A stretch of DNA of 64,000 nt from Butyrivibrio sp. MC2013 (GTDB lineage: Bacteria; Bacillota; Clostridia; Lachnospirales; Lachnospiraceae): positions 1 to 64,000 of the forward strand of contig NZ_AUKE01000001.1 of the NCBI RefSeq assembly GCF_000424585.1. The letters run 5' to 3'. Positions 1 through 64,000 of the stretch are shown piece after piece. Both the position numbers and the translations under genes were made by a program. The notes below the pieces were generated by a model. It ran no database searches and was not told the origin of the DNA. It was given only the letters and a program-made list of their open reading frames with translations. The first letter of the stretch is position 1. Every line of letters starts with the position of its first letter.

Positions 1-295
1 TGGCAAGTATTATAAGGATGGTTACAACCTGTATAAACGAATGGAGAAATACATGCATAACCATCTGCTGTTCCTTCATGATAAAAGAGTTCCGCACAAT
101 AATAACTTAAGTGAGCGTCAGGCTCGTAAGGTAAAACGTAAAATCAAGCAGGTCATGACATACCGGTCATTCAGCAGTCTAGAGTATTACTGCGATGGAT
201 TGGGTGTGCTGGTTACGCTGCGCGAAAATGATCCCAGCAATATTTACACGAATGTGTCAGAGATATTTGATAGAAAATACCGGTGGTCCGACTGA
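1..295 (+). pseudogene. IS66-type transposase, 3' fragment at window edge
   Basis: The frame is open from base 2 and codes about 97 residues before a TGA at 293-295, so the gene begins outside the window; an internal ATG at 41 is unlikely to be the true start. The stretch VPHNNNLSERQARKVKRKIKQ matches in style the C-terminal part of IS66 transposases, where an 'NN..ER..R' motif carries the last catalytic glutamate (E in SERQ) of the DDE nuclease. It would move an insertion sequence by cut and paste. Whether the element is intact cannot be told because the rest lies to the left. It borders the polysaccharide locus, which suits a mobile-element boundary. I mark it as a fragment only because of the window cut. 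Confidence 0.72.
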
Positions 296-320
296 TAAAA
301 GTCTAGATCACCGGTATTTT
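274..320 (+). terminator. 12-bp perfect inverted repeat overlapping transposase stop
   Basis: AAAATACCGGTG (274-285) is repeated as its exact reverse complement at 309-320, with a 23-base spacer that contains the transposase stop codon. The right arm runs into a short T-rich stretch. It could be an intrinsic terminator for the transposase. The sequence GTCTGAACAGTAAC just downstream (about 336-349) may be the outer end of the IS, but the opposite end is not in the window to compare. Confidence 0.45.
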
Positions 321-421
321 TATCTCAAGTTGGGGTCTGAACAGTAACCCAAAAGGAAAGGAGCCCCATCATAGTGAAGCTCCCATGCTTTAAATCATTG
401 AATTATATATTTTCCCTTATA

Positions 422-2017
422 TCAAACTGTTGCCTCATACAGAAGCTTGTCACCAAAATAAACCCTCTTAACTCCGATTTCTTTGCTCTTATTAAAATTG
501 AAACTGAGCATATACCCCGTAGTCAGATTAAAGTAGTCAAGATACTCACTTATCTGCTTTTCTCCACTTTCGTTATATCGCTCGCCATGCCAGATTTTCA
601 ATTCAATGATGTATTGGTGTCCAAGATAATCAATTATGATATCTGTCCTTTTCTGGTCTCTCGTTTGAGCTTCAATATAATAGTTCCCAGTTCCATTGAT
701 AATGGGTTTTAGGTAAAGAAGAAACTGTTCTCTGCCATCCTTCTCTTTAAATTTATCCTCAAGCGGGCCATAGATCTGCTGATAGGTCTGTATAAAATGT
801 TCCAGAATAAGACGTACATTTAGCTTGCCGTTTTCAACAAATATATTTTTGGCAAGGTCACCCTCTCTAAAAAACACACTGCTTTTCATCTCTTCTTCAG
901 AAAGAAAAAGATTGTACAACCTTGTTTCAAATATCCTGTTATCTATCCTTACGCTATTATTGGCATTTCTGACAAAGCCATACATTTGCATGAGAACGAT
1001 ATCCCTCTGATCCGGATTCCATGTAAGTTTGGTTCCTTCCATGAGGATACTCCTGAGAGAGGCTTTTAATTCAGGAAGGTTATTAAGCTTTCCTGTCAAC
1101 GATTGGAACAAAGTGTTGTCCTCAGATAGTATCATCTTAACAGCTTCATCTATACCATCCCTCGTCCATCTATCTTTTGCATTTACTATTTTTTTGCTCA
1201 CCTCTGTATCTAGCAGTTCGCAGATACGGCTGACAAGAAAAGGATACCCATTAGTAAAATCCCTGATCATGCCTGCCATCTCCTCAGTATTCATTCCGGT
1301 ATGATGGTCTGCCTCATACTCATCCAGCATTCCTTTTATACCATCTGCCGAAAGGCTCATATCAATAGTAAAGTCCGCAGCGATATTCCATGGACTGTTT
1401 TCTTTGGAATCCGCCTCGCCACGTATCTTAGACTTAAGGTGCTTGACATCCGTCACTCCTGCAAGGATAACAGATTGGAAGGTTTTATAATTGGGATTCT
1501 TTTCTTTTTTTAAATATCCAGATCTTAATTTTCCTAAAAAATCAAGAAAAACCTGATTGTTAGTAGCAGTATCAACTTCGTCCATTATCCATACAATGGG
1601 TCTGTCTGCTTCTTTACACAGCTCCTCAAATATCCTGAAAATATCATTGAGCTTAGCATCTTTCTCCTGCAATGAAAGATTTTTAAGCAAATCATAATAC
1701 TTCACCGGAAGCGCAATGTCCATACTGTCTTTTGCATCACAGAGCACTCCCGCAAGCCCCTTTACAAACTGATTCTCATCAATATAATCAGCACCGGTAA
1801 TATCCTGAAAATCTATACTTATAACATCATATCTATCCGAAAGATACTGCTCTAACGCGGTAAGTGTAGTTGTCTTTCCATACTGACGTGCTCTATTAAT
1901 AGTAAAATACTTGCCAGTATCAACCAGCTGCTTAGTTATCTCTCCAACTCTTTCAGAAAGATCAACCATGTAATGTTTTGTTGGAACACACACCGCAGTT
2001 GTATTAAATGTTTTCAC
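422..2017 (-). CDS. AAA ATPase with C-terminal PD-(D/E)XK nuclease-like domain
   Basis: About 531 residues. The N-terminal half is a P-loop ATPase: Walker A RARQYGKTTT (GKT near residues 47-49) and Walker B IVWIMDEVD (DE near 146-147). The C-terminal region has TD...IIELK (D459, E472, K474), the D-ExK pattern of PD-(D/E)XK nucleases. This two-domain arrangement is that of the AAA-ATPase-like/PDDEXK_9 family, widespread in anaerobes, of unproven function and often suspected to act in defence or mobile-element biology. I chose the GTG at 2017 because a GAAGGGGA ribosome site sits five bases upstream and the protein then opens with KTFNTTAVC; the frame remains open to 2077. It is divergent from the next gene and not obviously part of the sugar pathway. 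Confidence 0.8.
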   Translation of the reverse strand: MKTFNTTAVCVPTKHYMVDLSERVGEITKQLVDTGKYFTINRARQYGKTTTLTALEQYLSDRYDVISIDFQDITGADYIDENQFVKGLAGVLCDAKDSMDIALPVKYYDLLKNLSLQEKDAKLNDIFRIFEELCKEADRPIVWIMDEVDTATNNQVFLDFLGKLRSGYLKKEKNPNYKTFQSVILAGVTDVKHLKSKIRGEADSKENSPWNIAADFTIDMSLSADGIKGMLDEYEADHHTGMNTEEMAGMIRDFTNGYPFLVSRICELLDTEVSKKIVNAKDRWTRDGIDEAVKMILSEDNTLFQSLTGKLNNLPELKASLRSILMEGTKLTWNPDQRDIVLMQMYGFVRNANNSVRIDNRIFETRLYNLFLSEEEMKSSVFFREGDLAKNIFVENGKLNVRLILEHFIQTYQQIYGPLEDKFKEKDGREQFLLYLKPIINGTGNYYIEAQTRDQKRTDIIIDYLGHQYIIELKIWHGERYNESGEKQISEYLDYFNLTTGYMLSFNFNKSKEIGVKRVYFGDKLLYEATV

Positions 2018-2107
2018 GCATATCCCCTTCGTTACTGTATCGCCATTTATCACGTCATCTATACATAATAATATCATCCCTGATATCTTCCTACAACGCT
2101 CGCCACA

Positions 2108-2116
2108 ATTATACCA
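2108..2116 (-). promoter_or_regulatory. Putative extended -10 promoter for the AAA ATPase gene
   Basis: Read on the minus strand this is TGGTATAAT: a perfect TATAAT hexamer preceded by TGn, the extended -10 form that can work without a good -35 box. No convincing -35 hexamer is seen. It would give a leader of about 85 bases before the GTG start at 2017. Confidence 0.45.
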
Positions 2117-2143
2117 TAGGCTTAGAGCCCAAAAAATGATAGA

Positions 2144-3244
2144 ATGGTCAGTGATATGAATATACTAATAATAAATCCAATTCCATATACCTCAGAAACT
2201 GAGCATATAAAGAGAGCAGGCTCCATAAAGGATACCATGATATACGGCCTTGCCTCGGCTTTTGTCAGGGAAGGTCATAATGTCACACTCTTTATGGCTG
2301 AGTCCTATAAGATCACCGGGGAGGAAGATTATCCCTTTAAGGTGATATGGGCACCATGCAAGCTCGCCCGTATATTCAAGGTCCATAGGATCCCCTATAT
2401 GCCAGAGCTGTCAAAATATATCAGACAGAACATTGATCAGATAGATATGATCATCAGCGGAGAGATCTTCGCCCTGCACACACTCGCAGCAGTCAGACTC
2501 GGTAAGGGCAAGACCATCATATGGCATGAGCTTGCCAAGCACAATAATCTCATGCATAAGATACCTTCCAAAATCTGGTATAACATCATTGCACGTATCT
2601 GCATGAGAAATACCCTGGTCATAGGCAGGTCAGAGGCAGCAAAAGAATTTGCTTCACGCTATTGCCATAATGTATCAGAGACTGTGATCGGACATGGCAT
2701 AGACCTTGGTAAATTCGCTTTTTGCGGGGAAAAGGAAGATTATTTCGTCGTGGTATCCCAGCTGATAGCCAGGAAGAGAATAGATGGGATCATCAGGGCT
2801 TTTAGTGAATATGGCAACAAAAGCCTCAGCAAGCTGGTCATCATAGGAGACGGTGACAAAAGAAAAGAGCTGGAAGAGCTGGCCGGCAGTCTCTCTATCA
2901 GCGACCGTGTGGTCTTCACCGGGAAGCTTGGCCACGACAAGATGCTGCCCTATCTGCAGCATGCAAAGGCAATGCTGATCAATACTGAAAAAGACAACAG
3001 TATGATCTCCATAATAGAGTCCATTGCCTGCGGTACACCTGTGGTCTCCACTCCTGTGCCCCTTAATACACCTGAGATCATAGAAGGCAGCCTTGGCATC
3101 ATAGCAGAGAAGATCAGCAGCAAGCAGCTGGCTGACATTGATAGAGATAACTCATCTTATGTAGAGAACTGCAGATTATATAGGGATAAGCTATCCAATG
3201 AAGCTAAGGTGAGGGAGTTTATAAAAGTGTTTACTAACAGATAA
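2144..3244 (+). CDS. GT4-like family glycosyltransferase
   Basis: 366 residues of the GT-B fold. The N-terminal Rossmann half starts NILIINPIPYTSETEHIKR. The C-terminal donor-binding half (about residues 200-330) has VVVSQLIARKR, a GDGDKRKEL segment and DNSMISIIESIACGTPVV, where D284 and E292 stand in the places of the EX7E motif that contacts the nucleotide sugar. It should transfer a sugar from a nucleotide donor in the cytosol; donor and acceptor are not predictable. An ATG at 2156 is an alternative start that places the hydrophobic first strand at the N-terminus; neither start has a strong ribosome site. It is the only plus-strand gene before 5.6 kb and is convergent with the acetyltransferase gene. 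Confidence 0.78.
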   Translation: MVSDMNILIINPIPYTSETEHIKRAGSIKDTMIYGLASAFVREGHNVTLFMAESYKITGEEDYPFKVIWAPCKLARIFKVHRIPYMPELSKYIRQNIDQIDMIISGEIFALHTLAAVRLGKGKTIIWHELAKHNNLMHKIPSKIWYNIIARICMRNTLVIGRSEAAKEFASRYCHNVSETVIGHGIDLGKFAFCGEKEDYFVVVSQLIARKRIDGIIRAFSEYGNKSLSKLVIIGDGDKRKELEELAGSLSISDRVVFTGKLGHDKMLPYLQHAKAMLINTEKDNSMISIIESIACGTPVVSTPVPLNTPEIIEGSLGIIAEKISSKQLADIDRDNSSYVENCRLYRDKLSNEAKVREFIKVFTNR

Positions 3245-3327
3245 ATACTATAAATGACAAATACATGCCCTATCCAAAAGCAATCGTTTTGTTCAATAGT
3301 CATTTAGCATCTGTCCATTGCAACAAA

Positions 3328-3861
3328 CTAATACTCCAAATAGGGAAATTCTACTTTAGATGGTTTTCCACCCTCAACTATAGGCCGCTCTCTTTCACCA
3401 ATCTTGATTGCTGGTGCCCCTGCAACAATAGCATAATCAGGAACATCCTTTACTACAACAGCATTTGCACCAACAACCGCTCCCTTTCCAACCCTTACAT
3501 CACCTATAATTGTAGCTCCTGTATAAATTACTGCATAATCCTCTATCCAAGGATATTTACCTTGGTTACGATTCTGTCCAAGTGTAACATTTTGGAAAAC
3601 AGTCACATAATCTCCTATATGAGAACTTCCTCCAATTACTATGTTATTGGGATGCGGAAAATACAGCCCTTTACCAACCTTAACTTCTCCGCCAAGCTTG
3701 ATAAAATGTTTATTATAATAATATTTTGCTATTCTCCTGCATACAAAATGCCTAAGTCCAAAAGTTTGATTGTTTTTGGAATACCAAGAAATATTCATTG
3801 CATTTCTTACTTCAAACCTCCTGATATACCTAACTATATTCCTAAGTGTATTATTTTTCAT
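3328..3861 (-). CDS. Hexapeptide-repeat O-acetyltransferase (serine acetyltransferase-like)
   Basis: 177 residues from an ATG at 3861 that has GAGG five bases upstream; an in-frame GTG at 3888 has no such site. Residues from about 70 onward carry isoleucine-patch repeats (IGGSSHIGDYV, ATIIGDVRVGKGAVVGAN) that build a left-handed beta helix, and FPHPNNIVIG is close to the acceptor-site region of CysE-type acetyltransferases. Such small enzymes within polysaccharide loci usually acetylate a sugar hydroxyl using acetyl-CoA. It lies about 85 bases downstream of the GtrII-like membrane gene on the same strand and is probably co-transcribed with it. The exact substrate is unknown. Confidence 0.8.
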   Translation of the reverse strand: MKNNTLRNIVRYIRRFEVRNAMNISWYSKNNQTFGLRHFVCRRIAKYYYNKHFIKLGGEVKVGKGLYFPHPNNIVIGGSSHIGDYVTVFQNVTLGQNRNQGKYPWIEDYAVIYTGATIIGDVRVGKGAVVGANAVVVKDVPDYAIVAGAPAIKIGERERPIVEGGKPSKVEFPYLEY

Positions 3862-3945
3862 ATAATCCTCAATCGCCACTCCCAACACTTTTCAATCCAA
3901 CAATTATCATAACCATCATAAAAAGATATAAGAATTCTAATAACA

Positions 3946-5442
3946 TCATCGTTGTGCAGGGGCTTCTTTTTTCCACTCTATCATCAGGACATCATCTGAT
4001 CTATACAGATCATAAAAGAGCCTCCTGGCAACGAGCTGTGAATTATCAGCATGATCATCCCACGATACCAGTTCATACCTACTAAGTCCAAAATATTCTA
4101 TGAACCAAATCGTCCCCTCTGGTGCTTCTCCCGGAATATTGTAGACCATAAGCTCATGCAGCAAGCTGTTATCTCCTGCTACCCTTTGGACTATTGGAGA
4201 TAATCCTAGCGTTCCATTAACTGCTATCTTATTTATCTCTCCATTCATTGTACATTCCACCTCATTTATATCTTGAAGTAGAAGCTGAAGCCGCATGTCT
4301 GTATATCTTTTTTGCTCAGCAAGACAATTGCCATAAGTCAATGAATAGATCAAAAAGCACCATGTCAGTGCCAGAGGAATCAGACAATAAATATATCGCG
4401 CTCTATCAAGCCAGATAATATGAAATCTATCTGATATCACAATGCAGGATACCAGTGATAAATATACGCCTATACCTATCATAGACCTGGGATAATAATT
4501 GTCCCTTTGCAAGACAACAAGCGCTCCAAATATCAGCAGCGCTGCAAGCAGTAATACCAAAAGCCATATAAACAACCTATACATTAGCTGCAAGCGAGAA
4601 TAAAACACCTGTACCACCAAAGCCAAAACTATCAAAAGAATGATCAGAAGTAACCAGCTGTTCTTGTAATCAGATAAAACGCATGAAAACCATGTGGAAT
4701 ATCGTGTAAAAATCAAACCTGCGCCAAGATGTGAAAGCTCTGTGTTCTCATGGCGCATCAATACAACGGCAAAAAAGAGCAATGCTGCAATATATACAAC
4801 TGCCGAACGAAGCAGGAATAAAAGGGAGTCTATGATCGACTTTCCTTTATGAGTATGCAGATGTGCCACATAAAAAAGCGCAACCATAGGATATACTCCG
4901 GATGCCGACTGATATGATGAACACATAGCTATTATGCATATAAAGGATATTATCTCATAACGCCAATGGGACTTTTTTCCATAGCTATCACTAAACATAA
5001 ATGGGAGAATACTGATGCCAATGGCGAAGGCCATATAGGGCGAGTCGTATTTATAAGATATACACCCCAGGAAATACGGGCACAGTCCTAATTGAGCGAC
5101 AGCACCCACTCGAAGGATCTTCTCCAGCAATGATGCCTTAGTGCTCACATCAAAGAACAGACAAATAAGCATAAGGCCACTCAGCGAAAGAATGATCACG
5201 GCAATCAATTGAGGTAAGGGCGAAATATCAGAAAGGTACCAATCCGCATGGAGGATACTTGAGACAAAAGTATTGATATATCTGGAAAAATCAAGCCAGC
5301 CATGGTAGCCAAAAGCCTTTCTCCTCACATCATCCGCATAAGTAAAATCAGCGCGAAACAAAGCGGTATAAGCCACAAGATACACTCCAAGCAACATAAA
5401 GAAGTATTGTTTTGTATCTTTTTGACTCATCTTTTGGATCAT
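3946..5442 (-). CDS. GtrII-type polytopic membrane glucosyltransferase
   Basis: 498 residues with about eleven hydrophobic segments. The first loop has DFTYADDVRRKAFGY (about 32-46) followed by W, R and D residues, the acidic-loop pattern of the GtrII (Glucos_trans_II) family. Known members move glucose from a polyprenyl-phosphate carrier onto a growing surface polysaccharide outside the membrane. That reaction needs a GtrB partner, and a GtrB-like gene is at 23011-23958, though not adjacent. The ATG is preceded by GGGGCAGGAG. A sigma-A-like promoter lies about 45-75 bases upstream. Family assignment is from the topology and loop motif only. Confidence 0.72.
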   Translation of the reverse strand: MIQKMSQKDTKQYFFMLLGVYLVAYTALFRADFTYADDVRRKAFGYHGWLDFSRYINTFVSSILHADWYLSDISPLPQLIAVIILSLSGLMLICLFFDVSTKASLLEKILRVGAVAQLGLCPYFLGCISYKYDSPYMAFAIGISILPFMFSDSYGKKSHWRYEIISFICIIAMCSSYQSASGVYPMVALFYVAHLHTHKGKSIIDSLLFLLRSAVVYIAALLFFAVVLMRHENTELSHLGAGLIFTRYSTWFSCVLSDYKNSWLLLIILLIVLALVVQVFYSRLQLMYRLFIWLLVLLLAALLIFGALVVLQRDNYYPRSMIGIGVYLSLVSCIVISDRFHIIWLDRARYIYCLIPLALTWCFLIYSLTYGNCLAEQKRYTDMRLQLLLQDINEVECTMNGEINKIAVNGTLGLSPIVQRVAGDNSLLHELMVYNIPGEAPEGTIWFIEYFGLSRYELVSWDDHADNSQLVARRLFYDLYRSDDVLMIEWKKEAPAQR

Positions 5443-5487
5443 ATTCTCCTGCCCCTTAATTAATTAAATTATTTTAGATATTATCAC

Positions 5488-5515
5488 ATTATCACCCGCA
5501 TAAATACACGGTCAA
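5488..5515 (-). promoter_or_regulatory. Predicted sigma-A promoter for the GtrII-like gene
   Basis: On the minus strand: -35 TTGACC (5515-5510), 16-base spacer, -10 GATAAT (5493-5488), each 5 of 6 to consensus. Start of transcription would be near 5480, about 38 bases before the ATG at 5442. The remainder of the 236-base divergent gap up to 5678 shows nothing else clear. Confidence 0.5.
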
Positions 5516-5678
5516 GAGCACTTTTAAATAAATCGCCTGTATCCTATACTCACATTCGACTACGATTTAATTGCCATCAGCGGAATCCGTGCCACACTCA
5601 AAGGGATTTTTCTGATAAAATAGTCAAGACGATGTGTCAGTCACATTTTTACGATATATTCGATAAAGGGAATACGTT

Positions 5679-6902
5679 ATGAAAAAAGTATTATTTTTTA
5701 CCCATAATCTCAGCCACGGCGGTGCTGAGAAAATAGTAAGATTTGTACATGAATATATTAATAGCCATGACTGCGGATGGGAGTCATGGCTATGTATTGT
5801 ATACAGTGATCCGGATATCGAGAGTGATGTGAAAAATCTCATCATCATGAAGCATCATTCAAGGAAGACAGACAATAAGTTTTCCAAGGGCATCAATGTA
5901 TTAAAGCAGATCAAAGAGATGAGAGCTATCAAAAAATCTCTTGGAATAGATGTCTGCGTCAGCTTCCTCTCGGGTGCTGATATCATCAACGTCCTGTCAG
6001 GAACAGGCGAGAAGCAGATCGTCTCTGTCAGAAATGAAGAATCCAGGTTCGTCAATAATATACTGCAAAAAGAATACAGGCTTATTTCTTATAGGAATTG
6101 CGACAGGATATCTGCCGTATCTGCAAGAGCCAAAGTCGATCTCACCAGCTTCTTTGGTATAGATCCACATAAGATTATAGAGATCCCAAATCCTGTCAGC
6201 AGGCCCCAAATCAACCAGGTTGACGATAGAGCCTTTACGGACTTTGTCAAAGACAGATTCGTGATTATGAATGTTGCACGCCTGTTTGAAGCCAAGTCTC
6301 AATTACAGCTGATCAAGGCTTTTCAGAAGCTTCTTGATGAACTAAAGCAAGATAGTATCTATTCCAAAGCAGATGCCGGCTCCTCTTCTATCGCCAAGAG
6401 TCCCGTCCTGGTAATCGTGGGCGATGGCCCGCTCAGAAAAGACCTGGAAAACTATATAGCAATAAATAAACTGGAAGATAAAGTACTCCTGGCGGGAGAA
6501 AAAAGAAATGTCGCTTCATACCTAGCAGCAGCAGACCTCTTTGTCCTGTCATCCAGAGCCGAGGGCATGCCTAATGCTCTCTTAGAAGCCATGGCCTGCG
6601 GCCTGCCCTGTATATCTACAGATTGCGGAGCGAGGGAAATACTGGCTCCTGACACTGACCCGATGTATCTCACAGACAGTATAGAAAAAGGCAAATACGG
6701 CATTCTGATCCCTACCTGCAGCAATGACCCTAATGACAAGAACTATCTGATCATGAGCAAAGCCATAGAAATGATGTTAAACGATGAGGAAATGCGATCT
6801 CGTTATTCCAAACTAAGCAAAGAAGCTCTGGAAAGATATGACAAGGATCATATTGGAGAAGAGTGGATAAAGCTACTGAATGAGACGGGTGGTAATAGAT
6901 AA
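5679..6902 (+). CDS. GT4 family glycosyltransferase
   Basis: 407 residues. The N-terminus FFTHNLSHGGAEKIV has the glycine-rich HGGAE loop typical of GT4 enzymes. The C-terminal half shows VIMNVARLFEAKSQ, VIVGDGPLRKDLE and AEGMPNALLEAMACGLP, with E295 and E303 forming EX7E. It should add a sugar with retention of configuration on the cytosolic face. An AAAGGGA site lies nine bases before the ATG. It is alone on the plus strand, divergent from the GtrII-like gene and convergent with an acyltransferase gene with a gap of only 34 bases. Donor sugar is unknown. Confidence 0.85.
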   Translation: MKKVLFFTHNLSHGGAEKIVRFVHEYINSHDCGWESWLCIVYSDPDIESDVKNLIIMKHHSRKTDNKFSKGINVLKQIKEMRAIKKSLGIDVCVSFLSGADIINVLSGTGEKQIVSVRNEESRFVNNILQKEYRLISYRNCDRISAVSARAKVDLTSFFGIDPHKIIEIPNPVSRPQINQVDDRAFTDFVKDRFVIMNVARLFEAKSQLQLIKAFQKLLDELKQDSIYSKADAGSSSIAKSPVLVIVGDGPLRKDLENYIAINKLEDKVLLAGEKRNVASYLAAADLFVLSSRAEGMPNALLEAMACGLPCISTDCGAREILAPDTDPMYLTDSIEKGKYGILIPTCSNDPNDKNYLIMSKAIEMMLNDEEMRSRYSKLSKEALERYDKDHIGEEWIKLLNETGGNR

Positions 6903-6936
6903 AGCTCGCAGGCGCCTTGCCTTCATAGATATCCCA

Positions 6937-7980
6937 TCATCTATCTGCCGTGCGGATCCGGGGCATGTGAAAGCTCCCGTTCAAAAGAGGAGCATATCTA
7001 CCTACAAGCCAGCAAACAGGTATCAATACCACTGCCCCAAGATAAGCTATTATTGGATTAACGATAGCTCTGTTTGAAAGAATACCAAGCCCCGTCTTAT
7101 CAGCCAGATACTCAAAGATCTTATTAACAACAGACATACCGTGACTGCCTATAACAAAGTATAGGAGGGAGTATTGCCCAAAGAAAGGCAAAAGCTTCAA
7201 GCCCGGAAACAAACGCGATGAGAAAAGGCCCGATATCAAGCATAGGAAAATAAGAGGCAGAGTAAGCGGCAGCATGCCCCAAAGATTTCTAGCCGCGCCC
7301 ACTGTAACCAGAGAATAATCATACCGGCTACCTACAAACAATACTATAAGTATATAGGCAACACCGGTCAGTAAAGCTTTTACCTTTAGATGACTGTACC
7401 AGTGCGGCTTTTCATATTTCTTTAGCAAATGCCCCATCACAAAGAAAAGCTGGCATACAAGGGCAGTATCTGCGCTCCATATCCGCTTCTCCCCGCCAAT
7501 AGCTATAGATAATCCAAATCCAACTATCGAAACAGCAACACTGCAGATCAGTAGCAGAAGGTCATTTGATCTGGACAAACTCTTTATCAGCAGAAAAATG
7601 ATGTTAACAAGAATCAGGCAGGCAATGAACCAAAAGCACTTGCCATAGATCACGTTACGAACAGCTCCATATAGCTTGCTCATGATCAGTAAAGGACTTT
7701 GGATGATCCTCTTCACCTCAGACACGCTGAGAAACGGCTCCAATAGCCCATATAGAGCATATACCAGGAAGAGTTTGACTATCCTGTTATAGAAAAATGA
7801 AGGCGCGCCCTTCCCTTCATATTTGGTCAGATAACCTGATACAAGAAAAAATGCCGGAATCATATACATTGATAGCAGAGCATTCTCTACTATATTAGTA
7901 TCAGGTGTGTGATTAAGCAGCACGAGCAGCACTGCCAACCCTCGCATATTATCAATCCATTGTTCACGTCGTTGTGACAT
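6937..7980 (-). CDS. Acyltransferase-3 (AT3) membrane O-acyltransferase
   Basis: 347 residues with about ten membrane segments. The N-terminus carries R13 and H24 in NMRGLAVLLVLLNH, the RX10H motif of the AT3 family, and then IPAFFLVSGYL. Members transfer acetyl or other acyl groups from the cytosol to sugars on the outer face; OatA and O-antigen acetylases are known examples. A GGGGGGAGC ribosome site immediately precedes the ATG. It is downstream of the SGNH and MBOAT genes on the same strand, so this stretch holds two different O-acylation systems side by side. No extracytoplasmic SGNH domain is fused to it. Confidence 0.85.
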   Translation of the reverse strand: MSQRREQWIDNMRGLAVLLVLLNHTPDTNIVENALLSMYMIPAFFLVSGYLTKYEGKGAPSFFYNRIVKLFLVYALYGLLEPFLSVSEVKRIIQSPLLIMSKLYGAVRNVIYGKCFWFIACLILVNIIFLLIKSLSRSNDLLLLICSVAVSIVGFGLSIAIGGEKRIWSADTALVCQLFFVMGHLLKKYEKPHWYSHLKVKALLTGVAYILIVLFVGSRYDYSLVTVGAARNLWGMLPLTLPLIFLCLISGLFSSRLFPGLKLLPFFGQYSLLYFVIGSHGMSVVNKIFEYLADKTGLGILSNRAIVNPIIAYLGAVVLIPVCWLVGRYAPLLNGSFHMPRIRTADR

Positions 7981-8076
7981 GCTCCCCCCTAGGTCCTGAT
8001 CATTCCCCTGTAATCATCATATAACTATAGTATATTCGCAGCGACCTTTATCCTCAACCGATTTATTCTGAAGACT

Positions 8077-9006
8077 TCAGTATTTCAAATAATCCAACAG
8101 CACCTCTCCTTTGTAGTCTTCCATGATAATGCTATTAAACATTTCCCTATCATATACATTCCCATCGAAATGTACTCCGTCCTGAGACTGGTCAGCAGAA
8201 AAATAATCTATCATATCAAAATAGTCAGGATTGATCTCATATAACTTAGATGAAGCAAATTGCTCTGACATTGCTTCTGCAGAATCTTTATTACTCTCGC
8301 ATACAGGACAGGGATATAAATGAAATTTGACTCCTCTTTCATTGCAAAGCTCTGCGATTTTACCCACATACTGATCTGCCAGTTCAAAGGGGGATGAAAG
8401 CTTGTAACTATGAGAGTGATCAGCAAGATAATTAAGATATATTTTCCTGTTGACTGCTGATAAGTGCAAACCTTTTACTACCAACCCGTTCAAGAAGGGT
8501 CTTCCGTATGTATCTGCCATAATATCCAGAGTATTATCATCCAAATGATACAGTGTATCTGTCAAAGCAAAGGGCATAACAGCATATGTATATCCAAGAT
8601 TCATGCTATAGGTCTGCTTTAAAGAGGCGGGCAGCACGATCAGAAACACATCTGTAGCTGAAGGATGATGATCAAGATACTCTTTAGCCAGTATATACTG
8701 TCCCGACATTGTTATCGCTGCATTGCTGCCTATGATAGCAATATCTTCATTTTGCTCCTGGAGATCATTAAAAAGCTGCCTGCACACGCTGTCACCTATT
8801 ATAAGTTTAGTAGTTCCATCTTCACTCTGCGCACGGACAATCGCCGGCATTATTTCATCCGGACCACCGCCAAAGTATTCGCTGCTGTCCGTCAGATCAG
8901 CCAGTATCCTATCAAAGGGTTTATACATTGACATTATATCCAGGCACAACAAAACTATAAGCAGTAAAAAGGCAAGCAATGCAGCTTTTTTATAAAAACT
9001 CTTCAT
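8077..9006 (-). CDS. Membrane-anchored SGNH-hydrolase-like protein, MBOAT partner
   Basis: 309 residues. One N-terminal hydrophobic segment (about 8-27) acts as anchor or signal, and the rest would lie outside. GDS at 71-73 (LIIGDSVCRQL) and DGVHF near the end (D276, H279) are the serine and Asp-His pairs of the SGNH fold. N88 or N94 may complete it. In AlgI/AlgJ-AlgX and similar systems, such a protein takes an acyl group from an MBOAT and passes it to the polymer. The MBOAT gene is directly upstream with a 29-base gap, strongly suggesting that role. Overall sequence is not one I recognise beyond the fold motifs. Confidence 0.7.
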   Translation of the reverse strand: MKSFYKKAALLAFLLLIVLLCLDIMSMYKPFDRILADLTDSSEYFGGGPDEIMPAIVRAQSEDGTTKLIIGDSVCRQLFNDLQEQNEDIAIIGSNAAITMSGQYILAKEYLDHHPSATDVFLIVLPASLKQTYSMNLGYTYAVMPFALTDTLYHLDDNTLDIMADTYGRPFLNGLVVKGLHLSAVNRKIYLNYLADHSHSYKLSSPFELADQYVGKIAELCNERGVKFHLYPCPVCESNKDSAEAMSEQFASSKLYEINPDYFDMIDYFSADQSQDGVHFDGNVYDREMFNSIIMEDYKGEVLLDYLKY

Positions 9007-9035
9007 AATACACCTACAGAACTTTCGATAACGCT

Positions 9036-10508
9036 TTAGAATCTGGCATAAATAAACGACGAGGAATCTCCGCCATAATCATGTATGACACCGATCAGTA
9101 TGATCACTATAAATGCAATATATACACTCCACCGTAAGGGTCTTGTCATTTTATTGAGGACTTCTGTAATACTTATTCCTTTTTCGTGGACAATATCCAC
9201 CAAAGCAATGAATATTATTTCTACCAGCAATATAATAAAGCGTCGCTGCTCCATCCCAAACAGCCATGAGCCCGACGAAACAGTAAGCCCTAACTGCATA
9301 TCTGTTAACATCAGTCGTAAAATTTCTAATCCCGAAGACAAAGAAGATGCTCTAAAGAATAACCACGCAAAATCCACCAAAGTAAAAGTGATCATTATCT
9401 GAAAAATCCTGCGAAGCCAATTATTACGCTGCACTTTATCAGTGCCACGAAAATGCAATCTGACAGGTTGTATAATACCTGCCAGAACCTGATAAATGCC
9501 ATGCAATAGTCCCCATGCAAGATAATGTACACCTGCTCCATGCCAGAAACCACTGACAATAAACGTAATGATCAAATTGACAGACTTACGAAGCTTGCCC
9601 TTCCTATTACCGCCCAAAGGGATATATACATAATCTCTAAGCCAGGATGACAAGCTTATATGCCATCTACTCCAAAACTCTGATATGCTGCATGAAAGAT
9701 ATGGCTGTTTGAAATTCTCAATCAGTTCAAATCCAAGGATCCTGCCTATGCCAAGAGCAATCAATGAATATCCTGCAAAGTCAGCATATAACTGTATAGC
9801 ATACATAATAAGAGCAAACAGCATAGCAGCGCCTGTCTGAGCTGTATGATCATCAAATGCCGCATTAACTATAAGCGCGCATCTGTTCGCTACCAACAGC
9901 TTCATGAAATATCCATACAGGATGGTAATAAAGCCTCTTTGAACCTTCTTCTCATCAAAAGATCCGGGCTCCCTGATCTGTCTGAGGAGGTTACCACTCC
10001 TCTCTATAGGTCCGGAAAGTATAGCAGGGAAGAAAGATATAAATAACGCATACTTGGCAATATTACGCTCAGGAACTGTATCTCCCCTATATACATCTAT
10101 CAAATAACCTATAATAGTCAGCGCATAAAAAGACAGGCCAATGGGCATCAATAATGTAAATAGCGTTGTGGATGGATCAACCGCTGCACCAAATATGTGC
10201 AGCAATCCACTTTTAAAATAATCAAAGAATTTAAATACAGATATGATGCTTATCAAAAGCACCAACGATAATGACAAAGCAAGAGTCCTACGTTTCCCTT
10301 TACCATCCGCACCATCTAAATGATGTGAAATCCCAAAAGAAAAGATAGTCAAAAGAAGCAGTACTGCTAAATAGCGCAGATCCTGGCAAACATAAAAAAA
10401 CAAGCTTGCAGCCAGGAGCCAAATGTATCTATACCTGGCCGCAATCAGCCAATTGACGCAAAATACTATTGAAATAAAGATAATAAACTCAAACGAGAAA
10501 AAAGTCAT
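9036..10508 (-). CDS. MBOAT O-acyltransferase (AlgI/DltB-like)
   Basis: 490 residues with about eleven membrane segments. The hallmark regions are present: FWSRWHISLSSWLRDYVYI (about 279-296), then PLGGNRKG, and FWHGAGVHYLAWGLLHG (322-338) with the catalytic histidine H323 in WHG. The family moves an acyl group from a cytosolic donor through the membrane to an extracytoplasmic acceptor or partner. The downstream SGNH protein is the likely partner, so the pair probably O-acylates the polysaccharide. There is no DltA or DltC nearby, so D-alanylation is unlikely. The ribosome site is weak, and an unusual double palindrome lies just upstream. Confidence 0.88.
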   Translation of the reverse strand: MTFFSFEFIIFISIVFCVNWLIAARYRYIWLLAASLFFYVCQDLRYLAVLLLLTIFSFGISHHLDGADGKGKRRTLALSLSLVLLISIISVFKFFDYFKSGLLHIFGAAVDPSTTLFTLLMPIGLSFYALTIIGYLIDVYRGDTVPERNIAKYALFISFFPAILSGPIERSGNLLRQIREPGSFDEKKVQRGFITILYGYFMKLLVANRCALIVNAAFDDHTAQTGAAMLFALIMYAIQLYADFAGYSLIALGIGRILGFELIENFKQPYLSCSISEFWSRWHISLSSWLRDYVYIPLGGNRKGKLRKSVNLIITFIVSGFWHGAGVHYLAWGLLHGIYQVLAGIIQPVRLHFRGTDKVQRNNWLRRIFQIMITFTLVDFAWLFFRASSLSSGLEILRLMLTDMQLGLTVSSGSWLFGMEQRRFIILLVEIIFIALVDIVHEKGISITEVLNKMTRPLRWSVYIAFIVIILIGVIHDYGGDSSSFIYARF

Positions 10509-10516
10509 TTGCTCAA

Positions 10517-10541
10517 GAATGATGCATCTGAATGATGCATC
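10517..10541 (-). repeat. Tandem 12-bp repeat, each holding the palindrome GATGCATC
   Basis: GAATGATGCATC occurs at 10517-10528 and again at 10530-10541, thirteen bases apart. Each copy contains the perfect 8-base palindrome GATGCATC. The pair lies 9-33 bases upstream of the MBOAT start, in its leader. It may be an operator or a slippage product; no function is proven. Confidence 0.5.
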
Positions 10542-10610
10542 ACATTATCCCCCAAAATAATTGAAAATAAGCACGGCCGAATACAATCAGGATTGATGTC
10601 GTTTTTTCAT

Positions 10611-11582
10611 TCATGTCTTTCCACCGAGAATAGGAACAAAGCAGTTAATACTATTCGCAATACAGCAACTTATCGCCGTAACCACCACCACAGACATAAT
10701 CAGCTCGATTCCCCATGGAACTGATACTAATGAAAATACTTTAAACATGACCGTTATAAGTGGTTTATGTACTGCGAATATAGCCATAGTATTTATACCC
10801 AAAAAAGATAGTACAGATTTATTAATTGGTGAAAACTCCAGTATTTTAGCCATCCCAAGGACCATCAGGCAACCGGAAACAGCAACTATAATGAATACTA
10901 TAGGGTTTCCAATAGACCTTTTGGCCATTAAAACATAACCATTATTGGTTGTATTATTGAGCCTATACAATTGGCTTCCTGCACATCCAAGGATGAATAA
11001 GACTATATATGTAGTAATACCTCTGTTGTGTTTTTCAATAAAAAAGCCATTAAATATATATCCAAATAAAATGAATGAACTTGCGAGAATACCAACATCA
11101 ATACACCAGGGATAGCCGTGATCCATACCTGGTAATAGTATAGCTATTACATAAAATATAAATGATATTATCGCTTGCAGGTAGATATTAGGAACAACAT
11201 TAATTACTATTTGGGAAATAATTACCGCTATAAGCATCGTCGGTAAAAACCAAAGAGAAGTGAGTGAGTTTGCAGAACCTAAAGTTTTATAGCTACCATA
11301 AAGAATGTAAAGAATATTCTTCCCGTTTAATTCTGAATATATCATAGCCCAAATAAAATAAGGGACTATAAGAACTTGGATTTTTCGTATGATAAACGAA
11401 AGATTTATCCTGGATTGTTTAAAAGCAAGTCCCGTAGCAAAGAAAAACAAAGGCATGTGAAATGAGTATATCCAGCTTTTTATCCCAAAATATGAGTTTG
11501 CAAAGTTGATATGGCCTATTATTACAAGTATAATTCCAATTGCTTTAATGTAATCAATATATTTTTTTCGTTCAGTTTTCAC
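10611..11582 (-). CDS. Acyltransferase-3 (AT3) membrane protein
   Basis: 323 residues, about ten membrane segments, read from a GTG at 11582 with GGAGGG six bases upstream. K13 and H24 in IKAIGIILVIIGH occupy the RX10H positions, with lysine in place of arginine as in many polysaccharide-locus members. SFHMPLFFFATGLAF follows, as usual in AT3 proteins that resemble WecH/OafA. It probably O-acetylates a sugar of the surface polymer. It begins the A/T-rich part of the locus and is last in the run of minus-strand genes from 13.9 kb down, with a 92-base gap to the nucleotidyltransferase. Confidence 0.83.
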   Translation of the reverse strand: MKTERKKYIDYIKAIGIILVIIGHINFANSYFGIKSWIYSFHMPLFFFATGLAFKQSRINLSFIIRKIQVLIVPYFIWAMIYSELNGKNILYILYGSYKTLGSANSLTSLWFLPTMLIAVIISQIVINVVPNIYLQAIISFIFYVIAILLPGMDHGYPWCIDVGILASSFILFGYIFNGFFIEKHNRGITTYIVLFILGCAGSQLYRLNNTTNNGYVLMAKRSIGNPIVFIIVAVSGCLMVLGMAKILEFSPINKSVLSFLGINTMAIFAVHKPLITVMFKVFSLVSVPWGIELIMSVVVVTAISCCIANSINCFVPILGGKT

Positions 11583-11674
11583 TTAGGGCCCTCCGCCTAT
11601 ATAGCAAAAATTCTTTCTTTCATAATAGGCCAGGATAAAAGTATAAACATCTTTTAGCAATTATGACATCCTAA

Positions 11675-12727
11675 TCATTTATCAGATAAATATTTATTTA
11701 CAATAGTTAAATATTCATCCCAATTTCCCATATCTACCCATGACTTTTCAGATACAGGAAATGCTCCAACTTTCTTATCATCATTTATAAGTTTATTTAT
11801 CAGATCGGGAACATTAATAAACTCTTCGTTCTGCAAATAGTCAAATATCTCAGGCTCCATAACATAAAAACCAGAATTAATCTGATAAATATAATCCGGT
11901 TTTTCGCGCATATTTTTTATCACTCCATCCACGCCTGTTTCAAGTGTTCCATATGGAATATGAATAGTCTTGATAGCGCTAACTACAGTGACAATGTTAT
12001 TATTTCGTTTATGATACTGAAGTAAATCATTCAAATCCAGATCCACCAAAGTATCACAATTAGTCAAGAAAAATGTTGTATCAATCTTGTTCTTCAGAAA
12101 AAATAAAGCCCCAGCTGTTCCAAGTGGTTTGGTTTCGTGTATAAAATCGACATTCCAACAGTCACGCTTAGAGAAAAAATCCTTAATTATTTCCATCATA
12201 TAGTTAAGCGAAATATAAAAATGATCAGCTCCTGCTTTCTGAAAATTTGACATTATCTCTTCAATTATTGTTTTGTCTGAAACCGGAATAAGAGGCTTAG
12301 GGATAACATTTGTAAGCGGAAGCAACCTTGTTCCCTTTCCTCCTGCCATAATAACAACAGGGCAATTAACTTTAACTATCTCCTTTGAATCATCAAATAA
12401 CTGATCCCATTCTATAACATCACACAATACACCATTATTATCAACAATAGGCATGCATTCTATCTTCTGCTCATGCATTTTCTTTTTGATTGTGTGGATA
12501 TCATCCCCCAGCATAGCATAAGTTATCTTAGCTCTTATTGATGTGCTTACAGGCAGAGAGAGATCCTGTTTTTTTAATATCGCACGCTGTATATCACCTA
12601 TGCTAATAACGCCTATAAATTTACCGCCATCACAGACTATTAACAGTTTACGATCAACTCTATCCATAATTGCTAACGAATCAATCATAGACGTATTTGG
12701 ATCAATAATAATCTCAGAATTAATCAT
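11675..12727 (-). CDS. CBS-domain sugar nucleotidyltransferase (PtmE-like)
   Basis: 350 residues. Residues 1-115 form two CBS repeats (INSEIIIDPNTSMIDSL..., AMLGDDIHTIKKKM...). Residues 122-345 are a nucleotidyltransferase with AGGKGTRLLPLTNVIPKPL (128-146), and TNCDTLVDLDL supplies metal-binding aspartates. The CBS plus NTP-transferase layout is that of PtmE, which activates glucosamine-1-phosphate with GTP at the start of the Campylobacter legionaminic acid route. Here it overlaps the aminotransferase gene by 8 bases and follows a 4,6-dehydratase, so it likely serves the same dideoxy-amino-sugar pathway. The nucleotide it uses cannot be read from sequence. Confidence 0.78.
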   Translation of the reverse strand: MINSEIIIDPNTSMIDSLAIMDRVDRKLLIVCDGGKFIGVISIGDIQRAILKKQDLSLPVSTSIRAKITYAMLGDDIHTIKKKMHEQKIECMPIVDNNGVLCDVIEWDQLFDDSKEIVKVNCPVVIMAGGKGTRLLPLTNVIPKPLIPVSDKTIIEEIMSNFQKAGADHFYISLNYMMEIIKDFFSKRDCWNVDFIHETKPLGTAGALFFLKNKIDTTFFLTNCDTLVDLDLNDLLQYHKRNNNIVTVVSAIKTIHIPYGTLETGVDGVIKNMREKPDYIYQINSGFYVMEPEIFDYLQNEEFINVPDLINKLINDDKKVGAFPVSEKSWVDMGNWDEYLTIVNKYLSDK

Positions 12728-13898
12728 TTCTCATTTCCTCAAATAATCCCTTTATTTCTTCTGAAACATAAAAGATATCTTCCTCTGTAATCTGGGTAGA
12801 TGAAGGAATATTCAGTATTCGTTCAGCATAGTAGCTTGCTTTAGTGATTTTGTATGTTATCTCATTACGATAAGGTCTTTGCTCATTTATAAGCCCCCAT
12901 ATAGCTCGAGTCTCAATCCCTTTTTCGCGTATTCTTTGTATAATCTCCTTCATAGGAGCTTTAATAACGTTGCGATTAATTTCAATAGAATAGAACCATT
13001 TATTAGATGATGTCCCCGGCCTAAACTCTTTAAGAGATGCATACTCGCAGTCTTGTAAATACTGCTTATACATATCATAATTATGTTGTTTTCTGAGAAC
13101 AAACTCAGGCAACTCTTCCAACTGCGCAACTCCCAATGCTGCCTGCAAATTGGTCATACGATAATTATACCCAACTTCATCATGTACATAAAAGACAGGA
13201 TCTGTCTTTGCTTGAGTTGATAAAAATCTGATATGATCAACCTTTTGAGGATCATTTGACGTTATGGCACCACCACCACCGGTTGTTATTATTTTGTTTC
13301 CATTAAAACTATAGCACCCAAAATCGCCAATTGTTCCTGCGAATTTTCCTTTGTACTCGCCTTCTGTATATTGTGTTCCTAAAGCTTCAGTAGCATCTTC
13401 TATAACTTTTAGGTTATATGTGTGCGCAATCTCCATAATCGCGTTCATGTCAGCCATATTACCAAAAACATGAACTACTATCATTGCCTTAACAGCCTTT
13501 CCCTGATACGACAACTGATTGCCATCCCAATGGCATTCTTCCTCACAAAAGCTTCTGAGCTTAATCGGGTCTATACAAAAGCTATCGTCACAATCAATAA
13601 AAACTGGTATGGCAGATTGATACTTAACAGGATTAACCGCTGCTATAAACGTTAATGGCGGTACAAGAACAACATCTCCCTGTCCAATTCCAGCTTCAAT
13701 TAAAGCCAAATGCAAAGCCGATGTACCACTTTGACATACTGCCACATTGGGAACCAATAAGTATTGAGCAAGAGCTTTTTCAAATTTGTTAACATAGCTA
13801 CCAACAGTAGATACAAATGTCGAATCCAATGCGTCATTAACGTATTTTTTCTCGTTTCCTTCAAAGTTCGGAATAGATAAGGGTATAAATTTAGACAT
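12720..13898 (-). CDS. DegT/DnrJ/EryC1 sugar aminotransferase (LegC/PglE-like)
   Basis: 392 residues from an ATG at 13898; a TTG one codon earlier is possible. FNGNKIITTGGGG holds the lysine (about K202) that binds pyridoxal phosphate, VIEDATEALG holds the cofactor aspartate, and SGTSALHLAL is the phosphate-binding loop. The opening FIPLSIPNFEGNEKKYV and FVSTVGSYVNKFE closely resemble LegC-type enzymes that put an amino group on C4 of a 4-keto-6-deoxy sugar nucleotide. Its neighbour is the 4,6-dehydratase that would make that substrate, with a 22-base gap, so the two form one biosynthetic unit. Confidence 0.88.
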   Translation of the reverse strand: MSKFIPLSIPNFEGNEKKYVNDALDSTFVSTVGSYVNKFEKALAQYLLVPNVAVCQSGTSALHLALIEAGIGQGDVVLVPPLTFIAAVNPVKYQSAIPVFIDCDDSFCIDPIKLRSFCEEECHWDGNQLSYQGKAVKAMIVVHVFGNMADMNAIMEIAHTYNLKVIEDATEALGTQYTEGEYKGKFAGTIGDFGCYSFNGNKIITTGGGGAITSNDPQKVDHIRFLSTQAKTDPVFYVHDEVGYNYRMTNLQAALGVAQLEELPEFVLRKQHNYDMYKQYLQDCEYASLKEFRPGTSSNKWFYSIEINRNVIKAPMKEIIQRIREKGIETRAIWGLINEQRPYRNEITYKITKASYYAERILNIPSSTQITEEDIFYVSEEIKGLFEEMRND

Positions 13899-13920
13899 CA
13901 ATTCTCATCTCCATTCATTA

Positions 13921-15126
13921 TTACATTTTGCCGTCAAGTGACTTACCTTTTTCTATGTGTTCGAAATTTGGCAAATACTCCTTGATTATATTTACTATAA
14001 TTTGCTTTGAATCCTTCCTGTCAAATGCTTGTACTAATTTATCTATCAATATACTTATTTTATGTTTATTTGGAACCGGCTTATCTATAATAACTCCCAA
14101 AGAAGAAAAACTCTTCAAATCAATAACCTCAGTATCAGTATAAAATTCCTCGTAGGCCTTCTCGCCGGATGTATCCGATCCAGAAAAATGCACAGGATAC
14201 TCAATACTACCGTGCCTTAATGCTTCAGCTTTATCAATTGCCTCTTCATCTGATTCACATTCCAATACGTCAAATCCGTGCGCTTTTAATAGTTCACGTG
14301 CAATATTATCAAAGGACATCATTTGTTTCGTTTCAAGTTTAGGAAAAAAAATACTTCTATTATCTCCAAGCATACAAGCCAGCATACAAATCTGTCCCGC
14401 TTCTTCTTGAGATACAAAAAACCGCTCCACATCATTTGGAGCTGACAAAGGTTGAAGCTTAGATATTCTCTTTAAAAAACCATCAGGAAGAGAACCATTG
14501 GAAAAAGCAACATTTGCAAATCTCGCAGTTTTTACCGGAAACCTATCCGAGTATGAAAAAATCAGATCCTCCATGATTCGTTTGGAGGCTCCCATTATAT
14601 TCACAGGGTTAGCTGCTTTATCAGTAGACACGCAGAAATAGTCTTGGGGTGGATATTCTGCCAAGAGATCCAAAAGGAAGCTTGCGTGGATTACATTATT
14701 TCGTAGTAACGCTTCAACACTATAGATGTCCTTTTCAGATCTAACATGCTTGTGCGCAGAAAAGTTGCCAACTATATCAAAACCTTTTCTATCGCGGAAC
14801 ATCTTCTCAAAAACAGTAGAAGCAAAATCCATAGGATAAGTTATATAATCATCGGGCACAAACATGCCCTTTGTAGACCTTAAATCCCTTGTCAGTTCAG
14901 CCAAAGAATTCTCATTTACATCTACCACAACCAGACACCCCGGCTTAAAAGGGAGAATAGCCTTAATAAATGAAGAACCAATCGATCCAGCCCCTCCAAT
15001 AACCAATACACTTCTACCGGAAATCTTTTCGATGAGAAGTTCTCTGTTTCGCTCAATATCTTCACGAAACATCGAAATATCCCTTTTAGTAACATATTCA
15101 TTTACAAACAAATCAACATTAAACAT
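13921..15126 (-). CDS. Nucleotide-sugar 4,6-dehydratase (FlaA1/PglF/WbpM-type)
   Basis: 401 residues, SDR fold. GGAGSIG at 44-50 binds NAD(P). STDKAANPVNIMGASKR (167-183) is the catalytic region: the usual tyrosine of YxxxK is methionine (M178) with K182, as in the WbpM/PglF SMK-type enzymes that convert UDP-GlcNAc to the 4-keto-6-deoxy product. It is a soluble form without the membrane domain of PglF or WbpM. About 100 extra C-terminal residues follow the catalytic domain, as in the long form often found beside LegC-type aminotransferases. AAGGTGACGTAA precedes the ATG. Product is likely UDP-4-keto-6-deoxy-GlcNAc. Confidence 0.87.
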   Translation of the reverse strand: MFNVDLFVNEYVTKRDISMFREDIERNRELLIEKISGRSVLVIGGAGSIGSSFIKAILPFKPGCLVVVDVNENSLAELTRDLRSTKGMFVPDDYITYPMDFASTVFEKMFRDRKGFDIVGNFSAHKHVRSEKDIYSVEALLRNNVIHASFLLDLLAEYPPQDYFCVSTDKAANPVNIMGASKRIMEDLIFSYSDRFPVKTARFANVAFSNGSLPDGFLKRISKLQPLSAPNDVERFFVSQEEAGQICMLACMLGDNRSIFFPKLETKQMMSFDNIARELLKAHGFDVLECESDEEAIDKAEALRHGSIEYPVHFSGSDTSGEKAYEEFYTDTEVIDLKSFSSLGVIIDKPVPNKHKISILIDKLVQAFDRKDSKQIIVNIIKEYLPNFEHIEKGKSLDGKM

Positions 15127-15136
15127 TTACGTCACC

Positions 15137-16573
15137 TTACTTATTTATTCTCTTTAATAGCGCAGGCGCTATTTTGTGAATGATCCATCTTAATGATCCT
15201 CTGTATTCAAAAATCACCAATATGTAACATAGCATTGCCAATATTATACTAAAAATATCAAAATCAAGAAAAGTGTTATATCCTGCAAATACTATGGACA
15301 CAAGAGTAACAAGAATTAGTTTTTTAATATTAAATCCAATATAAAAGCTCTTTTCCCCAAAATAAGTTCTTAATGCCAAAAACACAATATACGATATTCC
15401 GGTCGAAATTGCTGCTCCTTTTCCACCAATCAACGGAACCAGTATTGTATTACCAATAAAGTTAACAATGCATGCAATCAATGCAACGATTATATGTAAC
15501 GAACTTCTTTGAGTAAAATTTATACCCCCAACAGTAGTTTCTGAGATTGTATACATAATAGGCTCGAAAATCAAAAAGGGCATTATATATGCTGCATCTC
15601 TATACTTCGCCCCCAAAACAAAAACAAACACATCCTTAAATAATACAAGCGTGATGCCGAGTATAAACATTACTAATGTCACTGCTTCAAAAGCTCTCTT
15701 ATAGAATTCCTTATCTTCTGGATTTTGCGTATAATGCTCAATAGACTTTGGCGCCCATACAGTATTAAAGGATGACTGCACAACACTAAATAACGATATA
15801 AACATCATAGCAGAAGAATAAATACCAACTTCTCTATAACTACAGAAATGCTTAAGTGAAAGTTTATCCAAGCTCTGAAATAAAGTTGCAATTCCCGTGG
15901 ATAAAATAAAAGGAAAACTGTACTTAACTAACAGTTTTATTTCATCAACATCAACAGGTGAAGTTTTACCATAAAAACACTTCCATTGAGACAATAAAGC
16001 CAAGACAAGGCATACTGCAAAGGAGACAACAAGCGAAATAACAAGCGAATGTATATCTGACATTATTCGTATTTTCAACAAAACAATAGCCAACAGTACA
16101 TATGATAACTTCTGAGTCACATTAAGTATTGCATACAATGTATTATTATGATTCAATCTAACAGTCAGACTGCAAAAACGATAAATAACATTTATCATTA
16201 TATGAATAGCCAATAACGTTGTTACAGTCAGATCAAATTCTATAGGAATAATTTCTGTCACCGCTCCCGAAAGATATATACATAATACAACAAGCGAAAC
16301 AAGAGCTGGTAGTATAAGTACCTCTTTGATAAGCTTTCGTTTATAAGCTATATCCTCTGATCGATAATAAAATCTTACCAATCCCTGATCCAAGCCTAAA
16401 CACATAAAAATCATTGCCAGATTTGTATATAGCGTAAATATCGAAAACTGTCCATATTCAGTCGGATCCACTAATCTCGTAATAATTGGAGTGGTCAGTA
16501 AGCCCACTAAAAGATTCAAAAATGTACCCACTCCAACAGTAAATAATCCTTTAAAAAATGACTCTCGTTTCAT
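15137..16573 (-). CDS. Wzx-like polysaccharide flippase
   Basis: 478 residues from an ATG at 16573, ten bases beyond the stop of the upstream glycosyltransferase gene; the frame stays open to 16615 but that would overlap it. About 12-14 hydrophobic helices and an N-terminus FFKGLFTVGVGTFLNLLVGLL with TPIITRLVDPTEYGQFSIF fit the polysaccharide-transport (PST) flippases that move undecaprenyl-linked repeat units across the membrane. It lies between the amino-sugar genes and the glycosyltransferase at 16584, suggesting that those genes make one repeat unit. Specificity cannot be inferred. Confidence 0.85.
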   Translation of the reverse strand: MKRESFFKGLFTVGVGTFLNLLVGLLTTPIITRLVDPTEYGQFSIFTLYTNLAMIFMCLGLDQGLVRFYYRSEDIAYKRKLIKEVLILPALVSLVVLCIYLSGAVTEIIPIEFDLTVTTLLAIHIMINVIYRFCSLTVRLNHNNTLYAILNVTQKLSYVLLAIVLLKIRIMSDIHSLVISLVVSFAVCLVLALLSQWKCFYGKTSPVDVDEIKLLVKYSFPFILSTGIATLFQSLDKLSLKHFCSYREVGIYSSAMMFISLFSVVQSSFNTVWAPKSIEHYTQNPEDKEFYKRAFEAVTLVMFILGITLVLFKDVFVFVLGAKYRDAAYIMPFLIFEPIMYTISETTVGGINFTQRSSLHIIVALIACIVNFIGNTILVPLIGGKGAAISTGISYIVFLALRTYFGEKSFYIGFNIKKLILVTLVSIVFAGYNTFLDFDIFSIILAMLCYILVIFEYRGSLRWIIHKIAPALLKRINK

Positions 16574-16583
16574 ATAAGCACCA

Positions 16584-17690
16584 TCAGTTTTTATAGATTT
16601 TTCTCCAATCATCAATATAATAATCCCATGAGAGAAACCTACTTATTCTATCACGATTTTGTTTTGTCTCATTAACATACTTACTCTTGCTCTTCAAAAA
16701 GAGATTATCCTTAAGAATACATGTCAATGAATCAAAGTCCTTATATTGCAAATAGAATATATCCTCTTCAAGTTCAGGATAAGATAACCATTCAGGATTA
16801 ATAACAAGACTTCCACAATAAAGATGTTCGCACATGGTTGATGACAACACATCTGTTGGCTGAGCTTGAATAAATATATCTGTAATAGATGTAATATCTA
16901 TCAATTCATCAACAGTCAAAAATTCACGGAAGCACATTACAGAACAGCCTGTAGATAAAGCCTCTTTATAAACAGTATTTATGTATTCATCTCCGCCAGT
17001 CCCATATGTCATTTTTAAGAGTATATGGATGTTTCTCCTGTGTTGTTCATCCAAGGCTTTTATACTATCAATAACCTTAAGGTGTTGTTGTAACGGGTTT
17101 GAATTTTGTCCAATCGAGATAATTACTTTTTCCAATCCTATATTCAATTTTTTTCTGATATCTTTTTCTGAAAATTCATACTCCTTAAAACGTTCAAAAG
17201 AAGGTGAACCAAACTTAACGATTGAGCTTTTATTTATATATTTACTTCCGGTCATCTTTACAAATTTATCATTAAGCCTATTACCATTCAGAGCAATCTT
17301 ATCTGTCATTTTAAATGCCAGATGATAGGCCAGTCCAAATCGATTTTTCCTTAGTACATCACTTCCCCACGCCACCAAAACAGTTCTTTTACCAGCCATC
17401 TTCGCAATCGGCAATAAACATAAGTTCAAATCTGACAAAAACTGGAAAGTAATAAGCTCATAGTCATTAACTATCCTACTCATAAAAATAAAGACCGAAA
17501 GAATTTTTGCTAATTTTCTATTTTTTGTCTTAGGAGAAAAAACACTTATACCTTTTTCACTATAATATTCTTTAAACACCTTATTTCTAATTGAAACAAT
17601 GGCAATTCTATCATTAAAAGGAATCATGGTGTGTTCAATAAGAGTCTTCACCCATATCGAATCAGCATTCCCAACAACCAGTATTCTCAT
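16584..17690 (-). CDS. GT-B glycosyltransferase, distantly WecF-like
   Basis: 368 residues. The N-terminal ILVVGNADSIWVKTLI and mid-protein VAWGSDVLRKNR are GT-B features. The C-terminal half has SIGQNSNPLQQHLKVI, LLKMTYGTGGDEYI and STMCEHLYCGSLVINPEW. The layout of these segments recalls WecF-type Fuc4NAc transferases more than ordinary GT4 enzymes, though the likeness is weak and no EX7E motif is obvious. If right, it would fit a 4-amino-4,6-dideoxy sugar made by the genes just downstream. AGAGGAG lies seven bases before the ATG. Confidence 0.65.
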   Translation of the reverse strand: MRILVVGNADSIWVKTLIEHTMIPFNDRIAIVSIRNKVFKEYYSEKGISVFSPKTKNRKLAKILSVFIFMSRIVNDYELITFQFLSDLNLCLLPIAKMAGKRTVLVAWGSDVLRKNRFGLAYHLAFKMTDKIALNGNRLNDKFVKMTGSKYINKSSIVKFGSPSFERFKEYEFSEKDIRKKLNIGLEKVIISIGQNSNPLQQHLKVIDSIKALDEQHRRNIHILLKMTYGTGGDEYINTVYKEALSTGCSVMCFREFLTVDELIDITSITDIFIQAQPTDVLSSTMCEHLYCGSLVINPEWLSYPELEEDIFYLQYKDFDSLTCILKDNLFLKSKSKYVNETKQNRDRISRFLSWDYYIDDWRKIYKN

Positions 17691-17725
17691 TAAAGCTCCT
17701 CTTTAAATCCTTAGCGACATAAGAT

Positions 17726-18781
17726 CTATAGCTGAAACGCCTTATCTAGATATTTTGATAATTGATTAACTGTTTTGTTTACCCCCAGTTTATCAAATAG
17801 CATAAGTCGAAAACCATCTATTATACTACATATGATATAAATAAAAACAATACAGAATAATCCGTGAACAACTTGATATAATGAATTAATATATTTGGTA
17901 CTTCCCATGAATATCCAAAGTTTATCCCTGATCAAAACAAAACTATGAATAAAGAAAACTCCAAATGATGTTTTCCCCAAAAACGTAACCCATGGAGTAA
18001 TAGTAGAAAAAGCAGTTCTTTTATTATTCACAACCATAACAAATATTGCATATGATGCAATAAATACAGGAATCGAATTATATGCATACATTGATTTTTC
18101 TACAGCTGGAAGCCAAAACTTACATATCGGTAAAATTCCAATTGATACCATCATAAATACTGAGTATCTACAAGACAAGCAGACACTATATTTTCGAATA
18201 TAACCAGCCAATAAATACACAAAAGAAAACCAAAGAATGGAATACCCTTTTTTCACAATAAACGGATCCGAGCAATAGCCAATTGTTGGATATACACTAA
18301 AGAGAATAAATTGAATAATAAGAATTCGCTTAAAAACATCTTGTCTTATTGATCTGATAATTATATTTAATAAAGGGCTCACGAGCAGTATAGCAGCATA
18401 GCAGGTCACATACCAATTGCTTTTGCTCCCTATAATTGGAAAGACCTTAATAATATTTTCAAAATTAAGCTCAGAGATGTTTGTTAAAAAACAGAAAACA
18501 GATATACATGCAGAATAAAAAAAGATAGTTGTATAAAACGATATGAATCTTCTCCACGAATATTCTTTTACGCCAAGGTAATAACCGCTTATAAACATAT
18601 ATAGATTAACAGAAACATGACAGAAAGCCTCTATAATCCATATCAAATAAAATGACATACTAGTCTTATCAGTTAATTCAAGCACTTTTCCTTGATTAAG
18701 ATAATGTAAAAAAAGTATCATCAACATAGAAATGATTCTTAGTAATTCTATGTTATAGTTTTTTTCATGTTTGATTTGCAT
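17726..18781 (-). CDS. Acyltransferase-3 (AT3) membrane protein
   Basis: 351 residues, about ten membrane segments. R15 and H26 in LLRIISMLMILFLH make the RX10H motif, and CHVSVNLYMFISGYYLG is the second conserved block, giving the look of Wzy-adjacent AT3 proteins that acetylate capsule sugars. It lies between the PglD-like acetyltransferase gene (24-base gap) and the WecF-like glycosyltransferase (35-base gap) on the same strand. The ribosome site is poor, suggesting translation coupled to the upstream gene. Substrate is unknown. Confidence 0.82.
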   Translation of the reverse strand: MQIKHEKNYNIELLRIISMLMILFLHYLNQGKVLELTDKTSMSFYLIWIIEAFCHVSVNLYMFISGYYLGVKEYSWRRFISFYTTIFFYSACISVFCFLTNISELNFENIIKVFPIIGSKSNWYVTCYAAILLVSPLLNIIIRSIRQDVFKRILIIQFILFSVYPTIGYCSDPFIVKKGYSILWFSFVYLLAGYIRKYSVCLSCRYSVFMMVSIGILPICKFWLPAVEKSMYAYNSIPVFIASYAIFVMVVNNKRTAFSTITPWVTFLGKTSFGVFFIHSFVLIRDKLWIFMGSTKYINSLYQVVHGLFCIVFIYIICSIIDGFRLMLFDKLGVNKTVNQLSKYLDKAFQL

Positions 18782-18805
18782 TTTTGTCTTTTGACCGCCT
18801 TTAAA

Positions 18806-19450
18806 TCAACCATTTTCCTTAATTATTCTACACGGGTTTCCATATGCTACAACATTATCAGGAATGTCCGATACTATAACACTTCCAACACCAACAAGTG
18901 TTGTATTTCCAATTGTCAATTGTTGCTTAACAACCGTACCAGCACCAATGTGACTTTTCTTGCCTACTTTAACTCCTCCACAAAGAATTGCACCGGGGCT
19001 AATATGAGCAAATTCCCCAATATAACAATCATGTTCAATTATCGCGCCGCTATTTATTATAGCGCATTCATTAATCACAGTTCCTGCATTAATGACAGCA
19101 TTTTTCCCCACAAAAACACCATCATGTATTTGGGTATCCTTGGCCACAATTGCAGTAGGATCTATAATTGAAGGTATCCTAAAACCAATTTGAATTATAT
19201 GTTCGTAAAGTCTTTCTCTGATATGTGTATCACCAATGCTTCCAACAGTAATAAATGCTTCACTCCAGCCTTCTGTATATAACCTGGGAAGATCTGCATC
19301 GCAATAAACTTTGATCGAGTTTACCTGTATGCTGCTATCATCTTTATCCACAATGGCAACTTCATCATAGGAGCCAGATGAAATCACTGAATCAATAACA
19401 GATTTACAGTGTCCACCATTTCCAATCAAAAGAATTTTACGTTTATTCAT
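18806..19450 (-). CDS. Sugar N-acetyltransferase, PglD/NeuD family
   Basis: 214 residues. The N-terminus ILLIGNGGHCKSVID is the Rossmann-like sugar-nucleotide domain of PglD/NeuD proteins, and about residues 95-205 are a left-handed beta helix. IIEHDCYIGEFAHISPGA carries H140, which matches the catalytic histidine of PglD (general base). Known PglD acetylates the 4-amino group of UDP-4-amino-4,6-dideoxy-GlcNAc with acetyl-CoA to give UDP-diacetylbacillosamine. With the dehydratase and aminotransferase at 12.7-15.1 kb, it completes that three-step route. The ATG has AGGGGAT upstream and a TATAAT about 35 bases before it. Confidence 0.83.
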   Translation of the reverse strand: MNKRKILLIGNGGHCKSVIDSVISSGSYDEVAIVDKDDSSIQVNSIKVYCDADLPRLYTEGWSEAFITVGSIGDTHIRERLYEHIIQIGFRIPSIIDPTAIVAKDTQIHDGVFVGKNAVINAGTVINECAIINSGAIIEHDCYIGEFAHISPGAILCGGVKVGKKSHIGAGTVVKQQLTIGNTTLVGVGSVIVSDIPDNVVAYGNPCRIIKENG

Positions 19451-19725
19451 TATTATCCCCTATTCTTTTTGGCGGATTATATAGATTTCAATAACCCCAA
19501 AATAAGTATGTATATTTTATTTTCATTTTGTTTCTATTCTGCATTCTATATCCATAAAAATATAATGAAATAAAAACCAGAGATCAAAAGCATAAAAAAC
19601 AAAACATCTAACATTGTTTCGCGTAAGCATGGTTAATACCTACTTTGTGTCAGTTAGAGTAAGAATTGCAACTGCCATGCCTCGTCTTGTTTATGAGAAT
19701 CCAGAATAAACCAGTTAATTACAAA
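19451..19725. other. A/T-rich 275-base gap
   Basis: No gene is supported. The minus strand has a TATAAT hexamer about 35 bases before the PglD-like start, without a good -35 box. The rest is A/T-rich and holds no strong hairpin. Confidence 0.4.
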
Positions 19726-20706
19726 CTATTTTTCGATAAAAATCCTATTCATGATAGTTCTTCTTAGGTGCTTTACTAATTCATGCACGTCTCTAAATAT
19801 GTATTTTATATTCCAAGGGTCAACACCACCTCTTCGTAACATTGAATTAATCTTAATAGCCTCTGATAACCCGAATCCCAACTCAATTGATTTGAACAAA
19901 TAATACTTACCATTAAAAGCCAGGTAAGAAAACTCCTTTGGGGATAATCTAGTCTTTAAAAAGTTATACCGATCTATAAATACACCTACCCTTACTTCTA
20001 ACCATTCTTTACTTTTCTTTGTTGTTAATGTATCTTTAGTAGCTGTAATACAATAAATGATATCCTCAGCGACAGCAACTGTTTTTGCATAATAAGATGT
20101 TTTCATAGAAAACATTACATCATTGGCAACAATTGTCTCATCAAATCTAATATTATTATCCTTAACAATTCTGGTTTGAATCATTTTTGACCACGGCGAA
20201 TCCCACTTATATCGGAGTTTTATTTCACTTGAGGAATCACCATTCTTTATATAATCCTTACAAAGTTTTTCATGATGCAAATGTCTTATTGCTTGGGTAT
20301 TTGTTCCCTCGTATACCGATGTTGGAGGAAAAAAAATAATATCATTATCTGATTTGATATATTTTTTAATATAACCAGTAAAACCATCAATAAAAAAATC
20401 ATCCGCATCAGCAAATAAAAGAAATTTACCTCTAGCATTTTCCAACGCAATATTGCGACATACGCCCGCTCCTTTGCAATTAGAAGAATTGCGTAATAAA
20501 ATACCATTAATTTCTGCTAAGGCTCTCTCTATTTGATCATATTGCATCGAGGTGACATTATCTGATTTATCATCAACTACGATTACCTCTACAAAAGATT
20601 CTGTATCAGCTGGAATAGACTTAATAAGCCTCATCAATTTATCAAAACTGTTAAAATGAGGTACTATAATAGTAATCATTATTTGTGTCGATTCTATCTC
20701 ACCCAT
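19726..20706 (-). CDS. GT2 family glycosyltransferase
   Basis: 326 residues from an ATG at 20706 with GAGG about nine bases before it; the frame runs on to 20754. ITIIVPHFNSFDKL opens the GT-A fold, VIVVDDKSDN follows, and LLFADADDFF is the DXD-type metal site. NCKGAGVCRNIAL is the variant of the usual 'GxxxARN' segment. The C-terminal part (about 200-326) has a W-S-K-M stretch and is specific for no known sugar. It is an inverting cytosolic transferase by family. It is separated from its neighbours by A/T-rich gaps of 222 and 275 bases. Confidence 0.83.
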   Translation of the reverse strand: MGEIESTQIMITIIVPHFNSFDKLMRLIKSIPADTESFVEVIVVDDKSDNVTSMQYDQIERALAEINGILLRNSSNCKGAGVCRNIALENARGKFLLFADADDFFIDGFTGYIKKYIKSDNDIIFFPPTSVYEGTNTQAIRHLHHEKLCKDYIKNGDSSSEIKLRYKWDSPWSKMIQTRIVKDNNIRFDETIVANDVMFSMKTSYYAKTVAVAEDIIYCITATKDTLTTKKSKEWLEVRVGVFIDRYNFLKTRLSPKEFSYLAFNGKYYLFKSIELGFGLSEAIKINSMLRRGGVDPWNIKYIFRDVHELVKHLRRTIMNRIFIEK

Positions 20707-20928
20707 TTCATTTCCTCGTAAAGCTTTTTCCCTATGCATCAAAACAATAGACATATATTTAGATTTGTGACTATCCGATTGAATAATATCTTGATGTCAA
20801 CACATGGATATTCATCATCAGAAGAATGACTAATAAGATATACTATTCATTCCCATTTTCAACAAATCGCTAACACCAATACAAATGATATAGTTTATTT
20901 TCATCTAAAAAACGATCAATACTAAAAC

Positions 20929-21996
20929 TCATTTTCGTATCCTATTCAAATATGTATTACGGATTCTGTTAAGTAATTCGCATGCCCAAAATTGTCTTTT
21001 CAAAATCAAGAAAGAAAGTAATCTCTCTTGAATAGGCAAATATCCAACCTTGAATCCATTCATATTGACAGGCAATAAATAATCATTGTAGAAATCATTG
21101 AATATAACTTTTCTAGACGTATAAGAATCAGTATTCCTAATATTGCAAAAATACAGAACAATGGCCGTTCTAAAAATTGTCACCACTCTACCAAAATACG
21201 CATTTTTCATTGATTCTGTATTATGTTTTTTCAGATATTTTTCAAACCAGTCAAGCATCACTCTCATCTTGTCCGGAAAGTCTGACTGATATCGTTTTGT
21301 GACGGAGTTTTCATTAAGACAATATACATATCCAATATGATTAATAAATATCGCCTTTTGAGCAACATCATATACCATAAGATTAAAAGTCAAATCCTGA
21401 AGTTTTGGAAAATCAGGAACAAAACGTAAATTGTTGCTGATTATCATATTACTTCTATAAAGCTTATTACACGCCGTAACAGAATCAAATATTTTATAAT
21501 TATATTCATACCTCCCGAGACGATCCATTGTCGAAAGGCGCAATTGTTCAAAATCTTTATCGGTATTCAATTCAATAATAGTATCACTTTGCTTTTTGGA
21601 TCCAATTATCCTTTTCCCATTTTCGATGCGTTCATAATTGAAAATAATAATCTCATAGTCCATATTCAAATATTGCACCAACGAGGAAAAAACATCTGCC
21701 GTTACATAATCATCTCCGTCAGCTATATATATCCATTCGCCTGACGATAAATCAATCCCCTTATTTCTTGCTCTATTTGCTCCTTGATTATTTTGATTGA
21801 CTAGTTTTATCCGATTGTCCTCAAGAGCATATTTTTGGCAGATTTCTTCACTTCCATCTGTAGAGCCATCATTAATCAATATCAACTCTATATTTTTGTA
21901 ATCCTGAAATAGAAAGCTTTTAATACATCGTTCAATATACGGCGCAACATTGTATATTGTAACAATGCAGCTTATCAAAGGTTCATTACTGTTCAT
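20929..21996 (-). CDS. GT2 family glycosyltransferase
   Basis: 355 residues; the ATG at 21996 lies ten bases after the stop of the upstream gene with TAGGG before it. ISCIVTIYNVAPYIERCI, LILINDGSTDGSEEIC, NQGANRARNKGI and IYIADGDDYV are the standard GT2 blocks, with DGDD as metal site. Residues after 190 form the CapJ/EpsJ-type C-terminal half (ACNKLYRSNMI). It should add one sugar to the lipid-linked repeat. It is in the same transcription unit as the GT4-like, GtrB-like and GT-C genes upstream. Confidence 0.86.
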   Translation of the reverse strand: MNSNEPLISCIVTIYNVAPYIERCIKSFLFQDYKNIELILINDGSTDGSEEICQKYALEDNRIKLVNQNNQGANRARNKGIDLSSGEWIYIADGDDYVTADVFSSLVQYLNMDYEIIIFNYERIENGKRIIGSKKQSDTIIELNTDKDFEQLRLSTMDRLGRYEYNYKIFDSVTACNKLYRSNMIISNNLRFVPDFPKLQDLTFNLMVYDVAQKAIFINHIGYVYCLNENSVTKRYQSDFPDKMRVMLDWFEKYLKKHNTESMKNAYFGRVVTIFRTAIVLYFCNIRNTDSYTSRKVIFNDFYNDYLLPVNMNGFKVGYLPIQERLLSFLILKRQFWACELLNRIRNTYLNRIRK

Positions 21997-22006
21997 GGCA
22001 TAATCC

Positions 22007-23002
22007 CTACACTTTGCAAACATTGGCGGCAATATCACTTATAAGCTTGGCTAAAGCAGCAGCATCACCCATTTTCACAAAACGATGACGATTATCTTCC
22101 TGAAATAATTCATGATTGGCTTTACTATCACCTAAAACCATCGTTTTATTCATCGCTTCATATATATATGCCTTACCTGGAATAGTTCTATTTGCTTTTT
22201 GTATATTATCATTAAAATGACCAGCCAAACATAAATCTGCCATAGCAATATAATCTGCCAATTCTTCTTGGCTCAGCCAATCTATGTATGTGACATTGTG
22301 AGTATGGGGCTTTTTATATTTTGATCCTATCGGTCCAATCATAAGAAAATGTATATTATCTGCATCTCCTAATAAGTCAATAACATCTAATACTGTATCA
22401 ACCCCCTGCAGAGGAATAATGGTACCAAAATACAAAACCAATAATTTGTTATTCCACTGTTGGTATTTTTCTATACTCTTTGGAAAATAAATATTCTTAT
22501 CAGCTTCTAGGTATAAGACCTCTAACTCCTTATCGCATATGTCAAATTCTTCAGTAAACCACATAGCATCAGAATTAGTATCAGCAATTATCAGCTTTGC
22601 ATCTTTCAAAGTTAATGAATCTAATGTATGGCATATCCTAGCTCCTATGCTATCTTTTTTGAATACTTGCCGATCATAAACCAATGAATCGTATAATGAG
22701 ATAAAAAAATCAACAACAATTGTCTTTCGAGACAATTTCCAGGATAGTACTGGAATTATAAGTTGACTCATATACGAAACAAAAATAACATCGTACTCCC
22801 TGATGGATGATAATAATAAAGCTATAAAAATTTTAATCGAGCTCAATATATGATTATTATGCTTTCCATAAAGAAGTTTAATCGATTTAGCATGTTGTTC
22901 AATCAGTTTTATCTCTTGAGTATTCCTTATATAGTCAATTCTATGTGTAGTAATAAATAAAACATTTTTCCCTTTGATGTACTTTTCTAGTTTTCCTTCC
23001 AT
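22007..23002 (-). CDS. GT4-like glycosyltransferase
   Basis: 331 residues of GT-B type. The N-terminal half has VLFITTHRIDYIRNTQ and IFVSYMSQLIIPVLSW; the C-terminal half LLVLYFGTIIPLQGVDTVLDV, FLMIGPIG and PGKAYIYEAMNKTMVLGD, in the position where donor-binding glutamates lie. The nearest AAGGAG is 17 bases upstream of the ATG, inside the end of the preceding gene, so translation may be coupled to that gene. It is shorter than most GT4 enzymes. Sugar specificity is unknown. Confidence 0.75.
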   Translation of the reverse strand: MEGKLEKYIKGKNVLFITTHRIDYIRNTQEIKLIEQHAKSIKLLYGKHNNHILSSIKIFIALLLSSIREYDVIFVSYMSQLIIPVLSWKLSRKTIVVDFFISLYDSLVYDRQVFKKDSIGARICHTLDSLTLKDAKLIIADTNSDAMWFTEEFDICDKELEVLYLEADKNIYFPKSIEKYQQWNNKLLVLYFGTIIPLQGVDTVLDVIDLLGDADNIHFLMIGPIGSKYKKPHTHNVTYIDWLSQEELADYIAMADLCLAGHFNDNIQKANRTIPGKAYIYEAMNKTMVLGDSKANHELFQEDNRHRFVKMGDAAALAKLISDIAANVCKV

Positions 23003-23010
23003 TATGTTAA

Positions 23011-23958
23011 TTAGATTATCTCCTTAATATGACTCTCTGAATATTTTTGACGACTACTGATATCGACAATCAAGTTTCCAATAAATCCCATTGCTATAAA
23101 CTGGACACCTACAACAAGCAGCAAAACTCCCAACAATAACAAAGGCCTTCCACCTATGCCTATTCCTCTAAACCATTGTGTTGTAAGATAAAAGCAAATA
23201 ATGAATCCTAGCAAAGCTGAATAGACACCTATCCTGCCAAATAAATACATCGGACGATCACTATACTTCAAGAGGAAATTGGTTGTAAGTGAATCAAACG
23301 CCCCCCTCATATATCTTTCCACACCATATTTAGACGCCCCGTGTTGCCTCTTATGATGTTCTACAGTTATTTCTGTGATTCTAAAACCGTTCCTATAGGC
23401 AAGAACAGGAATATATCTATGAAGTTCTCCATACAAATCCAGGCTTTCAACAACCTCGCGCCTAAAGCATTTAAATCCACAATCATGATCATGAAGTTTT
23501 ACTCCTGATAAAGAAGAAGTAACCTTGTTGAACAATTTGGATGGTAATCTTTTCTCAGCCGGGTCCAATCTATTGAACTTCCATCCGACTACCAGATCAT
23601 ATCCCTCGTCTATTTTCTGTATAAACCTAGTAAATTCCTTTGGATCATCCTGCAGATCAGCATCAAGTGTAAATACAAGGTCCCCTGTCACATGGTGAAA
23701 ACCAGCATTTAAAGCCGGAGATTTACCAAAGTTTTTTCTAAAGGAAATAAGATGAACTTTTGAATCCTCTGCTATAAGCCCTTTTATCACACTTTCAGTA
23801 TTATCTTTACTTCCATCATTAACAAACCAGATTTCATATTCTGAAGCCTGCTGCGCATCAAAGCACATTTGAAGCCCAGAACGGACTTGCTTATATAACT
23901 CTCCTAATGATTCTGCCTCATTATAGGCAGGAACTAATACAGATATTTTTCTTCCCAT
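23011..23958 (-). CDS. GtrB/DPM1-like polyprenyl-phosphate glycosyltransferase
   Basis: 315 residues. The catalytic GT2 domain has VLVPAYNEAESLGELY, WFVNDGSKDNT and TLDADLQDDPKEF (DADLQDDP at 99-106), and HKRQHGASKYGVERYM is the R-x-x-G-S-K-Y-like block of the DPM1/GtrB/ArnC group. Two C-terminal helices (about 228-253 and 264-290) anchor it. Members charge polyprenyl phosphate with a hexose, which is then used outside by GT-C or GtrII enzymes. The GT-C gene is next upstream and a GtrII-like gene is at 3.9-5.4 kb, either of which could use its product. Confidence 0.87.
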   Translation of the reverse strand: MGRKISVLVPAYNEAESLGELYKQVRSGLQMCFDAQQASEYEIWFVNDGSKDNTESVIKGLIAEDSKVHLISFRKNFGKSPALNAGFHHVTGDLVFTLDADLQDDPKEFTRFIQKIDEGYDLVVGWKFNRLDPAEKRLPSKLFNKVTSSLSGVKLHDHDCGFKCFRREVVESLDLYGELHRYIPVLAYRNGFRITEITVEHHKRQHGASKYGVERYMRGAFDSLTTNFLLKYSDRPMYLFGRIGVYSALLGFIICFYLTTQWFRGIGIGGRPLLLLGVLLLVVGVQFIAMGFIGNLIVDISSRQKYSESHIKEII

Positions 23959-24256
23959 AACAACTTAATAACCAATTATACTATTGGTCATTCCCCTTTC
24001 CTGTAATTGATATCTAATTATCTTGATACGCTTTATTTCATGCTTTGTATTTTCTCATCTTCATAAGATATACAACATTGTGGAAATCATCAGCGATTCT
24101 TGAATTTCAATATTCCCCCAATATATTATTTCCCATTTTTGTACTGTAGCAATAGTTATAAATTCGCAAATTATTGCTGATATATATTCGTTGATTTATC
24201 ATCTACAACAAATACCACAACTAGACATTTCTTTAACCAATATTCTAACTAATATT
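23959..24256. other. A/T-rich 298-base gap with small repeats
   Basis: No gene supported. ACCAATAGTATAATTGGT near 23970-23990 (minus strand) is a short inverted repeat that contains TATAAT. Near 24238-24260 AATATTCTAACTAATATTCTA is a small tandem repeat at the end of the membrane-protein gene. Confidence 0.35.
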
Positions 24257-25867
24257 CTATTTTTTTTGAAAAACAGAACATATTTTATAGCCATCAACCC
24301 AAACAGTGTACTGTTCTTCATATCCCTGATATTCAATATCATTTCCTTTTATGTTTCGATAATCACATATTATATACTTTGGTGTCTCTTCGGGTATTAT
24401 TCGTTTCTTATCATCATCTGTTAAAAGATCAATTGTCCTTGATCCCCCTTTTAGGGAGAACTGACCGTCTTCACGCTTAAGAATCCAGTTTATTGCTTCA
24501 TAACTCGTTGTTCGCCACTCCTCGCGGTCAAACTGATCTCCCACAGGGCGCCCAATAATATTCAGATATGCTCCTTCATGAGGATGATTACTCATTATCC
24601 AAGCAGCTTGAATAAGTATATAAACAAAGCATATCCCCACAACAATATGCCTAGTATTCCTTTTTTCATAAAAATAATTGATTCCAAAACACGTCAAAGT
24701 ACAGAAAAACACAAAAACATAGTACATGTGATGCCAGCCAATATATATCCTGGAATGCATTAAGATAACAGCAAGTACATTCCCCCAAAACAAGGCAATA
24801 AAACATACATGCCACTTATATTTAGTAATAAGTGCGCTCCATGAATGACCACTTTGAATCCAGTCCTTAATTGATAGAACATGGCCAAATACAAAAAAAA
24901 CTATATATAAAATAGGGATGCTAATACCAAACCAAACAAATAAATAATACCATGGCATTTCATCGCAAGTTATGAGTCGTCCCATAAAAAGCATAGTTTT
25001 ATCCCATATGTCGTAATTTGAAAATGTCTCATACGTCTTTGAAAACGTTCCGAACGGATTCTTCCATGCCTTTGGTGTTATTAAATACCAAAAAAACGTA
25101 AAAGACAAAGATAAAATAACATATTTATATACAAGATTAAACGAAAGGATACTCTGTGCATTACGCTTTTCTGAAATAAAGGCAGTAATATCAGTCAATA
25201 AATAATAACCTATCATCAATGCCAAAAATGAAATTGCCATAAATCGTGTATTAACCGCGAGAGCTATAGACGCTCCTAAAAGGATTTGATTAATCGCCTT
25301 AGGATGCTCTATCGAATTAATCATAAAAAAGACAACAATCATGTTAATCGCAGCGAATACTAAATTTTTAATATCAAAAAATTGCATCGCAAAAAATCTC
25401 GGATATAACATCAACATAGCCGTTCCTATGATTGGCACAATTCTATTATGTGTAAATAACTGTTTTAGAGAAAAATAATAAAAAACATACCCAATGTAAC
25501 AAATCAGAAAAGTTGCCAAGTGTCTTATTAAATAGACAGTCCTAGTTGGCAATGAAAAATTATATAAATCTTCAATTAAGACCAACGGAAGTTGAAGTGC
25601 CACCCCATAATAAGAATTATACTCTTCAAGAGAAGGATATTCCGACAATTGATCTATTTTTCTGTCAAAAATCACCTCGTTTATGTATTTATAAGTTACC
25701 AGTGAATGTCTTCTCTGAACCGCTTCATCCGTAGAAATACCATAATCTTTGTAAGCCATAATACCAGCCAAAAAATATACCGCGAAAAATAATATCACTG
25801 ATACAGCAAATAAGTTATTTTTATATTTTTGAAATAATGTATTGTTACATTTTATTTCTTTTTTCAT
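24257..25867 (-). CDS. GT-C-type polytopic membrane glycosyltransferase
   Basis: 536 residues with about eleven membrane segments. The first outside loop has YGISTDEAVQRR with D47/E48, the acidic pair that GT-C enzymes place just after their first helix to bind the lipid-linked donor. The final 110 residues are mostly soluble and end FQKK. It should transfer a sugar from a polyprenyl-phosphate donor at the outer face, and the GtrB-like gene immediately downstream may make that donor. Gap to it is 298 bases, with an AAAGGA site for this gene. GT-C sequences diverge strongly, so the exact family is uncertain. Confidence 0.68.
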   Translation of the reverse strand: MKKEIKCNNTLFQKYKNNLFAVSVILFFAVYFLAGIMAYKDYGISTDEAVQRRHSLVTYKYINEVIFDRKIDQLSEYPSLEEYNSYYGVALQLPLVLIEDLYNFSLPTRTVYLIRHLATFLICYIGYVFYYFSLKQLFTHNRIVPIIGTAMLMLYPRFFAMQFFDIKNLVFAAINMIVVFFMINSIEHPKAINQILLGASIALAVNTRFMAISFLALMIGYYLLTDITAFISEKRNAQSILSFNLVYKYVILSLSFTFFWYLITPKAWKNPFGTFSKTYETFSNYDIWDKTMLFMGRLITCDEMPWYYLFVWFGISIPILYIVFFVFGHVLSIKDWIQSGHSWSALITKYKWHVCFIALFWGNVLAVILMHSRIYIGWHHMYYVFVFFCTLTCFGINYFYEKRNTRHIVVGICFVYILIQAAWIMSNHPHEGAYLNIIGRPVGDQFDREEWRTTSYEAINWILKREDGQFSLKGGSRTIDLLTDDDKKRIIPEETPKYIICDYRNIKGNDIEYQGYEEQYTVWVDGYKICSVFQKK

Positions 25868-25888
25868 ACATAATCCTTTTTCTATGAA

Positions 25889-27118
25889 TTATAGATTCCT
25901 AATTGCTTCATATACTCTTTGACAATTCCTATCATCTGGAGTAAGAAAAAAGCCGTCAATCTTAGCAGCATAATTGGTATCAACATGGCTGCCATCATTC
26001 ATTCGATCCAAGCAATAATCCACTACATCTTCAGATCTATCATAAACCGGTCCAAAGCCATCTCTTTTATAAGAAAAATAACCTTCTTTATAATGCTTTT
26101 TCCTAAATTCAGTAGCATCAAACTGATAGTAAACAACCGGTTTATGCATATAAGCAAAATCAAAAAACACACTTGAATAATCAGTGATCAAAAAGCTTGA
26201 TCTGATAAGTAAATCCTGAACATCGTACTCAGATCTTTTCGCAACAATTACAATGTCTTTGATATCAGCTTCCAGATTTTCTTCAAACAGATACGCATAA
26301 GGTTGAAATGAGAAATGCAAATAAAAAATAATCTTATATCCATTATCTCTGGCCCATTGCGTCATGCGCTTATCATTTAAAAGAGACATAAATGCACTAT
26401 AATATTCGCTCTTTAAAAATGTTTGTTCTTCTTCAGCACTAGCCCTCTTCTTCATAGAATCAGACGTACGAAGCCAGCTGCGAAAAGTTGGCATTATCAG
26501 TATTATCTTCTCGGTGCATGATGTCTTCATGGTTCGATACAGCTTGTCATATCTGCACAAGCCTGTTAATGCTATCTTATCATCAGGAATAGAATATCTT
26601 GCCTTGTAGTGTTCATATTCAGGTCTTGCACCTGTTGTCATTAATGAATATCCGGATTTTCTGTAGTCATAATGATTATCCAGATCATCCTTCTTAATTC
26701 CATGACCTATAAATATTGTCTTTTGATCATGCCTTACAAATCTGTTTCTGAGTCTGTAATAGGATGCATAGGGTTTGTTGGCGTGCAGCTGTCCTCCCAC
26801 ACAATACTTTGCAGCCACATAGTAAAGTAGATGCTTGAAGGACATATAATATATTATTCTATCACCGGGAAGTCTTGATACATCCGGAGAACCCTTTACA
26901 ATAATATAATAGGCACTAACATCCGGGTGTTCCCTCATCATATAATTCATAAAATGATAGCCATTATCGCGAGCTTCATTTTTCTTTTCGCCTATTAGCC
27001 AAATCTCCTGATCCAGAAGCTTTCTACAAACTGAGTGTACAACAATCCATGCTAGGCAGAGTCTTATATATGCAATTACAAATCCCGGTATTCTACTTAT
27101 TTTATTGATCATGTTCAT
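25889..27118 (-). CDS. CDP-glycerol glycerophosphotransferase (TagB/TagF-like)
   Basis: 409 residues. TIFIGHGIKKDDL (H139) and ITDYSSVFFDFAYMHKPVV (TDYSS 312-316) are the two signature blocks of the Glyphos_transf family, the first with the catalytic histidine. The family takes glycerol phosphate from CDP-glycerol, either priming or extending a glycerol-phosphate chain, at the inner membrane face. The protein is shorter than polymerising TagF, close to the single-transfer TagB type. TagD at 30.6 kb would supply its donor. LicD is 17 bases upstream on the same strand. Confidence 0.88.
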   Translation of the reverse strand: MNMINKISRIPGFVIAYIRLCLAWIVVHSVCRKLLDQEIWLIGEKKNEARDNGYHFMNYMMREHPDVSAYYIIVKGSPDVSRLPGDRIIYYMSFKHLLYYVAAKYCVGGQLHANKPYASYYRLRNRFVRHDQKTIFIGHGIKKDDLDNHYDYRKSGYSLMTTGARPEYEHYKARYSIPDDKIALTGLCRYDKLYRTMKTSCTEKIILIMPTFRSWLRTSDSMKKRASAEEEQTFLKSEYYSAFMSLLNDKRMTQWARDNGYKIIFYLHFSFQPYAYLFEENLEADIKDIVIVAKRSEYDVQDLLIRSSFLITDYSSVFFDFAYMHKPVVYYQFDATEFRKKHYKEGYFSYKRDGFGPVYDRSEDVVDYCLDRMNDGSHVDTNYAAKIDGFFLTPDDRNCQRVYEAIRNL

Positions 27119-27135
27119 ATATTATCCAGGTGCTA

Positions 27136-27990
27136 CTATATAGTTTCATTAGCAGTGACCCTCTTCTTTGGGGCCTCAAATTCCATGATAAGACCGTCTG
27201 AAAATATCACTTTCCTGGGATAGTGACACCTTCTCTTCTCTTCCGGAGGTAACTCCATATACTTTGATCCATATGTTGTCTTCAAATGATAATCATAATC
27301 TGTCGGTATTATATAATTACGGTCTTCAAATGAATGTAGCACTCCCTCTCCAAACGTCTCTACAGGATAAGTCACTCTTTCCCCTGGATACTGGGAAGCA
27401 AAACGAGTATAATATCTACCTGTTTTAGATTTTCCAACAGATATCCAATCAAGCATTGCAAATAGCAATTTTCTGGGTATCAAACTGATTATGACGTTTT
27501 TAGGAAAGGGTAGTCTATCTGTAATATCCTTTTGTTCTATGATGCCTAATACTCTTCTGTATCTTTCCTTGGTCTGTGCAATCTCATCAATTGAGCCATC
27601 AGTGAGATCAATCGGGAAAATATCAACGAATATTCCCCATTTACTGACCGTCCGACCGTTGTCCTCTTGAAAAAGAGTGCCTTTTTTGCAGACTTTTGCA
27701 AAGCCGCGTGAATACTTTTTTTCTGTAGTTATCCAGGCAAGGCTAAATCTATCACCTAGTTTGTCAGAGCAAATATTGATAAACCTGTTAAAGTCCTCTC
27801 TGGGCATCATGATATCCAGATCATCATCCCATGGAATAAATCCATTATGACGTATCGCACCTAATAGCGAGCCTGCGCAGAGGTAATATCTTAACCCGTT
27901 ATCTTTGCACAGATTATGGATTTCATCCATAATCTCCAATATCTCATTGTGCAGTTTTGGCAGATAGGCCTCTTTATTGATAGCTTCCAT
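27136..27990 (-). CDS. licD: LicD family phosphotransferase (first copy)
   Basis: 284 residues. The N-terminal half holds the nucleotidyltransferase-like core: AGSLLGAIRHNGFIPWDDDLD with the metal aspartates at about 55-59, and FVDIFPIDLTDG. LicD proteins move phosphocholine, or in some cases other phospho groups such as ribitol or glycerol phosphate, from a CDP donor to a sugar. AGAGGATTAACTAA precedes the ATG. It lies directly beside the CDP-glycerol transferase, so glycerol phosphate is as plausible as phosphocholine for this copy. A second LicD is at 36.2 kb. Confidence 0.88.
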   Translation of the reverse strand: MEAINKEAYLPKLHNEILEIMDEIHNLCKDNGLRYYLCAGSLLGAIRHNGFIPWDDDLDIMMPREDFNRFINICSDKLGDRFSLAWITTEKKYSRGFAKVCKKGTLFQEDNGRTVSKWGIFVDIFPIDLTDGSIDEIAQTKERYRRVLGIIEQKDITDRLPFPKNVIISLIPRKLLFAMLDWISVGKSKTGRYYTRFASQYPGERVTYPVETFGEGVLHSFEDRNYIIPTDYDYHLKTTYGSKYMELPPEEKRRCHYPRKVIFSDGLIMEFEAPKKRVTANETI

Positions 27991-28015
27991 TTAGTTAATC
28001 CTCTTTTATAATTCG

Positions 28016-29545
28016 TTATAATATTTTTGATCTTTTATTTTTAAACATATTAGCCATTTTACTGATGAGCAGCCTGCTCTCGCTATTATATACGACTAGA
28101 TCAACAGTAATTGTAATTGCAAAAGCTATTGCAGTTGTAGCTATCGCACCAAGTATCCATTCAAACGCAGTATCTATCTTACTAGTATAGTTCTGAGCAA
28201 TCATATACACAGCACAACCAGTAGAAAGTGCGATCACAATATGAAGAATACATATACTCATACTTCTCTTGATAACATTGTGACTGAGATATATTGAATA
28301 CTGAACTGTCCTGAAAATAGCTGATGCAAGGGTACCTATAGCAACACCTATAAGGCCAAATTTAATAACAAAACATATGGATAAAACTATGTTGATACCC
28401 GCCTCTATAAATGCACCATTTCTAGTCTGCTTATAATGTCCTATTGATGTAGTAATCGTCTGATATGGCAGTCTGAAGCAGCTAAATGCACCGGCTAGTG
28501 TTAGTATAACACCAAAGAGGGGCTGGCTATAGTTTACATCATTAACACCTTTAGTATATAAGAGAGCAAAAGGTGTAACCATCGCAGCAGTAACAGAGTA
28601 TATTACTGAAGTCAGTGAAAAAACTATAAGCTCATATAAGCCCAGGTTGATCCTCATTTGATCATACTCTTTGCGAGCATACATATTACCAAATGCAGCA
28701 CCAAATCCACTGACAAAGTTTAATAAAACCTTCCTTATATTCACTATTACATAATTATATACTGTATATACAGATATCAATCCAAGAGAGCTAAATACTG
28801 TCAGGATCATTATGTCTGTATTAGCATTAACAAAGTTTGCCACTTCATGGCCTACCGCATCCCAGCGCTGTTTGATCAGATCCTTTGAAGAGCTTGCACC
28901 TTTAATGATTGAATATCTTCTCTTGGTATACATGTTAAGGATGATCGGCCCCAAAACAAATACCAGCGAACTTCCCAGCTTCACAATATGTATTCCAAAG
29001 CCAAGTTTAATGATGATCACTGAAATAATAGTGCTGATAATAGTTTTGGCGATATCAAACAATGTAGTTATATACTGCCTTTGATCAGCAGTGAGTAGCA
29101 TCTGAGCAGACAGACCAAAATAATACTGAGCGAATGTTGACATTGATATGATCAGTATCAGCGAGAAGGAAAATATAAAATCAAAGTCGTGATTCAATAC
29201 AGTGGGATAAAAAGCTGCAAATGCCAAAACAAATCCCACAAAAATAAGAGCTATCCTGTGCATAAACTTTTCGGTCTGGCCAATAATTGCACTGATAGCA
29301 TAAGTATCACATTCTGCTAATGGTTTATATAGAGAAGCTCTGGTAACCCCCCCAATTCCGGATTTCATTAATGCTATAACAGAAATGAACTGATTGATTG
29401 ATGATGTCAGTCCATTATAGTTTGATCCAAATGTCGTCAATATAATCCTAGGCAGAATAAGGCCGCATATCAGAGTAACTCCTTCGCTGGCAAAACCTGC
29501 GATCATATTTATAAATGCTTTTTTACTTCTACTACTATCTTTCAT
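28016..29545 (-). CDS. Wzx-like polysaccharide flippase
   Basis: 509 residues from ATG 29545, with GGTGA nine bases upstream; an in-frame GTG at 29554 is less well placed. Twelve to fourteen helices. The N-terminus IAGFASEGVTLICGLILPRI...TFGSNYNGLTSSINQFI resembles the second flippase type common in Firmicute capsule loci, and the copy at 57.4 kb resembles it more than the one at 15.1 kb. It probably exports a lipid-linked unit made by the surrounding genes. It is 26 bases upstream of LicD on the same strand. Confidence 0.86.
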   Translation of the reverse strand: MKDSSRSKKAFINMIAGFASEGVTLICGLILPRIILTTFGSNYNGLTSSINQFISVIALMKSGIGGVTRASLYKPLAECDTYAISAIIGQTEKFMHRIALIFVGFVLAFAAFYPTVLNHDFDFIFSFSLILIISMSTFAQYYFGLSAQMLLTADQRQYITTLFDIAKTIISTIISVIIIKLGFGIHIVKLGSSLVFVLGPIILNMYTKRRYSIIKGASSSKDLIKQRWDAVGHEVANFVNANTDIMILTVFSSLGLISVYTVYNYVIVNIRKVLLNFVSGFGAAFGNMYARKEYDQMRINLGLYELIVFSLTSVIYSVTAAMVTPFALLYTKGVNDVNYSQPLFGVILTLAGAFSCFRLPYQTITTSIGHYKQTRNGAFIEAGINIVLSICFVIKFGLIGVAIGTLASAIFRTVQYSIYLSHNVIKRSMSICILHIVIALSTGCAVYMIAQNYTSKIDTAFEWILGAIATTAIAFAITITVDLVVYNSESRLLISKMANMFKNKRSKIL

Positions 29546-29597
29546 TGATAACACTCACCATCTCAAAAAAATAACATCATCCTAGATTATCATTGAC

Positions 29598-30587
29598 CTA
29601 ACGAAAAAGCAAACTTCGAACATGTAATAGTATGTTATATAAGCTCAAAGATCTATATGCTATCTTAAGCGATGCTTTTTGGGGAATAGTTGCAGTTTTC
29701 TTCTCCGAAATGAATGCTCTTATAAGATTTCTGTTTTTTCTCCTATCAGACTTAGGCAGCATACAATAGCGGTTAATGATTGATAATACTAGTACATCGT
29801 GATAGTACAGGCATAGGTTTTTTTTACTCTTGTCTAATTTTTCCGATTCATCCAGTAGTCTGGAAGCGACATACGAATAACTGTCATAGGACTTTTTGTA
29901 ATTCTCACTGGTAATAATAGAGTTTGACCTAAATCGTCTTTGATAATACTCATCAGGTATTGTCTGAACCCTACTAGCTCGTAGATATGCCAAAAAAGTA
30001 AAATCTTCATCTTCATGAATATGTATCTCATTGAAGACGAGATCTATCCCATTAAGAAAAACGCGGCTAAAAAGTCTGATACATACACTTGGCATATATT
30101 CTTTGTTTTTAAGCTCTATTTTAAGAGCCTCTTCCCCAGTCATCGTCTGGTAAAACGGGATTTTTTCTCTGGTATATTGATAGAGCACCTCACCCCCTTT
30201 ATCAGCAAAACTGTGAGCACCAAAAGCTAATATATCAAGCTGCTGATCTACTGCCCTATTCATAAGCTTTGATAAACAGTCACGGCTTAAATAATCATCA
30301 CTGTCAACAAAAAGTATATATTTGCCATTGCAGGCCTTCATTCCTGTATTCCTGGCACTGCCCAATCCTCCATTTTTCTTATGGACAACAGATACAATAT
30401 CGTGATCTTTTGCATATCTGTCACATATCTCTCCGGATGAGTCAGTTGAGCCGTCATCTACAAGGACTATCTCATAGGAATCATAATCCTGATCCAGCAA
30501 ACTCCGAACGCACTCATCCAGATATTTTTCCACATTATAAACCGGCACTATTATGCTTAACTCTGTATTTCTATGCTCATTGACCAT
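29598..30587 (-). CDS. GT2 family glycosyltransferase
   Basis: 329 residues with classic blocks: SIIVPVYNVEKYLDECV, EIVLVDDGSTDSSGEICD, NGGLGSARNTGM and ILFVDSDDYL (metal-binding DSDD). The C-terminal half has HEDEDF, the general-base-bearing ED(E) segment, and ends in a basic tail LLHVRSLLFR. It is an inverting sugar transferase by family. It sits between TagD (37-base gap) and the flippase at 28.0 kb, so it probably acts on the glycerol-phosphate or phosphocholine-decorated unit. Confidence 0.87.
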   Translation of the reverse strand: MVNEHRNTELSIIVPVYNVEKYLDECVRSLLDQDYDSYEIVLVDDGSTDSSGEICDRYAKDHDIVSVVHKKNGGLGSARNTGMKACNGKYILFVDSDDYLSRDCLSKLMNRAVDQQLDILAFGAHSFADKGGEVLYQYTREKIPFYQTMTGEEALKIELKNKEYMPSVCIRLFSRVFLNGIDLVFNEIHIHEDEDFTFLAYLRASRVQTIPDEYYQRRFRSNSIITSENYKKSYDSYSYVASRLLDESEKLDKSKKNLCLYYHDVLVLSIINRYCMLPKSDRRKNRNLIRAFISEKKTATIPQKASLKIAYRSLSLYNILLHVRSLLFR

Positions 30588-30624
30588 TTAATTTTTATCT
30601 CATTTCAGAATATTATACGCTTAG

Positions 30625-31053
30625 TTATTCTTTGATTGATTTCCCCTCTACTACTCGCAATATAGTACTACTGACTCCTTCAGTATGTTTCAGGTAAACA
30701 ACATCCACACCATATTTTTCAAGCTGTTTTTCTGTGGCCGTCCATCTCTCAGAACCTTTCCAGTCATCTCCAATAAAAACAGCATCAAATCCGATAGATT
30801 TATATAATTCTTCTTTATCGAGTGTATTTACAATAATTGTCTTATCTACACTTTTGATATTATCTACGATAGTACAGCGTTCCTGTTCATTTATTACCGG
30901 AGTTTTGTGCTTATAATCCTCAACCAACAGATCCGAGTTAACTCCCACCACCAGGTATTCACAGTACTCTTTTGCCTGATTAAGCAAATTCAAATGACCT
31001 ATATGAAACATATCATATACGCCTTGCGTATAACCTATTTTATATTTTTTCAT
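30625..31053 (-). CDS. tagD: Glycerol-3-phosphate cytidylyltransferase (TagD-like)
   Basis: 142 residues. GYTQGVYDMFHIGHLNLL carries HIGH at 17-20, the CTP-binding motif of the cytidylyltransferase superfamily, and GVSSTILR near 125-132 stands for the RTxGISTT block. Length matches single-domain TagD, which makes CDP-glycerol from CTP and glycerol-3-phosphate. It would feed the CDP-glycerol transferase at 25.9 kb. A TATAAT hexamer lies 18 bases upstream of the ATG (plus positions 31071-31076), which would give a very short leader. Related enzymes acting on choline phosphate or other alcohols share this fold, so the substrate is likely but not certain. Confidence 0.85.
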   Translation of the reverse strand: MKKYKIGYTQGVYDMFHIGHLNLLNQAKEYCEYLVVGVNSDLLVEDYKHKTPVINEQERCTIVDNIKSVDKTIIVNTLDKEELYKSIGFDAVFIGDDWKGSERWTATEKQLEKYGVDVVYLKHTEGVSSTILRVVEGKSIKE

Positions 31054-31135
31054 ATCTCTCGCTCGCCTGTATTATAACAACGGATTCCAGCTCCATCCAC
31101 TCACCTGTTTATCCTACCATAAATACGGCTATCAT

Positions 31136-32680
31136 TCACTGTTTTCTTTCCTTTAAATACCTTCCGGCATCGATTACAAAGCTATACACCATCATCATCA
31201 TGATAATGCCGATAGGAAAGGCAGATATAATGCTGATTGACTGAATATTATTCATAGAGCTTTCTGAGAATACCAATGCTATAGGCAGTATTATCAGTAG
31301 GATGCACCAAAGCAATATCACTGCCGTATGTGGTCTCTCATCCTCTTCTATCTTCTTATAGCTATAGCAAGCTGCAGTGTAAGCTATAGAATCAAAGCTG
31401 GTAGCATAAAAGGCAATCATGCAGAGCATGATCCATATCAGGAAGACATCGCCTGCAGGCATAGTACGAACGATACTCATGATCAGTTCATACAAATCTC
31501 CGCTTGCTTCATAACGGCTTATATAGTCTGCTGCTCCAATGCTCTGAAGGCCAAGGCTATGATTACCCAACACTATAAATGAACTGATAGTGGATCCTAC
31601 GCCAAAGACATAGCCTCCCATAATGGTCTGCCTGACAGTACGTCCCCTGGATATATTACCGATGAAGAAGGGTGCTGCTATGCACCAAACCATCCAATAT
31701 GCCCAGTAATAAATTGTCCAATCCTGCGGAAAGTTATTAGTCCTGGCCGGATCCATATATGTACTAAGGCCTATGAAATTCTGGATCATCTTACCCATTG
31801 ATTCCACGCCGTTTTCTATAATGAAGCGTCCCTGACCACCTAGCAGTAAAAAAGCTATCTGTAATCCGAAGAAAAGGTATATACAAAGCTTTGCCAGAAA
31901 ACTGATACCCTTAAATCCGTGAAGTACCGCATATGTATATACCAGACAGGTAATGATCAGAATTATTATAGTTACTGCTGTCCTTGATATGGATACCCCA
32001 AATAATGTAACAATAATCTCAGCCATAAGCGGAGTAGCAACCGAAAAAGTGGTTGCAGTACCCGCCAGTAGTGCAAAGAGTGCAAAAAGATCGATCACAC
32101 GCCCCATGAAACCATGAGCATTATTCTCGCCGATAAATGGAAGACATGCTTCACTGTATCTTTGTTTATCCCTCTTCCTGCAATGGATCATAAAACCAAA
32201 TGCAGCTGCCAGTACAAGGTAAAAGGACCAGGGTATAAAGCTCCAATGAAAAAGGGGAAATACACCTGCCCATTCCATGATATTGTCTCCCATCTCTGCA
32301 ACATGTGGATTAGTTGCATACATTACCCACTCTGCAAAACTGTAAAAGAGAATATCCGCAGCCAGACCACAGGTAAACATCATGGATCCCCAGGTAAAGA
32401 AACTATACTTCGGTTTTTCTTCCGGATCTCCCAATACAATATCTCCAATTTTTGAAAAGGATAAAAATATAGAGATTGCCAAGAACCCCAGGCCAATCAG
32501 TATGTAATAGCTGCCAAGGCTATCCCCAAAAAAGAAACGTACCTTGGATATGGCCAGATTAGCCTCTTGCGGAAACACAAATAAATATACTGCCAAAGCC
32601 ATTATAATAACAAATGGCACTAATGTTATCATCCAGTCTATTCTGTTACTATCAGCTATCTTATGCTTATTGTCCCCCAT
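31136..32680 (-). CDS. BCCT-family choline/betaine transporter
   Basis: 514 residues, twelve membrane helices. AAPFFIGNISRGRTVRQ (about residues 335-351) is the BCCT signature in which the tryptophan-rich helix precedes; WSFIPWSFYLVLAAAFG is another conserved part. The family imports quaternary amines. In a locus with LicC, a LicA-like kinase and LicD, choline uptake for phosphocholine synthesis is the natural role, as LicB does in Haemophilus, though LicB belongs to a different transporter family. GGGAGGAAGTATAA precedes the ATG and is partly inside the LicC gene, which ends at 32681, one base away, so the two are translationally linked. Confidence 0.88.
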   Translation of the reverse strand: MGDNKHKIADSNRIDWMITLVPFVIIMALAVYLFVFPQEANLAISKVRFFFGDSLGSYYILIGLGFLAISIFLSFSKIGDIVLGDPEEKPKYSFFTWGSMMFTCGLAADILFYSFAEWVMYATNPHVAEMGDNIMEWAGVFPLFHWSFIPWSFYLVLAAAFGFMIHCRKRDKQRYSEACLPFIGENNAHGFMGRVIDLFALFALLAGTATTFSVATPLMAEIIVTLFGVSISRTAVTIIILIITCLVYTYAVLHGFKGISFLAKLCIYLFFGLQIAFLLLGGQGRFIIENGVESMGKMIQNFIGLSTYMDPARTNNFPQDWTIYYWAYWMVWCIAAPFFIGNISRGRTVRQTIMGGYVFGVGSTISSFIVLGNHSLGLQSIGAADYISRYEASGDLYELIMSIVRTMPAGDVFLIWIMLCMIAFYATSFDSIAYTAACYSYKKIEEDERPHTAVILLWCILLIILPIALVFSESSMNNIQSISIISAFPIGIIMMMMVYSFVIDAGRYLKERKQ

Positions 32681-33403
32681 TTATACTTCCTCCCATTTCT
32701 CGTAGCTTTTATCCAGCTCTGCCAGTTCCTGCAGACTATCAACCTCTATCATATCGCCTTTCTGCATAGGATATATCCCCAGCTGATAATCCTCAAAATG
32801 ACAAAACATAGCCAGGTCATCCCAGTATATATCTCTGTTACCGGCTTCAAATTCCATCTCCAGATGTTTCCTAAGGCGCATGCCATCTTCCATAGTCCAC
32901 CGGGATACAGAGTAGAGCTGCCAGCCATTACTTCCTCCCGTCCTGGAACAGGATCTGACTATACCGTCCTTCACTTCCATCAGCCATTCATCGGTATGAG
33001 AATCAGTCCATATAGCATTGTAGCCTGACCTGACAAACTCAGGTTTTAATATTTGGGGATTATATATTATCTGATCGCCATCTAAAATAATACAATCGCC
33101 CAGATATTCACGGGCCACATAAAGCGAGCTTATATTATTGCAGCTGTCATAATATGGATTCTCAATTAACTGTATAAAAGGTTTATCCTTTGACCAGCTC
33201 TCAAACTGTTCTTTAAGATATCCTACTACTAAATATATCTCCCTTATCCCATTGGCTTGCAGTGCATCCACCACGGTATCTATCATTGCCGTACCATTCA
33301 CTTTTACCAATGGTTTTGGAGTTTTAAGCGTCAAGGGCTGCATCCTCGAGCCCACCCCCGCGGCCATGATAATAGCCCTTTTCACAAGATGTTTCTCTTC
33401 CAC
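32681..33403 (-). CDS. licC: Phosphocholine cytidylyltransferase (LicC-like)
   Basis: 240 residues from a GTG at 33403 with GGAGG six bases upstream. AIIMAAGVGSRMQPLTLKTPK is the LicC-type nucleotide-binding loop, DGDQIIY the metal site, and NISSLYVAREYL and WDDLAMF complete the resemblance to pneumococcal LicC. It makes CDP-choline from CTP and phosphocholine. It lies 29 bases after the three-domain fusion, which has its own LicC-type domain, so two cytidylyltransferases coexist; one may act on a different substrate such as ethanolamine phosphate or be degenerate. Co-transcribed with the transporter. Confidence 0.86.
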   Translation of the reverse strand: MEEKHLVKRAIIMAAGVGSRMQPLTLKTPKPLVKVNGTAMIDTVVDALQANGIREIYLVVGYLKEQFESWSKDKPFIQLIENPYYDSCNNISSLYVAREYLGDCIILDGDQIIYNPQILKPEFVRSGYNAIWTDSHTDEWLMEVKDGIVRSCSRTGGSNGWQLYSVSRWTMEDGMRLRKHLEMEFEAGNRDIYWDDLAMFCHFEDYQLGIYPMQKGDMIEVDSLQELAELDKSYEKWEEV

Positions 33404-33432
33404 TTCAGTCCTCCACTATTAGTCGCCTCTCA

Positions 33433-35208
33433 TTATTTGAGTCCTGGTACCCGCTCATCTGCAAGGTAACGATAATAGTCCTTGGCATACCTGTACTGCC
33501 TGAGTGAATACTCTCCAAACTCCACACCAAAACCCGACTTATATTCGCACCAGTTGGACCATAACAGTCCACAGGCTGATATGTATGCATATATCTTGAG
33601 TCTGGTCATATGATCACATCCATCTTCAAAATACATATCTATAAGCCGGTCTACTTCCTCACGATCATACAGACTATAGATAGCAAACATCGCTATATCC
33701 ACATGAGGATCCTGCATACCTGAGTATTCCCAGTCAGTTAACTGTACTTCTTCCTCAGCTTTTTCATCTGTTTTATAAAACAGAAAATTATCCGGTACCG
33801 CATCTATATGCGTCAGACAAAGCTCCTTATCCATACTGTCAATAAAACCTTTGAGCTTTAAGACATGTTCTTTGGTTTGTTTATAATCCTCATAAACAGA
33901 AGGTCGTCCCGCCCATAGATTTTCATAAAAATCTATTTGTCCAAAGATATCAAAGCGGTGATCAACCACAAGTTTCATATCATGAAATTTTTTTAACTTT
34001 TTCATGCATATCCTGACGTCAGAGAGATCCCCGGGATCACATACACGTACTCCGTCCAGGTATGCTGTGATCTTATAGCCGTTTGCAGGATTGATATATA
34101 CAGGATCATCACAGAGTCCCCTGCCGCTAATGGTTTCAAACACCCTTGCTTCATGCCTTCGATCTATGAGCATATCAGTGCCCTCACCGGGTATACGCAT
34201 AATATATTTTTTTGAGCCTACAGTAAACAGAAAAGATCTGTTAGTCATTCCTTTCTTCAAAACCGAAATATCGACTACCTGTCCGGGATCAGTATGGAAA
34301 ACATTTGCGATAAGGTCCAGAGCATCTGATTGAAGCTGGTCTGAATTCTCATCTACCTCTCTAAGCTGCTCATACGTATTGATCTCGAGCACATCCCTGC
34401 CGGCTACCAACCTGGCAGGGATCATCATCCTGTCAGACTGATAGAGCGCTATCTCCCAAAAATCATTATCATGTAGTCCGCTGCTTGCAGCATCCATAAT
34501 ATTCTCACGTATAACTTTCGCATCATTCCGGGTCAGATAGGATATCCCTATCATGCTATTACCTTTTTCTGCTAAAGCCACTCTCACAAGTTCTCTTTTC
34601 CGGTTTACCCTGACTTCACTTTCAGGATCCTCTTTATCAGATACCATATACCAGGAATATAACTCATGCTTACTAAATGGGTTATATCGACACCATATAT
34701 CAGAAGGGATGATATATGTATCAGATATGTCATCAACCGCCAGCAATAGTGAACAGAGATTATTTTTACGGCTATACTCAGGGTTAACTATAAGCTTGAC
34801 ATTATATTTGTCTATGAGATATTCAAAGCTCTCCTTCATAAAACCGACAACCACAGTAATGTCATCTATACCGCTTTCATGCAGCTGTCCTATCATTCTC
34901 TCGATCAGTCTTTCATTATTGACCTCCAGCATAGCTTTTGGTGTTGTCATATTGATAGGTACCATTCTCATACCAAATCCCGCCGCGAGAATAATAGCAT
35001 TCCTGGGTCTGCTGTTTTTGAATGTTTCCCTTGCTTTAGAAGTGAGGCTGTAGTCCTTATCCAGATATCCGTCAGATACCAATGACTTTATGCTATGATT
35101 CACTGTCCCCAGGCTATACCCTGTGGACTCTGCCAGGATTCTCTGATTAACAAAGGGATGCTCATTTAATTGTTTGATAATATCTGCTTCATGTATGTTC
35201 ATGAACAT
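33433..35208 (-). CDS. HTH - LicC-like nucleotidyltransferase - choline kinase fusion
   Basis: 591 residues in three parts. Residues 1-60: winged helix-turn-helix (ADIIKQLNEHPFVNQRILAE, GTVNHSIKSLVSDGYL). Residues 66-290: LicC-type domain (AIILAAGFGMRMVPINMTTPK, loop at about 73). Residues 310-580: APH/choline kinase fold with THIDAVPDNFLF (H467, D469, N474) and TDWEYSG (D492). One chain could phosphorylate choline and activate it with CTP. The start at 35208 is set by AAGGAG seven bases upstream; the frame is open to 35256. LicC-LicA fusions are known in other bacteria; the added DNA-binding domain suggests self-regulation. It heads the choline operon. Confidence 0.87.
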   Translation of the reverse strand: MFMNIHEADIIKQLNEHPFVNQRILAESTGYSLGTVNHSIKSLVSDGYLDKDYSLTSKARETFKNSRPRNAIILAAGFGMRMVPINMTTPKAMLEVNNERLIERMIGQLHESGIDDITVVVGFMKESFEYLIDKYNVKLIVNPEYSRKNNLCSLLLAVDDISDTYIIPSDIWCRYNPFSKHELYSWYMVSDKEDPESEVRVNRKRELVRVALAEKGNSMIGISYLTRNDAKVIRENIMDAASSGLHDNDFWEIALYQSDRMMIPARLVAGRDVLEINTYEQLREVDENSDQLQSDALDLIANVFHTDPGQVVDISVLKKGMTNRSFLFTVGSKKYIMRIPGEGTDMLIDRRHEARVFETISGRGLCDDPVYINPANGYKITAYLDGVRVCDPGDLSDVRICMKKLKKFHDMKLVVDHRFDIFGQIDFYENLWAGRPSVYEDYKQTKEHVLKLKGFIDSMDKELCLTHIDAVPDNFLFYKTDEKAEEEVQLTDWEYSGMQDPHVDIAMFAIYSLYDREEVDRLIDMYFEDGCDHMTRLKIYAYISACGLLWSNWCEYKSGFGVEFGEYSLRQYRYAKDYYRYLADERVPGLK

Positions 35209-35233
35209 ATTATAACTCCTTTTTGATGAACAT
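35195..35233 (-). promoter_or_regulatory. Repeated ATGTTCAT sites flanking the ribosome site of the fusion gene
   Basis: A perfect 14-base palindrome ATGTTCATGAACAT (35195-35208) covers the start codon of the HTH-kinase fusion, and a second ATGTTCAT half-site lies at 35226-35233, 25 bases away. The AAGGAG ribosome site is between them. It is a candidate operator for the gene's own HTH domain. This is inference; the first codons themselves contribute part of the palindrome. Confidence 0.4.
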
Positions 35234-35271
35234 GAGACCATAATTATTTCTGACACTAATTTATTAGCCGC

Positions 35272-36177
35272 TTATAGCTTCCAAAAACCAATCTTTGCCA
35301 ACATTCTCTTAAAGGCTGCCTTGGCAAACACAGGCACTGCAGCTGTTACCGATCCCCCATCTGCCATATACTTGCTGTAATACTCCCTGATATCACTCCC
35401 GCTGCCTTTTTCTATGCATAAGGCAAGCTCTGTCTTTCTTCTCAATACAAGCAGCCTGGGATTCTGCTCAAATACATCTCTATATTTATTGATGATCAGC
35501 TCAAAACCATCTATTTGCCGTTTCAGGCTTCTGGTGATAGCCTCATCGGAATAATAATAGTTAGTAAGACATTCATTTATGGAGGTTACCTTGTGATCTT
35601 TACATATCCTGATCCACAAGTCCAGATCCTGGCAGGAAGGAAAAGCTTCATCAAACATCCCCACCTCATCCAGGATAGACCTTCTGATCACAGGAACAGA
35701 ACATCCTCCGATGGCATTACCGCCTACAATCTCAGGAAAAATATCGTCGTCTTTAATATATGGGTAGAATCTTCTCACTCGATTGTTGGAATAATAATTC
35801 ATCCCGCCATATACCATCGCCACCTGTGGATCATCAAAAAAAGGCAGGTGGCGTTCCAGCTTGTCAGGTTCCCAGCTATCATCATCATCAAGAAGGGCTA
35901 TATATTCCCCCTTTGACATGCGGATACCTCTGTTTCTGGAATAACACGCTCCGCTATTAGATTCATTAACATAATAACAGATACGATCATCCCCCAGGGC
36001 TGACAAAGCACTGCTTATCTCTAAGCTTGATTCTTCATCGGGATGATCATTTATGATAATAAGTTCCAGATTATCATATGTCTGGTCCAGTACACTTCTG
36101 ACTCCTCTCATGAGAACATCCACAGGTCTTTTATATGTTGTGATTATTACTGATACCAATTTTTGAGTTCTTTCCAT
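35272..36177 (-). CDS. GT2 family glycosyltransferase
   Basis: 301 residues. VSVIITTYKRPVDVLMRGV, LIIINDHPDEESSLEI, SGACYSRNRGI and YIALLDDDDSWEPDKL (DDDD metal site at about 93-98) are GT2 blocks with a longer acidic site than usual. PSCQDLDLWIRI follows with a general-base-type aspartate. It is an inverting transferase. It lies 13 bases after LicD (36.2 kb) and is the gene directly upstream of the fusion on the same strand, so it may place the sugar that receives phosphocholine. Confidence 0.86.
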   Translation of the reverse strand: MERTQKLVSVIITTYKRPVDVLMRGVRSVLDQTYDNLELIIINDHPDEESSLEISSALSALGDDRICYYVNESNSGACYSRNRGIRMSKGEYIALLDDDDSWEPDKLERHLPFFDDPQVAMVYGGMNYYSNNRVRRFYPYIKDDDIFPEIVGGNAIGGCSVPVIRRSILDEVGMFDEAFPSCQDLDLWIRICKDHKVTSINECLTNYYYSDEAITRSLKRQIDGFELIINKYRDVFEQNPRLLVLRRKTELALCIEKGSGSDIREYYSKYMADGGSVTAAVPVFAKAAFKRMLAKIGFWKL

Positions 36178-36190
36178 TTATCCACCATTA

Positions 36191-37027
36191 TCAATCTTCT
36201 CCGGGAAACTTGCATTCTACAATCCCATGACGATTTACTCTGTCCTCCAAGGGAGGCAGCTGCATATAATCACCATAAGCATCCGTAAGATATCTTACAT
36301 AACCCTTGGGGCACTTAAACAGCTCTCCCTCAAATTCCAGTTCTGTAGTCTCTCTTATATCATCATAATGAAGTATCCAGCTTCCATAAGCTGAATCTGT
36401 AAATGCCAGCCTGTCCTGAGAACTACTGCCATTATATCTTTGAGCTACGCGGTCATAGAGTCTGATCAGCGAATCTCTGCTGTAAAACATTGCCATTATC
36501 TCTATTGGAATAAAAAGAGCGTGCTTGATATACCTCACAGGGCCTGTGTGTCTCATCCACTGCTTGTAACCACATTTCATAAGCATCATCTTCTTGGACA
36601 GCTCATAAGGGACCGATTGCAGTATCCGCTGATAGGCCTTAGAAGGAAATATATCATATGGAAAAATGTCTATAAAAAAGCCATTTTCGCATTCGCTATC
36701 CTTGGTAATCTCTTCTACATATACCGTATCTCTCATTCTGAGCTTGGCATAAGACTGTGCATAGTTGATATCACTCTCCCTGGTCTGCAAAAAGAATCGT
36801 TTATCAAGCAGAGCCGGAGCCTTACTGATAAAAATCTCGTAGTTCTCTCTAAGCATTCCCACGTCCGCATCATCATCCCAGGGAATGAATCCCTTATGCC
36901 TGACTGCACCCAGCAAGGTTCCGGAGTCCAGATGATAATCCAGTTCCAGAATATCGCACACTCTCTTAAATTCCTTCAATATATCCAGCATACATAGCTG
37001 AACTTTTCTCAATAATTCATCATCCAT
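36191..37027 (-). CDS. licD: LicD family phosphotransferase (second copy)
   Basis: 278 residues from ATG 37027, with AGGG eight bases upstream; an earlier in-frame start at 37069 would overlap the upstream acyltransferase. DSGTLLGAVRHKGFIPWDDDA includes the catalytic aspartates (about 51-55), and FFIDIFPYDIFP follows. This is closer in layout to choline-type LicD and is nearest to the LicC, kinase and transporter genes, so phosphocholine transfer to a sugar is the best guess. The gene at 27.1 kb differs clearly in sequence, suggesting a different acceptor or donor. Confidence 0.87.
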   Translation of the reverse strand: MDDELLRKVQLCMLDILKEFKRVCDILELDYHLDSGTLLGAVRHKGFIPWDDDADVGMLRENYEIFISKAPALLDKRFFLQTRESDINYAQSYAKLRMRDTVYVEEITKDSECENGFFIDIFPYDIFPSKAYQRILQSVPYELSKKMMLMKCGYKQWMRHTGPVRYIKHALFIPIEIMAMFYSRDSLIRLYDRVAQRYNGSSSQDRLAFTDSAYGSWILHYDDIRETTELEFEGELFKCPKGYVRYLTDAYGDYMQLPPLEDRVNRHGIVECKFPGED

Positions 37028-37043
37028 TATCAATACCCTGCTA

Positions 37044-38156
37044 TTATTTTTTTGCCTTTTTTCTTCCACCGGTCAATAGTCCGTAAATCCCCGGAGTCCA
37101 GCGCTCCAGAGCCATGCTTAGGCCTATGCAATAGCATAAGATCATGATCGCTGTTGCGAAATAACCAAGCACCATAAATAATACAGTCTCAGGAAACAGC
37201 GTAATAAGTATCTTTTCCAATATGGTAGTGGGTATCTGATGGAATATGTATATTGGAAAACTATACCTGTAAACCAGCTCCAAGAGTTTTAATAGTCCAC
37301 CCCTGAATGAGATGACCGTAGCAGAAGCCAAAGTCCAAAATACCAATCCCACCCAGATCACCAATAGCTTGATCACTTTATGGACAAACAGTCCCTTGCT
37401 GAGAAAAAATAATGGGATCAAAGACACATATACTGCAGCTACTGCAGGTTTATTCACTTTATTTATATCCCGGAAATGTATATCATACTTTACCAGATAA
37501 TACCCTGCAGCAAAGTATACGATTGAAGTAACTGTATATGAGGAGCCTTTAATAAACCAGGAGGCCACGATCAGCACAAGTAAAGCTGCAGCAGTCAATA
37601 CAGGGGCTTTATCTATAATCTTCTTAATAACCGGAGCAAAAATATTTAATACAAAGAGATTTCTTACAAACCACAGGGGGCCATATATAAGATGGACCGC
37701 GTTGCTCGTTCCAAATCCAAGATATGCGTCCAAATATTCCAAAAGTCCCCAATCAGCTACTATCTTGTCAGGATTAGAAAAAAACACCTTTAATGACGGA
37801 CTGAGCTGAACACAAGCGTAAAATACTATCCAAAATGTGTTGATGATAAAATAAGGGACTAAAAGGCTTCTTATCTTTTTGAGGATATTATCTTTCCAAT
37901 CAATTGGCTTCTTATACAAAAGAACTCCGGATATCACGAAAAATCCCGGTACAGCACAAGTCGGAAGCACGTCAGAAAGGATTTTCTTTAGTATTTCAAA
38001 CCATTTTGGTAATTCAAATACACTGTTACCTGTAGCAAGATTTATACCATTATAGTGAGTATGGATCATCACTATCATAATGGTCAAAATAGCTTTTAAT
38101 ACACTGATAATCTTTGAATCCTGATCTGATATCAGGTAGTTTTTTTCATTGCTCAT
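37044..38156 (-). CDS. Acyltransferase-3 (AT3) membrane protein
   Basis: 370 residues from ATG 38156; this overlaps the end of the upstream GT4 gene by 11 bases. K21 and H32 in LKAILTIMIVMIHTHYN give KX10H, and AVPGFFVISGVLLYKK is the second conserved block. Ten membrane helices. It resembles wall-teichoic or capsule O-acetylases. Overlap with the GT4 gene and short gap to LicD show tight co-transcription. The acyl acceptor is unknown. Confidence 0.84.
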   Translation of the reverse strand: MSNEKNYLISDQDSKIISVLKAILTIMIVMIHTHYNGINLATGNSVFELPKWFEILKKILSDVLPTCAVPGFFVISGVLLYKKPIDWKDNILKKIRSLLVPYFIINTFWIVFYACVQLSPSLKVFFSNPDKIVADWGLLEYLDAYLGFGTSNAVHLIYGPLWFVRNLFVLNIFAPVIKKIIDKAPVLTAAALLVLIVASWFIKGSSYTVTSIVYFAAGYYLVKYDIHFRDINKVNKPAVAAVYVSLIPLFFLSKGLFVHKVIKLLVIWVGLVFWTLASATVISFRGGLLKLLELVYRYSFPIYIFHQIPTTILEKILITLFPETVLFMVLGYFATAIMILCYCIGLSMALERWTPGIYGLLTGGRKKAKK

Positions 38157-39270
38157 TTTTAATGACCTCTGCAACTGCTGCTACATTTCCTCTTTCTACC
38201 AGCCTACTCTCCTCCAGGCTTATAGTCTCTGCGCATCCCCCCACATCATATGTGATGACAGGAGTCCCGCATGCTTCTGCCTCCAGATTGACTGTAGGAA
38301 AGGTATCCTCATAGGTCATATTCACAAAATAGTCAGCGGCATTATATATCTCTACCAGTTCGCTGACATTGTTAGTTCTTGATAAGGGCAGGATATGACA
38401 ATCCTTTTGGCTAAGATTCTCTATCTGTTCTTTATCAAGGCCTACCAGCACTATCTGATAGTGCTCAGGATCCAGCATGTTATCAAGCTTTATAAAGTCA
38501 CCCAGCCCTTTTCTATCATTCCAGACATTGGCTACGCCAAGGATCATCTTCTTGTCAGCAAATCCGTTATTATCCTTGAAGCTGCTGCAAGCAGGCTTAA
38601 ACGCCTCTCTGTCTACTGTATTGCAGACCACTTCAACAGGATACTCAGCCAGAAAGCTCTCCTTCACCATATTGCTCAGCCAGACTGACGGAGTTACTAT
38701 AGTCAGATCCTCTACTCCTGTAAATGCCTTCTTTTTCCTCTGATAGTTATCATAGGAATTGTCTCTCATGGACTTTGGATACTGATCAAGCTGAGGACAA
38801 TGCTCACACTGCGTCTTCCATTTATCACATCCTATGTATATGAAGTGAGCACAATGACCTGTAAATGTCCAGCAATCATGCAGCGTCCACTTCACCTTCA
38901 TCTGCGGCCTGGACTTGATCCAGTCAAAGAGCATCTCATAGTTGATATAATAGCCATGAAGATTATGAAGCCATAGGAGGCCAGGGTTAAACTCTTCTGC
39001 CCATTTTATAAATCTCCGGGTAGCTGCCCTGGAAGCCAGACCATGCTTATCTGTCAGCCTGGTATAGATACCGTGCAGATATACATTTATCTTGCCGCTG
39101 ATCAGATATGCGTATTTCTCAGCTTCCGGCGGGATCTCAGGCTTTCTGCCATAGGCCACCCTGACTTCATAGCCATCCTCATCATATTCCCTGGCTATGT
39201 CCAGAGCTATCCTTCCTGTAGAAGTATAGCCAAAATATTCATTTATTATCAGGAGTCTCCTCTTATCCAT
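38146..39270 (-). CDS. GT4 glycosyltransferase with Cys-rich acceptor domain
   Basis: 374 residues. After LLIINEYFGYTSTGRIALD comes LHDCWTFTGHCAHF and, about 20 residues on, CDKWKTQCEHCPQL, a cysteine set seen in the WcaC-like subgroup of GT4 capsule enzymes. The C-terminal half has ILGVANVWNDRKGLGDFIKL and YEDTFPTVNLEAEACGTP, with acidic residues in the EX7E region. Specificity unknown. It overlaps the GT-C-like gene upstream by 8 bases. The gene at 48.2 kb has a similar cysteine cluster. Confidence 0.85.
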   Translation of the reverse strand: MDKRRLLIINEYFGYTSTGRIALDIAREYDEDGYEVRVAYGRKPEIPPEAEKYAYLISGKINVYLHGIYTRLTDKHGLASRAATRRFIKWAEEFNPGLLWLHNLHGYYINYEMLFDWIKSRPQMKVKWTLHDCWTFTGHCAHFIYIGCDKWKTQCEHCPQLDQYPKSMRDNSYDNYQRKKKAFTGVEDLTIVTPSVWLSNMVKESFLAEYPVEVVCNTVDREAFKPACSSFKDNNGFADKKMILGVANVWNDRKGLGDFIKLDNMLDPEHYQIVLVGLDKEQIENLSQKDCHILPLSRTNNVSELVEIYNAADYFVNMTYEDTFPTVNLEAEACGTPVITYDVGGCAETISLEESRLVERGNVAAVAEVIKNEQ

Positions 39271-41170
39271 CTATGAAACTCCCATCTAGCAGCACGCATT
39301 CTATTCCGCCGCCTGCCGCCTTCCTGATCTCATACACATCCCCGCTCTGAGCATTATCTATACCGGGGAACAAGCTATCATAAGCAGAGATGAAATCATC
39401 TGACAATGTTTGTATGTAAACATAGGTATAATTCTTGCTATCAAGTATATCCTGCAGCTGCTGTGCCGTAATATAGCCGTTTTCAGCTACCGGGCTATCG
39501 CTATAGTAACGCAAGCGAATATAATCTATATCACGAGCAAGCGACGGGGCTATATAGTACTGGAAGCAATCATTCCAGGGTATTCCGTTTACATCATCTT
39601 CTTCATTTACAAACAGGACCTTATCATCTGTATCAAGCACTATTCCTGCATGTTCAAAGCCGTGGAATTCCTGAGCCACCGGCCTGGTATATACATACTC
39701 GAACATTCTCCCGCCAAAAAGGCATGCAACAAATGCCAGAACAAATATTGACCAGTCATACTTATCGGCATATTTTTCAAGGATAAGATATATCCCATAT
39801 AAAAACAATACATAGTAGCAAGGAGCCATATATCTGTCAAAAGACGGTAGATATGGCCCTGCTTCACCGTTTGAAGGAGCTATCTCTGAAATATACAGAT
39901 AGAGATAGCCGGCGATATATACAAGTATAGAGATCACCGCTCCCGATGCCACCAGTATTTTATCCAGATCAGCATCTGACTCAGCCCTCTTGAAATAATA
40001 GAATACCAGACCGGAAGCAAATATAAGTAGAGCAGGCAATACCCCTAGCCCCAGTAAATACTTCTTTTCAAATAGAAAGCGGAAATAATTAAGAGTCGTA
40101 AGTCTATTGTAATCAGTTGTCGTCAGATATATCCGCGATACAAACCACAGGCCTATCATTCCTGCTATCAGAACTGCTATGACGAGCCCCTCTTTATGCC
40201 TTATCTTACTGCTGTTATGAAGGATATAGCCAAGCAGTAATCCTGCCACGCTCCCGCCTATGATCATCGCTATATTCTTGGCATCTATTCCTGTCCATAG
40301 TATGCTGCTCGCCATGCAGCCTGCCGAGATCAGCAATACTGTGCGGATCTTGACAGTATTATGATAGATAGCCATTCCTGCTGTGATCATAAAGCAGGCA
40401 GCCATAAATATTCCTGCTCTCTTGGAGGATATAATGATATACAGCGCGCTCATAATCTGCAGTATACTTATAAGATCCCTGTTTCTCATATAATCTGCCA
40501 GGGAAATATATGACATAGCCAGGCAAAGAGCCATGATAACATCTGCATAAAGACTGCCATAATTAGCTGTGACCGCCAGAGGAGTCAGAATAATGAACAC
40601 GCTAAGGCTCAGGCTTTTGACAATTTTAAGTCTTCCATTTGCATATCTGAGAAGGGGTAACAAAGCGATCAGATTGACCATGGCATGAAATGCAAGAGGA
40701 AAGCTCTCGGTATATCCCATCCATGTCTTTAATAGATAATAATCCCATACAAGCAGTCCCTGAGGGTGCATTACATGGATATTACTGGATTTGCCCATCA
40801 GCGTACCTGTATAATACAGATCCTTAAGATAGCTTCCCCAATGAGCAAAATCATCAGAATATTCAAATGCTCTGCCCATAGAATTGAACACAAAAAATAC
40901 GAGCGCAAAGGCTATGATAAGGCTCCCTGCAGAAAAAACGATCTCAAAAGTTTCGGAAGCACGTCGGACAAATGAAAAGATAATATATATGGCGCAGCCC
41001 AGTGAAATAGCTATAGTGCAATACACTCCAAGCTGAAGCTGACCTATAAGTCCAAATAACAGCAGTAGTACACTCACCCCGGCCACTCCTGCAAGAGCCA
41101 GATCTTCTACTTTTCTATGAAATATAAGAGCCAGGCCTACAGCCAGCAGCCACACTGATACTATTCCCAT
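39263..41170 (-). CDS. Large GT-C-like membrane protein
   Basis: 635 residues; about fourteen membrane segments in the first 490, then a soluble C-terminal tail of about 120 residues. EYSDDFAHWG (about 103-112) in the first big loop is the acidic site expected of GT-C enzymes, and HVMHPQGLLVWDY follows. It could use a polyprenyl-linked sugar outside, or be a polymer-export helper. I do not recognise a named family. It overlaps the GT4 gene downstream by 8 bases and follows the Wzy-like gene by 16 bases. Confidence 0.6.
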   Translation of the reverse strand: MGIVSVWLLAVGLALIFHRKVEDLALAGVAGVSVLLLLFGLIGQLQLGVYCTIAISLGCAIYIIFSFVRRASETFEIVFSAGSLIIAFALVFFVFNSMGRAFEYSDDFAHWGSYLKDLYYTGTLMGKSSNIHVMHPQGLLVWDYYLLKTWMGYTESFPLAFHAMVNLIALLPLLRYANGRLKIVKSLSLSVFIILTPLAVTANYGSLYADVIMALCLAMSYISLADYMRNRDLISILQIMSALYIIISSKRAGIFMAACFMITAGMAIYHNTVKIRTVLLISAGCMASSILWTGIDAKNIAMIIGGSVAGLLLGYILHNSSKIRHKEGLVIAVLIAGMIGLWFVSRIYLTTTDYNRLTTLNYFRFLFEKKYLLGLGVLPALLIFASGLVFYYFKRAESDADLDKILVASGAVISILVYIAGYLYLYISEIAPSNGEAGPYLPSFDRYMAPCYYVLFLYGIYLILEKYADKYDWSIFVLAFVACLFGGRMFEYVYTRPVAQEFHGFEHAGIVLDTDDKVLFVNEEDDVNGIPWNDCFQYYIAPSLARDIDYIRLRYYSDSPVAENGYITAQQLQDILDSKNYTYVYIQTLSDDFISAYDSLFPGIDNAQSGDVYEIRKAAGGGIECVLLDGSFIDG

Positions 41171-41186
41171 TTGTTTTCCTCTCCCA

Positions 41187-42311
41187 CTAATCAGATTCCT
41201 GCATCATAGCATTCTCTGCAGAGATGACCATTCCGGTAAAGAGCATCATAAACCAGCTCATCTGCAGTATCTCCATTGAATTCACCGTTACGCCGCTTCC
41301 CAGCATGAGAATAGCAGTCATTACTGTGACATAGAAGCTCTTCCTGTCCTCTCCTCGATAGGCTGCAATAAAGGTTCTCACTATCAAAAGGACTATAAGT
41401 ACAAATCCCACTATACCAATTGAATAATATATCTTTAGATACAAGCTTTGAAGCGCCGGCCTGGTATGAAGATCCAGGCCTAACAGCTTCTCAAATATGC
41501 CTGTAGGGCGCCTTTTGGCAAATACCTCCTGCCAGTCTGCGTATCTGTAATCCATCTGCGCAGAAGACAGTATACGATTATCAAAGAGCTTCCATACACC
41601 ATGAGTCTCAGGTATTACAACAGGCAGGTATATCACCGCTACGACTATGATCAGGATTGCAAATATTGCTGCCAGTCCCAGCATAGCAGTCTTTTTCTTG
41701 TACAGAGCCACTTCCAGGATATACATCAGCATCACTCCTGCCAGAGCAGCCAGCAGTATCATCTGTATACCTGCATCTGAGAAGAATACCATATAAGGTA
41801 TTGCAAGAGCCATGGTTATGAGCTTTATCACTGACCTTCTGGCAAACATCCCTATAAATATAAATGCCAGGACCATAGCATATGCCATCTCGGTATCATT
41901 GGAGTAAAGGTCCCCATCTGCATATGTTACAGTAAGGAGTCTGCCTCCAAAGGCAAATATCCTGTGGATAAGATTAACATATACAATGATATATGCTGCC
42001 GAAGCCAGGACTCCCCAAGACTCCTGTATCCTCTCATAATAGAGCCTGCCCATGAAATACATGAGGATACCTGACATGACCTTGATATATATCAGCCACT
42101 CGCTTACATCCTTGATAAATGCAAAGGATAGGAGTGCTATAAGTGCTATGACCACGTAATCAGCTGTGGTGATCATGTTCCTGATATCAGGTCTTGTGAG
42201 TCTGTACTGGTACAGTAGCATTACCAGCACCATGAGGACCATGACAATATCAAGCCATTTCTGCATATACAGCAGATCCACTATTTGTTTGGCAAAAAGA
42301 AATAATGACAT
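41187..42311 (-). CDS. Wzy-like polysaccharide polymerase
   Basis: 374 residues with about ten membrane segments and one long outside loop near residues 245-300 (FDNRILSSAQMDYRYADWQE...). Such a large loop between helices, containing arginines, is the feature shared by Wzy polymerases and O-antigen ligases, whose sequences differ widely. It would join repeat units on the outer face. The order Wzy-like gene then GT-C then GT4 suggests one operon with the chimera at 42.4 kb. The class is by topology rather than motif. Confidence 0.65.
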   Translation of the reverse strand: MSLFLFAKQIVDLLYMQKWLDIVMVLMVLVMLLYQYRLTRPDIRNMITTADYVVIALIALLSFAFIKDVSEWLIYIKVMSGILMYFMGRLYYERIQESWGVLASAAYIIVYVNLIHRIFAFGGRLLTVTYADGDLYSNDTEMAYAMVLAFIFIGMFARRSVIKLITMALAIPYMVFFSDAGIQMILLAALAGVMLMYILEVALYKKKTAMLGLAAIFAILIIVVAVIYLPVVIPETHGVWKLFDNRILSSAQMDYRYADWQEVFAKRRPTGIFEKLLGLDLHTRPALQSLYLKIYYSIGIVGFVLIVLLIVRTFIAAYRGEDRKSFYVTVMTAILMLGSGVTVNSMEILQMSWFMMLFTGMVISAENAMMQESD

Positions 42312-42364
42312 ATTGTTATTATCTTTCTTATTATTAGTAAAGTCTGAGTAAATGTCGTTAATGC

Positions 42365-44086
42365 TTAGAGTGACAGGATCTCACTTGCATATTTGCCTAT
42401 AGAAATATTCCTGGTCAGGTTCTTATCAAGGTATTGTCTGCCCCTCTCTCCCATAGCGGCAACTTTGGGATCTGACCTATGCTCTGTATAATATCCTATG
42501 AGCTGCCTGATAGCCTGATAATCTCCCGGCTCTACTACCTTGCCGCAGCCTGACTCTTCCACGATCAGCCTGGCTTCAGAGCCCTCTTCCAAAATACCCA
42601 GGACCGGCTTGCCTGCTGCCATGACGCCATATAGCTTACTGGGTACAGACACACCCTTGATGCCCTTGGCATTTACTACGAAATGTACATCTCCGGCATT
42701 GAGGCTGTATACCAGGTCTTCCTTATTCTGATAAGGGATATATACTATATTATGCTGATCCTCTTTCTTTGAATATGCCTGCATCTGTTCCAGGACGCTT
42801 CCCTGCCCCACAAAAGCAAAGACTACGTCATGAACATTGTCATACTCTCTGATGATCTTTTGTATCTCCAGCAGGTCATAGTATAGTCCTATATTGCCGG
42901 AATACATGATCACATACTTGCCATCAATCCCATACTTCTTCTTAAAGGCCATCACCTTCTCATGATCAGGCGCAAGAGGTACGATCTCGTTTTCATTTAT
43001 CCAGTTGTTGATATGGACATAGGGCGGCGTATTTACAGGGAATCTCTTCTTAAGAGTATCTATCATATCCCTTCCCACTACTATGATCTTATCAGCCCTT
43101 TTGCAGCTGAATTTATCCATAGCCATCATTAGCTTAAGGACAGCAGGATTTTTGGAAAAGGATACTGCCATCACCTGCTCGGGATTAAAGTCCTGGATGT
43201 TATATATGAGCCTGGCCTTCTTCAGGTACTTGCCTATTACTCCCAGGAGTCCTCCAAGTATAGGAGGCTGCGATATGGTATAGATATAGTCCTGATGTCC
43301 TGTTCTCGTAGTAGCAGCAACAGCATATATAAAGTATGCCATGATATTGACCAGCCTGCTGGCTGAGTAGTTCTTTCTGAATTCAGGTACCCTTATCCTG
43401 AGTACATCGACGCCGTTTATATTCTCATAATAATACAGATGCTTCTTGTAGCGCTTGTCTATCTTGCCTGTATAGCTGGGCACGGTGCATATCACTGTGA
43501 TATGCAGGGATTCATTAAGTCCTTCTGCCAGCTCAGTGAGGATCTGACCGGTGGATGCCACATCAGGATAATAATAGTGGGCATAGATCAGCATGTCCTT
43601 TTTATCCCCTGCTGCCCTATCGCGTCCCTTGGCAGAATCCTTAAGGCACGCAGCCAAAAAGCTCACCTTGCCCGATATGCTGCGGGGAGGACCTGTCACT
43701 ATCCTCACCTTATCAGAGGCGCCTTTTATAGCATCCGCCTTCGCATATTCCACAAATTCTACTGTGCCTTCAAGGCCCTGTTCCTGAAGGTCGTGTGTAA
43801 CCCTGCGTATCAATGTCTTCTCTCTTACAGATTCTGATATGGTAAATCCTCTCAGTCTCTGTATCCAGGCAATGGGTTCATCCACGGGCAAAAGCAGCGC
43901 AGCATCATTTAGAAAAGCTGCCACTTTGCTATCATGTAATGCAGACATCACAAGATCAGCCGTGATCAGTACCACAGTCTGTCCTTTTAGTTCCCGGACC
44001 TTATCTGTGATAAGGGTAACCGCTTCATCTATATTGGAAACTGATATATTTAGGCCTAATATTCTGCTGGTAAATGTATTTATCAA
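42365..44086 (-). CDS. TagA/WecG remnant fused to a GT4 glycosyltransferase
   Basis: 573 residues, one uninterrupted frame from a TTG at 44086 (GGAG eight bases upstream). Residues 5-110 resemble the N-terminal part of WecG/TagA/CpsF enzymes: ILGLNISVSNIDEAVTLI, VVLITADLVMSAL, LLLPVDEPIAW. The key TxN is T42-A-D44 here, and the LPDG aspartate-glycine is V68-D69, so its active site looks altered. From about 165 a full GT4 (WcaI-like) follows: IYAHYYYPDVASTGQILTEL, IMYSGNIGLYYDLLEI, VPSKLYGVMAAGKPV. The GT4 part is probably active. The join may be regulatory or a relic. Confidence 0.75.
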   Translation of the reverse strand: MINTFTSRILGLNISVSNIDEAVTLITDKVRELKGQTVVLITADLVMSALHDSKVAAFLNDAALLLPVDEPIAWIQRLRGFTISESVREKTLIRRVTHDLQEQGLEGTVEFVEYAKADAIKGASDKVRIVTGPPRSISGKVSFLAACLKDSAKGRDRAAGDKKDMLIYAHYYYPDVASTGQILTELAEGLNESLHITVICTVPSYTGKIDKRYKKHLYYYENINGVDVLRIRVPEFRKNYSASRLVNIMAYFIYAVAATTRTGHQDYIYTISQPPILGGLLGVIGKYLKKARLIYNIQDFNPEQVMAVSFSKNPAVLKLMMAMDKFSCKRADKIIVVGRDMIDTLKKRFPVNTPPYVHINNWINENEIVPLAPDHEKVMAFKKKYGIDGKYVIMYSGNIGLYYDLLEIQKIIREYDNVHDVVFAFVGQGSVLEQMQAYSKKEDQHNIVYIPYQNKEDLVYSLNAGDVHFVVNAKGIKGVSVPSKLYGVMAAGKPVLGILEEGSEARLIVEESGCGKVVEPGDYQAIRQLIGYYTEHRSDPKVAAMGERGRQYLDKNLTRNISIGKYASEILSL

Positions 44087-44163
44087 TGCGTAATCTCCGC
44101 TTCAGTTAATCTCGCAAACGCTTCGCTTTTTGCTCGTTATAAAATCACTGCTGACGCAGTTCT

Positions 44164-44238
44164 ACGGGTACGGGCTTATAACCCCGCACCCGTAATCAAG
44201 ATATTCCCACCACCTAAAGGTGGTGGGTTATCTTGATT
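44164..44238. repeat. Two adjacent hairpins, possible IS200/IS605-type end
   Basis: Hairpin A at 44164-44193: ACGGGTACGGG against CCCCGCACCCGT with one mismatch. Hairpin B at 44194-44238: ten plus nine base pairs around a TAAA loop, with CCCACCACC facing GGTGGTGGG and a 1-2 base bulge. T-rich DNA follows. Hairpin B can serve as an intrinsic terminator. The GGTGGTGGG-type palindrome is also the kind found at IS200/IS605 ends, and the 174-base gap holds no gene, so a solo element end is possible. Confidence 0.55.
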
Positions 44239-44260
44239 ATTTTATATATTCCTATATCCG

Positions 44261-45874
44261 TCATCTTCCTCTTGGCTTTGATATGCACAGAGAACAGACC
44301 ATAGTGATCACTATAGCGGCAGCCATGGATATCAGCACCATGGATGCAAGGATCCCTCTATAATACTCTATCCTTATTATCTGACCGTCAAACTCCTGCA
44401 TGGGATCCTCTTCGTCCATATAATTAAGGACCCATACCTTATCATCCAGCCTCAGCTGTTCTATCTCTTCCTCATCAAAGAAGAGACTCTCGTGGTCTTC
44501 AGCACTGCACATCCACTGCCTTGCATATATCTTGTCAGGCATATTCGCAGTCCCGGCATATATTGCCCCGCCACATATCCCTGCGCATACAGCTGCTATC
44601 ATCACAGCTTTGCCATAACTTATCAGGAAATTGCGACAACTGCCAAGATATCCACAGGGAGATATGTATGGCAGTCTGACTTCTATCTTCCTGCCCTTCC
44701 ATAAGATATCAGAACTTCTCTCTCCCATCATCTGATACATAGCTTCTCCCACTAATAGGAGGGACATATTCTTAAATGAATTATTAAATAGAAAGGGTTC
44801 AGCCATGCCTGCAAATACAATGGCCAGAAAAGCTGCCAGCTTGACCCAGGCCCTCTCATCATCCCCTGACTGATACGCTTTCATCATATGATCAAAGGCC
44901 AGTAAATATATGATCACTACAATGGCAAAGGGGATGATCCCGCCTTTCATAAGGAGATTAACATACGAGCAGTCCAGGTTCAGACTGTGATACAAATATG
45001 AAAAATCCTGACCAAAGGGAGTCTGTCTGTAACCAGTAAGGAAATATCTGGAGAGAGTCATCCTGGTGGTAAGGAGTTTATCAAATAGCTCAAAAGCTCT
45101 TCCCTTTAACAGAAGGGGACCGGCCACGCTGACCACAACAGCTGAAGGAGTAAGGAGATACAAGATGATCTTTTCTACGAGTAAGAGCTCCCGCTCACCC
45201 CCGGATCTGTATCTAAAATAAAGGGCCAGTATCACAAATGCTATATGAAAAAGTATGCCGGTGATACTGACAGAATAGATAAATACAAAAAGTGCGCCAA
45301 AGCTGGCGATTAACAGATACTTTGGCAGAGCCTTGCGAGTGGGATTTACAGCCATGATGATACATATCACTATTATCATATACATGATCTGCAATACATT
45401 GGGGTGTGCATAGCCCAGTCCCCATCTGATAACATACCCAAGGCCCAGTTTGGCATGGATAACAAAGTCCCTGGGACGCAGCCAGAGTAGCTGCGTGACT
45501 ATCTGGATGGCAAAGGTCAATGACCATGTTACTGCAGCTGCCCTAAAGACCTTCTTCATATCCATATTTTTCACAGCTACTATCATCATCATAGTCATGA
45601 TAGTACCCTGATTGCCCGCCACTCTCCAACTGATAAGTCCTGCTATGAGGAGCACAGCTATGTATATCATCTCCATCAGGGAATGCTCTTCCAAAAGGAG
45701 CTTTGCTGCAATGAGGAGCCATCCGCCAAAGAATGCCAGCCTGTATATATTGCTGTTATCCAAAACGCCCAGTCCTTTTACTGCCATCAATGAACAGAAA
45801 TAAAGATAAAAGAGCAGGCTGGTCAATGGTATGCTCACATTATGCAATTTGTCTTTCAGCCTGTTTTCCTTCAC
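44261..45874 (-). CDS. Wzy-like polymerase with extra C-terminal two-helix domain
   Basis: 537 residues. Residues 1-390 have about ten helices and a long loop (about 265-300, RMTLSRYFLTGYRQTPFGQD), as in O-antigen polymerases. After a cytosolic stretch (about 390-420), a further helix AVMIAAVCAGICGGAIYAG, an outside segment of about 70 residues rich in acidic side chains, and a last helix form a helix-loop-helix domain with the topology, but not the size, of a Wzz chain-length regulator. So polymerase and length control may be joined. Reads in the same direction as the GT4 run upstream. Confidence 0.65.
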   Translation of the reverse strand: MKENRLKDKLHNVSIPLTSLLFYLYFCSLMAVKGLGVLDNSNIYRLAFFGGWLLIAAKLLLEEHSLMEMIYIAVLLIAGLISWRVAGNQGTIMTMMMIVAVKNMDMKKVFRAAAVTWSLTFAIQIVTQLLWLRPRDFVIHAKLGLGYVIRWGLGYAHPNVLQIMYMIIVICIIMAVNPTRKALPKYLLIASFGALFVFIYSVSITGILFHIAFVILALYFRYRSGGERELLLVEKIILYLLTPSAVVVSVAGPLLLKGRAFELFDKLLTTRMTLSRYFLTGYRQTPFGQDFSYLYHSLNLDCSYVNLLMKGGIIPFAIVVIIYLLAFDHMMKAYQSGDDERAWVKLAAFLAIVFAGMAEPFLFNNSFKNMSLLLVGEAMYQMMGERSSDILWKGRKIEVRLPYISPCGYLGSCRNFLISYGKAVMIAAVCAGICGGAIYAGTANMPDKIYARQWMCSAEDHESLFFDEEEIEQLRLDDKVWVLNYMDEEDPMQEFDGQIIRIEYYRGILASMVLISMAAAIVITMVCSLCISKPRGR

Positions 45875-45893
45875 TATTAGCTGCTCCTTTTAT

Positions 45894-47042
45894 CTAGTAT
45901 AAGCTGGCAGTCTGATCCACAACCCTGTCCCAGTTATATTTCTCACATATAAAGTCTGCCGCCTCGTCCTTGTATTGCTGCACCAGGGACGGATCCTGAA
46001 TAAGGCGTGATAGCACATCCTTTAGATCATCCACATCAGAATGAGCAAAGACAGGTGCCTTATCCTCAGTCACTTCAATATTCTCATCTATATCACTTAC
46101 CAGGCAGCAATTGCCATAGCTCATAGCTTCCAGGAGGCTGATAGACATACCTTCCACATCACTGGGAAGAGCAAAGAGATATGCATTTGACAAGAGTTCT
46201 TCCAGAATCTCCCCTTCTATAAAGCCTGTCATGATAATCCTGTCATCTTCAGCAGCCATGCGTTCGATGGATTCAAGATATTTCATGGAATTACCGGAAC
46301 CGCCGCATATCACCAGTTTTTTGTCTGTATCTGTCTGCTTAAAAGCCTCGATCAGATAATGGATTCCCTTCTCAGGTACGATACGGCTCAGAGTCATGAT
46401 ATAGTCATCACCCTTTAGTCCATACTTTTCACTGATAAGAGAAGGCTTCTTTTTCTGAGGCCGGCTGACAGCATTGGATATATAGAGAGTATCTCTGTTA
46501 TAGGTTTTCTTAAAATAGTCCCTGACATTTCCGGACAGCACTATCACTTCATCAGCATACTTTGCTGCAAACTTCTCTCCGGTCTTTATCATACTGCTGG
46601 CAAAGCCGCCCCATTTGGCTCTCTGCCAGTCCAGACCGTGTATAGTAGCCACAGTGTGAATCCCAAGGAGCTTGGGCAGCCATATCATGAGACACGGCCC
46701 CTCCGCATGGAAATGAATGCAGTCATAATGTCCAAACACTGCTCGGATAGTAGCAAAAAAAGAATAGACAACTGCGTTGAACTTGCCATCCTTGACAGTA
46801 GGGATCATAAGTATCCTGATGCCTTCCTTATAATTGCCCTTCTTGCCCTTATAATGATCAAAATCCTCAGATGACAGATGGTATCCGCCTCTGTTATAGC
46901 AATCAACCTCATAGCCCCTGGCTTTGAGCCTGGTAGCCAATTCCCAGACTACTACCTCTACTCCGCCCTCCCTGGACGGGACATGCTTTTGGCCGATCAT
47001 GGCTATATGCTTATGTTTTTTATTGTTCTGTGGAACAGCCAT
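45894..47042 (-). CDS. GT4 family glycosyltransferase
   Basis: 382 residues. SREGGVEVVVWELATRL near the start (GGVE loop), VATIHGLDWQRAKWG in the middle and, in the donor half, MTLSRIVPEKGIHYLIEAF, LVICGGSG and VEGMSISLLEAMSYGN with EX7E. This pattern is typical of the group containing rhamnosyl- and galactosyltransferases of capsule loci. GGAG precedes the ATG. It is followed downstream by the polymerase gene (19 bases). Confidence 0.87.
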   Translation of the reverse strand: MAVPQNNKKHKHIAMIGQKHVPSREGGVEVVVWELATRLKARGYEVDCYNRGGYHLSSEDFDHYKGKKGNYKEGIRILMIPTVKDGKFNAVVYSFFATIRAVFGHYDCIHFHAEGPCLMIWLPKLLGIHTVATIHGLDWQRAKWGGFASSMIKTGEKFAAKYADEVIVLSGNVRDYFKKTYNRDTLYISNAVSRPQKKKPSLISEKYGLKGDDYIMTLSRIVPEKGIHYLIEAFKQTDTDKKLVICGGSGNSMKYLESIERMAAEDDRIIMTGFIEGEILEELLSNAYLFALPSDVEGMSISLLEAMSYGNCCLVSDIDENIEVTEDKAPVFAHSDVDDLKDVLSRLIQDPSLVQQYKDEAADFICEKYNWDRVVDQTASLY

Positions 47043-47054
47043 AGTTGGTCTCCA

Positions 47055-48209
47055 TTAGATATTATATCCGTATTCCCTTTTCATCAGTTCCTTTAGTGAA
47101 CTGTAATATGCTTCAAAATCATTATTGTCCCTGATATAGTCATAAGCTTTCTCAGCACAGTTCCTTACACGATCAGGATCAGCACAAAAGCTCCCTATAA
47201 TAGCAGCCAGAGACTCATAATCGTCATAATCATAGCTGGCGCCTGCTCCTGCTTCCTCTACGCAGTATGCCAGGCCACAGGTCCTGGTGCATATAACGCC
47301 CAGACCATTTCCCATTGCCTCCAGAATCACCATTCCTGCTGATTCTGCCTTGCTTGGCAAGAGCAGCATGTCATATTTCTGATAGAGATCATTCATCTCA
47401 GAATAAGGGATATTGTCATACAGGCTTACCTTATCTTCAATGTCATACTCCCTGATCCTGCTAAGGAGCATCTTTTTATGTGCCTTCTCATCTTCGCTCT
47501 CACACTGACCGATTATCGTCAGATGGACAGGGCAGTCCCTATCAAGGGCAACCATAGCCTTGATCGCACCGATATGATGCTTATAATCTCTATACTTACC
47601 TATATCAAGCAGTCTTAATACTCCGCCCGGCATATAGTCCTTATGAACTGCTTCCTCGCGAGGCCCCGCTTCATATACAAGCGGCAGATGATAGCTATGC
47701 TCATCGTGATAAGTCCGCTCATCAGATGAAGGATCATATTTAACAGGAGTATATATTACACCTGGCAGGATCTTTTCCTTGATGCGCTCCCTGAGCCCCG
47801 GGTGTGACGGACTATGATAATAGGGCTCCTGCACATACAATACAGTATGCTCTATACCTGCCAGCCTGCAGCAGATGGATATCACTCTGGATACCCTGCT
47901 CCTCTCCCTGGTTATGACAAGGTCGGGCTTCATGGCTTTGAGGCTATTGTATACCCACACAGGAGAGGGGATGAACTTCTTGAGGTCCTCGGATTCCGCT
48001 GCTCCTCCAGAAAGTGTCTTATGTCGTATATATGAGCCAATAGAAGTGATCAGGCTTTTCTTCATAAGAGCGGGTTCCACGCCTCTGTGCTCTTCAATAA
48101 GTCCCACATACTGAGACCAGAAGGTCACCTTATGTCCGGCCTTTATCAGTCCTTCCACGATACATATTTGATTTGTATGGTATCTTGGTGCAACAAATAA
48201 TATTTTCAT
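47055..48209 (-). CDS. GT4 family glycosyltransferase
   Basis: 384 residues. ILFVAPRYHTNQICIVEGLI opens the N-terminal domain; the donor half has LLDIGKYRDYKHHIGAIKAM, TIIGQCESEDEK and KAESAGMVILEAMGNGLG with E-X7-E. The N-terminal part is rich in charged loops and has PDLVITRERSRVSRVI. It is a cytosolic retaining transferase by family. The gene is five bases after the GT4 gene at 48.2 kb and twelve before the next, so three GT4 enzymes in a row probably add successive sugars. Confidence 0.85.
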   Translation of the reverse strand: MKILFVAPRYHTNQICIVEGLIKAGHKVTFWSQYVGLIEEHRGVEPALMKKSLITSIGSYIRHKTLSGGAAESEDLKKFIPSPVWVYNSLKAMKPDLVITRERSRVSRVISICCRLAGIEHTVLYVQEPYYHSPSHPGLRERIKEKILPGVIYTPVKYDPSSDERTYHDEHSYHLPLVYEAGPREEAVHKDYMPGGVLRLLDIGKYRDYKHHIGAIKAMVALDRDCPVHLTIIGQCESEDEKAHKKMLLSRIREYDIEDKVSLYDNIPYSEMNDLYQKYDMLLLPSKAESAGMVILEAMGNGLGVICTRTCGLAYCVEEAGAGASYDYDDYESLAAIIGSFCADPDRVRNCAEKAYDYIRDNNDFEAYYSSLKELMKREYGYNI

Positions 48210-48214
48210 CAGCT

Positions 48215-49480
48215 TTATTCACTGTATATATCAATCAGCCTACGGCAGTATTCTCCAAGGCTATAGACCTTTAGCCTGCCCTCTCCACGGCCTATGGCCA
48301 GGCAGTTATCACTATAGGTCTTCACCAGAGCTTCATTATTCCATAATCTATATATCTTATCTGTAAGTTCATCCGGGTCTGATGCTGTAAAGAGTTCTCC
48401 GGTCACGCCCTCGTCTATAAGCTCCGGAATGCCCCCAAGCCTGGACGCCAGAACCGGAGTCCCCGCAAGCTGGGACTCCATCACAGAGAATGGACAGTTC
48501 TCATATACCTCCGAAGGAAATACCGTAAACAGCGCTCCCTTTATCAGCTCTGTAAGGGAAACTGCTCCCTGGAAGCCCACATTAGTGATATTACTGCAGC
48601 TGTTAACCTCATCCTCCAGATCACCATTTCCAGCAAATACAAAGTCTATCTCAGGCAGAGACCTGCATACACTTACCAGAGTCCCTATGCCCTTTTCCCA
48701 GCTGTATCTGCCAAAGAACAGTACATATGGGCTTTTCCTTTGCAGTATGACCGATACTTTGTCATCCAGCATGTCAGTACCGGTATCAGCTCCGCTCTCA
48801 TCTATAAAATTATGCAAGGTCACACATCTGCCCTTAAGATCAGGATTATGGGACAGGACATCATTCATAAATGCGCTGGGACATATGACCTTGTCCACCT
48901 GTCTGTAGGTCCCCTTTTTTCTGTACAGAATAGCCTCAAGTGAAGCCAGAAAGCTCTGCAGCCGCGAATCATGTATACAGCGGTATTTGGTGCAGTTCAT
49001 GACCTTGCCGTCTATGCACCTCTGGCACAATTCACCTGTGGAAGGCACCTTCATCAGATGTCCCGGACATACCCACATACTATCATGAGCTGTAGATACT
49101 ATCCTGACCCTGCGGCCGCTATCCTTCTCCCATGCTCTGATCTCATCTATGATAGAGGGAGTCAGCTGGAAATTGATATTGTTAAGATGCACCACATCAG
49201 GCTTCATGTCTTCAAGGAGCCTTAGAATCTTCCTTCGAGCGTCAAAGGAATATATGATCTTAAAAGGATATGTCAGTTTCTTTAGCTTAGAACCCCGTCC
49301 TGTAAATGACATATCTTCAGTGTAAATACCGGCATTGTTGCCTACTATATTACCTTCATGTGCCATGCCAAAATACTGGACTTCATGTCCCATAGCTGAC
49401 AAGGCCTGACCTATCTTAAATATATATGTTTCCGATCCGCCATTTGGATAGAGAAACTTATTAACAATCAGTATTTTCAA
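48215..49480 (-). CDS. GT4 glycosyltransferase with Cys cluster
   Basis: 421 residues from a TTG at 49480 with GGAG nine bases upstream. NGGSETYIFKIGQAL is the GT4 glycine loop, STAHDSMWVCPGHLM starts a cysteine-rich segment (GELCQRCID..NCTKYRC) of a kind that may bind metal or stabilise the acceptor domain, and YENCPFSVMESQLAGTP holds EX7E. It heads the three-GT4 run. A perfect TATAAT lies about 48 bases before the start (49526-49531). Confidence 0.86.
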   Translation of the reverse strand: MKILIVNKFLYPNGGSETYIFKIGQALSAMGHEVQYFGMAHEGNIVGNNAGIYTEDMSFTGRGSKLKKLTYPFKIIYSFDARRKILRLLEDMKPDVVHLNNINFQLTPSIIDEIRAWEKDSGRRVRIVSTAHDSMWVCPGHLMKVPSTGELCQRCIDGKVMNCTKYRCIHDSRLQSFLASLEAILYRKKGTYRQVDKVICPSAFMNDVLSHNPDLKGRCVTLHNFIDESGADTGTDMLDDKVSVILQRKSPYVLFFGRYSWEKGIGTLVSVCRSLPEIDFVFAGNGDLEDEVNSCSNITNVGFQGAVSLTELIKGALFTVFPSEVYENCPFSVMESQLAGTPVLASRLGGIPELIDEGVTGELFTASDPDELTDKIYRLWNNEALVKTYSDNCLAIGRGEGRLKVYSLGEYCRRLIDIYSE

Positions 49481-49525
49481 ATCCCATGCTCCGCATCTAT
49501 ATCATGAATTTTGACCCTGCGTCAT

Positions 49526-49531
49526 ATTATA
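49526..49531 (-). promoter_or_regulatory. Possible -10 box before the GT4 run
   Basis: TATAAT on the minus strand in the 76-base gap between the GT-D gene and the GT4 gene at 48.2 kb; no good -35 hexamer is 16-18 bases upstream. It may start an internal transcript. Confidence 0.3.
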
Positions 49532-49556
49532 CACTAATTTCCATTCAAATACCGCT

Positions 49557-50444
49557 TTATTCTACCACGGCCATGATCTGAGCCAGATATGCATCATAAC
49601 CCGCAGCTGCGTTGTCCTGCCTGCTGATCAGCTTGTGCTTGGCCAGGGGATGTTTCTGACTGCCGCCCTCCCTGAACCAGTCATATTCCGTATCCAGCTG
49701 TCCTATATCCAGAGCCCTAAAGCCGCTATCATACAATCTCTTTACCAGAGATTTGGCAGCCGGTCCCAGAGATACCAAAAAGATCTTGTCCTTGTCATGT
49801 TGCTCGCAAAGCTCTACGATCTCATCCATCCTGGCGTATGCATCAGAAGATGGACATATGATCCTCTCTACGCTCTCACATTCATCAAAGAGGTCATTGC
49901 CTACTCCGTTATGAGTCATTGCACCCTCTACCACCACTATCCTTTTGCCCTGCCATATTTTTCTTATCTCCCTGAAGTATTCACCGGATCTGCTCTTATC
50001 CTTCATAGACATATAGCATCTGGAGAAAAAGGCTGATCCATATCTGTAGTCAGAGCTGCAATACTGCAGATATTTCTTTCTGTAAAAGAACAAATGTTCC
50101 TTCCAAAACGCAGCAGTTGAAGGAACATACTTATCAAGTCCGTTAAATATATCCGGAAGAGCCACGATCAGTCCCTCATCCCTGGAGGTGATGATCCCGG
50201 CAAGTTCACCCGACAGCTTCTCATCATAGCTTTGAAAGCCTATCTTCCTCCCGGAGATCATGAGCATCTCTCCGTCTCCGAATCTGACCAGGCTCTTATC
50301 CGTATCCTGAAGGATGCGGATGGTCTCATCAATATCTGCTACATGTATCTGCCTGCTCATATCCCCCTCATGCAGGATATATGAGACATCTGAGAGCAGC
50401 TTTTTTATTCTGTTTTTGATAATTGATGGGATACTTACTGTCAT
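49557..50444 (-). CDS. GT-D fold glycosyltransferase (DUF1792 type)
   Basis: 295 residues. KSLVRFGDGEMLMI (DGE at 57-59) is the signature of the DUF1792/GT-D family, in which a D-x-E motif binds the metal and nucleotide sugar; VVVEGAMTHNGVGNDLF and FLVSLGPAAKSLVKRLYDSG are other conserved parts. Known members add glucose to glycans of streptococcal adhesins, but many occur in capsule loci. It is a single small enzyme here, downstream of the acyltransferase and ABC flippase genes. The acceptor cannot be told. Confidence 0.83.
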   Translation of the reverse strand: MTVSIPSIIKNRIKKLLSDVSYILHEGDMSRQIHVADIDETIRILQDTDKSLVRFGDGEMLMISGRKIGFQSYDEKLSGELAGIITSRDEGLIVALPDIFNGLDKYVPSTAAFWKEHLFFYRKKYLQYCSSDYRYGSAFFSRCYMSMKDKSRSGEYFREIRKIWQGKRIVVVEGAMTHNGVGNDLFDECESVERIICPSSDAYARMDEIVELCEQHDKDKIFLVSLGPAAKSLVKRLYDSGFRALDIGQLDTEYDWFREGGSQKHPLAKHKLISRQDNAAAGYDAYLAQIMAVVE

Positions 50445-50511
50445 ATCTTATACTCACTTCCATGGATCACGACTTTGCCAATCCGAACTAAAGGCCATCT
50501 AAATACACCAT

Positions 50512-51492
50512 TTATTTCTTGCCTATAAGGCACTTTAACCTGCCGCTCAAGACTATAGTTATCAAATGAATACTGATCAGGATGGCTGCAAATATGATCA
50601 GCTTCTTAATGTGACTGATCATATGAAGGCCTGATAATAGATACTGAAACAGTGTCAGCAGACTCAGGTTAAAGCACAGGTAGCATATGGAATTGCGGCC
50701 TATAAACCTCACCTCTTCATCTGCTGCGCCTACTACTCCCTTGAGCTCACGGCCATTCCAGGCCTTGCAGATATTCCATAGAACCACAATTGATGCAAAG
50801 GCATTGATCCAAAAGAGCGGTATGATGCCATATTCACCTGTTCTCATATTCACTTCACTGTTAACAAATATAAGCAGTGTAACGATAATGGCGGCTGGTA
50901 TGATGTATATCATCCTGATATCCAGCAGGTCCCTGCCCCGGACTTTGTGATCTCTAAGGATAGCTCCGCCATGGATAAAACCTGCACCAACCATACCGGC
51001 ATCCATAGCCCATGGAAGCCTGAAGGGCAATAGCAGAGGCAGCAGGTTGCCTGTCAGAGCTATGATAGCGATAATGACAGTCTGTACATATACATTATCT
51101 GTAGACGCGCAGACCATCGCATATATAAGGGAAGCTATAAACAGCGCTGTCAGAAACCATATCCCTGTTAGCGGAACCTTGGTAGTATTGACCAGGAATA
51201 TGTGAAAGAGTGCTTCTGAAACAGAGATATCCGTTGCAGACCTCACGAATAGCCAGATAAAGAAATGAAAAAGAGTCCATACGAAATACGGAAGAAGAAG
51301 TGTTCGGATCCTTTTACTGATAAAAGATGATATCTCTTCTTTTTTCCAAAAGTAGCCTGTCACAAAGAAAAACATAGGCATATGAAAGGCATGAAAGAAA
51401 TAGCTGAAGGTCCCCCAGAATCCAACATGCCCTATGATCATCAATATAATGCCTATTCCCCTGAATGTATCAACGTACCCCACTCTTTTCAT
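50512..51492 (-). CDS. Acyltransferase-3 (AT3) membrane protein
   Basis: 326 residues, ten helices. R11 and H22 in FRGIGIILMIIGHVGF form RX10H, and HAFHMPMFFFVTGYFWKK is the second block, close in style to the AT3 gene at 10.6 kb. It likely O-acetylates the polymer exported by the ABC transporter whose gene is nine bases upstream. The last few residues are basic. Substrate unknown. Confidence 0.85.
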   Translation of the reverse strand: MKRVGYVDTFRGIGIILMIIGHVGFWGTFSYFFHAFHMPMFFFVTGYFWKKEEISSFISKRIRTLLLPYFVWTLFHFFIWLFVRSATDISVSEALFHIFLVNTTKVPLTGIWFLTALFIASLIYAMVCASTDNVYVQTVIIAIIALTGNLLPLLLPFRLPWAMDAGMVGAGFIHGGAILRDHKVRGRDLLDIRMIYIIPAAIIVTLLIFVNSEVNMRTGEYGIIPLFWINAFASIVVLWNICKAWNGRELKGVVGAADEEVRFIGRNSICYLCFNLSLLTLFQYLLSGLHMISHIKKLIIFAAILISIHLITIVLSGRLKCLIGKK

Positions 51493-51501
51493 AAGTATTA
51501 C

Positions 51502-53253
51502 TTACAGCTCCTTAAATACTTCTTTGTGAGACCTCTCCACAGCCTTGCCATTTTCTATCTCATAGATCTTATCCGCATTGCGGATAGTGGTCAGCCTGTG
51601 AGCAATGATGATCATAGTCTTAAGCCCCTTCAGGGAGTCTATGGATTTCATTACCGCAGTCTCTGTCTCATTATCAAGGGCAGATGTCGCCTCATCCAGG
51701 ATCAGCACTTCCGGGTTATGATAAAGTGCTCTGGCTATGCCTATACGCTGCCTCTGACCGCCGGATAGTCTTACACCTCTGTCTCCCACCATGGTATCAA
51801 GACCATCGGGAAGTGTATCCACAAATTCTCTAAGCTGGGCGTCATCTACTGCCTTATTAAGTGCATCCTCATCAATGGCTTCAGGTCTGATACCAAAGGC
51901 AATATTATTTCTGATACTATCATCAGATAGATATATGACCTGAGGGATATAGCCCATATTGTGCTGCCAGGTTTTCATATTGCTCTCTATATCCATATCA
52001 TCTGCGTAGATATGACCTATCTGGGGTTTTAACAGTCCCAGGATGATATCAGCCATTGTGGTCTTACCTGATCCCGAGCCTCCGATAAAGGCTACAGTAT
52101 GACCCTTGGGAATCACCAAAGATGCATCGTTTATCACATTCTCTTCAGAATCCGGATAATGATAGGATATATGTCTGATCTCTATCTGGTCCTTCAGTCT
52201 CCAGGACTCGTCGCATACAGCTTCTTCCTTACTTTCCTCATAATCTTCAATGGATTTCAGATCATTATATATGAGATCAAAGGAAGCTGATGAATACATG
52301 ATATTAGTATAATGCTCATTGATCCTTCCCACTGAAGGCAGGAGTCTCAGCGCTGCAACTGCAAATACAGCAAGCTGTCCCACAAAGGCAGTAAGGTCCT
52401 TTTGACCAAAGTTGATCTTGACTATAACTCCGGCCAGCATTCCTGTCATACAAGCTGCTTCAACCAGATACTTTGGAGCAATGCCCGTCAGTCTCTGTTT
52501 TCTCAGTACATCAGTATATCCGCCAAACACTCCTTCATACTGTCCTATGAAGAATCTCTCCCTGCCCAATACCTTGACTTCCTTGATACCACTCAGAGCC
52601 TGGTTCATAGTCTGATAGAGGATGCCCTTGTATTTCTGTCCTTTCTTGCCATTGGTAATGCTGGCGCTGTGAGCGATCTTTCTGAATACCACCAGGAGTA
52701 ATACCAGGATAATACCCAGAATGACAGTTATAGACTGGCTGACCTTAAAGAGATATATGATCATCACAAGGGATATAACAAGCTCAGCAATCAGCTGAAG
52801 AATATGGATGATACCCTTTATAAAGAGATCTGTATCCTCCTGAAGGCTTCTCTGAAGGACAGCGATATTGGTGTTGAGATGAAATGTATAGGGCTCATGG
52901 ATATATGTTGTCAGGAGCCTTACAGAGATCCTCTTCTGCATCTTATAAGCATATCTGTATATAATGTCATTCTCTATAAGCATAAATGTGTTTTTGACAA
53001 TATATACCACCATAATAGCTACAGCTATTGCTGTAAGGAAGGTTCTCTCTCCTGTAAAGCCTCCCCACCTATATATCAGATCCAGATATTGATTACTGTG
53101 GATCTTGGAGGTATCCAGCATCACATCTATAAAAGGCATAAAAAGAGTAACGCCCAATAGCTCCAATACGCTGGCCACTATGATCATAAAGGCGATCCAG
53201 ACCAGCGCTCTTTTTTCTTTTCCAGTAATAATATAATTTAGTTTACCTATCAT
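51502..53253 (-). CDS. ABC exporter, lipid-linked oligosaccharide flippase-like (PglK/MsbA type)
   Basis: 583 residues. Six helices in residues 18-300, then a nucleotide-binding domain: Walker A GGSGSGKTT (391-399), signature LSGGQ (496-500), Walker B LILDEATSALD (517-527). This fused half-transporter form includes PglK, which flips undecaprenyl-linked oligosaccharides, MsbA and similar exporters. Location between a rhamnosyltransferase-like and an AT3 gene supports glycan export. Drug or lipid export cannot be excluded. Confidence 0.85.
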   Translation of the reverse strand: MIGKLNYIITGKEKRALVWIAFMIIVASVLELLGVTLFMPFIDVMLDTSKIHSNQYLDLIYRWGGFTGERTFLTAIAVAIMVVYIVKNTFMLIENDIIYRYAYKMQKRISVRLLTTYIHEPYTFHLNTNIAVLQRSLQEDTDLFIKGIIHILQLIAELVISLVMIIYLFKVSQSITVILGIILVLLLVVFRKIAHSASITNGKKGQKYKGILYQTMNQALSGIKEVKVLGRERFFIGQYEGVFGGYTDVLRKQRLTGIAPKYLVEAACMTGMLAGVIVKINFGQKDLTAFVGQLAVFAVAALRLLPSVGRINEHYTNIMYSSASFDLIYNDLKSIEDYEESKEEAVCDESWRLKDQIEIRHISYHYPDSEENVINDASLVIPKGHTVAFIGGSGSGKTTMADIILGLLKPQIGHIYADDMDIESNMKTWQHNMGYIPQVIYLSDDSIRNNIAFGIRPEAIDEDALNKAVDDAQLREFVDTLPDGLDTMVGDRGVRLSGGQRQRIGIARALYHNPEVLILDEATSALDNETETAVMKSIDSLKGLKTMIIIAHRLTTIRNADKIYEIENGKAVERSHKEVFKEL

Positions 53254-53277
53254 CTCTTTATCTCTATCTTTCTTATC

Positions 53278-54195
53278 TCATGCCTTGTTTACTCTTCCGT
53301 ATTTACTGACGATCCTTCCCGGAGGCGTTGCTATCAGGCCATATACAGCCTTCTTGTACCTGTCTCTTATCATCTTGGATTTCTTGATCCCGGGAGACGT
53401 TGAGCGCCCGCCAAGATGTACTATTGCAGCAGTGTTTACCTCCATGGTAGATAGTCCGGCAGCTGCCAAAAACAGAGCTGTGCAATATTCTTCTCCATAA
53501 AGGAAGGTTTCCGGATACATCAGATCATAATGCTTAAAAAAGTCAGGGGTATACATATACGCACAGCCTATGATCTTAAAGTGATCCTCATGAACAAGAT
53601 GTCCCGGCTTCCCTTCCTTCTTTCCCAGGTATAGATTATCCCTTATCTGATCAATGTCATACGAGCGTATCATGTCTTCATCGCTTAATATATCAGTGGG
53701 TGACAAGTTGGATCTGGCTCTATTCTTAAAATAGCCTTCTATAAAAGTCCTGATCATCCTGAGTCGCATAAGCTTCTTTTTAAAATATACAAAAAGGGCC
53801 GGACTATTATCAGGATTGATCACAACCGGATCGATAAGGCCTGCAGCTGCCCTGCAGCTGCTATATTCCCTGACCATGTCATACAGGATATCATCGCCGG
53901 AAAAGACAAGGTCCGAATTTGCCAGAAATACAAAATCGTAACCCAAAGACCTGAGCCTTGCGATACCAAGATTATTGCCCCTGGCAAATCCAAGATTCTC
54001 ATTACTTTCTATTATCTCGACCCTTAGATTCTTGTCATATCTGTCTTTCAAGACTTTGACGGATTCATTACCCGAAGCGTTATCTACTATTACTACGTGT
54101 ATCTCCACCCCTCGTTGAAGGAGCAGGCTGTCAACACACACTATTGTATCTTTAAAAGCCTTGTAATTAAGTACAACAACCCCAACTCTGTCCAT
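53278..54195 (-). CDS. GT2 glycosyltransferase, rhamnosyltransferase-like
   Basis: 305 residues. VGVVVLNYKAFKDTIVCVDS, VVIVDNASGNESVK, NENLGFARGNNLGI and FVFLANSDLVF (NSD in place of DxD) are the WbbL/RfbF-type pattern of GT2 enzymes that often transfer rhamnose. YGEEYCTALFLAAAG gives the general-base region. It lies 24 bases upstream of the ABC flippase and is the first gene of that unit; the next region upstream is a non-coding gap. Confidence 0.84.
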   Translation of the reverse strand: MDRVGVVVLNYKAFKDTIVCVDSLLLQRGVEIHVVIVDNASGNESVKVLKDRYDKNLRVEIIESNENLGFARGNNLGIARLRSLGYDFVFLANSDLVFSGDDILYDMVREYSSCRAAAGLIDPVVINPDNSPALFVYFKKKLMRLRMIRTFIEGYFKNRARSNLSPTDILSDEDMIRSYDIDQIRDNLYLGKKEGKPGHLVHEDHFKIIGCAYMYTPDFFKHYDLMYPETFLYGEEYCTALFLAAAGLSTMEVNTAAIVHLGGRSTSPGIKKSKMIRDRYKKAVYGLIATPPGRIVSKYGRVNKA

Positions 54196-54469
54196 GCATT
54201 CACCTTAGCTGCCTTCCCTGATCTATGATATATGCTCTTTAGTGTAGCTCTATAGAGCCTGCTCTCTGCACATAATCCATGATATATTACCATAATTTCG
54301 CTTATTCTTCCACCTGCGGGGCCGACAGCTTCCATGGTCCTGACCACAGGACTTTGGAAGCTAACGCGAGGAGGCCATACATCAGCCAGTTTGACCAGGT
54401 ATTTCTTATCAATACGATAATTGCAGGATATCACCCAAGGCAGATGATTCGTAGTAATATTATGAGGTA
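54196..54469. other. Gap between divergent units, no clear gene
   Basis: A minus-strand frame of 97 codons (54141-54434) overlaps the start of the GT2 gene in another frame and has no recognisable domain or ribosome site; I do not call it. Nothing else is seen apart from the palindrome at its right end. Confidence 0.4.
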
Positions 54470-54494
54470 GGTGTCAAAAGTTCCTTTTGACACC
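54470..54494. repeat. Perfect 11-bp inverted repeat with 3-base loop
   Basis: GGTGTCAAAAG (54470-54480) and its exact reverse complement (54484-54494) are separated by TTC. No T-run follows, so it is a poor terminator. Both strands contain TTGACA within it. It lies 83 bases upstream of the sulfatase start and may be an operator or the remnant of a mobile element. Confidence 0.55.
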
Positions 54495-54577
54495 TTATGA
54501 CTAACGGATTGTTCCGTTTCTTCGAAACTCTCACAATGCTAAACATATTTGTATGTATATCCCGGGAGGTGAACACT

Positions 54578-56038
54578 GTGAAATTGCTGTTTGTAGACAT
54601 TGATACGCTGCGGCCTGACCATATGGGCTGCTTTGGATACCTTAGGAATACCACGCCCAATATGGACATGGTAGCAAGAGAAGGCGTGATCTTTGATAAT
54701 TATTATTGTTCGGACGCTCCCTGTCTTCCATCAAGAGCCAGCCTTATCAGCGGTATGTTCGGCATCAAGAACGGTGCTGTAGGCCATGGCGGTACAGCGG
54801 GAGACAGGCGTCTGGAGGGCCCGGGCAGGAGTTTTTGCGATAGCTATGACATGGATAATTTCAATAATATTTTCAGACGGGCAGGCATGTATACTGCATC
54901 TGTCAGCACCTTCCCGGAGAGACATTCATCCTGGTGGTTTTCCGCAGGCTTTAACGAGACCTTTAATGAAGGACACAGAGGCGTAGAATCAGGCGAAGCT
55001 GTGCTCCCTTACGTACTTAAATGGCTGGATGACAATGGCACTCAGAGGGACGACTGGTACCTCCATGTGCACCTCTGGGATCCTCACACTCCTTACAGGG
55101 CTCCCATGGACTTTGGCAATCCCTTTGAGGGAGACGGCCTGGCGGGTACTTGGATAGATGACGAGACACTTGAGTCCCATATCCATGCGGTGGGACCTCA
55201 CAGCGCCAGCGAACTGAACATGTTTGATGATAATGAAAATCCCGATCTCCCCCGCAATCCGGGTAAGATCTCATGCAGACAGGACCTGATCAGAGTATTT
55301 GACGGTTATGACTGCGGCGTAGCATATACCGACAAGATTGTGGGAGAGATATTAGACAAGCTGCGCACCCTGGGCATCTATGATGATATGGCCGTCATCA
55401 TCACCTCTGACCATGGTGAGAATTTCGGCGAGCTGGCTATCTATGCAGAGCACGCAACTGCAGACCACGCCTGCTGCCATATACCCTTTATCATCAAATG
55501 GCCCGGCGCATTAAAGGGTCATACAGATCATGGACTTCATTACAGCCTGGACCTCCTCCCCACCATGAGTGATCTCCTGGGCGTAGATAAAGGATCAAGG
55601 TGGGACGGACAGAGCTTTGCAGATACTCTTATAAATGGCACAGATCAGGGTAGGGAGAGTCTTGTCATATCCCAGATGGCACATGTATGCCAGAGATCAG
55701 CCCGCTTTGGCGACTGGCTCTATATCAGGACCTATCATGACGGCTTCCATCTCTTTGACAAAGAGATGCTCTTTAATATCAAAGAGGACGTTCATGAACA
55801 GCACAACCTGGCAGATCAGTATCCTGAGATATGCGCAAGGGGTGCCAAGATCATCCTGGACTGGCACGATGATGCCATGCTATCCAGCCCTTATACCGTT
55901 GATCCCATGTGGACTGTAATGTCAGAAGGCGGCCCCTTCCATGTAAGAGGAGCCCTGGATCTATACTGCAAGCGTCTGGAAGAAACAGGCAGATCAGAAG
56001 GCGCACAGGAGCTGCGCAGAAGACATATGCATATATGA
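54578..56038 (+). CDS. Cytosolic type I sulfatase-like hydrolase
   Basis: 486 residues from a GTG at 54578, with GGGAGGTG six bases upstream; the open frame extends left to 54497 without support. FVDIDTLRPDH (metal aspartates D7 and D9), CLPSR (49-53) and ITSDHGENFGE (D278, H279) are the sulfatase signature; the cysteine in CxPxR is the residue turned into formylglycine. There is no signal peptide, so it should act inside the cell. Such enzymes in polysaccharide loci may also act as phosphatases or phosphoglycerol transferases. It is convergent with a radical SAM gene. Confidence 0.85.
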   Translation: MKLLFVDIDTLRPDHMGCFGYLRNTTPNMDMVAREGVIFDNYYCSDAPCLPSRASLISGMFGIKNGAVGHGGTAGDRRLEGPGRSFCDSYDMDNFNNIFRRAGMYTASVSTFPERHSSWWFSAGFNETFNEGHRGVESGEAVLPYVLKWLDDNGTQRDDWYLHVHLWDPHTPYRAPMDFGNPFEGDGLAGTWIDDETLESHIHAVGPHSASELNMFDDNENPDLPRNPGKISCRQDLIRVFDGYDCGVAYTDKIVGEILDKLRTLGIYDDMAVIITSDHGENFGELAIYAEHATADHACCHIPFIIKWPGALKGHTDHGLHYSLDLLPTMSDLLGVDKGSRWDGQSFADTLINGTDQGRESLVISQMAHVCQRSARFGDWLYIRTYHDGFHLFDKEMLFNIKEDVHEQHNLADQYPEICARGAKIILDWHDDAMLSSPYTVDPMWTVMSEGGPFHVRGALDLYCKRLEETGRSEGAQELRRRHMHI

Positions 56039-56042
56039 TTAC

Positions 56043-56091
56043 AAAAAAGGCAGAGCATAGATGATCAGCCATCTAGGCTCTGCCTCTTTTT
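56043..56091. terminator. Bidirectional intrinsic terminator
   Basis: Stem GGCAGAGC and TAGATG (56049-56063) pairs with CATCTA and GCTCTGCC (56070-56084) around ATCAGC, with one mismatch, flanked by AAAAAA (56043-56048) on the left and a T-rich run on the right. It can stop both the sulfatase transcript and the radical SAM transcript. Confidence 0.85.
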
Positions 56092-56113
56092 ATCTTATAT
56101 TTATTTTGTTAAT

Positions 56114-57283
56114 TTATTTCTCACTCTGCCTTGCTATATCCTCGGCCACTATCTCTTCGCCGGTCCTGTCCTTTAGCTGTTCTTTGGACAGCTCCGACAG
56201 TCCGTTGTTGACGCAGGCGCTCATATCGCAGGTGGAGCACTTGTCCAGGTCCTCCTTGCTGACCTTGCCGTCCCTTAAATCTCTTACGATCTGCAGCTCA
56301 TACATGCTGTACTTCTGCTTCTTGTAGAATCTCAGGAACTTGTGGACGAATACCCACCAGGCGGGCTTCCATATGTACTTGTGCATAGCAGGGGATACGG
56401 AGCCTATCATCCAGCAGTCTCTGTCGCAGTGTCTTACTGTATTTCTCACTCTCTCAGCAGCATCGCTGTTCCAGAGCTCATCCCAGGTCTGCTCATTGAG
56501 ATTGCCCATGACCTCTTTGTCCTTGGTGCCGTTGCAGGGCATCACATCTCCGTAGGGATCGATAAAGAAGGTATCAAAGCTCATGTCGCAGGGCAGCAGA
56601 CGCTTCTGACCGTATATATAGTTGATCAGGCCGTGGTTAAAATATGCTCTGAACCACTTCTTGGGACTATTCGAATTAAGGAGCTCATTGATCAGCTTCT
56701 CAAAGTTCTCAGCCACCATAGGCCTGTCCTTGATGATATTCTTGGCCTCTACGAAATAGAAGCTGTTGTGAAGAGAAGCAGTGGCAAATTCCATATCAAG
56801 CTCATCAGAGAGCTTATAAAGAGGCAATAGGTCTGCAGCATTTCTGTCCTGGACAGTCATGCCAAAGCCCACATCCTTCATGCCCATTTCCTTTAGCTTC
56901 TTTAGCGTAGTATAGCCTCTGTTAAAGCCGTCCGGTAAGCCTCTGATCTCATTATTGGTCTGCTCCAGGCCTTCTATGGAGATCCTGATACCCACATTTG
57001 GGAACTCCTTGCACAGATTTATGATCCTGTCAGTAAAAAAGCCGTTGGTAGAGATCACTATCCTGTCACTGATCTTGTCCAGCTCCCTTACGATATCCTT
57101 GATATCCTCTCTAATAAAAGGCTCGCCACCTGTGATATTGGTAAAATACATGGGCGGGAGCTTCCTTATAGTCTCTATTGAGATCTCCTCATCGGGTCTT
57201 GAAGGTGCCTTGTACCTGTTGCACATATTGCATCTTGCATTACACCTGTATGTTACAATGACTGTTCCGTTTAACTTCTTCAC
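56114..57283 (-). CDS. Radical SAM/SPASM protein
   Basis: 389 residues from a GTG at 57283 with GAGG seven bases upstream. RCNARCNMC (C14, C18, C21) binds the SAM iron-sulfur cluster, TGGEP is the SAM-binding loop, and later cysteines (LPCDM, MPCNGTKD, HCDRDCW, CSTCDMSAC) would hold extra clusters of a SPASM-type domain. Such proteins modify peptides, activate sulfatases, or alter sugars. The first cysteine pattern is not the CxxxCxYC-Y form that I expect for sulfatase-maturing enzymes, so that role is only possible. It is convergent with the sulfatase gene and follows the flippase gene with a repeat-rich gap. Confidence 0.8.
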   Translation of the reverse strand: MKKLNGTVIVTYRCNARCNMCNRYKAPSRPDEEISIETIRKLPPMYFTNITGGEPFIREDIKDIVRELDKISDRIVISTNGFFTDRIINLCKEFPNVGIRISIEGLEQTNNEIRGLPDGFNRGYTTLKKLKEMGMKDVGFGMTVQDRNAADLLPLYKLSDELDMEFATASLHNSFYFVEAKNIIKDRPMVAENFEKLINELLNSNSPKKWFRAYFNHGLINYIYGQKRLLPCDMSFDTFFIDPYGDVMPCNGTKDKEVMGNLNEQTWDELWNSDAAERVRNTVRHCDRDCWMIGSVSPAMHKYIWKPAWWVFVHKFLRFYKKQKYSMYELQIVRDLRDGKVSKEDLDKCSTCDMSACVNNGLSELSKEQLKDRTGEEIVAEDIARQSEK

Positions 57284-57304
57284 TCTGCAACCTCTTTTCT
57301 TATA

Positions 57305-57381
57305 CTTTCATAATCTTTCATAATTCAAGATATCTTTCATAATCTTTCATAATTCTTCATAAAGTCAATATTCTTTCATAA
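57305..57381. repeat. Five phased copies of CTTTCATAA
   Basis: CTTTCATAA occurs exactly at 57305, 57315, 57334, 57344 and 57373, with a partial copy at 57355. The steps of 10, 19, 10 and 29 bases follow the helical turn. They are in the 112-base gap before the radical SAM gene. They are too short and close for a CRISPR. Confidence 0.6.
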
Positions 57382-57395
57382 ATCTTCATGATTCC

Positions 57396-58931
57396 TCATC
57401 TTCTCCCCGGCAGTCTCTTCTTCACTATTCCCAGCATGTATTTCATCTCATCGGTCCGCCCAAAGAAAGCCACAAAAATCACATTATAAATAACCGTGAT
57501 CATCACAGCGGTGAGCAGGAAATAGATTATTGTCACTTCGGGAAGTGTATACTTTGCCAAAAAGATGCACACTCCCAAGCTGCCCAGCATCACTGCATGA
57601 TATTTAACAGAGTCCGCAAAAAAGAGCTTTACATCCTTGTCAAAGCAGCCCTTGTAGATCACATAGGGCCTTGCAAAATTAGCAATAAGCCCTGAGACCA
57701 CTGTGCCGATATAGACACCTGCCAGACCTATCTTAAAGGCCAGGACAATGGAGATCACAAGGTTCACTATACCCTGGACAGGGGCCAGGATCTTATCCTG
57801 TTCAAAACGTCCTGCTGCCGTCTTGAAATTATTGACCACAGTCCTCTCTCCCTTGAGATAATACTCAATGAGGATCAGTGTGATGATGGACTGAGGCAGT
57901 ATATAGTTCTCACCAAACATCAGGCTGATAAGGGGCCCCAGGAGCACGTAAAAGCCCGCTGCCGAAAAGCCATAGAGCCACTGCGCGGTAAACCTGTATA
58001 CCTTAAACATGGAGTACTGCTTGTCTCTGGATTCTGTGGCTATAAGGTTGCCAAAGCCGGGCAAAGCCGCATTAAAAATAGTATTTACAAAGCTTGATAC
58101 CGTATTTATCACCATGTTAAAGTTGGATACCACGCCTGTCACCGCTACATCTATGATAGTGGTAATGATAGTAGCATCTGTCTGGGTACGGGCAGTATCA
58201 CCGATCTTGAGCCACATCAGAGATACTGTCTTGTCCTTTACCTCTTTTTTCTGGGCAGCTGATAGCGGTCTGACATCACGCTCCTCCAGATAGGGATAGC
58301 GCTTATTCAGATATACGCTTACGAATATCTTCTGGATCAGCTGTACCGCAGCATCTGTAAGCAGATATGCGTAGAAATTGGAAGTGACAAGGAGCACCAC
58401 TATCTGGCAGCTGACGCTTACAAACTTGGTAATGGTCAGTATGTTGGTCTGTATATAAGTCTTTTGCTCCGCATTGACCAGGGAGTATTTGTAGGATACC
58501 AGATATGAAGTGGATGTATTAAAGAGGAATATCAGGTAATAGAGCACCAGGTCCCTTGGAGCTACGTTATGGGCATTCTTGATGATAGCGCCCAGGAAGG
58601 GACTAAGGGAGAGGCCTATCACCATGACCACCAGCGCTATCCACCTGTAGGCCTTCTTGTAGAGATGCATATAGGACTTGATGGTCTCTGTATCACCCTC
58701 TGCCACAGGCTTATAGAGACTGAAATTCAGGGCAGTACCTATGCCCAGCTCAGTCAGGGACAGGGCTGATAATATCTCTGTATAGAAGCCGTTTACGCCC
58801 AGCAGTATTTTGTCCAGGCGCATGACAAAGACCTTCCTGGCCACAAAGCCAAGGAGAGCTGTGATCAGAGTTCCCGTATATCCAAAAAATATATTCTTGA
58901 CCGTGTTACGTACGCGGCTGTTATCACTCAT
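57396..58931 (-). CDS. Wzx-like polysaccharide flippase
   Basis: 511 residues, about fourteen helices. NIFFGYTGTLITALLGFVARKVF and GVNGFYTEILSALSLTELGI open it; IGDTARTQTDATIITTIID and FGNLIATES in the middle are frequent in Firmicute PST flippases, and resemble the copy at 28.0 kb. It probably exports units built by the GT11, GT-C and GT2 enzymes upstream. AGGACGG lies close before the ATG. The C-terminus is basic (KKRLPGRR). Confidence 0.87.
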   Translation of the reverse strand: MSDNSRVRNTVKNIFFGYTGTLITALLGFVARKVFVMRLDKILLGVNGFYTEILSALSLTELGIGTALNFSLYKPVAEGDTETIKSYMHLYKKAYRWIALVVMVIGLSLSPFLGAIIKNAHNVAPRDLVLYYLIFLFNTSTSYLVSYKYSLVNAEQKTYIQTNILTITKFVSVSCQIVVLLVTSNFYAYLLTDAAVQLIQKIFVSVYLNKRYPYLEERDVRPLSAAQKKEVKDKTVSLMWLKIGDTARTQTDATIITTIIDVAVTGVVSNFNMVINTVSSFVNTIFNAALPGFGNLIATESRDKQYSMFKVYRFTAQWLYGFSAAGFYVLLGPLISLMFGENYILPQSIITLILIEYYLKGERTVVNNFKTAAGRFEQDKILAPVQGIVNLVISIVLAFKIGLAGVYIGTVVSGLIANFARPYVIYKGCFDKDVKLFFADSVKYHAVMLGSLGVCIFLAKYTLPEVTIIYFLLTAVMITVIYNVIFVAFFGRTDEMKYMLGIVKKRLPGRR

Positions 58932-59010
58932 CGGTTACGACCGTCCTTATTCATATTGACTTAAGCAGCTCATTTTCACCCGTATAGGTCTGTAATGCTG
59001 CTAAAGAAGG

Positions 59011-59922
59011 CTATCTCAGATTACCATTTTCATCGATCAGTATCCAGCCCTTCCAGAGGTCATGGAGCTCTTCAGGGATCGCCTCCTGGTTATTGCGCAT
59101 CTTAAAGGTCCTGATCATGACCTTGTCCGCTCTTCTATTAAGCCTTGCCCCCCAAAAGGAAAAGGTGGAATTCGCACAGATATTGTATTTGCACTTTGTC
59201 ATCAGCTGCATATCAAGGAGGGAATCCTTGCCGCTGTTGCCGGTCACTATGGTATAGCGCGCTTTGTCGCTATAGACCTCCTTGCAGTAGTCAGGATCAT
59301 TGGAAAAGATGTAGAAATGCACATCAGGGTCCTTTTCTGCCACGTAGTCCATAGCAGCCTTGTAATAGGCATCCGTTGAAATATTGCCAAAGAGGGCAAA
59401 GTTCTGGGGCTCAGTGAGATAATCCCCGCGCCTTAGGTGTACAGAGCAGGAGGGGCGAGACTCCATCTCCCTCATCAGCTCTTCATTGGCCCTTTGCCCC
59501 TCAGGATCAGAATGCTCAGGAAATACAAACTCATCTGCCAGCTCATCAAGTATATCCGCGTAATACTTGTTGGACAAAAAGAAGCCGTTTAAATACTTGT
59601 CTTTAAAATCAAAAACTTCAGGATGATATATGCTGCTCTCCTCCCAGATCCTTGAGCTGGCAGGGATCAGCTTGCCAATCACCTTGGAAGCCAGGGATCT
59701 GTTTAAGAATCTCGCCTTCTCTTCGTCTGTACACAGATCCATCTTCACGTTCTTAAAATAATATAATTCGCAGTCTCTGGGCGCCAGCATCTTCTCCTGC
59801 ACTGACTTGTCAAACCAGCCAAGGTCCAGCTTTACCTCTTTGCCCAGCTTCTGCAGCTTCCTGTACATGGCGTATTCCTGCATCTGATTACCCAGGCCGC
59901 CTGCGATACGTATAATGATCAA
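59011..59922 (-). CDS. GT11 fucosyltransferase-like enzyme (alpha-1,2-fucosyl or galactosyl)
   Basis: 303 residues from a TTG at 59922, set by GGAGGAGAGGG just upstream; the frame runs open to 60177 but the extra 85 codons look non-coding and include no family block. IIIRIAGGLGNQMQEYAMY is the donor loop of GT11, VHLRRGDYL (H162, R164, R165, D167) its GDP-fucose signature, and NSTFSFWGARLN the third block. Family members transfer fucose alpha-1,2 to galactose. No GDP-fucose synthesis genes are seen in the window, so the donor must come from elsewhere, or the enzyme uses another sugar. Confidence 0.86.
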   Translation of the reverse strand: MIIIRIAGGLGNQMQEYAMYRKLQKLGKEVKLDLGWFDKSVQEKMLAPRDCELYYFKNVKMDLCTDEEKARFLNRSLASKVIGKLIPASSRIWEESSIYHPEVFDFKDKYLNGFFLSNKYYADILDELADEFVFPEHSDPEGQRANEELMREMESRPSCSVHLRRGDYLTEPQNFALFGNISTDAYYKAAMDYVAEKDPDVHFYIFSNDPDYCKEVYSDKARYTIVTGNSGKDSLLDMQLMTKCKYNICANSTFSFWGARLNRRADKVMIRTFKMRNNQEAIPEELHDLWKGWILIDENGNLR

Positions 59923-60010
59923 AACCCTCTCCTCCAAATATGGCAATTCCAAAACATTCTTTAATTTGATAGCAGCTAAACAAGTTCTAACAATACCACT
60001 TCTTAAAACA

Positions 60011-61564
60011 CTACTTCTTTGAGTAAAGAAGGTAAGTGTTGACTTCACCTTCCCACTCCAGATCTTCAGACGCAATGAGCTCATACTGCTCATAGATATG
60101 CTCAGGATCGCCATTTCTGGACAACACAAAGTCGGTCCTGCCATTCCTGATATAATCCCACTGCACCTCTTCCACATCTGTGAGGTTGATGGTCTGAGTC
60201 TGAAAGAATCTGCATGTAGGCACTATACCTGTTGTAGTATAGAGGCCCGCATCAAAGCATTGTACATTAAGCAGTGTGGGATCCTCTATCCCGGACTCTT
60301 CTATGATCCTGGCAAAATGATACATCCAGAGGTCATCCTTATGATATTTCATAAAAGATATATTCATGGACATGGATGTAGATATGATCGCTGATGCGAT
60401 CATCGCAAAAAGAGGCAGGCAAAAGCGGCTGATGCTGCTAATCCCCATCGGTATACCTCTTGCGACTGTTCCGACTATTGCAGTATATGCTCTTCCCACT
60501 GCCAGCGCAGCAAGGACTGTAAATGTGCACACAGGAAGATAATAATAGGGGAGCTTCACTCCGCCTATATATATCACCAGTACCAAAAAGATGGCCTGCA
60601 TGAGAACATTTACCTTCTCGATCACTCGCCCCTTAAAGAGGAGGAAGGCCGCTCCTCCTGCTATTGCAGTAAGGCCGCTCCCCGGATTATCCAGGCTGTG
60701 GAAATACAGTACCTTGAGCATATTGATAAGACGCTCAGCTATGGGGAGCTTCTCGCTATACACAAAGATGTTGAGATAAAAATATACATAGAGCCAGTCC
60801 ATGACAGCGCCGTTTATGGCAAAATAGATGATCCATGGAATGGTAGCTATGAGCATGCCAAGGAGAAACAATAGTCCATGTCTGATACAGACAAGGAGCT
60901 TTGCGCCAAGGCTCTCTTTCCCCCTTACAAGATCTGCGATGAGTACCATCAGCATCCAGGCAAAATAAAAACCAAGTGAGCTAAACTTGATATTAAGGAC
61001 GCAGCCTGCAAGGATTCCTCCCGTGACCAGGTCCCTCCTGCTCATAGCCATGGGATAGCGCTCTCTGAAATATCTCATGGATATGTATAAGCCCCATACC
61101 AAAAAGGGCAGCAGCATCTCTTCAGCAGAACCTCCCCACCAAAAGGCTCTGGAGGAATATACAAGAGCTGCCGTGACAGCTGCCAGTATCATGGATACCT
61201 CTCTTGTAAGATATAGCTCCAGTATCCTGATAATACCGCCGATCATAGCTGCAGCGGCTATGAGCTCTATGATAAATACACCTGTAAAACTATTGTATGA
61301 TATCAGCGATGCTATTGCGTAGAGAAAATAGTGCATGGGCCCCTTTTGATCAAAGAGGTCCCTGTAGGGCACCAGTCCCTTAAATATAGACTTGCCTACA
61401 GTAAAATAGCTGTTGGTGTCGTCCCAGTTGTTAAAGGGATAAAGAGGTGATGACCTGGTGCAGATCAGCATGATCACCAGCGCTGCCACAAGGCAGTAAG
61501 CCAGGTCCCAAAGCCCCCCTGCTGCTTTTCTTTTATTTGTCTGTATATCATTTGTCATATTCAT
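60011..61564 (-). CDS. GT-C (GT39-like) membrane glycosyltransferase
   Basis: 517 residues, about eleven helices and a soluble end of about 110 residues. NNWDDTNSYF (D48, D49) in the first loop and PYRDLFDQKGPMHYFLYA are the features of GT39-like proteins that use polyprenyl-phosphate sugars at the outer face. AGGA lies nine bases before the ATG. It is divergent from the GT2 gene at 61.7 kb and heads the minus-strand unit including GT11 and the flippase. Donor may be supplied by the GtrB-like enzyme far to the left, or from elsewhere. Confidence 0.72.
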   Translation of the reverse strand: MNMTNDIQTNKRKAAGGLWDLAYCLVAALVIMLICTRSSPLYPFNNWDDTNSYFTVGKSIFKGLVPYRDLFDQKGPMHYFLYAIASLISYNSFTGVFIIELIAAAAMIGGIIRILELYLTREVSMILAAVTAALVYSSRAFWWGGSAEEMLLPFLVWGLYISMRYFRERYPMAMSRRDLVTGGILAGCVLNIKFSSLGFYFAWMLMVLIADLVRGKESLGAKLLVCIRHGLLFLLGMLIATIPWIIYFAINGAVMDWLYVYFYLNIFVYSEKLPIAERLINMLKVLYFHSLDNPGSGLTAIAGGAAFLLFKGRVIEKVNVLMQAIFLVLVIYIGGVKLPYYYLPVCTFTVLAALAVGRAYTAIVGTVARGIPMGISSISRFCLPLFAMIASAIISTSMSMNISFMKYHKDDLWMYHFARIIEESGIEDPTLLNVQCFDAGLYTTTGIVPTCRFFQTQTINLTDVEEVQWDYIRNGRTDFVLSRNGDPEHIYEQYELIASEDLEWEGEVNTYLLYSKK

Positions 61565-61622
61565 CAGCCGGTATCCTAATAGTTTACTCTGTTACTTTGC
61601 TCATGTTTTGCGGGTCATAATG

Positions 61623-61651
61623 TTGTCAATAAGCCCTTAAAATTATACAAT
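61623..61651 (+). promoter_or_regulatory. Predicted sigma-A promoter for the GT2 gene
   Basis: -35 TTGTCA (61623-61628), 17-base spacer, -10 TACAAT (61646-61651), each 5 of 6 to consensus. Just downstream AAGGTC (61663-61668) and GACCTT (61675-61680) form a six-base inverted repeat with a six-base gap, a possible operator near the expected start of transcription. Confidence 0.5.
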
Positions 61652-61720
61652 GGGTGAGTATCAAGGTCAAAACAGACCTTAAAACTCAAATCAAATCAGC
61701 TTTCGGAGGGTATTTGGATT

Positions 61721-62743
61721 ATGGCTGATAAGCCGAAGATTTCCCTGATAATTCCCGTATATAATACAGCAGCATATTTGCCCCGCTGCATGGACAGCGT
61801 ACTGGCATCATCCATGGAGGATCTGGAGATAGTCCTCGTAGATGACGGCTCTACTGATGGCATCTCCCCCTCTGTCTGCGACGACTATGCAGGCAGGGAC
61901 AATCGCATCAAGGTCATCCATAAGGAAAACGGAGGCCTGCAGTCTGCATGGATAAGAGGCGTGAGAGAATCCTCCGCCCCGTATATATGCTTTATAGACA
62001 GCGATGACTGGCTTGACAGCGAGATATTTACAGAGCTCTATAAGCTCACAAGCGGGATAGACTCTGAGATCATCAGCTCAGGCTATATTATTGAAAAGGC
62101 TTCAGAGAGAAAGTATGAATACAACGGCCTGCCCAAAGGCGAATATACAGGCAGCGCCCTGACAGAGCTTCGCAGCCGTCTCCTTGGAGAAAAAAAACGC
62201 CCCGTCATCATGTCCAGATGCATGAAGCTGATCTCCAGACCCCTTATAGAGAACAATCTCCATTACTGCAATGACAAGATCCGACTTGGGGAAGACGTGA
62301 ATATCATGCTCCCTGCGCTCTGCGATGCCACCAGGCTGGTAATATCAAGAAAAGCCTATTACCACTACAGGACAGTAGAGGGCTCCATGGCCAGGGCCTA
62401 CAGCGAGAAGGTCATAGATGAGATCAGGCTCTTATGCAGCGTATGCAACAATATCCTGACGGACAAAAATATAGATAATGCTGACTACCAGACAGGAAGA
62501 GAATATCTGCGTCTGATCTTCGTATATCTTAAGGGCGCACTTAGGGCTCCCGGAAATGAGCACATTCCTTCCGTGATCAGCTTTCTTACTTCATCCGAAG
62601 TGACAGACAAGCTTAGCAGCTATCCCCTGGATATAAAGGGCAAGGCTGATAAGCTTCTGTATTTCTGCCTGAAACATCCAAACAGGCCTGTCCTTGGATT
62701 TACCAGACTGATCCTAAGTCTCTATGATAGGAAGACCAACTAA
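61721..62743 (+). CDS. GT2 family glycosyltransferase
   Basis: 340 residues. ISLIIPVYNTAAYLPRCMDS, EIVLVDDGSTDG, NGGLQSAWIRGV and ICFIDSDDWL (metal DSDD) are GT2 blocks. The usual 'SxARN' is replaced by SAWIRG, an unusual change near the donor pocket. LGEDVNIMLPAL carries the ED general-base motif. GGAGGG lies ten bases before the ATG. It is single on the plus strand and overlaps the end of the convergent GT4 gene by four bases. Confidence 0.86.
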   Translation: MADKPKISLIIPVYNTAAYLPRCMDSVLASSMEDLEIVLVDDGSTDGISPSVCDDYAGRDNRIKVIHKENGGLQSAWIRGVRESSAPYICFIDSDDWLDSEIFTELYKLTSGIDSEIISSGYIIEKASERKYEYNGLPKGEYTGSALTELRSRLLGEKKRPVIMSRCMKLISRPLIENNLHYCNDKIRLGEDVNIMLPALCDATRLVISRKAYYHYRTVEGSMARAYSEKVIDEIRLLCSVCNNILTDKNIDNADYQTGREYLRLIFVYLKGALRAPGNEHIPSVISFLTSSEVTDKLSSYPLDIKGKADKLLYFCLKHPNRPVLGFTRLILSLYDRKTN

Positions 62744-63807
62744 ATCTTCTGATAGATCTCCACCAGCTTATCCCGCATGGCTACAGCGCTATAACTCTTA
62801 ACTGCTTTATTCCTTGCTGCAGTCCCGAGCTCTCCACACAACTTAGGATCTGCCAGGAGCTTAGTAATCGCATTTTTAAGGGCAGGCATATCCCTCGGCG
62901 GTATCAACAATCCGCACAGCTGCGACTCATCATCCACCGTCATCATATTCCTGATATCTCCCACATCAGATGCGATGCAGGCTCTCTTATAAGCCATGGC
63001 TTCCATAAGAGACAGAGGCATGCCTTCATAATATGACGGCAATACGAATATAGGGCAAGTGCGAAAGAGCTCTTCCCTCCCGGCCGGATCCACCCAGCCT
63101 TCAAAGATTATATGTTCCGGGTCTCTAAGGACCTTATCCCTTAGGCTGCTGTCCTCAAAGAAGCCTCCCATATGGAGGCGAATATCAGGATAGTCTGCTG
63201 CAAGCTCTTCCACCGCATCCACCAGTTCTTCGCAGCCCTTGTCCCTGCATATGCGGCCCAAAAAGAGAATATCATGACTCTTATGATCACTACCTGTCTT
63301 ATCATCTTCAGGCACTGCCACAGCATTGGGCAGGACATATATCTTATCCTTATCTGTGATGATATCCGAGAAGAAATCCCTGAACTTATCAGCCAGCACT
63401 ATAAAAGCGCTGCAGGAATTAAGGAGTCTTAGCATCTCCTGCCTTGCAGCTCCCTTTAATGTCCCCTTGTAAAAAGCTTCCACATCTCCGCCGTGCTGAT
63501 GGATAACCAGCTTCTTGCCCTTTCTGATAGCCATCTTTATAAAGAGACTCTTGCGATAATAGCTGGCTCCGCAGGCCATATTGATGTGGACTATATCATA
63601 GCGCCCCATAGAAAGGCCCGCCCTGATATAGGCAATTCCTGCCACAAGGAGCTTTCTTAATTTGCTCCCATCTTTCATCGTAGGGATATATTTGATACTG
63701 ACCGTATCTCCCAGTCCCGCATCATAGAGATTATTGACTACTCCTGATACCCCGCCCTTTACAGACCTTGCAGGCCCCAGCATCAGTACTTTTATCCTGT
63801 CATTCAT
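62740..63807 (-). CDS. GT4 family glycosyltransferase
   Basis: 355 residues. VLMLGPARSVKGGVSGVVNNL has the glycine loop; HQHGGDVEAFYKG follows; the donor half has ILFLGRICRDKGCEELVDAV and YYEGMPLSLMEAMAYKRA with EX7E. Standard GT4 retaining transferase of capsule loci. AAAGGATCACGAGG precedes the ATG. The gene upstream on this strand ends at 63864, a 56-base gap, so they may be co-transcribed. Donor unknown. Confidence 0.87.
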   Translation of the reverse strand: MNDRIKVLMLGPARSVKGGVSGVVNNLYDAGLGDTVSIKYIPTMKDGSKLRKLLVAGIAYIRAGLSMGRYDIVHINMACGASYYRKSLFIKMAIRKGKKLVIHQHGGDVEAFYKGTLKGAARQEMLRLLNSCSAFIVLADKFRDFFSDIITDKDKIYVLPNAVAVPEDDKTGSDHKSHDILFLGRICRDKGCEELVDAVEELAADYPDIRLHMGGFFEDSSLRDKVLRDPEHIIFEGWVDPAGREELFRTCPIFVLPSYYEGMPLSLMEAMAYKRACIASDVGDIRNMMTVDDESQLCGLLIPPRDMPALKNAITKLLADPKLCGELGTAARNKAVKSYSAVAMRDKLVEIYQKI

Positions 63808-63863
63808 ACCTCGTGATCCTTTTTTTCCACAGTAATTGCATCTGCATTTATCAAGTCATCTTA

Positions 63864-64000
63864 TCAAAAGACATATTCATGATCACCATATCCAGTCTCT
63901 TCATCCAGGCATACATTCCCTGCCGCATCCCGAAGTATCAGATGTGCAGCAGAGCCTTCCGGGATATGGATATTATATCTGATAGCTTCGCTCCCGTCTT
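63864..64000 (-). CDS. C-terminal end of an unidentified protein (cut by window edge)
   Basis: The minus strand is open from the right edge through about 44 codons to a TGA at 63864-63866; the visible end contains NIHIPEGSAAHLILRDAAGN and finishes GDHEYVF. It is likely coding because it lies in the expected strand and spacing. Family cannot be named. Confidence 0.55.
   Translation of the reverse strand, partial: DGSEAIRYNIHIPEGSAAHLILRDAAGNVCLDEETGYGDHEYVF

Follow-up and report, generated by a model that had tools for sequence, protein, structure and literature searches.

Can an enzyme of choline activation control the transcription of its own gene? The question is raised by a locus of Butyrivibrio sp. 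MC2013, contained in a stretch of 64,000 nucleotides (contig NZ_AUKE01000001.1, positions 1 to 64,000; hereafter the window). A first-pass annotation, made from the letters of this DNA, described one gene encoding a helix-turn-helix (HTH), a LicC-type nucleotidyltransferase and a choline kinase fold, with a palindrome over its start codon as a candidate autoregulatory site. We asked whether such a gene and site recur among relatives, and in what form.

A three-domain gene and its upstream repeat

The gene and its domains are as follows:

33433..35208, minus strand: wHTH-LicC-LicA fusion gene, 591 aa (ORF, Pfam, solved relatives)
35011..35208, minus strand: winged HTH (wHTH) domain, residues 1-66 (HTH_24, model helices, invariant residues)
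34348..35001, minus strand: LicC-like nucleotidyltransferase domain, residues 70-287 (Pfam, solved relatives, Foldseek)
33484..34275, minus strand: LicA-like choline kinase domain, residues 312-575 (Pfam, solved relatives, Foldseek)

The reading frame opens with an ATG at 35208 (a further in-frame ATG lies at 35202) and its stop codon ends at 33433. The composition given in the first-pass annotation was borne out by three Pfam domains above their cut-offs: HTH_24 at residues 6-49 (E 4e-8, 33.1 bits versus 21.9), so that residues 1-60 do score as an HTH, NTP_transf_3 at residues 71-161 (43.9 bits versus 27) and Choline_kinase at residues 315-510 (65.1 bits versus 29). MarR_2 matched the wHTH below its cut-off. 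When the sequences of solved structures were searched, LicC 1jyk matched residues 70-287 (E 8.5e-28) and choline kinase 4r77 residues 312-575 (E 3.7e-25), and a profile compared with 1jyk (E 4e-53, profile positions 63-287) extended the LicC relation over the full domain. The predicted model of the protein has a mean pLDDT of 88.4 and a pTM of 0.67, and Foldseek ranked LicA and LicC at the top. The closest solved structures of both enzyme domains are LicC and LicA of Streptococcus pneumoniae, which are separate proteins there; the solved chains match the enzyme domains only.

In the model, the wHTH helices span residues 5-16, 22-29 and 33-45; the wHTH modelled in isolation has a pLDDT of 86.8, and residues Q22, R23, G34 and N37 are invariant in all 30 aligned rows. 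Its fold is like that of the MarR-type wHTH of AdcR (3tgn; TMq 0.86, rmsd 1.3, E-values above 0.001) but, unlike the MarR family, it has no dimerisation helices of its own and consists of about 66 residues ahead of an enzyme domain.

The catalytic motifs of LicA-type choline kinases, HxD...N and DxE, are both present: H467, D492 and E494 are invariant in 30/30 rows, and D469 and N474 are kept in at least 90% of them. In the fused nucleotidyltransferase, the second Asp of the LicC EID motif, a metal ligand, is absent: the protein encoded in the window has EIN at this place, and a more distant branch of homologues has EFE. Since GlmU uses Asn at that same position, the fused domain may still be an active nucleotidyltransferase, and we class it as LicC-like only. 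The idea of an inactive nucleotidyltransferase was set aside, the Asp-to-Asn change being insufficient by itself for such a claim.

Around the start of the gene, the following elements were found:

35196..35232, minus strand: split operator TGTTCA-N25-TGAACA (candidate; inverted half-sites, conserved spacing)
35195..35208, no strand: 14-base palindrome covering the start codon and forming the operator's right end (read in the sequence)
35216..35220, minus strand: AGGAG ribosome site between the half-sites (read in the sequence)

The palindrome, ATGTTCATGAACAT, covers the start codon as the first-pass annotation stated; the second half-site, GTTCA (35227-35231), was said to lie across the ribosome site and lies in fact just 5' of AGGAG. 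Together the half-sites read GTTC-N27-GAAC (35197-35231). In the organism's 3.8-Mb genome, TGTTCRYGAACA occurs at two places (control 0). Uniqueness of the split pattern was rejected: GTTCAN{23,27}TGAAC is found at 12 places in this genome versus 8 for the reversed control, and TGTTCAN{24,25}TGAACA matches 146 of the 299 genomes of the window's family, a 12-base pattern arising by chance too. The sole other copy of TGTTCATGAACA in the genome (L227 1537-1548, C3:47136) overlaps the start codon of another ORF, whose product looks by eye like a mannose-1-phosphate guanylyltransferase; this may be chance.

Two genes lie downstream on the same strand:

32681..33403, minus strand: stand-alone LicC-like gene, LicC2 (Pfam), probably in one operon with the fusion gene
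31136..32680, minus strand: BCCT transporter gene (PF02028, E 7.8e-116), probable regulon member through a shared operon

Of 80 named loci, at least 73 have a LicC2 homologue next to the fusion gene and at least 64 have a BCCT homologue, both counts being lower bounds as several of these loci stop soon after the gene. The E-x-N of the fused domain is E-x-D in LicC2, and the pathway thus seems to have two cytidylyltransferases. LicD homologues are found in just 12 of the 80 loci, and the acceptor side therefore varies. In the window, a glycosyltransferase gene precedes the fusion gene by 63 bp, and a CTP_transf_like protein (30625-31053) and a LicD protein (36191-37069) border the cassette.

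Conservation of the operator among homologues

Matches to the fusion protein at E ≤ 1e-10 were found in 116 of the 299 family genomes, many of them to a single domain. The whole fusion was listed in 48 genomes, of which 22 (own genome included) form a close branch with 44-67% identity and 26 a distant branch with 38-45%; remoter fusions occur beyond these two branches. A scan of named genomes gave at least 549 relatives. The best 80 of these include many Lachnospiraceae, some Oscillospiraceae and Erysipelotrichaceae, Streptococcus porci, Faecalibacterium prausnitzii, lactobacilli and Anaerococcus hydrogenalis, as well as bins labelled Treponema or Coriobacteriales, which may be misassigned.

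Paired GTTC and GAAC recur in the DNA upstream of the homologues. A span of 34 or 35 bases was observed for 62 of 90 close homologues (L064 and L139 fall outside this group through the score threshold) and for 26 of 36 more distant ones (26 genes of the distant branch and 10 remoter), while 100 dinucleotide shuffles gave on average at most 0.20 sequences at these spans and a maximum of 3 at any span. The palindrome is thus conserved in orthologues, as one part of a split operator. Allowing one mismatch in 12, TGTTCA/TGAACA lies upstream of 95/132 relatives with a wHTH versus 1/130 without (shuffle expectation 0.1 and 0.0, respectively), a contrast that is partly one between different genes since the wHTH-less set holds LicC2 neighbours and remote kinases; at two mismatches the counts are 108 and 4. 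Three of four fusion homologues without a wHTH (L101, L113, L129) have no repeat. These comparisons favour the view of the site as an autoregulatory one, and autoregulation of the fusion gene is a well-supported prediction of comparative genomics. Separately, L123 (3777 onwards) is a fusion homologue that has lost its wHTH and has retained an upstream repeat of span 33.

The operator's place relative to the gene differs between branches. In 53 of 61 close-branch operators the right half-site and the start codon coincide, which raises the suspicion that the motif simply reflects a conserved Met-Asn start (ATGAAC) and has no function. We give this explanation almost no credence, and rejected it on the non-coding copies of the operator: the left half is non-coding and stands at a fixed distance, BCCT promoters carry the motif, the operator is mostly non-coding in the distant branch (about 40% identity; consensus TATAATGTTCATA...TTTTTGAACA), and in the distant set the right half-site ends ahead of the HTH in 23 of 24 cases. 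A third half-site, inside the coding sequence some 24 bp from its start (GTTC to GAAC span 58), was seen in 19/90 close homologues; it covers Leu/Met-Asn codons, and coding constraint may explain it.

The spacers of 55 operators average just 38% identity, and the half-sites therefore stand out from their surroundings. Their sequence is conserved beyond mere pairing, which speaks against the idea that the inverted halves work at the RNA level, by forming a 5' stem-loop that masks the ribosome site. Complementary half-sites flanking that site in the close branch would suit such a hairpin, but five operator stretches folded no better than their shuffles (z 0.40, 0.20, -1.27, -0.59 and -0.06; L148 was left out, its stretch not covering the operator), and a left half abutting a -10 box would be largely upstream of the transcript. 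We rejected the hairpin on the folding result and regard it as very improbable.

A TATAAT-like hexamer (at most one mismatch) touches the left half-site in 17/23 distant operators and in 14/20 BCCT operators; in the close branch such a hexamer lies at most 24 bases upstream, at varying distance, in 43/63 operators versus 26 in shuffles. A protein on an operator that overlaps the promoter would block RNA polymerase, and repression is therefore the direction of control that we infer.

The BCCT transporter and the reach of the operator

The likely regulon, as predicted from these genomes, goes beyond what the first-pass annotation proposed and extends to the BCCT transporter, which is of the choline/betaine type. 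BCCT genes are present in 43 of the 48 fusion genomes versus 20 of 251 others. In 18 of the 22 close-branch genomes the gene follows the fusion gene on the same strand at a distance of 29-3948 bases; in the distant branch it is usually a separate gene with its own copy of the operator. One operon in the former and two operator-bearing units in the latter are what a shared regulator predicts. The operator was found at 20 of 25 BCCT promoters in fusion genomes versus 3 of 17 in comparison genomes (Fisher p 1e-4, kinship ignored). The 25 include the operator-less promoters of G244 (a 30% paralogue) and G269 (directly behind the kinase frame), and those of G178, G295 and G250 are also without operator; L270 (BCCT adjoins the fusion gene), L272 (wrong gene end) and L291 (59 bases) were excluded. 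The 17 come from genomes in which neither listed branch of the fusion is represented; five of these genomes (G133, G179, G195, G201, G237) have a remoter, operator-less wHTH fusion. A search for exact operators in 25 genomes (among them G007, which has no fusion match) placed sites ahead of the BCCT gene in nine, at fusion genes, and at scattered others.

Among these others, two adjacent exact operators precede an ABC permease pair (L221 1453-1565 in G046; L222 1486-1598 in G253). For the L222 permeases the best matches are UgpA (141 bits) and UgpE (134 bits), both short of the cut-offs; the pair is a possible route of glycerophosphocholine uptake. In G046, a gene resembling class I methyltransferases also has an exact operator at its start (L220 1512-1547).

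Could a separate repressor bind a real operator, the fused wHTH being structural or binding elsewhere? Three genomes invite this thought: in G114, G063 and G048 (L275, L276 and L277, respectively) the BCCT operator is present and no fusion gene was found. The remoter fusions, which have a wHTH and no operator, point the same way. On the other hand, the repeat tracks the wHTH in the comparison given above, the fusion gene is the factor common to operator-bearing units, and two of the three genomes are 89% (G063) and 93% (G048) complete. A search of five genomes for another regulator returned nine weak wHTH loci, none with a repeat and some in frames that were not the actual match; these three genomes yielded no candidate with the repeat. 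We consider a separate repressor improbable, and the fused wHTH remains our choice as the protein on the operator.

The operator is not a universal rule for wHTH fusions. Six remoter fusions (G133, G179, G195, G201, G237 and the second copy in G250; loci L294, L295, L296, L306, L307 and L310) contradict it, with no repeat within 250 bases upstream and a wHTH that scores 39-52 bits. BCCT lies directly behind the fusion in G179, G195 and G237 and at the second copy in G250, and the link between fusion and BCCT is therefore wider than the TGTTCA/TGAACA operator. If these remoter wHTHs bind DNA, they would use other sites. The operator was also absent, even at three mismatches, upstream of 29-31% homologues (L157, L159, L163, L168, L169) and of three of five wHTH-nucleotidyltransferases without a kinase (L176-L178).

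A candidate trigger enzyme for choline

NadR consists of a DNA-binding domain, an NMN adenylyltransferase and a ribosylnicotinamide kinase. It resembles the fusion in that regulator, nucleotidyltransferase and kinase are held in a single chain; it differs in serving the NAD pathway, in having a known effector and in the folds of its domains. Among the families listed (25 of 44), the NadR family had no match to the fusion gene, and NadR is compared here as an analogue only. A likeness in the enzyme part is offered by LicCA of Treponema denticola, a cytidylyltransferase-choline kinase fusion. NadR represses nadB, nadA-pnuC and pncB, genes of synthesis and uptake, in a NAD-dependent manner, according to the part of PMC7221760 that treats it. 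The trigger-enzyme passage of PMC8249747 names BirA, NadR, PepA, PutA and PyrH for E. coli, and no choline member. BirA and PutA, like the fusion in its proposed role, are enzymes controlling genes of their own pathway; they are other enzymes with other operators.

No description of a wHTH-LicC-LicA protein was found in the open-licence literature, which is not proof of novelty, nor any open-licence paper with "winged helix-turn-helix" together with "choline kinase". The text of PMC10434233 (phosphorylcholine genes in 26 species) does not contain the words fusion, helix, domain, BCCT or Lachnospira, and that of PMC7368946 (a review of bacterial choline kinases) lacks licCA, bifunctional and helix-turn.

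Domain order, conservation and spacing of the operator, promoter overlap and co-occurrence were read directly from the genomes. As in trigger enzymes, enzyme and DNA-binding domains share one chain, and a conserved operator stands at genes of the same pathway, the six remoter fusions excepted. Judged on sequence, wHTH-LicC-LicA appears to be a real, conserved and coherent trigger-enzyme variant for choline, and it probably represses its own operon and choline uptake. The scheme that follows adds operator binding, control direction, dimer, effector, enzyme activities and co-transcription, all of which we infer. By homology, the kinase domain would make phosphocholine and the nucleotidyltransferase domain CDP-choline. 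The N-terminal wHTH would bind TGTTCA-N24/25-TGAACA and repress; in the distant branch this operator overlaps the -10/start region, in the close branch the DNA leading up to the start codon. BCCT would be co-controlled, through a shared operon of fusion gene, LicC2 and BCCT in the close branch and through its own operator copy in the distant one. The half-site centres are about 29-30 bp apart, which suggests that two wHTH heads are held apart on a large dimeric enzyme.

Which signal would act? The first-pass annotation named pathway flux or CDP-choline, which we retain as candidates: the effector would be a pathway metabolite, and we favour feedback by the product over release by the substrate since NAD acts in this way on NadR. 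The product-bound form would most likely repress, and a full CDP-choline pool would thereby shut off both uptake and activation. The same regulator may instead answer to choline as PutA does to proline, the substrate releasing the repressor and CDP-choline adding no strength. In the passage of PMC8249747 on PutA, the protein without substrate keeps both its own gene and that of a transporter repressed, and the regulon here likewise includes a transporter; NadR, the nearest domain plan, is on the contrary a product-dependent repressor in the cited part of PMC7221760. Release by choline is a real possibility, though not the outcome we expect.

Tentatively, and with more doubt than for repression by a trigger enzyme as such, we go further. 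These proteins may form an undescribed, widespread family of choline trigger enzymes with a plan convergent with NadR, in which half-sites nearly three helical turns apart are bridged by the enzyme core. The fused nucleotidyltransferase of the close branch might be a CDP-choline sensor, with LicC2 doing the chemistry, and some distant-branch regulons might reach a Ugp-like importer, perhaps of glycerophosphocholine.

Bacterial use of choline is of consequence to hosts, and bacterial surfaces carry phosphocholine as a decoration. If the trigger-enzyme reading is true, one protein and one recognisable DNA site would, in many gut-type Firmicutes, couple the capture and activation of choline directly to the control of genes, and the operator would let choline regulons be predicted directly. 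The NadR plan would then have been built a second time, independently, making trigger-enzyme logic comparable across unrelated folds.
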